Origin: a virus
Direction: 5' to 3' (one strand)
Length of the DNA: 29,158 nucleotides
IMG/VR virus record: IMGVR_UViG_3300034190_000533
Location: 1 to 29,158 of that record
In this document: positions 1 through 29,158 of the stretch, one piece after another
How the letters are laid out: the number at the start of each line of letters is the position of its first letter
Numbering within the stretch: position 1 is the stretch's first letter
Made by a program: the position numbers and the translations under genes
Notes under the pieces: generated by a model
The model's input: the letters and a program-made list of their open reading frames with translations, nothing else
Told to the model about the DNA's origin: nothing
The model's database searches: none

Positions 1-69
1 AGTCGATTCACCATTGTGGATCGGGATATTGAGTATCCGGCCAGTTGGCCGTCGCTTCGGCGAACGTAG
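1..69 (+). CDS. 3' end of an unidentified upstream gene (partial)
   Basis: An open frame runs from the first base to a TAG at 67-69 (22 codons visible). Its codon choice (CCG, GAG, GAT, CGG) resembles the neighbouring genes, so it is probably the tail of a gene that starts outside the window. A second frame stays open to a TAG at 74-76, and a short frame from 102 (ATG) to 194 overlaps the helicase start without a clear ribosome binding site. I cannot tell which is real and recognise no domain. Confidence 0.3.
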   Translation, partial: SRFTIVDRDIEYPASWPSLRRT

Positions 70-169
70 GGACTAGCAGTAGGATAGAGCTGCTGGCCTC
101 TATGGGAGAAAAAGACGGGGCGTGCGCGTCGTTTACAGACACTACAAAAATGTTCGTCGGGAGGCGATT

Positions 170-1666
170 ATGGAACTCAGAGACCATCAAGTAAAAGCGA
201 TCGAAATGATCCGGGAGTCATTCAAGCAGGGCAATCGCCGGGTAATGCTGGCCGCTTGCTGCTCGTTCGGGAAGACGATCACGGCGGCCTATATGATGAA
301 GTGCGCAGCGGCGACTCGACCAGACGGAAGCCCGGGCAAGCGCGTTATCTTTCTCGCAGACCGCGTGAAGCTCGTCGAGCAGACGATGGACGCATTCGAA
401 GCGATGGGACTAGACTTCGGAGTGATTCAAGCCGATCACTGGAGAACAGACCCCAGAAAGCAGATTCAGATCGCATCGATCCAGACCATCGCTAGACGCA
501 GACGACCGCCAGAGTTCGATTTTGCTATCGTCGACGAAGCTCATACGCCGTGGAAAGTCGTCACTGATCTGATGGATCGGTACTCGAACGTCAAATTCGT
601 GGGACTTAGCGCGACACCGTATTCTAAGGGCTTGGGCAAATTCTGGGACGATCTAGTCATTCCGTGTACCGCTGCTTATCTACTAGAACAGGGCTATCTC
701 GCCCCGGTTCATTACTACGGAGGCGCGAAGATCGACACGAAGGGGCTTAAATCGAAAGCTCTCTCGACAGGCGGCAGCGACTTCGATCCCAATGATCTCG
801 CCCGGGCGACAGAAGAAGACCAGCATCTCACTGGCGATATTATTCGCAACTGGCTCGAACACGGAGAGAACTCTCAGACCATCGCATTCTCGCCATCGAT
901 TAAGCACTCAAAGTATCTGGTCGAGATGTTCCGGGCTGCGGGAATCTCAGCGCAGCACATCGATGGCTATACCGACGAGAAGACGAGAGCGGAACTCTAC
1001 CGGGGACACGAAGCCGGAGAGTTTAAGATTCTCAGTTGCTCCAAGCTGCTCGGAGTCGGATACGACAGTCCGCAGACCCGGTGTCTCATAGATTGCAGTC
1101 CAACGAAATCGGCTATTTCGTACCAGCAAAAAGCGGGAAGAATCCAAAGGCTGCACGAGTCGAAGCCCTATAGCATCTATCTGGATCACGCCGGAAACGT
1201 CGGCAGGTTCGGCTACGCTCACACGATGGAAGTATCAGAACTCGACTCTGGCGACCGTAAATTCTCTGAGAAAAATCAGCTCAAGAAAAAAGAGAAAGCA
1301 GATGGATCGACCAGAGAGTGCCCGCGATGCCAGAAAATCATGATGGGCCTTCGATGCGCTTGCGGCTACGAGCTGACAATCACCGAGCGGCTCGAATCAG
1401 ATAGCACGATGCTAGTCAGGATCGACGACAAGCCAGCGGCTCCGACGAAAGCTGAGAAGTCTATGTGGTACTCGAATCTGCTCCGGCACTGCCGTCAGAA
1501 AGGATGGAAGGACGGCTGGGCATCGCACAAGTACAAGAAGCGATTTGGAGTCTGGCCGAAGGGTTTATCGGTAAATTTAAAGGCAGAAATCGTCCCGGAG
1601 GTCGCGAACTGGATAAAATCGCAGCAAATCGCCGCTGCTAAGTCTCGGAAATATAACAAGTTTTAA
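170..1666 (+). CDS. Superfamily 2 DEAD/DEAH-box helicase
   Basis: A 498-residue ATP-dependent helicase of superfamily 2, probably acting in phage replication or recombination. Visible motifs are a Walker A variant CSFGKT (31-36), Walker B/motif II DEAH (122-125), motif III SAT in GLSATPYS, and a motif VI-like QQKAGRIQR. A zinc-binding segment follows the helicase core, with CPRC at 384-387 and CAC at 396-398. An upstream in-frame start at 122 is possible, but ATG 170 has a strong GGGAGG ribosome binding site at 160-165 and begins right at the MELRDHQ motif typical of the Q-motif region, so 170 is preferred. Family assignment is firm; the exact role (replicative, recombination or transcription-linked) is inferred. 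It is the first complete gene of the left early block. Confidence 0.93.
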   Translation: MELRDHQVKAIEMIRESFKQGNRRVMLAACCSFGKTITAAYMMKCAAATRPDGSPGKRVIFLADRVKLVEQTMDAFEAMGLDFGVIQADHWRTDPRKQIQIASIQTIARRRRPPEFDFAIVDEAHTPWKVVTDLMDRYSNVKFVGLSATPYSKGLGKFWDDLVIPCTAAYLLEQGYLAPVHYYGGAKIDTKGLKSKALSTGGSDFDPNDLARATEEDQHLTGDIIRNWLEHGENSQTIAFSPSIKHSKYLVEMFRAAGISAQHIDGYTDEKTRAELYRGHEAGEFKILSCSKLLGVGYDSPQTRCLIDCSPTKSAISYQQKAGRIQRLHESKPYSIYLDHAGNVGRFGYAHTMEVSELDSGDRKFSEKNQLKKKEKADGSTRECPRCQKIMMGLRCACGYELTITERLESDSTMLVRIDDKPAAPTKAEKSMWYSNLLRHCRQKGWKDGWASHKYKKRFGVWPKGLSVNLKAEIVPEVANWIKSQQIAAAKSRKYNKF

Positions 1667-1671
1667 TTCGA

Positions 1672-1735
1672 TGAACGAAAGTGTGATTTATTTGAACGAA
1701 AGTGTTCCTTTTTGGTTTTGGTTACTGTATAAAAT
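1672..1735 (+). promoter_or_regulatory. Promoter-like region with two tandem 13-bp repeats
   Basis: TGAACGAAAGTGT occurs perfectly at 1672-1684 and 1693-1705, exactly 21 bp apart, which places both copies on the same DNA face. A strong -10-like element TATAAAAT lies at 1728-1735; the -35 is poor. The layout looks like paired activator or repressor sites before a promoter for the 1774 gene. No other copy of the 13-mer was noticed in the window. Function is inferred from layout only. Confidence 0.5.
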
Positions 1736-1773
1736 ACCCAACAGCAACGGAAACACACCAACGGGAGCAAGAC

Positions 1774-2058
1774 ATGAACAACGCACAAGCCAAAAGAATT
1801 GAGAAAATCCAAAGCCGCACAAGCACAGCCGAAGTAGAAGAAAAAGGTGGTTGTGTTTTTGTTCGCTGGAATAACGGAAAAGATGGCTGGGCAAGCAAAT
1901 ACAATTACATGGCTGTCATTGGCAAGCGCGGTGGCATTAAAGTCATCTCAATATACGGTGGACTATTATCAATCGACGATAAGAAACACGCCAAAATTCG
2001 CGCAAAGTTGGCTCTTTATGACCTTAATATGCGCGGCACAGTCGCTTTAATCGGATAA
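1774..2058 (+). CDS. Hypothetical protein, moron-like early gene
   Basis: A 94-residue protein I do not recognise. ATG 1774 follows a GGGAG ribosome binding site at 1763-1767; the frame is open from 1702, but that part lies inside the promoter region. The N-terminal third is basic and polar, the middle contains a FVRWNNGKDGWASKYN segment and a Gly-rich IGKRGGIKVISIYGG stretch, and no signal peptide or membrane segment is seen. By hand count GC is about 44% over 1801-2040, lower than the flanking genes, with AAA, AGC, GGT and TTT codons favoured. With its own promoter-like region upstream and a UUCG hairpin downstream it forms a self-contained unit of the kind called a moron. Function unknown. 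Confidence 0.7.
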   Translation: MNNAQAKRIEKIQSRTSTAEVEEKGGCVFVRWNNGKDGWASKYNYMAVIGKRGGIKVISIYGGLLSIDDKKHAKIRAKLALYDLNMRGTVALIG

Positions 2059-2066
2059 CAATAATC

Positions 2067-2082
2067 GCGCCCTTCGGGGCGC
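2067..2082 (+). terminator. GC-rich UUCG hairpin, weak intrinsic terminator
   Basis: GCGCCC (2067-2072) pairs perfectly with GGGCGC (2077-2082) around a C(UUCG)G tetraloop, followed only by TTCT rather than a full T-run. It lies 8 bp after the stop of the 1774 gene and could terminate or attenuate that transcript, or protect its 3' end. Confidence 0.5.
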
Positions 2083-2101
2083 TTCTCGCCGGGAGGCACT
2101 C

Positions 2102-2308
2102 ATGACAGAACGCGATCTCATTACTAACACTCTCGCACTCGCTGCGATTCTTTTGGTCTTCACGGCTCTTTTGATTGTCGGCGCTACGGACGCAGACGAA
2201 GCAAGCATCGAAGAGGCTGATTACTGCTCGATGACCGCTTTATTCGCCGAGACTGATGGCGAGTTCGGCTGGCCCGCGTATAATCAGGGCATTAATTGTG
2301 AGGGCTGA
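2102..2308 (+). CDS. Small single-pass membrane protein, unknown
   Basis: A 68-residue protein with an N-terminal hydrophobic segment (about residues 9-28, LALAAILLVFTALLIVGA) and an acidic C-terminal part rich in Asp and Glu with two cysteines. The segment could be a membrane anchor or an uncleaved signal peptide, giving a periplasmic acidic tail. ATG 2102 has a strong GGGAGG site at 2091-2096. It follows the UUCG hairpin and precedes small early genes. The composition would suit an inner-membrane early protein such as a superinfection-exclusion factor, but nothing in the sequence proves this. Confidence 0.65.
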   Translation: MTERDLITNTLALAAILLVFTALLIVGATDADEASIEEADYCSMTALFAETDGEFGWPAYNQGINCEG

Positions 2309-2310
2309 AA

Positions 2311-2547
2311 ATGAAATATCACAACAATGGCCGGAACTGCTCGATCTGCGGCATTCACTTGCCAGTTCGGGCATCCGTCTGCGATCCGTGTAAAGATCTC
2401 AACTCAAAAATGAATGAACTCTGGATAATTAGGGGCGAAGCAAATGCAAGCGATAACGATCTACAGGGCGAAGAATCTCTCTCAGGCAGCGCATCGACAG
2501 GAAGCAATCCCGAATGCGATGGAGTTGCCGATCGGGCTTATAACTAA
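2311..2547 (+). CDS. Small zinc-ribbon-like protein, unknown
   Basis: A 78-residue protein starting 2 bp after the preceding stop. Residues 10-26 hold CxxC-x10-CxxC (CSIC then CDPC), a likely zinc-binding knuckle; the C-terminal half is polar and Ser/Gly/Asp-rich and looks disordered. It overlaps the next frame by up to 104 nt, an unusually long overlap here, so either this gene ends in a dispensable tail or the next gene starts at a later ATG (2519). Function unknown. Confidence 0.55.
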   Translation: MKYHNNGRNCSICGIHLPVRASVCDPCKDLNSKMNELWIIRGEANASDNDLQGEESLSGSASTGSNPECDGVADRAYN

Positions 2548-2809
2548 GTGGCAGAATCTGGAGCCGCTTATATCGAAGAAGAAGATCGAATACTTTAATG
2601 GCGACGACGGCAACGTCTGGGCGGTAAGCGATTCTCTGTTTCTGTACAAAGTCTCAGAAGAGAACCCGGTTCACGAGAAGGTTCGAATCGTCGGCATTCT
2701 GCGCGAGAACGAAGACAGCAAAGAGCTGGTATTCGACTCTGAGATGTTCGAAGATACGGACGAGCATAGACATTACGCTCGCAAGAATAATCTACTGCTG
2801 ATGGTATAG
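2444..2809 (+). CDS. Hypothetical protein
   Basis: A 121-residue soluble protein I do not recognise. ATG 2444 has AGGGG nearby (2430-2434), but this start overlaps the zinc-ribbon gene by 104 nt. ATG 2519 (starting MELPIGL) would cut the overlap to 29 nt and leave a 96-residue protein. The body is mixed and acidic, predicted alpha/beta, with no membrane segment. The next gene begins 10 bp after the stop. Confidence 0.65.
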   Translation: MQAITIYRAKNLSQAAHRQEAIPNAMELPIGLITKWQNLEPLISKKKIEYFNGDDGNVWAVSDSLFLYKVSEENPVHEKVRIVGILRENEDSKELVFDSEMFEDTDEHRHYARKNNLLLMV

Positions 2810-2818
2810 GAGATAAGC

Positions 2819-2959
2819 ATGGAAAGGGACTCACTGGACGCCGATCTGGATCGGTGGCAAGACGAGCAAGACGAAGATTACGTCGATCCGTATGATTTAG
2901 AGCAGGATCGCATGGAGTATCTGGCCGACCAGATGGAAGATCACGACGAAGAGTTTTAA
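2819..2959 (+). CDS. Very acidic 46-residue protein
   Basis: A short gene with an excellent AGGAG site (2808-2812) and ATG at 2819. The product is dominated by Asp and Glu, with regular Trp, Tyr and Met spacing suggesting one helix. Such small acidic early proteins of phages sometimes mimic DNA or bind host enzymes; that role is speculation. Its tight placement behind the 2444 gene and its strong ribosome binding site support it as real. Confidence 0.65.
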   Translation: MERDSLDADLDRWQDEQDEDYVDPYDLEQDRMEYLADQMEDHDEEF

Positions 2960-2993
2960 CAGCTAATTAGCAAATAACGCCCGGGAGGCATTT

Positions 2994-3428
2994 ATGAGCA
3001 ACAAACTAGACGCAGCAATCAAGCGAAACATCGAAGATCATCTTTCAGACTATATTCAGTTTGGCGAGTTCGATCCATCTCTCTCAGCGCTCGAATGCGT
3101 AGCGCACAAGATCAATACTTATTCCGACTCTAGTTCGGTCTATGAAGCAATCGACGGCGATCCAGTACTCGCCAAGAATCTTTTCTCAATGGTCATGGAG
3201 CGAGAATACTTCGACGAGACCGAGACCCGGATCTCGATGCGAAAGTGTCTCATGGCTCAAGCATCGCGCAAGTTGCTCGAATACGAAGCGTATGCGTGGC
3301 AGCTCTGGGAGAATCGCAACATCGAATCAGTAACTCCAGAAGAGCCGGATATTAATGTTCAGATGCCGGAACTCAGAGCGATGGGCAAGCTGATCGCTGA
3401 CTTCGAGACGGAGTTCGCCAAAGTATGA
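2994..3428 (+). CDS. Hypothetical early protein
   Basis: A 144-residue, mostly helical and acidic protein without a recognised domain. ATG 2994 is preceded by GGGAGG at 2982-2987, which lies in the loop of a possible small hairpin (GCC/GGC). Its stop overlaps the next start as ATGA at 3425-3428, showing translational coupling with the following small gene. Function unknown. Confidence 0.75.
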   Translation: MSNKLDAAIKRNIEDHLSDYIQFGEFDPSLSALECVAHKINTYSDSSSVYEAIDGDPVLAKNLFSMVMEREYFDETETRISMRKCLMAQASRKLLEYEAYAWQLWENRNIESVTPEEPDINVQMPELRAMGKLIADFETEFAKV

Positions 3429-3601
3429 TTTTATTCGACAAGTTCGAAGACGCTCTGGAGGAAGCCCAGTGGTGCGCCAAGACAGACCGGGCGATTTACT
3501 ACATTGTTCTCTGGAAAGGGCGGTTCAGGGTAAGCAGGAAGCGCCGTATTCAGCTCACCAGAGCGCGGCTCGAAGTAGGATTCGGGGAGGCAGGGAAATG
3601 A
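3425..3601 (+). CDS. Small basic hypothetical protein (58 aa)
   Basis: This gene sits in a stop/start chain: its ATG overlaps the previous TGA (3425-3428) and its own TGA overlaps the next ATG (3598-3601). The N-terminal half is acidic and aromatic, the C-terminal half is Arg/Lys-rich (WKGRFRVSRKRRIQLTRARL). The coupling on both ends is good evidence for translation. It could bind nucleic acid, but no family is recognised. Confidence 0.65.
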   Translation: MILFDKFEDALEEAQWCAKTDRAIYYIVLWKGRFRVSRKRRIQLTRARLEVGFGEAGK

Positions 3602-3795
3602 GCGACGGATCATGGGCTGGCGGCAAAGGATCGAAGCCGAGAAAGGTCGACCGAAATAAGTTCGATGATAATTACGACCGGATATTCGGCAAGAAAAAAC
3701 CGGGTGAAAATGTGGAAAATTGCAAAGAAGGCGAAGAGCTGGGGCTTAAATTATTGCAATCCGTAAAAGAAATGAAGGCGCAGAAAAGTGATTAA
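3598..3795 (+). CDS. Small lysine-rich hypothetical protein (65 aa)
   Basis: ATG 3598 is chosen over the longer upstream frame because GGGGAGG (3584-3590) precedes it and the ATGA overlap couples it to the 58-residue gene. The product is polar, rich in Lys, Gly and Asp, and probably disordered in its first half with a short C-terminal helix. Its stop lies 8 bp inside the following gene. Function unknown. Confidence 0.65.
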   Translation: MSDGSWAGGKGSKPRKVDRNKFDDNYDRIFGKKKPGENVENCKEGEELGLKLLQSVKEMKAQKSD

Positions 3796-4528
3796 GTATC
3801 ACGGAACGCCAATCGGCGGTAAAACAACAGACGCAGCGGAACTTCTTAGAGGTAGGCATGGGCTGGTAAGTATTGCGCATCCAGAGCAGTTAAATGTGGT
3901 TCTGGAGAACTGCCAATCTTTTGTTCTCGATAACGGGGCTTTCAGTGAGTGGAAGAAATCTGGAAGCGAGATTGACTTCGATGCTTATGCTGACTGGGTA
4001 AAGTCTCTCTATCGGCATCCGAATTTTGATTGGTGTTTAATTCCAGACAAGATCGACGGAACAGAGGAAGAGAATGTTCAGCTCGTTAATAAATGGCTCA
4101 GAATGGGCTTAAGAGCAAAAGGCGTTCCGATCTGGCATCTTCACGAGAGTTTGGAGTGGCTGGAATGGATGGTCGACCGATTCGAGTGGGTAGCAATCGG
4201 CAGTTCTGGGCAGTGGGCTACTCCGAACACAAAGGGATGGTGGGCGAGAATGGGTGAAGCAATGAGTGTTTGCTGCGACTCAGAAGGACGGCCAAGAGCT
4301 AAACTTCACGGCTTGAGAATGCTTGATCCGAGTATATTTACCAATCTGCCATTAGCATCTGCCGATAGCACTAATGCTGCCAGAAATAATAACCAGCTAA
4401 GTCGATTCGGTATGTACGCGCCGCCATCTGCCGGGCAGAGAGCGTCAAATATAGCGGCCAGAATTGAATCGTTTAACTCTGCTCCGGTCTGGCTGGGTAA
4501 AAAACAGCAATCTCTGGATCTCTTCTAA
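3788..4528 (+). CDS. Putative TGT-like/DpdA-like deazaguanine transglycosylase
   Basis: A 246-residue protein starting with GTG. It resembles a conserved phage family that I associate with tRNA-guanine transglycosylase folds, including the DpdA enzymes that put 7-deazaguanines into DNA. Motifs in barrel order are LDNGAF (47-52), DWCLIPDKIDG (81-91), WHLHES (116-121), VAIGSSGQW (135-143), LHGLRMLDP (173-181) and ASADST (190-195). Asp48 and Asp193 would be the candidate catalytic aspartates by analogy with DSGGF and the second TGT Asp. The CxCxxC-H zinc site of bacterial TGT is not visible. No queuosine-pathway genes (folE, queD, queE, queC) are in the window. GC is about 44% by hand count over 3901-4140. 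The fold is inferred by motif resemblance; base-exchange on DNA or tRNA is hypothesis. Confidence 0.5.
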   Translation: MIKYHGTPIGGKTTDAAELLRGRHGLVSIAHPEQLNVVLENCQSFVLDNGAFSEWKKSGSEIDFDAYADWVKSLYRHPNFDWCLIPDKIDGTEEENVQLVNKWLRMGLRAKGVPIWHLHESLEWLEWMVDRFEWVAIGSSGQWATPNTKGWWARMGEAMSVCCDSEGRPRAKLHGLRMLDPSIFTNLPLASADSTNAARNNNQLSRFGMYAPPSAGQRASNIAARIESFNSAPVWLGKKQQSLDLF

Positions 4529-4935
4529 TGATTAGCCCGCTGCTATGTGTCGCAATGGCGGTGTATTTTGAGGCCCGGGGAGAGCAGCAGATCGCCGGGC
4601 TGATAGCGGTCGCAGAGGTTATCGAAAATCGTGTTCAAGACTCTCGGTTCCCGGACGATCACTGCTCGGTCGTTAAGCAGGGGCGATACTGGGGCGGGCA
4701 TCCGATCAAGCACCAGTGTCAGTTCACGTTCTACTGCGACAGGAAGCCGGAGACGGTCAGAGACCATGAATCTTGGCGAACTGCTCTACTGGTAGCAAGT
4801 AAAGCGCTAAACGGTGAATTCGTCCCGGTAACACATGGGGCGACTCACTATCACGCGAAGTCGGTCAATCCGTACTGGTCTCACACCGGGGAACTGACAC
4901 AGGCCATCGGCGGGCATTTATTCTACAAACTGTAA
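4528..4935 (+). CDS. SleB-type cell wall hydrolase (endolysin candidate)
   Basis: A 135-residue protein matching the Hydrolase_2/SleB family, which cleaves peptidoglycan glycan strands. The hallmark is YFEARGE (13-19) with the presumed catalytic Glu15, followed by AEVIENRV, the Cys-containing QGRYWGGHPIKHQCQFTFYCD region, and the terminal THYHAKSVNPYW segment usual in the family. No signal peptide is evident, so access to the wall would need a holin. ATG 4528 shares one base with the preceding TAA. It lies far from the other lysis genes (21905-25717), so it may serve entry, or be one of two lysins. Confidence 0.85.
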   Translation: MISPLLCVAMAVYFEARGEQQIAGLIAVAEVIENRVQDSRFPDDHCSVVKQGRYWGGHPIKHQCQFTFYCDRKPETVRDHESWRTALLVASKALNGEFVPVTHGATHYHAKSVNPYWSHTGELTQAIGGHLFYKL

Positions 4936-4938
4936 TTG

Positions 4939-4947
4939 TGCTATACT
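4939..4947 (+). promoter_or_regulatory. Extended -10 promoter before the GIY-YIG/terminase block
   Basis: TGCTATACT (TGn plus TATACT at 4942-4947) lies just after the hydrolase stop. No good -35 is seen 17 bp upstream, as expected for an extended -10 promoter. The downstream leader shares GCAACGCT (4956-4963) with the leader of the scaffold promoter at 10661-10668. It also overlaps the alternative TTG start of the next gene, which argues against that start. Confidence 0.5.
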
Positions 4948-4979
4948 GCTATCAGGCAACGCTTGGGGCGGGGCCAGAT

Positions 4980-4996
4980 TTTGCGCGGGGTGCAAA
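4980..4996 (+). promoter_or_regulatory. Hairpin with Shine-Dalgarno in the loop, GIY-YIG gene
   Basis: TTTGCGC (4980-4986) pairs with GTGCAAA (4990-4996), with one G-T pair, around a GGG loop. The GGGG ribosome binding site is presented at the hairpin tip and the start codon begins at the stem foot. It could gate or enhance initiation. Confidence 0.5.
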
Positions 4997-5673
4997 TGAA
5001 TAGCTTTCCAGAACATCGAGTCGCCAGTATTGGTGGCTTAATTCCGTATGCGCTGAACTCTCGGCCGCATTCTGGCGCTCGTTTCGCCGCTCTTCCAGCT
5101 AACAGGGCTATATTGACTCCGCAGAAAGCGAGAGAGCTGGCTTGCCCGATTATCTACGGCTTATGCAATGGTGAGCGCGGCATCTTCTATGTCGGCAAGA
5201 CTACTAGACCAAAGCGCCGAATATATAACTATCTCAACCCGAGTCAGTGCCATAGTAAGGCTTTGGCTGAATATCTCAAAGAGAACCCGAACTTCCATGT
5301 GGTCGTTCTCGAAAAGAACCCGGAAGATATAAACGAGTCTGAGATGTTCTATATCCAGCAATATAAGGGATTGACGTTTAACATCGATCTAGTGGATTAC
5401 ACGATCTGGAGAGAACACAAGAGTGAGCCGTGGATGGCTGGGGTAGGGGTAAGATGCCCGAGTGATTATCTCATGTGGCAAGCGGCAAAAGCGGGCGGGG
5501 TTCCGATCAAAAAGGCATTTTCTCAGCATATTGAGATGCGAGAAAAAATGAGTAAAAAAGAGCGTATTTGCTTCGAAGTCGGGCTATACAAAGACTCTCA
5601 TCCCCAAGCCCAGAAAGTCATGCAGCAATGGTTCGACAGGTGTAAGCACGACCTACTCGAAGGGTTAATGTAA
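4996..5673 (+). CDS. GIY-YIG endonuclease-domain protein
   Basis: A 225-residue protein with a GIY-YIG nuclease domain: IIYGL (52-56), IFYVGKT (63-69), the arginine of RPKRRIYNYL (71-80) and a later glutamate in NESEMFYIQQY (113-123), the expected order of catalytic elements. The frame extends upstream to TTG 4936, but that lies inside the promoter, and ATG 4996 has a GGGG site 5 bp upstream. The C-terminal 90 residues are a separate basic region that could bind DNA. Position directly before the terminase genes suggests either a homing endonuclease or a nuclease that helps packaging, as seen for HNH proteins in other phages. Which one is not decided by the sequence. Confidence 0.85.
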   Translation: MNSFPEHRVASIGGLIPYALNSRPHSGARFAALPANRAILTPQKARELACPIIYGLCNGERGIFYVGKTTRPKRRIYNYLNPSQCHSKALAEYLKENPNFHVVVLEKNPEDINESEMFYIQQYKGLTFNIDLVDYTIWREHKSEPWMAGVGVRCPSDYLMWQAAKAGGVPIKKAFSQHIEMREKMSKKERICFEVGLYKDSHPQAQKVMQQWFDRCKHDLLEGLM

Positions 5674-6014
5674 TGGGCAGAAAGGCTTTAGAATTTAATG
5701 ATTTACAAAAAGCGCAGGTGGAAGCGCTGGCCGCTTATTTAACGCTGGAGCAGATCGCGGATTATTTCGGTATATGCAGGAAAACGCTACAGAATATGCG
5801 ACACCGAGATGCCGAGATTGATACCCTTTATAGGAGAGGGAGAGCAAAGTCTATCGCGGGGATGGCTGGATCTCTCATCGAGCAGGGAATGAGCGGCAAC
5901 GTAACAGCGCAGAAGTTTTATCTATCGACGCAAGCAGGATGGCGCGAGACCGAGCCAGATCAGGGAAATCACAACATCACACTCCAGATAGTGAAGCCAG
6001 ATGGCGCAAATTAG
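5673..6014 (+). CDS. terS: Terminase small subunit
   Basis: A 113-residue DNA-recognition subunit of the packaging motor. The N-terminal part holds a helix-turn-helix (about 24-47, LTLEQIADYFGICRKTLQNMRHRD), followed by the helical GRAKSIAGMAGSLIEQGMSGNVTAQKFYLSTQAGWRET segment that is typical of phage small terminases. Its ATG overlaps the preceding TAA by one base and its end overlaps the large subunit by 14 bp, so the three genes are coupled. Confidence 0.88.
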   Translation: MGRKALEFNDLQKAQVEALAAYLTLEQIADYFGICRKTLQNMRHRDAEIDTLYRRGRAKSIAGMAGSLIEQGMSGNVTAQKFYLSTQAGWRETEPDQGNHNITLQIVKPDGAN

Positions 6015-7239
6015 GCCGACGCTGCCGCAATACAACTACATGGTCTCAGAGGCTCGGTTTCCGGCGCTCGTCGCTGGATTCGGCGCTGGCAAGACTGAGG
6101 CGGCTATTCTGCGTTCTATCTTCGGACTGATCTCGAACCCGGGCACGAATCGCGGCTTTTACGAGCCGACTTACGATCTGATCCGGGTAATCGCGTGGCC
6201 CAGATTCGAAGAGATACTCACGGCGATGGGACTTCCGTATCGGCTGCAAAAGACTCCAATCAACCAGATCACGATCTCTGGCTACGGCTCGATCATATTC
6301 CGCTCGATGGAGAACCCGAACCGAATAGTGGGTTACGAGCACGCGGACGCAGACATCGACGAGCTGGATACGCTCTCGAAGACCAACGCATCACACGTCT
6401 GGCGACAAGTAATCGCCCGTAACAGGCAGCACAAGCCGTCCGGGAAGCCGAACACCATCGGAGTTACTACAACGCCGGAGGGTTTCCGATTCGTCTATGA
6501 GGCGTGGAAGAAAGACCCACAGCCGGGTTACGAGATCATTCAAGCGCCGACGCATTCGAATCCGCATCTACCGGACGGATATATTCAGTCGTTGCGGGAT
6601 ATTTACCCGGATCAGTTGCTCACGGCGTATCTCGAAGGCCAGTTCGTCAATCTGACTCAGGGCACGGTCTACTGCGGGTACTCTCGGCACGACTGCAACT
6701 CATCCGAAGAGATCCAATCTGGCGAGCCGTTATATATCGGCTGCGACTTTAACGTCACTCAGCAATGCGCCGTGGTCTATGTACGCCGGGGCGACGAGTG
6801 GCACGCGGTCGACGAACTGATTGATATGTACGATACGCCGGACATGGTTCGCATCATCTCAGAGCGTTACGCCGACCATCACGTTACGATTTACCCGGAT
6901 GCTTCGGGCAGGGCCAGAAAGACCGTAAACGCCAGCACGTCGGACATCGCGCTGCTGGAGCAAGCAGGATTCTCGGTAAGAGCGAAGAAAACGAACCCGG
7001 CAATCAAAGACCGGGTAATGGCTACCAACGCAGCGTTCGAAAATGGTTTGCTATACATAAATGCGCTAAAATGTACAGGCGTGGCAGAATCGTTCGAGCA
7101 GCTCGCATACGATAAGAACGGAATGCCAGACAAGAATTCAGGTTTAGATCATGCCATCGATGCGGCGACGTATCCGATTGCATACGAAATGCCAATCGTG
7201 AAGCCAGTGGCTCACATACCGATAAATTTCAGCGTATAG
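6001..7239 (+). CDS. terL: Terminase large subunit (packaging ATPase/nuclease)
   Basis: A 412-residue motor protein that translocates and cuts the genome at the portal. The N-terminal ATPase has Walker A GFGAGKT (26-32) and a Walker B with catalytic Glu in ADADIDELD. The C-terminal RNase H-like nuclease has three acidic motifs: GCDFN, YPDASG and GLDHAIDA. ATG 6001 lies 14 bp before the small-subunit stop. The short linker and 412-residue length fit compact siphovirus terminases. No inteins or breaks are seen. Confidence 0.97.
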   Translation: MAQIRPTLPQYNYMVSEARFPALVAGFGAGKTEAAILRSIFGLISNPGTNRGFYEPTYDLIRVIAWPRFEEILTAMGLPYRLQKTPINQITISGYGSIIFRSMENPNRIVGYEHADADIDELDTLSKTNASHVWRQVIARNRQHKPSGKPNTIGVTTTPEGFRFVYEAWKKDPQPGYEIIQAPTHSNPHLPDGYIQSLRDIYPDQLLTAYLEGQFVNLTQGTVYCGYSRHDCNSSEEIQSGEPLYIGCDFNVTQQCAVVYVRRGDEWHAVDELIDMYDTPDMVRIISERYADHHVTIYPDASGRARKTVNASTSDIALLEQAGFSVRAKKTNPAIKDRVMATNAAFENGLLYINALKCTGVAESFEQLAYDKNGMPDKNSGLDHAIDAATYPIAYEMPIVKPVAHIPINFSV

Positions 7240-7246
7240 GTGAATT

Positions 7247-8617
7247 ATGCCAGTTTCAGAAACCCATGCTGAGTATGACAAGAATATCGACAAGTGGAAG
7301 CTGACTCGCAATGCTTCGACCGGGTTGAGTTTCGAGAATGCTCGGCACTACATAATGCGACGCACGCACGAAGAGCAGGATCAGTATTACCATCGCGTCG
7401 AGAAAGCGATATATACGAACTACACCGGACGAACCCGGGAAGGGCTGAAGGGCGCGATATTCCGTCTGCCGCCGCGCATCGAGCTGCCGCCAGATATGGA
7501 ATTCATGCTGGAGAACGCCGACGGAGCCGGGCAATCGCTGACGCAAGTATCGAAGCTCGCAGCGGATGAGGTTATGGAGACCGGGCGATTCGGTCTGCTG
7601 GCCGATTATCCGATGGTCGACGAAGATCTCACGGTCGAGCAAGTTCGCAGGATGGGGCTACAGCCGCACATTGCGACTTATACTGCCGAGTCTATTATCA
7701 ACTGGCACGTTCACGTTCTAAACGGACGCCGCCAGCTCGGAATGCTAGTGCTGAAAGAGAACTCGCCAGTTCATTATGACGAATTCACTTGGGACTATGT
7801 GGATCGCTTCCGGGTTCTCAGGCTCAACGATAGCCAGCAGTATACGCAGCAGCTCTACGACGAGAACGGCGACGCAATCACCGAAGAGATCGTGATTCGT
7901 GGCGCGAGCGGTCAGCCGTTCGATTATATCCCGTTCCATTTCATCGGAAGCCGGGACAATCTGCCGGACATCGACGAGCCGATTCTGTACGACATCGCCC
8001 GGGTGAATATCGGGCACTTCCGCAACTCAGCGGATCAGGAGAACAATCTCTCGGTTCACGGCGGCGGTACTCTGGTCGTATCTACTGATATGAGTCCGGA
8101 GGCATTCCAAGCAGCGAACCCGGGCGGCATTACAGTCGGCGAGAACGCTGGTCTGGTACTCTCTGAGGGCGGCAAAGCAGAACTGCTACAACTGGGGCCA
8201 GCTAGTGCGATCGGCACTGAGATGACCCACAAAGAGCAGATGATGGTTCAGATCGGCGCTAAGATCATTACGAAGACCGGGCAGCGGACAGCCGAAGAGG
8301 CTCGCATCCAAGCGACTTCCGAGAACTCGATGCTCGATACTATGGTCGGCAATATAAACGAAGCATTTACGGCGGTGATCTACGACTGCCGAGCGTTCAT
8401 CTCGCCAACAGATGCCGAGATCGTATTCTCTCTGAACAACGACTTCTATGCTGACAGCATCGCGCCGCAAGAGATTATGGCTATGATTCAGGGTAGCGAC
8501 GCGGGCGTAATGCCGAAGATCGACATCGTGCGCCGTCTCATCGATGCCGGGTGGATACAATCCGAAGGCACGCCGGAAGACATTCTCTCGGATATCACTC
8601 AGGAGTCGCCGCTCTAA
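7247..8617 (+). CDS. Portal protein, DUF4055 type
   Basis: A 456-residue protein placed between terminase and the MuF head protein, the usual portal position. The pattern of the N-terminal third (RHYIMRRTHEEQDQYYHRVEKAIYTNYTGRTREGLKGAIFRLPP) is that of the DUF4055 portal family. The long mixed middle and helical C-terminus with acidic tail also fit. It forms the dodecameric channel through which DNA enters and to which the connectors attach. Its stop abuts the next ATG with no spacer. Confidence 0.88.
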   Translation: MPVSETHAEYDKNIDKWKLTRNASTGLSFENARHYIMRRTHEEQDQYYHRVEKAIYTNYTGRTREGLKGAIFRLPPRIELPPDMEFMLENADGAGQSLTQVSKLAADEVMETGRFGLLADYPMVDEDLTVEQVRRMGLQPHIATYTAESIINWHVHVLNGRRQLGMLVLKENSPVHYDEFTWDYVDRFRVLRLNDSQQYTQQLYDENGDAITEEIVIRGASGQPFDYIPFHFIGSRDNLPDIDEPILYDIARVNIGHFRNSADQENNLSVHGGGTLVVSTDMSPEAFQAANPGGITVGENAGLVLSEGGKAELLQLGPASAIGTEMTHKEQMMVQIGAKIITKTGQRTAEEARIQATSENSMLDTMVGNINEAFTAVIYDCRAFISPTDAEIVFSLNNDFYADSIAPQEIMAMIQGSDAGVMPKIDIVRRLIDAGWIQSEGTPEDILSDITQESPL

Positions 8618-10462
8618 ATGAGTGCTAACGACTATCTGCTGGATGCTGGAATAAAGCACCAGATATACGTCCAGCGCTACGCGGGCGGGCAGGTGAAGGA
8701 TCTGGTCAAGTATCTCGACGATGCTCAGGCTGAGATTCTTCGCAAGCTCGACGGCGTGGATACTCTGGCAGAAAGTCGGTCACTGCAACGCAAGCTAGAC
8801 CAGATAACAGCGCTACAAAGCGACGCTCTGGAAAAACTGAGCAAAGGGATAACCGATAACGCCGCAGATTTCGCGGAGTATGAGGCAGAGTTCGCCGTAA
8901 AGACGATGAACACGGCCGCAGCGGCATCGGTCACGCTCCCGGCGTCTGAGCAGCTCCGGGCGCTGGTAACACAGGCTCCGATGCAACTGGCGATCAGCGG
9001 CAAAGCAGGAAGCACGGTTCAGTCGCTAACACTGGGCCAAGCGGCTACGCAGTTCTCGAAAGACAAAGCAGCAGAGATCACTCGAACGATTCAACGCGGG
9101 ATGGTCGAAGGCTCAACGGTGCAGTCTCTTACCCGGCAGATCGCAAGTGTTACGAATAAACACAAACGACAAGCCGAAGCACTGGTTCGAACTAGCGTCA
9201 ATCACATCTCGTCAGAAGCTCGCTCGGCAGTACATAAGGCGAATGACGATATTCTGAAGGGCGAAGAGTACGTCTCAGTTCTCGATGGTCGCACGACGAT
9301 AGGCTGCGCAGCGCTAGATGGCAAGATACTCGGGTTCGACGAGCCGCCATTCACTCCACGCCATTGGAACTGCCGATCTTTTCGCGTCCCGGTGCTAAAG
9401 GATGAGTATCAAGAAGGAGGACTCGAAGGAACCCGGGCCAGCGTTCAGGGGCCAGTATCAGCGAAGCGAACCTACAGCGGATGGCTCAAAGATCAGTCGC
9501 CAGAGTTTCAAAACGGAGTTCTGGGGCTGGAGCGGGCAAAGATGTTCAGGGCCGGAAAGCTAAGTCTGGATGATTTTGTGGATTCTAACGGCAATCCGAT
9601 CTCTCTGAAGCAGCTCCAAGTGCTAGACGGTGCGACAAATGTGCGCAAGACGCCGAAGGTAGTTCCGAAGCCGACTCCGGGCACTGGCAAGATACCGGGG
9701 CAAGCGAAGAAGTTCGTCCCGGCGAAGACTATCGCAGAGGCCAAGCAATACGCAGAAGAGACCGGGCTGGCGACACTGGCTGACTATGGCAAATTGGACA
9801 TCGAAGCGGCGAATATGATTAACAAATCAGTGCAAGACACGATCGAAAGATTCCCGGCGATGAGGGGGCGAATGTCATTTATCGGTTCTATGCAAAAGAA
9901 CGTCGAGATGCAGTATCAAGCGAAGCTGAAGGCTAATACCGACTACATCAACAAGAAATATCCAGAAAAAAAATACACGGCAGACAAAATTCTCTGGCTA
10001 AAGAAAGAAGTAAGAAGAGAGCCGATCCGTAAACAGACTTACGCTTTTGCTAGACCAAAATCACAAGACAAGTACTTCGCACACGTCGACGGGGTTGTTT
10101 TGAATGAGAAATTTGGAAGCACAGCCAAAATTGAGACTCTAAAGCAAGATCTAAAAAGTGACGCTCAGGCGCAGTGGCATCCAGTTGGAACTGAGAATCT
10201 GCAATCAATCATGGATCACGAGATGGGTCACCAGATAGATTATCTTCTTGATATGCGGAAATCCGTAGCAATTCGAGAACTGTATAACTCAAATCTCAAC
10301 AACATGAAGCAAGATCTAAGCGCTTACGGCAAAAAGAATATCGCTGAGTTCATCGCGGAGAGCTGGTCTGAATACGTCAATAATCCAACGCCAAGACCAT
10401 TGGCGAAACAAGTGGGGGATCTAATCAATGTCGAATACGCAAAGAAGTTCGGGGATAAGTAG
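8618..10462 (+). CDS. MuF-type head protein fused to a C-terminal HExxH metallopeptidase domain
   Basis: A 614-residue fusion. The N-terminal half is a Mu gpF/SPP1 gp7-like minor head protein; its hallmark is the cysteine-bearing segment from CAALDGK to PPFTPRHWNCRSFRVPV. A Pro-rich linker (KVVPKPTPGTGKIPG) follows. The C-terminal part (about 400-614) is a zincin-like domain with DHEMGHQIDYLL, HEMGH at 534-538 giving two zinc ligands and the catalytic Glu535, and a downstream EFIAESWSEY (577-586) that could supply the third ligand. By hand count GC is 42% over 9961-10380 against 58% over 8641-9060, so the C-terminal domain appears exchanged. MuF proteins are carried in the head and may be injected; related C-terminal domains are known as phage polymorphic toxins. 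A maturation protease is the alternative. Confidence 0.85.
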   Translation: MSANDYLLDAGIKHQIYVQRYAGGQVKDLVKYLDDAQAEILRKLDGVDTLAESRSLQRKLDQITALQSDALEKLSKGITDNAADFAEYEAEFAVKTMNTAAAASVTLPASEQLRALVTQAPMQLAISGKAGSTVQSLTLGQAATQFSKDKAAEITRTIQRGMVEGSTVQSLTRQIASVTNKHKRQAEALVRTSVNHISSEARSAVHKANDDILKGEEYVSVLDGRTTIGCAALDGKILGFDEPPFTPRHWNCRSFRVPVLKDEYQEGGLEGTRASVQGPVSAKRTYSGWLKDQSPEFQNGVLGLERAKMFRAGKLSLDDFVDSNGNPISLKQLQVLDGATNVRKTPKVVPKPTPGTGKIPGQAKKFVPAKTIAEAKQYAEETGLATLADYGKLDIEAANMINKSVQDTIERFPAMRGRMSFIGSMQKNVEMQYQAKLKANTDYINKKYPEKKYTADKILWLKKEVRREPIRKQTYAFARPKSQDKYFAHVDGVVLNEKFGSTAKIETLKQDLKSDAQAQWHPVGTENLQSIMDHEMGHQIDYLLDMRKSVAIRELYNSNLNNMKQDLSAYGKKNIAEFIAESWSEYVNNPTPRPLAKQVGDLINVEYAKKFGDK

Positions 10463-10601
10463 CGAGATCCCGATAGAAGGGCCACAAATCAATGACGTTT
10501 ACTATGGAATAAAAGACGCCATCGAAGTCGCCAAAGAGTTTCCGGAGCTAGAAAAGGGCGTTCTGGCGATACTAAAAGAAGACTACGACATTACAGAATA
10601 G
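10428..10601 (+). CDS. Small acidic ORF overlapping the metallopeptidase end
   Basis: A 57-residue frame in a different phase, starting at ATG 10428 with a GGGGG site at 10414-10418, overlapping the MuF-zincin gene by 35 bp. The C-terminal half is helical and acidic (YYGIKDAIEVAKEFPELEKG, then LAILKEDYDITE). It ends before the scaffold promoter. Size, acidity, overlap and position suit an immunity protein or inhibitor of the upstream metallopeptidase, but no homologous family is recognised. It could instead be a small head protein. Confidence 0.6.
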   Translation: MSNTQRSSGISSEIPIEGPQINDVYYGIKDAIEVAKEFPELEKGVLAILKEDYDITE

Positions 10602-10616
10602 CGATATTAGCTAATA

Positions 10617-10656
10617 TTTGGCAAATATGTTCACTTTTGGCGAATAGTGCTATAAT
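10617..10656 (+). promoter_or_regulatory. Promoter of the scaffold/coat operon with near-repeats
   Basis: An extended -10 TGCTATAAT (10648-10656) is the best promoter in the structural region. TTTGGCAAATA (10617-10627) and TTTGGCGAATA (10636-10646) form a 10-of-11 direct repeat 19 bp apart, the second copy lying in the spacer. These could be operator sites. The -35 is weak (TGTTCA at 10628-10633). It drives the scaffold and coat, which are needed in large amounts. Confidence 0.65.
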
Positions 10657-10665
10657 TCACGCAAC

Positions 10666-10698
10666 GCTGCGGGGCAGCATAAAAATGTACGGGGTACA
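10666..10698 (+). promoter_or_regulatory. Leader with two GGG-loop hairpins, Shine-Dalgarno in the second
   Basis: GCTGC/GCAGC (10666-10678) and TGTAC/GTACA (10686-10698) each close a GGG loop. The second carries the GGGG ribosome binding site of the scaffold gene, 6 bp before ATG 10701. The first could stabilise the 5' end of the mRNA. Confidence 0.5.
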
Positions 10699-10700
10699 GC

Positions 10701-11372
10701 ATGGGCTTACAATACGCAGTCGACGATCTCACCGATCTCGACGAATCAGTTCAATCTCTTTACGAACAGGACGGTGATCGATATATCTTGAGAGTCGAAG
10801 GGTTCCCCCAGCCGGAGGATACCAGCGGACTCAAAAGCAAAGTCCAGCAGCTAATGGACGAAGCGAAAGATGCGAAGCGACGTGCGAAAGAATTAGAGTC
10901 GCAGAAACAGCAGCAAGAGATGGAGACCGCTCAGGAAAAGGGCGAGTTCAAGAATCTCTGGGAACAGGCTCAGGCGAAGCTCGCCGAGAAAGACGCAGAG
11001 CTGCAAGAGTTCACGACAAAGATCCAACAGAAAGACATAAATATCGCTGCACGCGGTATCGGCTCGCAACTTGCGAAGTCAGACGCCAAACGGGCGGAGG
11101 TATTGGCCGACTATGCTTCACGGTATGCTCGGCACGACGGCGAGAAGGTTCAGTTTTTAGTGGGCGGGATGGAAGTAGACTCATCCGCACTAATGGATCA
11201 TCTGGCGAAAGAATTTCCGTTTTTGGTTGACGGCTCATCGGCTACCGGGGGTGGCGCGACGAGTTCTGCAAGTAGCGGGGCTACGAAATCACTTAATCGA
11301 GCCGACTTTGACAAATTGGCGGCATCCAAAAAGATGCAGTTCGTGAAAGACGGCGGCATCATCTCTGACTAA
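10701..11372 (+). CDS. Capsid scaffolding protein
   Basis: A 223-residue protein just before the coat gene. The N-terminal part (LYEQDGDRYILRVEGF) is typical of scaffold proteins, followed by a long charged coiled coil (about 45-110, rich in Lys, Glu and Gln), a helical C-terminal part and a Gly/Ser-rich stretch before a final basic helix (ADFDKLAASKKMQFVKDGG) that likely contacts coat protein. Scaffolds fill the procapsid and leave or are cleaved before packaging. ATG 10701 follows the GGGG site in the leader hairpin. Confidence 0.85.
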   Translation: MGLQYAVDDLTDLDESVQSLYEQDGDRYILRVEGFPQPEDTSGLKSKVQQLMDEAKDAKRRAKELESQKQQQEMETAQEKGEFKNLWEQAQAKLAEKDAELQEFTTKIQQKDINIAARGIGSQLAKSDAKRAEVLADYASRYARHDGEKVQFLVGGMEVDSSALMDHLAKEFPFLVDGSSATGGGATSSASSGATKSLNRADFDKLAASKKMQFVKDGGIISD

Positions 11373-11387
11373 TAAGGTATTTAAATC

Positions 11388-12518
11388 ATGGCTAACACTT
11401 TAACCAATCTCACTCCAGATCTATACGAAGCGCTTGATACCGTTTCGCGTGAACTGGTCGGTATGATCCCAGCGGTAACACTCGATGCGAATGCAGAGCG
11501 TGCGGCCAAAGGTCAAACAATCCGTAGCGCAGTTGCTCCAAGCTCCGCTGCTGCTGACATTACTCCAGCGCAGAAAGCTCCAGACACTGGCGACCAGATA
11601 ATCACTAACAAGACTCTGAGCATCTCAAAGTCTCGTGGTGTGGCAATCCGCTACAACGGCGAAGAGCAGCGCGGTCTGAACACTGGCCCGGGCTACAACA
11701 GCATCCTCCAGAACCAATTCGCTCAGGCGATGCGCACTCTGACAAACGAAGTTGAGGCTGATCTCACTGCGCTTTACGCTCAGGCGTCTAACGCATACGG
11801 AACTCCCGGCACTACTCCATTCGGTACTTCTGGCGATTTCAGCGACGCTTCATTCGCTCTCAAGCTGCTAAAAGACAACGGTGCGCCGTTGACTGGTAAC
11901 CAGCTCGTTGTAAGCTCTGCCGCTGGCGCTTCAATGCTCGGTCTGCAAAGCCGCATCGACGTTCAGGGCAACGACTCTATGCTACGTCAGGGCGTAATGC
12001 TCTCGACTGCTGGCATGGATATCCGCGAGTCTGCGCAAATCAATGCTCACACTAAAGGCACTGGCGCGAACTACGTCACAGACGGCGCTGCATCTGAGGG
12101 CGATACTGTTATCTCTCTCAAGACTGGTACTGGCACTATCTTGGCGGGTGATACAATCACTTTCGCTGGTGACGCGAACAAGTACGTCGTAACAGCCGCT
12201 CTCGCTGCTGGCGACGTGACTATCGCAGCTCCCGGTCTCAAAGGCGCAATCGCTGGCGACGTAGCGGTAACAGTCGGCAACGGCTACGCTGCGAACATGG
12301 CGTTCAACCGCGACGCGATCGTTCTCGTAACACGCGCTCCGGCTCGTCCAGTTGAAGGCGATCTCGCTGAAGACGTAATGTTTATGACTGATCCGCGTTC
12401 AGGCATCACGTTCGAAGTGTCTATGTACAAAGAGTACCGTCAGGTTCACTTCGAAGTAGCACTCGCTTGGGGCGTCTCAGCCATCAAGCCAGAGCATATG
12501 GGTATTCTGCTCGGCTAA
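11388..12518 (+). CDS. Major capsid protein, P22 coat-like
   Basis: A 376-residue HK97-fold coat protein of the P22 gp5-like type. The N-terminus (MANTLTNLTPDLYEALDTVS) and the early GQTIRSAVAP pattern match that family, and a beta-rich Thr/Gly/Ala segment at about 222-305 resembles an inserted surface domain. The codons are biased to CGT, GGT, AAC and GCT compared with the rest of the window, as expected for the most abundant protein. It lies behind scaffold, with a strong hairpin after the stop. No protease is seen nearby apart from the zincin domain of the MuF protein. Confidence 0.93.
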   Translation: MANTLTNLTPDLYEALDTVSRELVGMIPAVTLDANAERAAKGQTIRSAVAPSSAAADITPAQKAPDTGDQIITNKTLSISKSRGVAIRYNGEEQRGLNTGPGYNSILQNQFAQAMRTLTNEVEADLTALYAQASNAYGTPGTTPFGTSGDFSDASFALKLLKDNGAPLTGNQLVVSSAAGASMLGLQSRIDVQGNDSMLRQGVMLSTAGMDIRESAQINAHTKGTGANYVTDGAASEGDTVISLKTGTGTILAGDTITFAGDANKYVVTAALAAGDVTIAAPGLKGAIAGDVAVTVGNGYAANMAFNRDAIVLVTRAPARPVEGDLAEDVMFMTDPRSGITFEVSMYKEYRQVHFEVALAWGVSAIKPEHMGILLG

Positions 12519-12526
12519 AAGTGATC

Positions 12527-12550
12527 GCGGGGCGTCTTCGGGCGCTCCGC
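12527..12550 (+). terminator. Strong UUCG hairpin after the coat gene
   Basis: A ten-pair stem (12527-12536 with 12541-12550, two G-T pairs) closes a UUCG tetraloop 8 bp after the coat stop. There is no T-run after it, so partial termination, RNase protection of the coat mRNA, or a processing site are all possible. It would lower expression of the following connector genes relative to coat. Confidence 0.55.
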
Positions 12551-12569
12551 ATCATTCACGGAGAGGACT

Positions 12570-12731
12570 ATGCACGCACTACCAACAGTAAAGATCGACC
12601 GGGATGGGCAAGCAGTTACCATCAACGAGTCCGATTTTGATCCCAAGACAATGACGCTATTCGGTGCAAAGCCAGCGGCCAAGCCGAAGGCAGAGCCGAA
12701 GAAGACTCGCAAGCCCAAAGCGGAGAGCTAA
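12570..12731 (+). CDS. Small basic protein after coat (53 aa)
   Basis: ATG 12570 has a GGAGAGGA site (12560-12567), and the TAA abuts the next ATG exactly. The N-terminal half is mixed beta-like (VKIDRDGQAVTINESDFD) and the C-terminal half is a repeated Ala/Lys/Pro tail. Short proteins with such basic tails are common between coat and connector genes in siphoviruses; a head-associated or DNA-binding role is likely but unproven. Confidence 0.7.
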   Translation: MHALPTVKIDRDGQAVTINESDFDPKTMTLFGAKPAAKPKAEPKKTRKPKAES

Positions 12732-13226
12732 ATGGCTACTATCATCGTCGAAGACGGCTCAATCGTCCCAAACGCGAACAGCTACGTTACGACTGCCGAG
12801 TTCACTCAGTATTGCGCAGACCGTAACATTACAGTCTCAGGCACTTACGGAGATGAGTCGCAATTGCTTATCTTGGCGATGGACTATTTCGAGCAACAGC
12901 CGTTTCGCGGCATTAAGTATATCGAGACACAGCCGCTCCAGTATCCGCGTTCGGATCTATGGATCGACGGCTATCTCACAGATTCAGACCAGATTCCACA
13001 ATTGGTCAAAGATGCGCAGATCACGATCGCCATCTCTATCATGGCGGGCAACGATCCGCTCTCAACAGTAGATCGAGCGGTGAAGCGCGAGAAGGTCGAC
13101 GTACTCGAAGTGGAGTATATGGACAACGCTTCAATCTCTACAGTTATTCGCAGCATCGGCAACGCAATGCGCAAGCTGGTGACATCAAGCACTGGCGGCA
13201 ACAATATCCGAACCATCCGGGGCTGA
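12732..13226 (+). CDS. Head-tail connector, DnaT-like family (adaptor)
   Basis: A 164-residue protein with the pattern of the family labelled DnaT-like ssDNA-binding (PF20557): VEDGSIVPNANSYVT, the aromatic LAMDYFEQQPFRGIKY, then QPLQYPRS. Despite that family name, position right after the coat marks it as the head-completion adaptor that seats on the portal. The C-terminal half is helical. It starts directly at the preceding stop and is followed by the next connector one base later. Confidence 0.75.
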   Translation: MATIIVEDGSIVPNANSYVTTAEFTQYCADRNITVSGTYGDESQLLILAMDYFEQQPFRGIKYIETQPLQYPRSDLWIDGYLTDSDQIPQLVKDAQITIAISIMAGNDPLSTVDRAVKREKVDVLEVEYMDNASISTVIRSIGNAMRKLVTSSTGGNNIRTIRG

Positions 13227-13227
13227 T

Positions 13228-13590
13228 ATGGGAATCAATTACACAGCTCTCGAAGGAACTGCGACGCGATTGCTCCGGGATAACGGTCAGGCAATCACTT
13301 TCAGTTATGAAACTGGCGAAGTCATTAACCCGGCGACGGGCGTTGTAACGACGCCAGCGAGCGAGTCTACTATCAGTGGATACGGAGTCGCATCGAACTA
13401 TAAGAACGCTGAGATCGACGGACAGAGCGTTCTAGCGTCTGATTTGAAGTTGCTCGCCAGTAATGTGGCGTCTGAGCCGAAAGCGAACTGGAAAGTCGGC
13501 GTAAATGGTAAGACTTGGCGCGTTATGCAAGTGATGCCAATTAACCCGGCAGGGACTAACGTCATGTATATATGCCAGATTAGAATATGA
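13228..13590 (+). CDS. Head closure/neck protein
   Basis: A 120-residue, mostly beta protein. Its position between adaptor and tail terminator is that of head closure (stopper) proteins, and the C-terminal pattern (NGKTWRVMQVMPINPAGTNVMYICQIRI) fits that small beta-barrel group. A GGGG site (13219-13222) precedes ATG 13228. It overlaps the next gene by 4 bp (ATGA). The assignment comes mostly from position. Confidence 0.65.
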   Translation: MGINYTALEGTATRLLRDNGQAITFSYETGEVINPATGVVTTPASESTISGYGVASNYKNAEIDGQSVLASDLKLLASNVASEPKANWKVGVNGKTWRVMQVMPINPAGTNVMYICQIRI

Positions 13591-14000
13591 GCGCAGCAGA
13601 GAAGGACATCAATACAGCTCTCTCGGTTCGTCTGGCTGAAATCCAGAATGCCGGAGTGCCGCCGATCGCTTACGAGAATGCGGAATACACTCCCGTCGAA
13701 GGCACGCTCTATCTGCGCGAATCATTCCTGCCGAATATCAAAGATGCGGTCGGAGTGGCTCACACAAGCGCAGACGATTACGAAGGACTTTATCAGGTCA
13801 GTGTAATGGCTGGACGCGGAGACCGTCGATTCGCTGCTCAAGAGCAAGCCATGCTCATCGCGATGCACTTTCCGCGTGGCGCAGAGTACACATATAACGG
13901 CGTTACGGTTAAAATAACCGGGACACGGCTGGCGTCTGCTATCACCGGAGACGGCTGGTTTCAGGTCCCGGTCACAATCAGTTGGAGGGCGCTCGTTTGA
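13587..14000 (+). CDS. Tail terminator-like protein (DUF4128)
   Basis: A 137-residue protein with the DUF4128 tail-terminator pattern: N-terminal helix with IQNAGVPPIAYENAEYTP, a middle DDYEGLYQVSVMAGRG, and a C-terminal strand ending in GDGWFQVPVTISWRALV. It caps the tail tube and joins it to the head. The start overlaps the previous TGA by 4 bp, and the stop overlaps the TTG start of the next gene. Confidence 0.8.
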   Translation: MSAAEKDINTALSVRLAEIQNAGVPPIAYENAEYTPVEGTLYLRESFLPNIKDAVGVAHTSADDYEGLYQVSVMAGRGDRRFAAQEQAMLIAMHFPRGAEYTYNGVTVKITGTRLASAITGDGWFQVPVTISWRALV

Positions 14001-14467
14001 GTTGGGAATCTGACTGGAAAAAGATCGAACAAAAGATCGATCATGTGCTCAATAAAGGCATTCGAGCGACTCTTTTCGAAGTAAGTACGGCGATTATCAA
14101 AGAGACTCCCGCAGATACCGGGCGCGCTCGTGGTAATTGGCAAGCATCCGTCGGTAGCGGGGCTACTGGCACAATAGAAGGCATACAAAGCGAATCTCAC
14201 GGACAGGCGATAGCAATCAGAGACGTCAACCAAACGGTGAGCGTCGCGGTCGGTGAAGTTTACTATTTAACAAATAATCTTCCTTATATCGGAGTTTTAG
14301 AATACGGAACGTATCCGACTACTTTCAAGTACAATAGAAAGCAGAAGGGCGGGCCAAAGATTACCAGAGATGGTTTTTCTATTCAGGCTCCATACGGTAT
14401 GGTTCGGAAGAATATGCAGAATTTTAACCGCTTGTTCGTGAAGAATCTCAAAGCAGCAAGCAAATAA
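13997..14467 (+). CDS. HK97 gp10-like neck/tail component
   Basis: A 156-residue protein starting with TTG 13997, supported by GGAGGG at 13984-13989 and a TTGA overlap with the previous stop; another in-frame TTG at 13982 lies on the ribosome binding site. The pattern TPADTGRARGNW ... PYIGVLEYGTYP ... QAPYGMVR is that of the HK97 gp10-like family, found between connector and tube genes. Codon use becomes more AT-rich toward the 3' end. Confidence 0.8.
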   Translation: MSWESDWKKIEQKIDHVLNKGIRATLFEVSTAIIKETPADTGRARGNWQASVGSGATGTIEGIQSESHGQAIAIRDVNQTVSVAVGEVYYLTNNLPYIGVLEYGTYPTTFKYNRKQKGGPKITRDGFSIQAPYGMVRKNMQNFNRLFVKNLKAASK

Positions 14468-14479
14468 GAGGCAATTAAC

Positions 14480-14923
14480 ATGGCTATTCAAACATCTGCG
14501 GGCACTACTCTGGGCGTCGTCTCAGGTCTTCCCGCCACATACGACGCAGCAGGATTCGCGGCTCTCACATTCGCTACAGTTGGCGAGATTACTGAGATCC
14601 CAGCATTCGGCTCGGTTTACAACTTAATCACTCACTCGCCTCTCGGTGAGCGTCGCGTGGTTAAGCGTAAAGGTTCGGTGAACGACGGAACTCTTACTCT
14701 CTCATTCGCTGCTGACGCTGCGGATACTGGTCAAGTTGCTGCGAAAGCTGCTGCTGCGACCGACACAGAGGTATCAGTTGCAATCACTTACCCAGACGGC
14801 GAAATCGATTACTTCACTGGCTTGATCATGAGCTACCAAGTAAACGCTGGCGGCGTCGACAGCATCAAGTCAGACAGCATCGTACTAGAGCTGACAAATG
14901 CACCAGTAAACGTAGCAGCTTAA
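14480..14923 (+). CDS. Major tail tube protein
   Basis: A 147-residue beta-rich protein in the tail-tube position. The pattern is that of lambda gpV-like tube proteins: an N-terminal strand, EITEIPAFG, a loop with VKRKGSVNDGTLTLSFAADAAD, and a C-terminal YPDGEIDYFTGLIMSYQVNAGG. It polymerises around the tape measure. Codon bias (CGT, GGT, GCT) resembles the coat gene, fitting high expression. An AGAGG site (14467-14471) precedes ATG 14480. Confidence 0.85.
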   Translation: MAIQTSAGTTLGVVSGLPATYDAAGFAALTFATVGEITEIPAFGSVYNLITHSPLGERRVVKRKGSVNDGTLTLSFAADAADTGQVAAKAAAATDTEVSVAITYPDGEIDYFTGLIMSYQVNAGGVDSIKSDSIVLELTNAPVNVAA

Positions 14924-14949
14924 TAAAACACACATTCGGGGCGTGACTT

Positions 14950-15354
14950 ATGGATTTAGCGAACATTGACTTACAGGCAGCAGCGGAAGAGGGAGTTGAA
15001 GTAAAGCTCCAGCATCCGGCTAATGGCGAATATCTAGTAGACGATGAGGGCGAGCATTTAACGATTGTCGTTCTCGGCAAAGATTCGCAGACGTGGCAGA
15101 ACGCCGCAAAGCGAGTTAATACCCGGAACGCGAATCGCTACAAAGATCGAAAGATCCCAAACGCAGTTCTCGAAGCAGCGCTCTATGAGATATTGGCAGA
15201 AAGCACGCTCAAGTGGAGCAAGAACATCGAGTTCGATGGTGCGGCACTAAAATGCACAAAAGAGAACGCGAATATGCTCTATGAGAAGCGTAACTGGATC
15301 GCCGAGCAGTTGATGGAAGCGGCAGGGGATCGAGCCAGTTATTTTTTGAAATAA
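14950..15354 (+). CDS. Tail assembly chaperone, short form (gpG-like)
   Basis: A 134-residue acidic protein between tail tube and tape measure, the place of lambda gpG. It is helical in its C-terminal half and ends GDRASYFLK. The zero-frame stop TAA (15352-15354) directly follows the slippery T TTT TTG (15342-15348); a -1 slip adds the downstream gpT-like frame. The short form is made in excess and coats the tape measure before assembly. A GGGG site (14938-14941) precedes ATG 14950. Confidence 0.85.
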   Translation: MDLANIDLQAAAEEGVEVKLQHPANGEYLVDDEGEHLTIVVLGKDSQTWQNAAKRVNTRNANRYKDRKIPNAVLEAALYEILAESTLKWSKNIEFDGAALKCTKENANMLYEKRNWIAEQLMEAAGDRASYFLK

Positions 15355-15383
15355 CGGGGCTGCTGGGCAAATACGTTCAGCAG
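15342..15383 (+). promoter_or_regulatory. Programmed -1 frameshift signal (slippery site and hairpin)
   Basis: T TTT TTG at 15342-15348 is in the phase required for simultaneous P- and A-site slippage. An 11-nt spacer is followed by CTGCTG (15360-15365) pairing with CAGCAG (15378-15383), loop of 12. The -1 frame stays open without a stop to 15827. Position before the tape measure is where siphovirus tail genes use this signal. Confidence 0.8.
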
Positions 15384-15827
15384 TGGGCTTGGCTCTCGAC
15401 CCGGGCTAAAGACAAAGACCGATCACGCATCGATATGATCGATAGTAATGAAATAGCCGGACGGTTCCCAGACGTGGAGCCGTTCGGCTATATCATAGAG
15501 ATACTCAGCAGAATTGGAGTCGCATTAAATAGCGGCAACGGGGTTCATGGGCTGACTTGGCAAGAGATCGATGCTTTTGTGGCGAGAACGCAATTGCATC
15601 TAACCGGATGGGAAGCTGAGACCATAAAACGGTTATCCGCTCTATATGCCAGCAGTGTGCTAAAATACGACAATCAGGACGTTCAATCGCCCTACCGCAC
15701 CGAAGAAGAACAGAACGACATCGCCAAAGGCATGAAGTCGGTTCTACGCGGACTCGTTATTAAGGACAAGCATGGATCTAGCAACGATACAGATCAAAGT
15801 CGACACTCGACAAGTCAAAGCGGCTAA
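15348..15827 (+). CDS. Tail assembly chaperone extension (gpT-like, made by -1 frameshift)
   Basis: The -1 frame entered from the slippery site adds 159 residues, giving a fused G-T protein of 292 residues. The extension begins EITGLLGKYVQQWAWLSTRA and is helical. An internal ATG exists at 15435, but no ribosome binding site precedes it, so expression by frameshift is the better reading. The frame overlaps the tape measure start by 56 bp. The fused form bridges tape measure and tube protein in lambda; the same role is inferred here. Confidence 0.78.
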   Translation, partial: EITGLLGKYVQQWAWLSTRAKDKDRSRIDMIDSNEIAGRFPDVEPFGYIIEILSRIGVALNSGNGVHGLTWQEIDAFVARTQLHLTGWEAETIKRLSALYASSVLKYDNQDVQSPYRTEEEQNDIAKGMKSVLRGLVIKDKHGSSNDTDQSRHSTSQSG

Positions 15828-18800
15828 CGAAGACATCAAGCAGCTCGGCACGACCGGGCAGATGACTAGCAAGAAGGTAAACGCCGCTAACGACGACATG
15901 GCGAAAAGCGCCAAGAGTACAACGTCGGCATTCAAACTGCTGGGCGGCGCTATGGCTGCGCTCGGCGTCGGCGCACTGGTTACCAACTTCGCCCGGACGG
16001 TTACAGAGTCGGAGAGACTGAAAGGCTCTCTCAAGACGATGACCGGAAGCACCGAAGACGCGGCGTTCGCATTCTCAGAACTCGAAAGATTCGCGTCTCA
16101 GACTCCATTTACTCTCGATCAGTCGGTCGAAGGTTTCATCAAGCTCAAAGCGCTGGGACTAGACCCGTCAGAACGCGCTCTGCGGTCGTATGGCAACACG
16201 TCAGCCGCGATGGGCAAAGACATGATGCAAATGATCGAAGCAGTCGCCGACGCCTCCACAGGCGAATTTGAGCGTCTGAAAGAGTTCGGCATCAAAGCAT
16301 CAAAGCAGGGCGATCAGGTGTCTCTGACATTTCAGGGACTCACTACAACGATCGGCAACTCATCCGAAGAGATTCAGAACTATCTGCTCGAAATTGGCGA
16401 GACTAAGTTCGGCACGGCAATGGAAGATCAGATGAAAGCGCTCCCGGGCCTTCTCTCGAATCTATCCGATAACGTCTCGGCGCTATTCAGAAAGATCGGC
16501 GACGTGGGCGGGATAAATTTATTCGCCGGGGCGATAACTGCTGCCAGTTCTGTCATTCTTGGAATAACGAACAATATCGAAGTGCTGACCATAGGCGTCG
16601 GCGCAGCGCTTGCCGGATTCGTGGCATTTACCATCGGATCGAACGCAACGCGCATTCTTGGCGGCTTCAAAGCTATGCAGGTCTCAGTTCTGGCGCTCAA
16701 TACAGCAATCAGGGCGAACCCGATCGGATTTATCGCTGCGGCTATCGCAACGGCTGCGGTCGCTATTATAGCGAACTGGGACTCGATCAAAGTCGCAGCA
16801 GAGAAAGCTGGCGTCAATATCCAGATCGCTTTCGAGAAAGTGAAGATCTTTCTCATGGAGTCATTCGTCGGCGCTCTGGACTCGATTATCGGGATGTTCA
16901 CCAGCGTGCAGAATACGGCTATCGCCACAATGGCAGCGGTCGCTGCGGCGGTGAAGAACCCGACAGATGCGATAGATACGTTCAACGAGACATTCGATAC
17001 AACACTGGAGAGCCTACAGACCGGGCAAAGCCGCACGAATGTATTCTCAAGCTCAATAGAAGCCAGCAAGAATCGCGTCGATGAGCTAAACGAGCAACTC
17101 GCCGGGATGAATACCGAAGTCGCCACAGCGGAGACCGGGTTCGAAAATGCTGGCAGATCTCTCTCTGACTATGCTATCGAAGTCGACAAGAACGCAGTCG
17201 CAGCGAATGAACTGGCGGCAGAGACAGAGGCGGCAAAGACTAAAGCGCTAGAGCTGCTCGGAGCAATTAGCAACGAGACCGAAGCTCTATATATGAGCAA
17301 TCTCGAAATTGATATTCGCAATAATCTGCAAAAGGCAGGAGTCGATGCTACGTCAGAACTTGGCGAGCAGATAATTACCGCAACGACTGAACTGCACAAC
17401 GAAGCCGCAGCAATATCAGCAGCATCTGAGGCCGCGAAGCAATTAGAGATAGACAATAACGCAGCTCAGAAGGCCATCGAGACAGAAACAAAGCGAGTCG
17501 CAGAAGAAGCCGCGAAAGCATACGAAGAGATGAAAACAAAGATCTCTGGCTTCTTTATGGACTTATTCGAGAACGGTAAAGACGCATTCGACAATCTCGG
17601 CAAGACTTTCAAGAATATGATCCTGCAAATGATCGCCGACTGGGCGGCATCTAAGATTGCGGACATAATAACCGGGACATTTAGCGGAATCGGAAATTCG
17701 ATCAGCGGGATGTTCAGCGGGATATTCTCATCGATTGGAAGCGGAATAGCTGGTCTCGCATCGCAAGCGGCGTCGGTGGTCGCAAGCGTGGTTGGCGGAG
17801 GCGCTGCCGCTGCTGGTAGCGCTGCGGCCGGATCTGCAATTGCCGCTGGCACTAGCACGATGGCTGCTAATGCTGCGATCGGTGCTGCCGCTACTGGCGG
17901 TGCTGCGGCTGCGGGTAGCGCTGCTGCCGCTCAATCTGCAATTGCGGCTGGTACAAGCTCAATGGCGGCAAATGCTGCTGCGGCTGCTGGCGGTACTGCT
18001 GCTGGCGGTGGTGGAATTGGCGCTACGGTAGCAGCAGGATTATCAAAAGCAGGAGCGGCGATCAGTGCGGGAGCATCAAAGGCTCTCGCTCTAGCGACTG
18101 GCCCAATCGGTCTAGCAATATTAGGCACTGCGGCACTCGCCAAGATTCTTGATAGCGGCGGTACTCCAACGTCTACCGCTGGCCTCACTATGGCGAAAAC
18201 TGGAGGAATGAGCGACGACAATATATTCCAGATGGACGCATTCGAGTCTGGATTTGCTCCGCTGGGCTTTAAGCAGAACGCGACCAATGAGCAAGCCGAA
18301 GCGTCAGTCAAGCCGCTGCGAGAAATAGATGCAGCTCTTACGGCTCTCACGAAAGAAGCCGGGTTCGATGTTAATCTCGGCGGTCACACGTTCAACGGTC
18401 TCGGAGTCGAAGGCTCAGGCCCGGGAACAGTTCTCGGCACGTTCGTCGAAGAGGGTAAAGAGAAAGGCACGACCATCGAGAAGCAGATGGATAATTATGC
18501 TTCCGAGTGGATTAAAGCGGTCGGAGCCAGAAACGGGATTAGCGATCAGGCGCTAAACGAAATAATCGGCGATGGCACTGCTTCAACTATTATGGACAAC
18601 GTGGCGTCAGAGATGGGCCGCATCGTTTTGGCAGATAAAACTAGAACTCTGCAAGATAAAGTCCAGACGACTGGAATGGATCTGGTCGACTTATTAACCA
18701 TGAACACTGGTCAAGATGCTGTTAATGCCGCTGCGGAGAACGCGACGGCAAGCGTTGAAGCCGCGGAGCAAGCGATAACAAGTCTCACGACCGGAATCAA

Positions 18801-19161
18801 TACTCTGACAGTCTCAGGAGCTAATAATGACGCCATAACGCTCACTGGCGGCTCAAATACTATAAACGCTCAAAGCTCATCGACTATGGGGCCGGAGCAA
18901 TATCCGGTCATGGGGCCAATGCCATCTCACCGAGACGGCTTGAATATGGTTCCGTACGACGGCTATGTCGCAGAACTGCACGCCGGAGAGCGCGTACAGA
19001 CAGCAGAACAGGCCCGGGCGTCTGATAATGTAGCAGACGAGATGAGCGGACTGCGCCAGAGCATCGAAGACGTAATGATCGCAGTGGCGAGAAACACTCA
19101 GAAGCTCTATCGACTCAACGACCGCTGGGACAAGAACGGCTTGCCGCCAGTGAGGGCATAA
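15772..19161 (+). CDS. Tail tape measure protein
   Basis: A 1129-residue protein that sets tail length; at about 0.15 nm per residue it predicts a tail near 170 nm. The N-terminal domain (about 75-235, with ERLKGSLKTMTGSTEDAAFA and the FASQTPFTLDQSVEGFIKL motif) is of the tape-measure N-terminal type. Hydrophobic segments near 270-325 could insert into the membrane during DNA entry. A helical Ala-rich region follows, then a Gly/Ala repeat zone (about 665-790) and a polar C-terminus ending in a charged helix. ATG 15772 overlaps the G-T extension. Large antisense frames here are by-products of its composition. Confidence 0.95.
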   Translation: MDLATIQIKVDTRQVKAANEDIKQLGTTGQMTSKKVNAANDDMAKSAKSTTSAFKLLGGAMAALGVGALVTNFARTVTESERLKGSLKTMTGSTEDAAFAFSELERFASQTPFTLDQSVEGFIKLKALGLDPSERALRSYGNTSAAMGKDMMQMIEAVADASTGEFERLKEFGIKASKQGDQVSLTFQGLTTTIGNSSEEIQNYLLEIGETKFGTAMEDQMKALPGLLSNLSDNVSALFRKIGDVGGINLFAGAITAASSVILGITNNIEVLTIGVGAALAGFVAFTIGSNATRILGGFKAMQVSVLALNTAIRANPIGFIAAAIATAAVAIIANWDSIKVAAEKAGVNIQIAFEKVKIFLMESFVGALDSIIGMFTSVQNTAIATMAAVAAAVKNPTDAIDTFNETFDTTLESLQTGQSRTNVFSSSIEASKNRVDELNEQLAGMNTEVATAETGFENAGRSLSDYAIEVDKNAVAANELAAETEAAKTKALELLGAISNETEALYMSNLEIDIRNNLQKAGVDATSELGEQIITATTELHNEAAAISAASEAAKQLEIDNNAAQKAIETETKRVAEEAAKAYEEMKTKISGFFMDLFENGKDAFDNLGKTFKNMILQMIADWAASKIADIITGTFSGIGNSISGMFSGIFSSIGSGIAGLASQAASVVASVVGGGAAAAGSAAAGSAIAAGTSTMAANAAIGAAATGGAAAAGSAAAAQSAIAAGTSSMAANAAAAAGGTAAGGGGIGATVAAGLSKAGAAISAGASKALALATGPIGLAILGTAALAKILDSGGTPTSTAGLTMAKTGGMSDDNIFQMDAFESGFAPLGFKQNATNEQAEASVKPLREIDAALTALTKEAGFDVNLGGHTFNGLGVEGSGPGTVLGTFVEEGKEKGTTIEKQMDNYASEWIKAVGARNGISDQALNEIIGDGTASTIMDNVASEMGRIVLADKTRTLQDKVQTTGMDLVDLLTMNTGQDAVNAAAENATASVEAAEQAITSLTTGINTLTVSGANNDAITLTGGSNTINAQSSSTMGPEQYPVMGPMPSHRDGLNMVPYDGYVAELHAGERVQTAEQARASDNVADEMSGLRQSIEDVMIAVARNTQKLYRLNDRWDKNGLPPVRA
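17800..17979 (+). repeat. Internal Gly/Ala direct repeat in the tape measure
   Basis: Two near-identical stretches of 26 and 27 codons (17800-17877 and 17899-17979) encode GAAAAGSAAAGSAIAAGTS-like units ending MAANAA. Codons differ between copies, so selection has kept the protein repeat. This is a possible hydrophobic membrane-active segment or a site of tail-length change by repeat loss or gain. Confidence 0.8.
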
Positions 19162-19162
19162 T

Positions 19163-20062
19163 ATGAAGTTAATTCGACCGGAAACGGTTACAGATACGAT
19201 ATTTCAGTCTTCGGATGTTCCGGAGGCTGACTACTCGGCATGGCTGGTCGGCACGACTTACGCTGACGGCGACCGGGTAATCGTCACGACTCCGAACATT
19301 CACAAGATCTACGAGTCGCAGCAAGCAGCTAACACCGGGAACGATCCAACAACTGACGACGGCACTTATTGGCTCGAAGTATCCAGCACGAACCGCTGGA
19401 AGCTATTCAATGGCATCGTACAGGAGCAGACCGAGCAAGCTGGCGGCATGGAGTACGTTCTACAGTCGCCAACGGTAATAAACTCGCTGGCTCTGATTAA
19501 CGTCGACTGCGCAGAAGTCACGGTCACGGTAGAAGATGCGACTGAGGGCGTAGTCTACGACGAGACGTTCTCTCTGATCTCTGACTCAGGCATTCAGGAC
19601 TGGTACGCGTACTTTTTCGAGCCGATCGTCCGGGATGACCGTCTGGCGATTCTTGATCTGCCGCCGTATGCGAACGCAGACATCACCGTCACGTTCACTG
19701 ATACCGTTACAGCTAAATGCGGAGCGCTGATTATCGGACAATTCGCCGATCTTGGGTTCTCTCAGCATGGAGCAAGTTATTCGATCATAGATTACTCTAC
19801 GAAAACGACCGACTCTCAGGGCCGAGTGACTATCACCGACGGGCCTTACGCAAATAAGCTAGACGTTGACGTGATTCTTGATACGTCAGTATTCGGAACT
19901 GTTCGAAACATTCTAGCGGATCTGAGAACTACGCCGTGCGCGTGGATCGCTGAAGAAAACAACAGAAACTCTATCGTATACGGATATTATCGAGAATTTG
20001 ATATAATTCTCAGCAATCCAACAACTTCCAGATGCTCACTTGAAATCGAAGGGCTAGTATAA
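19163..20062 (+). CDS. Tail tip protein with carbohydrate-binding-like module
   Basis: A 299-residue, mostly beta protein that directly follows the tape measure. Residues about 27-72 (WLVGTTYADGDRVI, then IYESQQAANTGNDPTTD and a Trp) look like a CBM5/12-type module, a motif with spaced Trp, Tyr and Gly-Asp that binds chitin or other glycans. The rest may be a distal tail or baseplate domain. The same module appears in the next gene. It is the only protein between tape measure and fibre. The role is inferred from place and module. Confidence 0.65.
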   Translation: MKLIRPETVTDTIFQSSDVPEADYSAWLVGTTYADGDRVIVTTPNIHKIYESQQAANTGNDPTTDDGTYWLEVSSTNRWKLFNGIVQEQTEQAGGMEYVLQSPTVINSLALINVDCAEVTVTVEDATEGVVYDETFSLISDSGIQDWYAYFFEPIVRDDRLAILDLPPYANADITVTFTDTVTAKCGALIIGQFADLGFSQHGASYSIIDYSTKTTDSQGRVTITDGPYANKLDVDVILDTSVFGTVRNILADLRTTPCAWIAEENNRNSIVYGYYREFDIILSNPTTSRCSLEIEGLV

Positions 20063-21576
20063 TGACGATTAACACAATAAGCACACTCCCAACGGCTCCG
20101 GCGAGAACAGACGCCCCGGCGACTTTTATATCTCGCGCGGATGCTTTCTTGGCTGCTCTGGTAGTAATGCAGAGTGAGCTAAACACTTCAATCGGGCAGA
20201 TGAACACAGACATCGGCGGTATTGCTGCAAATGTAACTGCTGCTCAAGACGCGCAAACTGCTGCTGAACTTGCCGAGACCAATGCGGAAGCCGCACAAGC
20301 CGCTGCGGAAGCTGCTTCGAATGCGACTCTCTGGGTAAGTGGCACAAGTTATTCATCTGGAGATGTCGTTTACTCGCCAATTGACTATAAATCGTATCGA
20401 GCAAACACAGCCACAAGCGGAACAACAGACCCAAGTTTATCCGCTGATTGGACTGCGCTTAGTTTTGAGCTACCTGCGGCAGGAGATGCTGGAAATGTTT
20501 TAACAAGCGATGGAGCTGATTGGATTTCTGCCGCAGGTGCGGCTGGTTCAGAGGTGATTCGTGTTCCCAGAACTAGCAACACTATTCTTGGAGTCGACGA
20601 AAGAGGAAATTTGATTGATATTACTAGCGGAACTTTCACGCAGACATTCACAGCAGCGGCAACACTTGGCGATGGCTGGTACTGCTATATTCGCAACAGC
20701 GGAAGCGGCGATATTACTCTCGATCCAGACTCGTCCGAAACAATTGACGGGGTTTCATCTTATATAATGTATCCGGGCGAATGTAGACTGGTTCAATGCG
20801 ACGGCTCAACTGGATTTACATCTGTAATTTTGGCTCCATTTTTCAAAACATTCACAAGCTCTGGCAATTTCGAAAAGCCAGCCGGATATTCGTATTTTCA
20901 CTGCGAAATTTGGGGTGGCGGCGGTGGTGCAGGTCGCTCCAATCAATCAACAGGAGGTGGTGGTGGAGGTGCGCACGTTAGTTTGCTTGAAGCTGCCAGT
21001 AGTTTATCAGCCTCTGAAAGTATAACCGTGGGAGCAGGAGGTGCTGGGGGTGTTTCTTCACCATCCACAGGTTCTGCGGGTGGCTCTACTATTTGCTTTG
21101 GTATTACTGCGACGGGCGGTTTTGGTTCCATTGGGCAAAACGGATTAGACAGAGAGGGTGTGGCTGGAGGCAGTGTATCGCCATATTCTACAGCTACCGT
21201 GCTAAGTGGATACGCACATGAAGGCGGCAAAGCTGGTTTGCATAATACTTCAACCGCATCAAATGGGGCAGGATATACCAATCACGGAGGTGGTGGCGGT
21301 GGCGGTGGTGCTGCTGGAACAACACCGTATCTTCCTGATGGAGGAGGCTCTATTTTTGGTGGTGGCGGTGGTGGCGGTGGCCGAAGGTCAGGTGGGGCGG
21401 TTCCGGGCGGGACAGGTGGAGTTTCCGTATTAGGCGGTAATGGTGGCGATGGAGGAACTGATTCAGTTAACGGCTCAGACGGCTCGATACCCGGTGGAGG
21501 TGGTGGCGGCGCTGGGATAAATCGAAATGGCGGGAGTGGTGGTAACGGTCTGGTTCATATTAAAGGGATAATCTAA
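20062..21576 (+). CDS. Tail fibre/receptor-binding protein, glycine-rich C-terminus
   Basis: A 504-residue protein with an N-terminal helical part rich in Ala/Glu (about 30-92, probable trimer coiled coil), a CBM5/12-like module (WVSGTSYSSGDVVY ... YRANTATSGTTDP, about 93-134), a beta domain, and a long Gly-rich tail (about 277-504) with many GGGGG runs, the pattern of glycine-rich tip domains in adhesins and fibres. GC falls to about 37-40% in places (20581-20640, 20821-20880 by hand count) and GGT/GGA replace GGC, so the 3' half looks exchanged. ATG 20062 overlaps the previous stop by one base. It likely binds the host receptor. Confidence 0.82.
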   Translation: MTINTISTLPTAPARTDAPATFISRADAFLAALVVMQSELNTSIGQMNTDIGGIAANVTAAQDAQTAAELAETNAEAAQAAAEAASNATLWVSGTSYSSGDVVYSPIDYKSYRANTATSGTTDPSLSADWTALSFELPAAGDAGNVLTSDGADWISAAGAAGSEVIRVPRTSNTILGVDERGNLIDITSGTFTQTFTAAATLGDGWYCYIRNSGSGDITLDPDSSETIDGVSSYIMYPGECRLVQCDGSTGFTSVILAPFFKTFTSSGNFEKPAGYSYFHCEIWGGGGGAGRSNQSTGGGGGGAHVSLLEAASSLSASESITVGAGGAGGVSSPSTGSAGGSTICFGITATGGFGSIGQNGLDREGVAGGSVSPYSTATVLSGYAHEGGKAGLHNTSTASNGAGYTNHGGGGGGGGAAGTTPYLPDGGGSIFGGGGGGGGRRSGGAVPGGTGGVSVLGGNGGDGGTDSVNGSDGSIPGGGGGGAGINRNGGSGGNGLVHIKGII

Positions 21577-21908
21577 TGAAAGCTCATGTAATTGAAAATC
21601 AAAAAGTAATTAACACTATTGAGGTTCAGTCGCTTGATTTTATGTCGGGGCTTTTAGACGCATCAAACGGCGGTAGTATTGGCGACATTTGGGATGGAGA
21701 GACGTTTACAACTCCGACATTGGTATCGGATGAAATCGCAGCGAAAATTCGCAAAAAGAGAAACGCCAAACTGACTTCATGTGATTGGACTCAAGTCATA
21801 GATGCGCCAGTAGACCAAGCGGCGTGGGCGACATACCGCCAAGCGTTACGCGATATTCCAGATCAGTCTGGATTTCCGAACGAAATAGAGTGGCCAACTG
21901 AGCCATGA
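21576..21908 (+). CDS. Tail fibre assembly chaperone-like protein
   Basis: A 110-residue protein that starts on the last base of the fibre gene. The C-terminal half (RNAKLTSCDWTQVIDAPVDQ, then WATYRQALRDIP) matches the phage tail assembly chaperone family (PF16778). It usually helps its partner fibre fold. Its base composition matches the low-GC fibre end, so both probably travelled together. Confidence 0.8.
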   Translation: MKAHVIENQKVINTIEVQSLDFMSGLLDASNGGSIGDIWDGETFTTPTLVSDEIAAKIRKKRNAKLTSCDWTQVIDAPVDQAAWATYRQALRDIPDQSGFPNEIEWPTEP

Positions 21909-22315
21909 TGCTAAATCTCATCTCATCGCTAGTCGCCCCGGTCTCTGGATTGCTCGATAAGTTTATCGAAGACAAAGACCAGCGGGCGCTACTGGCTCAC
22001 GAGATCGCTACGCTCGCTGATAAGCAAGCCAACGAGCAAGCGGTCGCGCAGATAGAGCTGAATAAAGTTGAAGCGGCGCATAAGTCGATGTTCGTGGCTG
22101 GCTGGCGTCCGGCGGTAGGCTGGGTATGCGCTCTCGCCATGCTGCTGAACTTTATTCTGATCCCGTTTATCAATCTCGGATTGGAGTTCGCCGGGCTGGA
22201 ACTGAAACTCGATCTGATCGACATGGAGACAATGCTGCCAGTGCTATTCGGTATGCTTGGACTCGGAGGCATGAGAACTGCCGAGAAAATCAAAGGCGTT
22301 CAGAGAGAGAAGTAA
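21905..22315 (+). CDS. Holin of the 3TM family
   Basis: A 136-residue protein. An amphipathic N-terminal half is followed by the diagnostic GWRPAVGWVCALAMLLNFILIPFI and a second hydrophobic segment (MLPVLFGMLGLGGMRTAEK), as in the 3TM holin family of phages and gene-transfer agents (PF11351). It would perforate the inner membrane at lysis and release an endolysin. The start codon overlaps the previous TGA; ATG 21908 is an equally good start, giving possible dual-start holin/antiholin forms. Confidence 0.8.
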   Translation: MMLNLISSLVAPVSGLLDKFIEDKDQRALLAHEIATLADKQANEQAVAQIELNKVEAAHKSMFVAGWRPAVGWVCALAMLLNFILIPFINLGLEFAGLELKLDLIDMETMLPVLFGMLGLGGMRTAEKIKGVQREK

Positions 22316-23500
22316 ATGGCAAAGCTCGAAGATTACGCGAAGACTGAGCGGCAACGAGAAGTCGCTAGAGTCTGGGAAAGCTGCGACCGTAATGCTCGCA
22401 GAGCTGCTCAGATTCTCGGCATAACTCACGCGACAGTTCGAAACATAGTGACGACGGTAAAAGGCGCTGCGGCTGCCGCCGGGTTCAGCGATGCGTGGGA
22501 TGCAACGGCGCACGTCCCAGAGGGCGAGTACGTCACGGGCAGATCTATCTATCTGGAGGACGACTCAGGGAATAAGGCGTGGCTAAAGACTCGCCGCAAG
22601 CTAGAGACAGCAGAGAAAGAGCAAGCGCTAAAGGCATTCGTCGAGCAGTTGAACTCGCAGGTAGTTCAGGCGAAAAAGACCCATAAGCCGTCCGCTAAGG
22701 GTAAATCGAAGGATTTATTACCGACGATCATAATCGGCGATGCGCATATCGGGATGCGGGCTGATGCGTCCGAGACGCGCGATAGAGACTTCAACTCGCA
22801 AGTTGCATCTGCCGAGCTATTAGGGGCGATAGACTATCTGGTCGACGCAGCTCCAGCGTGCGAAGAAGCGATGCTAATTAATGTCGGCGATTTTATGCAC
22901 GCGAACTCCCACAAAAACACGACAGCCAATCTCACGCCGCTAGATGTCGATCAGCGTATCGAGAGCGTAATGCGCATCGCTGCGGACACAATGATTCACG
23001 CGATAACCCGGATACTGGAGAAGCACTCGAAAGTCTCAGTGGTTATGGCCCGGGGCAATCACGACTCAGACACTGCGATCGCCATTGCGATGGTTCTGGG
23101 CTACCGATACGCCAAAGAGCCGAGAGTGACCATTCTGGAGCCGCAGGGCTTCCATACCTACACGACGTTCGGGAAAAACCTAATCGCGGTCACACACGGC
23201 GACAAAGCGCCGAGCCGCCGTCTGGCTGACGTACTGCCGAGATTGAGCGTCTGGTCGAAGACGAGCCATCGCTATTGGATACTCGGTCACTTCCACAGCA
23301 AGCTAGCGGAGCAGTTCGATAACTCAGTCGTGATCGAAAGGTTCGGGACGCTCGCTCCGAGCGATTCTTGGCACGCATCAAAATTTTATAAGTCGCCGAG
23401 CATAATGAATCAGATCGTATACCGTCGAAGCGGCGGGATAGCCATTCGGCACGAGTACGAGATCCCCGGAAACGATTACGAGCCAGATCACGAAATCTGA
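22316..23500 (+). CDS. Metallophosphoesterase with N-terminal HTH
   Basis: A 394-residue two-part protein. Residues about 27-45 (NARRAAQILGITHATVRNIV) are helix-turn-helix. The C-terminal domain has all calcineurin-like phosphoesterase motifs: GDAHIG (141-146), GDF (191-193), GNHD (247-250), THGD (293-296) and GHFH (324-327). The enzyme needs two metal ions and cleaves phosphodiesters in nucleic acid or phosphomonoesters; the substrate is not shown by the sequence. Its place right after a holin within late genes is odd for a DNA enzyme. It starts on the base after the holin stop. Confidence 0.9.
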   Translation: MAKLEDYAKTERQREVARVWESCDRNARRAAQILGITHATVRNIVTTVKGAAAAAGFSDAWDATAHVPEGEYVTGRSIYLEDDSGNKAWLKTRRKLETAEKEQALKAFVEQLNSQVVQAKKTHKPSAKGKSKDLLPTIIIGDAHIGMRADASETRDRDFNSQVASAELLGAIDYLVDAAPACEEAMLINVGDFMHANSHKNTTANLTPLDVDQRIESVMRIAADTMIHAITRILEKHSKVSVVMARGNHDSDTAIAIAMVLGYRYAKEPRVTILEPQGFHTYTTFGKNLIAVTHGDKAPSRRLADVLPRLSVWSKTSHRYWILGHFHSKLAEQFDNSVVIERFGTLAPSDSWHASKFYKSPSIMNQIVYRRSGGIAIRHEYEIPGNDYEPDHEI

Positions 23501-23520
23501 CATAATTATCGGCTTCTATG

Positions 23521-23529
23521 TGTTAAAAT
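23521..23529 (+). promoter_or_regulatory. Weak extended -10 promoter candidate
   Basis: TGTTAAAAT sits in the 51-bp gap before the 23552 gene. No -35 lies at proper spacing. The gap also holds a possible AATC/GATT stem around the GGAG ribosome binding site. A promoter for the small late genes is possible. Confidence 0.3.
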
Positions 23530-23551
23530 CGGAGCAAAAGGATTCAACGTA

Positions 23552-23833
23552 ATGGCTAAAGACCCCAGACTCACGAAATACGGTCTCGAAGGCTATAACA
23601 AGCCGAAGAAGACTCCCGGGCACTCGACCAAGAGCCACGTCGTTCTCGCCAAAGAAGGCGACGACGTAAAGCTAATCCGGTTCGGGCAGCAGGGCGTGAA
23701 GGGTTCGCCGCCGAGAAAGAACGAAAGCGATGCAGATAAAGCTCGACGGGCGTCATTCAAAGCCCGGCACGAGAAGAATATCCGAAAAGGCAAGATGAGC
23801 GGCGCTTACTGGGCTGATAAAGTGAAATGGTAA
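23552..23833 (+). CDS. Small basic conserved phage protein (DUF6321-like)
   Basis: A 93-residue, strongly basic protein. Motifs GLEGYNKPKKTPGHSTKSHVV, VKLIRFGQQGVKG, and a C-terminal ARRASFKARHEKNI with SGAYWADKVKW match a conserved phage family I recall as DUF6321. Function is not established; the basic nature suggests nucleic-acid binding. The strong conservation of this motif set is recalled from family knowledge and is not shown here. Confidence 0.75.
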   Translation: MAKDPRLTKYGLEGYNKPKKTPGHSTKSHVVLAKEGDDVKLIRFGQQGVKGSPPRKNESDADKARRASFKARHEKNIRKGKMSGAYWADKVKW

Positions 23834-23834
23834 A

Positions 23835-24029
23835 ATGACTAAATACGATCCGGCCGAAATCATTCTTTCGATTATCTACTACAGCGGCGGCTCTTATTCG
23901 CCCGAAGAGATTGTCGAGATTATGGAGACGATTGCCATGTATCAGCCGGAAGTCATGACCGAGAAGCGCACTGCCGCCGGACTCCGCATCGTCCCAATCA
24001 ATACGAACGAGTATGTATTCGATGACTGA
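23835..24029 (+). CDS. Small hypothetical protein (64 aa)
   Basis: ATG 23835 comes one base after the previous TAA. The product is acidic, helical in the middle (SPEEIVEIMETIAMYQPEVM) with a C-terminal strand. It overlaps the next start by 8 bp. Unrecognised. Confidence 0.6.
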   Translation: MTKYDPAEIILSIIYYSGGSYSPEEIVEIMETIAMYQPEVMTEKRTAAGLRIVPINTNEYVFDD

Positions 24030-24264
24030 CGCAGAATTAGAACTCATGATAGACCGAGCCGCCAAGAAGGGCGCGAGAGAAGCTCTTCGGGATATCGGGC
24101 TTTACGACGACGACGCCCGGGACGACGTGAGAGAGATTCGCTCGCTGCTCGAAGCATGGCGAGATACAAAGCGGACAGTCGGGCAGACAGTTGCTCGCTT
24201 CTTTACAATGGCGCTGCTCGCTTTATTAGCTGCTGGCGCATATATGGAGCTCGGCGATAAATGA
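24022..24264 (+). CDS. Small tail-anchored membrane protein
   Basis: An 80-residue protein: a charged helical N-terminal part (ELELMIDRAAKKGAREALRD) then one hydrophobic segment near 58-75 (FFTMALLALLAAGAYMEL). ATG 24022 overlaps the preceding stop; ATG 24013 is in frame with no better site. One-pass proteins of this type near holins may regulate lysis or be a second pore component, but this is inference. Confidence 0.65.
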   Translation: MTDAELELMIDRAAKKGAREALRDIGLYDDDARDDVREIRSLLEAWRDTKRTVGQTVARFFTMALLALLAAGAYMELGDK

Positions 24265-24998
24265 GCGAATACACTAATCTGAACCCGTCCGGGAATACCG
24301 GATTCGACATCGCCCGGCTTAACATTGCCGAAGCTACTCCGGTTAATCTTTTCGGATATAACGCGGTCGTCGGCACTGACTACGAAACTCTCTGGAACGT
24401 CGGCGGCAAGTACCCGATAAACGCCACAGAGGGCACTCTGAGCGTCGTTAGCAGCGCGGCAGGGGATTCGTCCAAGCGAGTGCTAATTCAGGGCGTAGAC
24501 GGCGAATTTAAGGCCGTGTCGCAAGTCGTGACGCTAGATGCTACCGATGCAACGACTCCGGTGGTAAGTACGGTCGAATTCATGCGAGTGAATCAAGTTA
24601 TTCTGCTCGATGGCGAGAATGCTGGAAATATTACTGTCACCAGAGGCGCGTCGACTCTCGGCTATATCGGCATCGGCGAAGGAATCTCTCAGGCGTGCCA
24701 GTACACAGTGCCGGAGGGATATTCGCTCTACATATTCAGAATTAACTTAAACTCGGCAACGGCGAACCCGAATAAGTTTCTCAGATTCCGCAATGTGACG
24801 CAGAATAAAGACGGCCGCGTGATTCGTATCGCCCGGGCCACAAGCGCGACATCTGAAGTCACATACGACCGCCAAATACCATTCCGAATTGAGGAATGCA
24901 CTTATTTCGAATTTGAGGCGCAATCCAGCTCTGGCGATAACGAAGTCGCCATATTCGTTGAATGCGTACTACTCAAAAACCCGTGGGGGCGCGAATAA
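24261..24998 (+). CDS. Beta-rich virion protein, probable structural or fibre component
   Basis: A 245-residue protein with the pattern seen in phage virion proteins (NLFGYNAVVGTDYETLWNVG, VQ-like strands with SVVSSAAGDSSKRVLIQGVD, and a C-terminal SQACQYTVPEGYSLYIFRI). Head-decoration or head-fibre proteins of unrelated phages share this layout. No signal or membrane segment is present. It lies in the lysis block, away from other structural genes. Its start overlaps the previous stop by 4 bp. Confidence 0.6.
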   Translation: MSEYTNLNPSGNTGFDIARLNIAEATPVNLFGYNAVVGTDYETLWNVGGKYPINATEGTLSVVSSAAGDSSKRVLIQGVDGEFKAVSQVVTLDATDATTPVVSTVEFMRVNQVILLDGENAGNITVTRGASTLGYIGIGEGISQACQYTVPEGYSLYIFRINLNSATANPNKFLRFRNVTQNKDGRVIRIARATSATSEVTYDRQIPFRIEECTYFEFEAQSSSGDNEVAIFVECVLLKNPWGRE

Positions 24999-25069
24999 TG
25001 CCGTATCATTCAAAACCAGTTAAGAAAACCGCAAAATCAACCAAGAAGCCAAAGAAAAGGGGTAAGTAA
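24998..25069 (+). CDS. 23-residue lysine-rich micropeptide
   Basis: ATG 24998 overlaps the previous TAA and has a strong GGGGG site at 24985-24989. The product is about half Lys/Arg with prolines and a C-terminal KKPKKRGK. Its stop overlaps the next ATG by one base. Coupling on both sides and a strong ribosome binding site support translation. It might bind DNA or the membrane; no function is known. Confidence 0.6.
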   Translation: MPYHSKPVKKTAKSTKKPKKRGK

Positions 25070-25326
25070 TGGGTAAGCTAAAACTAGCATTCGAAATCGC
25101 ACGATTCGTTTTATTCCTAATCGCATCGATCAAAGATCTGGTGCTGCAAGCCGAAGAGCAGCTCCCGGAGTCCGGTAAGGGTTCGGAGAAGTTCCAAGCG
25201 GTGAAAACTGCGATAATCACTGCGGCCAAATATGCCGACATAGCAGACGAAGCAGTGGACAAAGCCGACGAGTTTATCAACGACTCGATCGAAGGCGCAG
25301 TCGCCAAGTTCATCAATGCCAGCTAA
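25069..25326 (+). CDS. Holin-like small membrane protein
   Basis: An 85-residue protein with one hydrophobic N-terminal segment (about 7-28, AFEIARFVLFLIASIKDLVL) and an acidic helical remainder. It overlaps the M15A peptidase gene by 11 bp, the usual holin-endolysin order. It could be a holin, a pinholin or an accessory spanin; the sequence does not decide. It begins at the last base of the micropeptide stop. Confidence 0.6.
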   Translation: MGKLKLAFEIARFVLFLIASIKDLVLQAEEQLPESGKGSEKFQAVKTAIITAAKYADIADEAVDKADEFINDSIEGAVAKFINAS

Positions 25327-25717
25327 ACTCGCTTATCGGAATTTCACGCGTAGCGAATTTCGCTGCAAGTGTGGCAAATGCGACTCTACCGGGGCAGAGA
25401 TCTCGGACGAGTTGCTGGACGCACTGCAAGCGCTGCGCACGATCTGCGAGTTCCCGTTTATCGTCACATCCGGCTATCGCTGCCCGTCTCATCCTGCCGA
25501 GAAGAATAAAGATTTCGTCGGCGCTCACGGCTGCGGGCTGGCAGTAGATATCGCTGTCAGCTACGAAGAAGCGATTCAACTGCTAAAGCACGCACTCAAT
25601 ACCGGGCTATTCACCGGGATCGGAGTCAATCAAAAGGGCGACCGTCGATTCATCCATCTGGACATTGCGACCGACATGGACGTAAACGCGCCAAGACCGC
25701 ACATCTGGACTTATTAA
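25316..25717 (+). CDS. Peptidase M15A endolysin
   Basis: A 133-residue zinc peptidase of the M15A family, which cuts peptide cross-links in peptidoglycan. Motifs are SGYRCP (52-57), H71 and D78 in GAHGCGLAVD, H114 in FIHLD and a C-terminal PHIWTY. Three ligands (His, Asp, His) can be read from the pattern. It has no signal peptide, so a holin must release it. It is the second lysin in the window, with the SleB type at 4528-4935. Confidence 0.9.
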   Translation: MPAKLAYRNFTRSEFRCKCGKCDSTGAEISDELLDALQALRTICEFPFIVTSGYRCPSHPAEKNKDFVGAHGCGLAVDIAVSYEEAIQLLKHALNTGLFTGIGVNQKGDRRFIHLDIATDMDVNAPRPHIWTY

Positions 25718-25747
25718 CACTCCCGCCACAATTGCGCATCAATATAG

Positions 25748-25775
25748 TTGCGTATTAGTCTCATTTTAGTATAAT
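25748..25775 (+). promoter_or_regulatory. Sigma70-like promoter of the recombination module
   Basis: TTGCGT (25748-25753), a 16-bp spacer and a perfect TATAAT (25770-25775) form the best-matched promoter in the window. It drives the annealing protein and following genes. Confidence 0.75.
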
Positions 25776-25802
25776 CGCCGAACGACTGGCATTCCGCTGG
25801 TC

Positions 25803-25818
25803 TAAATCGGGAGATTTA
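25803..25818 (+). promoter_or_regulatory. Hairpin with Shine-Dalgarno in the loop, annealing protein gene
   Basis: TAAATC (25803-25808) pairs with GATTTA (25813-25818) around GGGA; the GGGAG ribosome binding site lies at the hairpin tip, 7 bp before ATG 25821. Confidence 0.5.
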
Positions 25819-25820
25819 AA

Positions 25821-26435
25821 ATGAGCGAAAAGACGACATTCGCGTCCATCTGGGCGACGCTATCGCAGGTCGACGTATCAGGCCGCATCGAGAAAAAACA
25901 GAATCTCAGCTTTCTAAGCTGGTCATGGGCATGGGGTACTCTTATGGAGCATTACCCGCAAGCCGAGTATTCCTTCCAAGAACCCGCCGAAGCGCAAAGA
26001 GACGGCTCAGTCATGGTTTACTGTACCGTGACAATCGACGGTCTCTCTCGCCAAATGTGGCTGCCAGTGATGGACTTTAAGAATCAGGCGATCTCGAACC
26101 CAGATGCAGTCCAAGTCAATAAAGCGAAGATGCGCTGTCTCGTTAAGTGTCTAGCGATGTTCGGTCTCGGTCACTACATCTACGCTGGCGAAGATCTGCC
26201 GAGCGCAGAAGCTGACAAAGCCGCCGAGAAGATAGCAAAAGAACGCGCAGAGTCTATAAAGCCAGCAAATATAGAGCAACTGGTTCGCATTGATGAGCTA
26301 ATCAAAGATACCGACGCAGATGTCGAGATCTTTCATAAATACTTCAGGGTAGACGGAATTGCAGAGCTGACAGCTACGCAAGCCGACGTTGCTATATTAA
26401 AACTGGAGACTAAGAAGGCAGAGCAGAATGGATGA
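25821..26435 (+). CDS. Single-strand annealing protein, DUF1071/Sak3 type
   Basis: A 204-residue recombination protein. The N-terminal domain (SFLSWSWAWGTLMEHYP, then VMVYCTVTIDG, VMDFKNQAISNPDA and VNKAKMRCLVKCLAMFGLGHYIYAGEDLP) is the DUF1071 pattern of Sak3-type phage annealing proteins. The remainder is a helical tail. It pairs with the exonuclease gene to repair and recombine phage DNA, as Red-beta does with Red-alpha. Its end overlaps the next gene by 8 bp. Confidence 0.88.
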   Translation: MSEKTTFASIWATLSQVDVSGRIEKKQNLSFLSWSWAWGTLMEHYPQAEYSFQEPAEAQRDGSVMVYCTVTIDGLSRQMWLPVMDFKNQAISNPDAVQVNKAKMRCLVKCLAMFGLGHYIYAGEDLPSAEADKAAEKIAKERAESIKPANIEQLVRIDELIKDTDADVEIFHKYFRVDGIAELTATQADVAILKLETKKAEQNG

Positions 26436-26757
26436 AGACGAGAAGATTCTATACGCAGATGAGATTGCTCAACTGCTAGAGATCAGCGTCGAAGAGCTGC
26501 ACGAAAAGATGGAGAATTATGCGGTATTCATCTCTGACTATCAGCATTTCCATCAAGCCATCGAAGCGATGCAGGAAGATCTGGAGCAGTTCGATCAGAT
26601 AGAACACCGAGTCAAGCGATTGGCACTGCTGGTGACTTACTTTACAGCAGATTGGAAGGATTTCGAGCGAAGCTATTTCGTCGACATCTGCAAACACATC
26701 GAAAGCAAATATACGGGAGAAGAAGATGCGCATATTGCCGCACGAACAACGCACTGA
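26428..26757 (+). CDS. Hypothetical protein of the recombination block
   Basis: A 109-residue helical, acidic protein with no recognised domain. It sits between annealing protein and exonuclease and overlaps both (8 bp and 32 bp), so it belongs to the same unit. It may modulate the pair, though nothing in the sequence shows how. AAGG precedes ATG 26428. Confidence 0.7.
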   Translation: MDEDEKILYADEIAQLLEISVEELHEKMENYAVFISDYQHFHQAIEAMQEDLEQFDQIEHRVKRLALLVTYFTADWKDFERSYFVDICKHIESKYTGEEDAHIAARTTH

Positions 26758-27343
26758 GGGCTGGTACGCAGCTCGCAGAGGAGTGCCGACTGCCAGTTCA
26801 TTTGGTCGGCTAATCACGCCCACAGGGAAGCGTTCGGCATCTGCTGACGCTTATATCGACGAACTGATCGCTGAGAAGCTCACCGGGCAGTCGAAATTCT
26901 TTCCAACGACCGCAGCGATGCAGCACGGGATAGATACGGAGCCGAAAGCACGCGAGTATTACGAGTTCATGTACGACTCGAAGGTTATTGAAGTCGGTCT
27001 CTGTCTGCACGACACGATAGAAGCCGGAGCAAGCCCGGACGGACTCATCGAAGGCACGGAAGGCATTCTGGAAATCAAGTGCCCGCAGCCGCACACGATG
27101 GTGAAATACTGGCGAGACTTCTTAAAGAAGGAGAGGATGCCTCAGGAATATCTGGCTCAAGTGCAGGGCCAGCTATGGATCGCTGAAAAAGAGTGGTGCG
27201 ATTTTCTCTGCTACGCCGAGAACATTAAGCCGCTGCTAGTTCGCGTTAAAAGAGACGAAGAGTTCATCAAGTCGCTCGAAGAGATAGTGACGGATGCAGT
27301 CGAGTCAATAAACGAAAATGTAAATCAACTAAAGGGAAAGTAA
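26726..27343 (+). CDS. YqaJ/lambda-exonuclease family recombinase
   Basis: A 205-residue alkaline-exonuclease-like nuclease. Motifs match YqaJ viral recombinase: EGWYAARRGVPTASSFG, AMQHGIDTEPKAREYYE, SPDGLIEG with Asp105, EIKCP with Glu116 and Lys118, and YLAQVQGQLW. It degrades one strand 5'-3' to load the annealing protein. ATG 26726 overlaps the previous gene; the next gene starts 2 bp after its stop. Confidence 0.92.
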   Translation: MRILPHEQRTEGWYAARRGVPTASSFGRLITPTGKRSASADAYIDELIAEKLTGQSKFFPTTAAMQHGIDTEPKAREYYEFMYDSKVIEVGLCLHDTIEAGASPDGLIEGTEGILEIKCPQPHTMVKYWRDFLKKERMPQEYLAQVQGQLWIAEKEWCDFLCYAENIKPLLVRVKRDEEFIKSLEEIVTDAVESINENVNQLKGK

Positions 27344-27345
27344 AA

Positions 27346-27597
27346 ATGAGTGAATACGATAACAATATGCGCGGCGGTCTCTGGAAGCACGAACAGCGTC
27401 ACGATCAAGACATGGTGCTAAAGGGCGACTGCGAGATCGACGGAAAGACTTACTGGGTGAATGTGTTCCGCAACAAAAGCGACCATGAGAGATCGCCATC
27501 GTTCGATCTGAAGTTTAAAGCTAAGGACGCTCCAGTTGAAAAACCGCAACAAAAAAGCGACAATAACGAAACATTCGGGGACGATATACCGTTCTAG
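27346..27597 (+). CDS. Small protein with SSB-like C-terminal tip
   Basis: An 83-residue protein. The body is a short beta-type domain (MRGGLWKHEQRHDQDMVLKG, then KTYWVNVFRNK) and the end is NNETFGDDIPF, nearly the DDDIPF tip of E. coli SSB that recruits repair proteins. A full OB-fold SSB is longer (about 110-178 residues), so this is either a minimal SSB or a decoy that presents an SSB tail. It is the third gene of the recombination unit. No other family is recognised. Confidence 0.65.
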   Translation: MSEYDNNMRGGLWKHEQRHDQDMVLKGDCEIDGKTYWVNVFRNKSDHERSPSFDLKFKAKDAPVEKPQQKSDNNETFGDDIPF

Positions 27598-27601
27598 CAT
27601 G

Positions 27602-27639
27602 AAAAAAGCCCGGTGCAGAAGCTAATAACTGCACCGGGC
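27602..27639 (-). terminator. Near-perfect intrinsic terminator on the minus strand
   Basis: GCCCGGTGCAG (27608-27618) and CTGCACCGGGC (27629-27639) make an 11-bp perfect stem with a 10-nt loop. On the minus strand the hairpin is followed by TTTTTT (27607-27602), a textbook terminator. On the + strand only AATACTCTT follows. No minus-strand gene is visible to the right, so it may stop antisense transcription. Confidence 0.6.
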
Positions 27640-27647
27640 AATACTCT

Positions 27648-27663
27648 TACTTCGGGGAAAGTA
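27648..27663 (+). promoter_or_regulatory. Hairpin with Shine-Dalgarno in the loop, Cro-like gene
   Basis: TACTT (27648-27652) pairs with AAGTA (27659-27663) around CGGGGA. The GGGGA ribosome binding site of the HTH gene lies in the loop, 8 bp before ATG 27667. Confidence 0.5.
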
Positions 27664-27666
27664 CAA

Positions 27667-27894
27667 ATGAGCCAGAACACTATGTCACAAAAGGTCGATT
27701 TCGGCAAAGCGATCCGGGCAGCGCAAGCCAGCTCGCACACGCGAATCTCTGACATTGCAAAAGAGATCGGAGTCGCTCCGCAGCAAGTCTCTCGCTGGCA
27801 GAAAAGCGAAGACATAAAATTGTCCCGGGCCGTCGAAATTGCCGCAGTCTTTAAGATGAGTCTCGCCGACTTCTTGGATCTGTACCATGAATGA
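27667..27894 (+). CDS. Cro/CI-type HTH regulator
   Basis: A 75-residue DNA-binding protein with a helix-turn-helix near 30-50 (SDIAKEIGVAPQQVSRWQKS), the XRE/Cro pattern. ATG 27667 has a GGGGA site; the upstream part of the frame overlaps the minus-strand terminator and is ignored. It lacks a dimerisation or protease domain, so it is more like Cro than a prophage CI. It may regulate the 25770 or other early promoters. The start of the next gene lies inside its 3' end. Confidence 0.85.
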   Translation: MSQNTMSQKVDFGKAIRAAQASSHTRISDIAKEIGVAPQQVSRWQKSEDIKLSRAVEIAAVFKMSLADFLDLYHE

Positions 27895-28792
27895 TCTGAT
27901 GCAGCTCTCGCGCAATCGCTGGCAAGAGATTCTCGGAAGGCTCGGCATCGATCAAGCGCTGCTAAACGGTAAGCACGCGCCCTGCCCAATGTGCGGCGGG
28001 AAGGATCGATTCAGATTCACCAATCACAATGGCGACGGCAAATACTTTTGCAATCAGTGCGGCAACGGCTCCGGCTGGGATCTAGCGGCAGAGATTACCG
28101 GGATGAGCAAATCAGCGGTCGCGCAGGAGATCAAAGAGATGGTCGGCGACATAAAGCCGAGCAAGCCAGTCGAACCAGATCTCGCCAAGAATAAAGCACG
28201 GCTCGAATCTATCCGTCGCGGTCTCGATTACGAATCACAGATAAACGCTAAGACTCTCTATCTGCGAAATCGCGGTCTGGCGAACTGCAAGAAGATCGGA
28301 TTCCATCCCGGTCTCGAATACTGGGACGGCGGCAAGTCTCTCGGTAAGCATCCGGCGATGGTGTGTGTTTTTTCTGACAGAAACGGACTTCCGGCGACGA
28401 TGCACGTCACATATTTGACAGCGAACGGGCAGAAAGCTCTGGTTCCGTCTGCGAAGAAAATCATGCCGCCATGCAGACCGACAACTGGCGGCGCGATACG
28501 TCTCACGAACATTTATGCCGAGATGGGAATCGCTGAAGGCGTCGAGACAGCTCTGGCGGTCATGCACAAGTTCAAGATTCCGTGCTGGGCCGCTGCGACC
28601 GCTGGAATGCTAGAGAAGTTCGAGCCGCCGAGCCAAGTGGCAACGCTGCACATATTCGCAGACGCAGATAGATCGTTTACCGGGCAAGCAGTTGCATTCA
28701 ATTTGGCAAAACGCTTGCATCGAGACATAGACTGCCGGGTTCATATTCCCGGGCAGATTGGGACAGATTACGCGGATCAGATGGGAGACTGA
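27887..28792 (+). CDS. Zinc-finger/TOPRIM primase
   Basis: A 301-residue primase. Zinc finger C33-C36 and C55-C58 (APCPMCGGKD and YFCNQCGNGSGWD) is the P4-alpha/DnaG type that recognises ssDNA. A TOPRIM-like region carries GIAEGVETALAV with Glu217 and HIFADAD with Asp259 and Asp261, the metal-binding acids. No helicase domain follows, so the SF2 helicase at the other end, or a later gene, may provide unwinding. ATG 27887 overlaps the HTH stop by 8 bp. Confidence 0.9.
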   Translation: MNDLMQLSRNRWQEILGRLGIDQALLNGKHAPCPMCGGKDRFRFTNHNGDGKYFCNQCGNGSGWDLAAEITGMSKSAVAQEIKEMVGDIKPSKPVEPDLAKNKARLESIRRGLDYESQINAKTLYLRNRGLANCKKIGFHPGLEYWDGGKSLGKHPAMVCVFSDRNGLPATMHVTYLTANGQKALVPSAKKIMPPCRPTTGGAIRLTNIYAEMGIAEGVETALAVMHKFKIPCWAAATAGMLEKFEPPSQVATLHIFADADRSFTGQAVAFNLAKRLHRDIDCRVHIPGQIGTDYADQMGD

Positions 28793-28793
28793 T

Positions 28794-29158
28794 ATGGAAG
28801 GCTGGACGGTTAAAGATAAGAAATCAAAAGAGCTATTCGTTGCGCACATCGAAGAGCTATTCGAGAAGCACGGGCACATTGCTATTCAGTACAGCACCGC
28901 AAAGCCGCGAACGATGGCGCAGAACAGCGCGCTCCATCTCTGGCTCGGGCAGGTCGCGCAGACGCTAAACGATGCTGGGCTGGACATGAAAAAGACGCTG
29001 AAGCCGAATGTCGACATCCCGTGGACGGTAAACTCGGCAAAGGATCATCTCTGGCGACCAATTCAGCGGATAATGGTCGGGGAAGAGTCTACCAAAGACC
29101 CGGAGCGCGGCCAATATAGCAAGATTTACGAAACAATCTCTCGCCATCTGGCGCAAAC
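28794..29158 (+). CDS. Replication-block protein, cut by window end
   Basis: The visible 121 codons start at ATG 28794, one base after the primase stop. The RTMAQNSALHLWLGQVAQTLNDAGLD then DIPWTVNSAKDHLWRPIQ pattern recurs in phage replication and recombination blocks. The QN-x2-LH segment loosely recalls NinB-type recombination proteins, but I am not certain. The end of the gene lies outside the window. Confidence 0.7.
   Translation, partial: MEGWTVKDKKSKELFVAHIEELFEKHGHIAIQYSTAKPRTMAQNSALHLWLGQVAQTLNDAGLDMKKTLKPNVDIPWTVNSAKDHLWRPIQRIMVGEESTKDPERGQYSKIYETISRHLAQ

Follow-up and report, generated by a model that had tools for sequence, protein, structure and literature searches.

A gene in the viral record IMGVR_UViG_3300034190_000533 most probably encodes a singleton DpdA that would insert a preQ0-derived base into phage DNA by using host preQ0, a reading to which we assign a probability of roughly 85%. 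In this scheme, a transglycosylase with the TGT fold would take selected guanines out of phage DNA via an Asp nucleophile, and their place would be filled by a 7-deazaguanine base (preQ0, with dPreQ0 or the amide dADG as its final form), with the host queuosine pathway as the likely source of preQ0. The chemistry is presumably that of TGT, in which we take one Asp to attack the sugar and free the guanine while the other acts as base. As a whole, the sequence-only reading, which had proposed a DpdA/TGT-like enzyme, is supported, and the protein belongs to a known family, within which it is unremarkable.

The window, i.e., the whole stretch of DNA that was analysed, comprises the 29,158 bases of the record, which may be a genome fragment. 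The open reading frame is real (246 codons, GTG start) and the earlier observation is confirmed, as the coordinates given for it are right and the six motifs LDNGAF, IPDKIDG, WHLHES, IGSSGQW, LHGLRM, and ADST are all present in the order described. The gene and its surroundings are as follows:

3598–3795, + strand: small upstream gene, 65 aa from an inner ATG, with an 8-nt overlap with the dpdA start
3774–3778, + strand: GAAGG, a possible ribosome-binding site as judged from the sequence, 9 nt before the GTG
3788–4528, + strand: dpdA-like gene of 246 aa with a GTG start, of the compact singleton type (phrog_887)
3929–3931, + strand: codon of Asp48, in LDNGAF; proposed general base
4364–4366, + strand: codon of Asp193, in ADST; proposed nucleophile
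4528–4935, + strand: cell-wall hydrolase gene (PF07486), with a 1-nt overlap with the dpdA stop

The small upstream gene (3598–3795) had no Pfam or PHROG match, and its overlap with the dpdA start makes co-translation probable, while the cell-wall hydrolase gene is a neighbour outside the pathway. An ORF with a TTG start that encodes a GIY-YIG endonuclease (window 4936–5673) lies between the hydrolase and the terminase small subunit genes and resembles a homing endonuclease. Otherwise, the window is that of a tailed phage, with genes for the small and large terminase subunits, portal, head morphogenesis protein, and major capsid, followed by the tape measure and tail proteins and, after these, by a Sak-like annealing protein, a RecE-like exonuclease, SSB, and primase. 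No tRNA genes were found in the window.

The kinship with DpdA, which goes far past what chance would give, was borne out by blastp, in which the window protein matched the DpdA of Pantoea phage MED16 (E 4e−39), gp32 (DpdA) of Salmonella phage 7-11 (E 4e−35) and the DpdA of Seurat (E 4e−17). A tblastn search (E ≤ 1e−5) returned matches in 198 of 50,697 phage records, with identities of 57% for Pseudomonas phage Epa33, 46% for Salmonella phage BTP1, 40% for SEN1, and 36% for MED16, together with weaker matches to the DpdAs of Seurat, Vid5, and Dp-1. One short record from this family, OR850331.1 (1.7 kb), is named as a Staphylococcus phage, yet the identity of its dpdA match equals that of the Salmonella phage copies, and it is probably mislabelled or contaminated. 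In the profile search that had been suggested as a check, the PHROG scan matched phrog_887 (“queuine tRNA-ribosyltransferase”, E 3e−64, residues 1–231), whereas no Pfam family, including PF01702 (TGT), was matched at E ≤ 1, and the hhalign comparison of the compact DpdA family with host TGTs, for which the TGT profile was small and narrow, was not significant and left Asp193 unplaced. The sole NCBIfam match was far below the cut-off, and there was no PADLOC match. For MED16 DpdA, HHpred leads to a TGT structure, according to PMC8306585. Related loci (designated here by L numbers) were recovered from viral contigs (n = 45) and from bacterial genome contigs (n = 75), the latter by an alignment-based genome scan, the scan with the single protein having given no relatives. 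In two loci (L045:5260-5951 and L046:6001-6692) the dpdA frame ends after 114 codons and the match continues to residue 235, a frameshift that points to a broken gene or to an error in the assembly.

The AlphaFold2 model, based on an alignment of 26 sequences, had a mean pLDDT of 88.8 and a pTM of 0.86. When the 1000 chains ranked best by Foldseek were passed to VIA-align, all of the 50 matches listed belonged to the TGT family (Z 14.3–15.2), among them Cap10 (15.2), archaeosine TGT (14.8), Zymomonas TGT (14.7), and human TGT (14.5), with rows within 1 Z counted as tied. In a library of viral structures (E ≤ 0.001), the 27 matches comprised eight that bear the name queuine or queuosine tRNA-ribosyltransferase and 19 that were uncharacterized or unnamed. 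A TGT-type barrel is supported for the modelled protein; the barrel predicted from the motifs was upheld by both AlphaFold2 and VIA-align, and a barrel-less model, named beforehand as the contrary outcome, did not arise. Plain Foldseek placed tryptophan synthase alpha on top, so the TGT assignment rests on VIA-align together with sequence homology. This ranking, like the weak phmmer matches to beta-glucosidases, would agree with an unrelated TIM-barrel reaction that received the TGT name by transfer; such an enzyme is most improbable in view of the direct homology in sequence to DpdAs from phages whose DNA is modified, the linkage to preQ0 genes in relatives, and the uniform TGT identity of the 50 VIA-align matches listed. 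The weak beta-glucosidase, serpin, and other matches among PDB sequences (phmmer and profile search) were dropped as unrelated. The first VIA-align row suggests another role, a Cap10-like action on a 7-deazaguanine-tagged protein that would serve as counter-defence against type IV CBASS, as Cap10 is described in PMC11996544 as a TGT-family enzyme remodelled to bind the deazaguanine-tagged N terminus of a protein. Cap10 is nevertheless tied with TGTs at 14.7–14.8, the similarity is one of fold only (11% identity), and both the preQ0 synthesis linkage and the DNA measurements in homologues indicate DNA, which leaves this role barely credible.

The two Asp residues proposed as catalytic are near-invariant in the family (Asp at position 48 in 120 of 121 aligned sequences, at position 193 in 119 of 121), and two His residues, H117 and H174, show no variation in the alignment. 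Asp48 and Asp193 lie opposite the Asp of LDSGAF and of CDSSSW, respectively, in Seurat DpdA (blastp), and Asp48 also lies opposite the Asp of TDSGGF of TGT in the non-significant hhalign alignment; H174 is aligned with a His of Seurat DpdA. By analogy with TGT we take Asp48 to be the general base and Asp193 the nucleophile. No CxCx2C..H zinc motif was detected at any of the 123 family loci or in the DpdAs of Seurat, Vid5, MED16, and 7-11. The lack of a zinc site, which had been taken to mark a compact variant, is thus real but no peculiarity of such a variant, as the phage DpdAs examined lack the site as a rule and its absence is therefore normal here; accordingly, zinc loss as the sign of a new variant was rejected.

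The fold is also that of a TGT, and databases call the family queuine tRNA-ribosyltransferase, as would be expected of a phage TGT that adjusts translation by altering the wobble guanine in host tRNAs. Host TGTs carry the zinc site in all 15 readable cases (the 16th was unreadable with the motif used), which the window protein does not, and a TGT of their own was present in all 16 dpdA-bearing genomes searched among the 75 genome loci. In addition, the dpdA of 9g did not replace E. coli tgt according to PMC6884629, and the DNA of phages carrying relatives is modified (PMC8306585 and PMC6884629). An action on tRNA is highly unlikely in the light of these points, and tRNA editing as the main role was rejected because the zinc site is missing, host TGTs are present and the phage DNA of homologues is modified. 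Where the sequence-only reading had left a choice between phage DNA and tRNA editing, the first is favoured, since two homologues come from phages with dADG in their DNA (about 0.13% of G in MED16, PMC8306585, and about 0.02% of G in Salmonella phage 7-11, PMC6884629), and DNA is the likely substrate also in view of the failure of 9g dpdA to replace tgt and of the base being lost from CAjan without dpdA (same sources).

The likeliest benefit of a DpdA acting on DNA would be that certain DNA sites are hidden from nucleases, which is the weakest step of the scheme. PMC8306585 reports that MED16 DNA is cut by named enzymes with G in their sites, which makes bulk protection from restriction by such rare marks doubtful, and the proposal that the modification serves to evade restriction goes beyond the evidence for the compact branch. 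An unlikely alternative is that the compact DpdA places rare, site-specific amide-deazaguanine marks for signalling or masking, or acts on the deazaguanine tag of type IV CBASS; the branch would then not coat phage DNA, and in the second, bolder version it would be a counter-defence cousin of Cap10. The option of rare marks fits the range of 0.02–0.13% of G in 7-11 and MED16.

No preQ0 gene was visible in this phage, so that host preQ0 would be drawn on. Dedicated searches for QueC and FolE in the window, in a record that may be a fragment, gave no match, and PHROG scans of 26 of its ORFs detected no preQ0 synthesis, PTPS, Vut_1, or radical SAM genes. Within the reach of these searches, the claim that the biosynthesis genes are absent from the window holds, and a preQ0 operon inside it was rejected. 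The idea of an outside supply is likewise supported, given that QueC was strong (E ≤ 1e−65) in 37 of 40 genomes with a dpdA locus sampled from the 75 genome loci; of the remaining three, one had a partial match (E 4e−19) and two actinobacterial MAGs (L118, L125) had weak matches only. The best genome matches to the window protein were Marinobacterium (67%) and an Oceanospirillaceae MAG (62%), which hint at a marine gamma-proteobacterial host, and the phage itself is probably marine.

In relatives, preQ0 genes do occur next to the compact dpdA, as seen when ORFs were called within 5 kb of dpdA at 123 loci. L016, whose dpdA is 77–78% identical to that of the window, has the run dpdA-queD-queC-queE, where the QueE-like radical SAM gene had a Pfam score of 28.4, just below the cut-off of 29.5; its QueD was matched by 19 of 50,697 phage records. 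In L031, dpdA, queE-like, queC, queD, and folE follow one another in a single run, and each of the four families had a Pfam match, so that a full preQ0 set accompanies a singleton-type compact dpdA (L031:6001-9157). QueD-like genes overlap dpdA in L016, L017, L026, L030, and L077, and another one occurs in L036, the loci with preQ0 neighbours including the near-identical pairs L016/L017 and L036/L037. In whole viral records, PTPS was found in 7, QueC in 3, and Vut_1 in 2 of 44 (the 45 viral loci without L008), and GTP cyclohydrolase I in 1 of 45 (the same 44 plus the window). The records of L004 and L015 (32–34 kb), whose dpdA is 98–99% identical to that of the window, had no match to PTPS, QueC, Vut_1, or GTP cyclohydrolase I; gene absence in viral records is weak evidence, as most of them are fragments.

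In a tree of 118 proteins, from which L002, L008, and L015 were omitted as near copies of the window, the window falls in a clade of 12 rows (100/97) inside a clade of 19 (100/99) that also holds L016 and L017, and several branches are long and unsure. Its near kin thus include genes that sit in preQ0 runs, and dADG has been measured in phages that carry more distant kin. Loci with preQ0 neighbours were no more clustered on the tree than in shuffles, 221 of 500 of which scored as low, and the same held for those with transporter neighbours (500 of 500); both results count against the reading proposed here. Two further kinds of neighbour were observed: a conserved protein of about 82 aa beside or overlapping dpdA at 15 of 123 loci, mostly Pseudomonas (L092:9732-10004, L027:5756-6004), is a possible dpdA partner, and DNA cytosine-methyltransferase-like genes within 5 kb of dpdA at 21 of 123 loci (L050:6653-8830, L018:6346-7305) suggest DNA-modification islands.

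A gene for a YhhQ-like (Vut) transporter, which is of the preQ0 type, adjoins dpdA in L102, L106, and L123, overlaps it in L038 and is one gene away in L044. The Vut protein of L102 matched 20 phage records, or 18 after removal of two GenBank/RefSeq duplicates, and in 12 of these 18, from several unrelated phage groups, the Vut gene has a compact dpdA as its direct neighbour. In the 12 (L145–L156: PEAT2, Tbat1_6, ECO111 5-P, Phc, Opt-719, AB3P2, RCIP0319, Opt-79, Phleasolo, Sadiya, LHE71, and Lg3), the genes are for the most part annotated as hypothetical. The six records lacking dpdA are a single mEp021-like lineage with the weakest matches (L157–L162), in which a distant Vut-like gene lies beside annotated DNA methyltransferase genes and may take up a different compound or be involved in another modification. 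A VUT gene is also included in the public record of Vid5, and Hutinet et al. (PMC6884629) noted that YhhQ is encoded by some phages without correlation with a group.

The presence of compact dpdA in preQ0 runs or beside transporter genes argues that the branch kept 7-deazaguanine chemistry, and this linkage is the one mildly new point; we found no mention of a compact dpdA adjoining YhhQ or a full preQ0 operon in the literature covered, which includes few subscription papers. Both the full run in L031 and the transporter adjacency bear on the possibility of functional divergence among singleton DpdAs considered in 2019 (PMC6884629), and cultured phages such as PEAT2, Phc, AB3P2, Sadiya, and Lg3 would allow the question to be tested directly.

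Further phage DpdA types were reportedly described in a 2023 paper. DpdA2 lacks the conserved His196 of DpdA and was missed by a 9g DpdA query (PMC6884629), and H174, which may correspond to His196, would speak against placing the window protein there. Singleton-DpdA phages are the third group of Hutinet et al. 2019, by definition without preQ0 genes, and their DpdAs cluster by host clade (Mycobacterium, gamma-Proteobacteria), as given in PMC6884629; MED16 and 7-11 likewise have no preQ0 genes according to PMC8306585 and PMC6884629. The window protein resembles these singletons (35–38% identity to 7-11 and MED16 over most of its length) and shares with them the Asp pair, the absence of the zinc motif and a record in which no preQ0 gene was seen, but unlike group 3, its phage is probably marine and its near kin L016 and L017 carry preQ0 genes. 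To the long DpdAs of CAjan, 9g, Seurat, and Vid5 it is homologous, with the Asp pair and H117/H174 kept and the zinc motif absent in both, but it has 246 aa rather than 306, and the long dpdA has a full preQ0 set next to it in Seurat and preQ0 genes as neighbours in Vid5. With bacterial and archaeal TGTs it has the fold in common (Z 14.3–14.8 over 212–230 residues), yet it has no Pfam TGT match and no zinc motif and is about 140 residues shorter. With Cap10 of type IV CBASS, which binds a deazaguanine-tagged protein (PMC11996544), the likeness (Z 15.2, 11% identity) is limited to the TGT-family fold.

What the first reader, a model, noticed from the sequence alone, without database searches (positions are those of the whole stretch)
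9650..10601. MuF-zincin fusion with overlapping small acidic ORF: candidate injected toxin and immunity pair
The head protein carries an HExxH domain (HEMGH, residues 534-538, with EFIAESWSEY behind it) after a Pro-rich linker. GC drops from 58% (8641-9060) to 42% (9961-10380, hand count), as in exchanged C-terminal toxin domains. Directly overlapping is a 57-residue acidic ORF with its own GGGGG site. MuF polymorphic toxins of temperate phages are established; a metallopeptidase version with a coupled inhibitor here is inference. A maturation protease for the coat is the alternative.
Basis: partly seen in the sequence, partly recalled or inferred. Interest (0 to 1): 0.8.

Follow-up and report, generated by a model that had tools for sequence, protein, structure and literature searches.

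The report
Phage head protein with exchangeable protease
A bacterial virus carries, on the end of a head protein, an optional zinc-protease domain that comes, goes and is swapped between related viruses, always together with one small overlapping gene; this fits a protein injected into the host and its matching inhibitor, a kind of system already predicted but, as far as found here, not yet tested for proteases.

Summary
The MuF head gene (8618-10462) ends in a ~250-residue zincin (HEMGH 534-538; Y570; E577) and overlaps by 35 nt a real 57-codon gene (10428-10601). AlphaFold2 models the domain confidently (pLDDT 93.5); its nearest, though weak, PDB matches are M34-type zincins. Close relatives fall into two classes: MuF stops near residue 340 and no small gene follows, or MuF carries the zincin and the small gene overlaps it. 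In all 15 viral contigs that hold the small gene it overlaps a zincin-muf gene. The two insert as one cassette (9628-10595). Zincin alleles cross between backbones: L004/L019 share 85% of the zincin but 78% of MuF; window/L004 and L017/L019 share 98% of MuF but 47-53% of the zincin. Coat maturation fails as an essential role: a phage without the domain has an identical scaffold protein. Best reading: an accessory protease delivered with the DNA and held in check by the small acidic protein. Delivery, toxicity and inhibition are inferred. MuF-metallopeptidases followed by small ORFs were predicted in 2017, so this is a new member of a known kind, with an unlisted partner family and unusually clean evidence of module exchange.

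The parts
8618..10462 (+). muf gene, 614 aa: MuF head protein with C-terminal zincin
   Evidence: PF04233 E 3e-15 at 153-253, TIGR01641, phrog_241 E 9e-105; portal gene directly upstream (7247-8617)
9628..10595 (+). exchangeable cassette: linker, zincin domain and small gene; absent as a unit from short-MuF relatives
   Evidence: blastn against L013 stops at 9627 and resumes at 10596
9698..10459 (+). zincin domain (about residues 361-614)
   Evidence: AF2 model pLDDT 93.5, pTM 0.90, low confidence only before this point; phrog_324 at 395-611, E 7e-33
10217..10231 (+). HEMGH zinc-binding/catalytic motif, residues 534-538
   Evidence: DHExGH invariant in 27 aligned domains; position
10325..10360 (+). 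Y570, E577, E581: invariant S-x-Y-x6-E-x3-E; presumed active-site Tyr and third zinc ligand (E577)
   Evidence: invariant in alignment A3; same spacing as in the M34-type match
10414..10418 (+). GGGGG ribosome-binding site inside muf
   Evidence: G-rich or AGGAG-like site kept in all alleles
10428..10601 (+). 57-aa acidic partner gene, candidate inhibitor/immunity protein
   Evidence: orthologues only with the zincin; dN/dS 0.2-0.4

Best explanation
The module is an accessory effector. MuF, a head protein found near the portal, carries a zinc protease that leaves the virion with the DNA and cleaves a host protein early in infection. Because the protease is also made in the producing cell, it is translated together with a small acidic protein from an overlapping start; that protein binds the mostly basic protease and keeps it inactive. 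The pair is gained, lost and exchanged as one cassette. Shown: the coupling, the exchange, the protease fold and motif, and that the domain is not needed to build this kind of head. Inferred: delivery, target, inhibition.
For: Zincin: AF2 pLDDT 93.5 / pTM 0.90, invariant HExGH, Tyr and Glu in 27 sequences, PF07737 hit by 7 of 27. Coupling: the small-gene profile hits only the 3' end of zincin-muf genes in 170 loci; the whole viral collection gives 15 contigs, all already found by the zincin search. Cassette borders. Exchange: NG86 distances cross over. Dispensable: L024 scaffold 100%, L013 scaffold 97% and coat 98% identical to the window's without the domain. The same domain sits on many other MuF carriers, nearly always followed by a small gene, often of another family. 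Acidic/basic pairing. Precedents: MuF toxins Apk2 and Bxa with adjacent inhibitors that bind the toxin (PMC12226406; PMC11699363).
Against: No experiment. The small-protein model is poor (pLDDT 62), so no complex could be examined. One allele pair (L007) lacks the charge contrast. No unrelated toxin was seen on the same backbone. A virulent phage would not need lasting immunity. Neighbouring genes that recombine together look coupled even if the small gene has another role, for example as a folding helper.
Confidence: 0.66

Rival explanations
1. Head maturation protease: the zincin cleaves scaffold or coat during assembly.
For: Position in the head operon between portal and scaffold; phrog_595, labelled 'head maturation protease', also matches the MuF part.
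Against: Relatives without the domain keep scaffold 87-100% and coat 87-98% identical to the window's, L024 scaffold 223/223; most MuF proteins of this family end near residue 340-350.
Confidence: 0.04
2. Self-processing: the protease cleaves MuF (its Pro-rich linker) to free itself or to remodel MuF at the portal; the small protein controls timing.
For: Pro-rich linker before the domain, its modelled end of low confidence; zincins of polyvalent phage proteins are proposed processing enzymes (PMC5512222); the nearest folds include Pro-Pro endopeptidases.
Against: Processing zincins usually serve other effector domains; here no other domain remains to be released.
Confidence: 0.1
3. Non-toxic anti-defence or host-takeover protease, also in virulent phages; the small protein is an inhibitor or chaperone needed only until packaging. 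(Differs from the best explanation in target and lifestyle only, and is partly contained in it.)
For: Flavobacterium phage lotta8-1, from a set reported as virulent, has MuF-zincin plus an overlapping 66-aa partner; no integrase found here.
Against: Contigs may be fragments; integrases do occur in contigs of the more distant carriers L063 and L074.
Confidence: 0.3
4. The small ORF is a chance ORF or a leader of the scaffold gene.
For: It lies just upstream of the scaffold gene and is short.
Against: Absent in the short-MuF relatives that have the same scaffold gene and leader; purifying selection; found in every close zincin contig readable to its end.
Confidence: 0.02

Closest known systems
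MuF polymorphic toxins of phages (Jamet et al. 2017, PMC5576092)
   Same: MuF N-terminus, optional C-terminal extension with an enzymatic domain, short forms without it, small ORF directly downstream mainly with the extended form; 20% of their 191 putative toxins carry a metallopeptidase.
   Different: They report toxin forms only in temperate phages, mostly of Firmicutes; here no sign of lysogeny was found, and the MuF backbone is nearest to phages of Gammaproteobacteria. The partner family has no significant match in Pfam, PHROGs or NCBIfam.
Apk2/IapK (PMC12226406) and Bxa/Bsi (PMC11699363)
   Same: MuF-linked effector with a small binding inhibitor encoded next to it; experimentally tested.
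   Different: The effectors are a (p)ppApp synthetase and an ADP-ribosyltransferase, not a protease.
M34/ATLF-type zincins (Pfam PF07737; Pro-Pro endopeptidases)
   Same: HExxH with Tyr and Glu at the same spacing; PF07737 matches 7 of 27 relatives, best E 1.2e-5; the top PDB folds are all of this type.
   Different: The window domain itself has no Pfam hit; fold matches are weak (E 0.1 or worse, TM 0.47 or less by query length).
Zincin-like MPTases of polyvalent phage proteins (PMC5512222)
   Same: HExxH zincins carried into the host by phages; linked by those authors to the same superfamily.
   Different: Those sit in large multidomain proteins and are mostly seen as processing enzymes.

Membership tests
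MuF polymorphic toxin | MuF domain in a head-module gene near portal and terminase | tested here: met
   PF04233 E 3e-15; terminase 6001-7239, portal 7247-8617, scaffold and P22-like coat downstream
MuF polymorphic toxin | C-terminal extension of at least 100 aa with a toxin-type enzymatic domain; short forms exist | tested here: met
   274-aa extension with a confident zincin model; short forms in most relatives
MuF polymorphic toxin | C-terminal domain varies on a common backbone | tested here: met
   absent, or zincin alleles that cross backbones; other HExxH domains on related MuF in L133 and L036. An unrelated toxin class was not seen
MuF polymorphic toxin | small partner gene found with the extended form and not with the short form | tested here: met
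MuF polymorphic toxin | domain is toxic and the partner neutralises it | not testable with these tools
   needs expression assays
MuF polymorphic toxin | temperate phage | tested here: inconclusive
   no PF00589 in the window or close relatives, all possibly fragments; weak HTH-repressor match at 27613-27894
M34/ATLF-type zincin | HExxH, active-site Tyr and Glu ligand at family spacing | tested here: met
   DHExGH and SxY-x6-E-x3-E in the window; these residues invariant in 27
M34/ATLF-type zincin | significant match to the family profile or fold | tested here: inconclusive
   7 of 27 relatives match PF07737, the window copy does not; Foldseek best E 0.1, prob 0.85; PDB profile search best E 0.024
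Head maturation protease | present in every phage with the same scaffold and coat | tested here: not met

The most novel reading that the evidence does not exclude
A MuF-delivered protease that also serves virulent phages: a swappable protease ejected with the DNA that cuts a host defence or takeover target, each allele travelling with its own small inhibitor, with several unrelated inhibitor families (the acidic helical type here, a Cys-rich type elsewhere) recruited to the same protease.
Probability: 0.28. Interest if true: 0.7.

Novelty: new member of a known kind. Interest (0 to 1): 0.47.

Why it matters
Proteases make up about a fifth of the predicted MuF toxins, and no paper found in the searched library tests one. 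Here the allele crossover, the domain-less sister phages with an identical scaffold protein and the small coupled gene give a ready set of matched pairs to test whether a phage injects a protease and what holds it back in the producing cell.

Tried and rejected
Head maturation protease: rejected as an essential role. Chance ORF: rejected. Low GC as proof of transfer: too weak, other parts of the contig are as low. Searches of cultured phages with the domain gave only the Flavobacterium lotta8 phages, and with two divergent relatives nothing. A joint model of the two proteins through a frame-shifting code was considered: no suitable four-letter word is unique in the window's frame, and the tool reports no contacts, so it was dropped. 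The small protein's structure was not resolved. The host was not identified. A survey of 391 genomes of the class of L079 (a Clostridia MAG) found 9 with a match to the domain, mostly weak. A scan with the second zincin of L061 found only itself.

Full report
What is there. The window is a viral contig, possibly a fragment, with a head module: terminase 6001-7239, portal 7247-8617, muf 8618-10462, scaffold 10701-11372, P22-like coat 11388-12518. The muf product has 614 residues. Residues 1-340 are the MuF head protein; residues from about 361 form a separate domain with HEMGH at 534-538, Tyr570, Glu577 and Glu581. The 57-codon gene at 10428-10601 starts 35 nt inside muf in another frame, behind GGGGG.

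The domain. An alignment of 27 relatives keeps D-H-E-x-G-H, S-x-Y and two glutamates invariant. AlphaFold2 gives pLDDT 93.5 and pTM 0.90. Foldseek against the PDB puts M34-type zincins (lethal factor, Pro-Pro endopeptidases) on top, but weakly (E 0.1 or worse); against predicted viral structures the best matches are minor capsid proteins and phage proteins annotated as lethal factor (best E 3e-6). Seven of 27 relatives match Pfam ATLF; the window copy does not. So it looks and probably works like an M34-type zincin; strict membership is probable but not proven.

The natural experiment. The scan with MuF residues 1-341 gave 43 loci. Among those above 70% identity, one group ends at about residue 340 (mostly 'LDAAQ', stop) with no small gene; the other carries the zincin and an overlapping 57-63 aa gene. 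A few contigs end before the question can be answered. Against the short phage L013, identity breaks at 9627 and resumes at 10596, at the very end of the small gene: domain and small gene are one insert. The scaffold of the short phage L024 is identical to the window's over 223 residues, and the coat of L013 is 98% identical. The domain is therefore not needed to build this kind of head.

Exchange. Window and L004 share 98% of MuF 1-340 (dS 0.20) but 53% of the domain (dS 1.33); L017 and L019 share 98% and 47%; L004 and L019 share only 78% of MuF (dS 2.0) but 85% of the domain (dS 0.97). The domain alleles thus cross between backbones. Farther out the domain is joined to many other MuF or portal-MuF carriers, and MuF proteins of this family carry other HExxH domains at least twice (L133/L126, with a 55-aa acidic ORF behind L133; L036 with a 90-aa ORF).

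The partner. A profile of the small protein finds it, in 170 sequences held, only at the end of zincin-muf genes. A scan of the 2.9 million viral contigs finds 15 contigs, every one also found by the zincin scan. It evolves under purifying selection, is acidic where the domain is mostly basic, and has no significant Pfam, PHROG or NCBIfam match. In more distant carriers the place is taken by other small proteins, most often a Cys-rich one (C-x2-C-x-H ... C-x-A-[FY]-P), seen next to ten zincin genes including that of the cultured Flavobacterium phage lotta8-1. A conserved protease with changing small partners is what cognate inhibitors would give; it is not proof.

Mechanism. Most likely the protease travels with MuF in the head, enters with the DNA and cuts a host protein, while the small protein keeps it silent in the producing cell. 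Delivery with MuF is proposed in the literature (PMC5576092), and adjacent inhibitors are shown for other MuF effectors (PMC12226406, PMC11699363). For this protease all three steps are inferred. Whether it poisons the host or serves takeover or anti-defence is open. Jamet et al. found MuF toxins only in temperate phages; here no integrase was found in the window or close relatives, and lotta8 was isolated in a set described as virulent (PMC7077304), which leans toward an early-infection tool in at least some carriers.

Known or new. MuF-metallopeptidases were predicted in 2017 (20% of 191 putative toxins; 89% of the toxin genes followed by a small ORF). This is a further member. New are the partner family, the clean cassette and the allele crossover.

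Noticed in passing
window 10666-10678 and 10686-10698; also 11272-11284 and 14154-14166: Short hairpins of the form NNNNC-GGG-GNNNN, two in tandem just before the scaffold start codon. In relatives the stems of the tandem pair change but stay complementary (all 10 pairs kept, 5 with changes on both sides, no shuffle of 500 as high). All four lie on the + strand, against about 0.6 expected in shuffled sequence. Possibly an RNA control element of late genes.
   Followed up: partly
L061 280-5611: Besides MuF-zincin and a Cys-rich partner there is a second, stand-alone zincin gene (4289-5131). Four products of this head operon share a tag like MSRKxNSGKK at or near the N-terminus, perhaps a packaging tag.
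   Followed up: partly
L062 about 3997-3999 and the same place in L063: An in-frame TAA separates MuF from the zincin domain at the same place in both contigs; read-through, a separate start or decay is unresolved.
   Followed up: no
L079 7956-8744 and L162 1426-2217: Stand-alone cellular zincins of the same family in Clostridia-class genomes, outside any MuF gene; in L079 next to a 1108-aa ORF and genes that look by eye like a kinase/vWA/phosphatase cluster.
   Followed up: no
L133 3501-5282: A related MuF with a different HExxH domain (HEYGHH) and a 55-aa acidic ORF overlapping its stop; close copies of the domain in three further contigs.
   Followed up: partly
window 3788-4528 and 4936-5673: Queuine tRNA-ribosyltransferase-like gene (phrog_887, E 3e-64), and a homing-endonuclease-like gene between an endolysin-like gene and the small terminase.
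   Followed up: no
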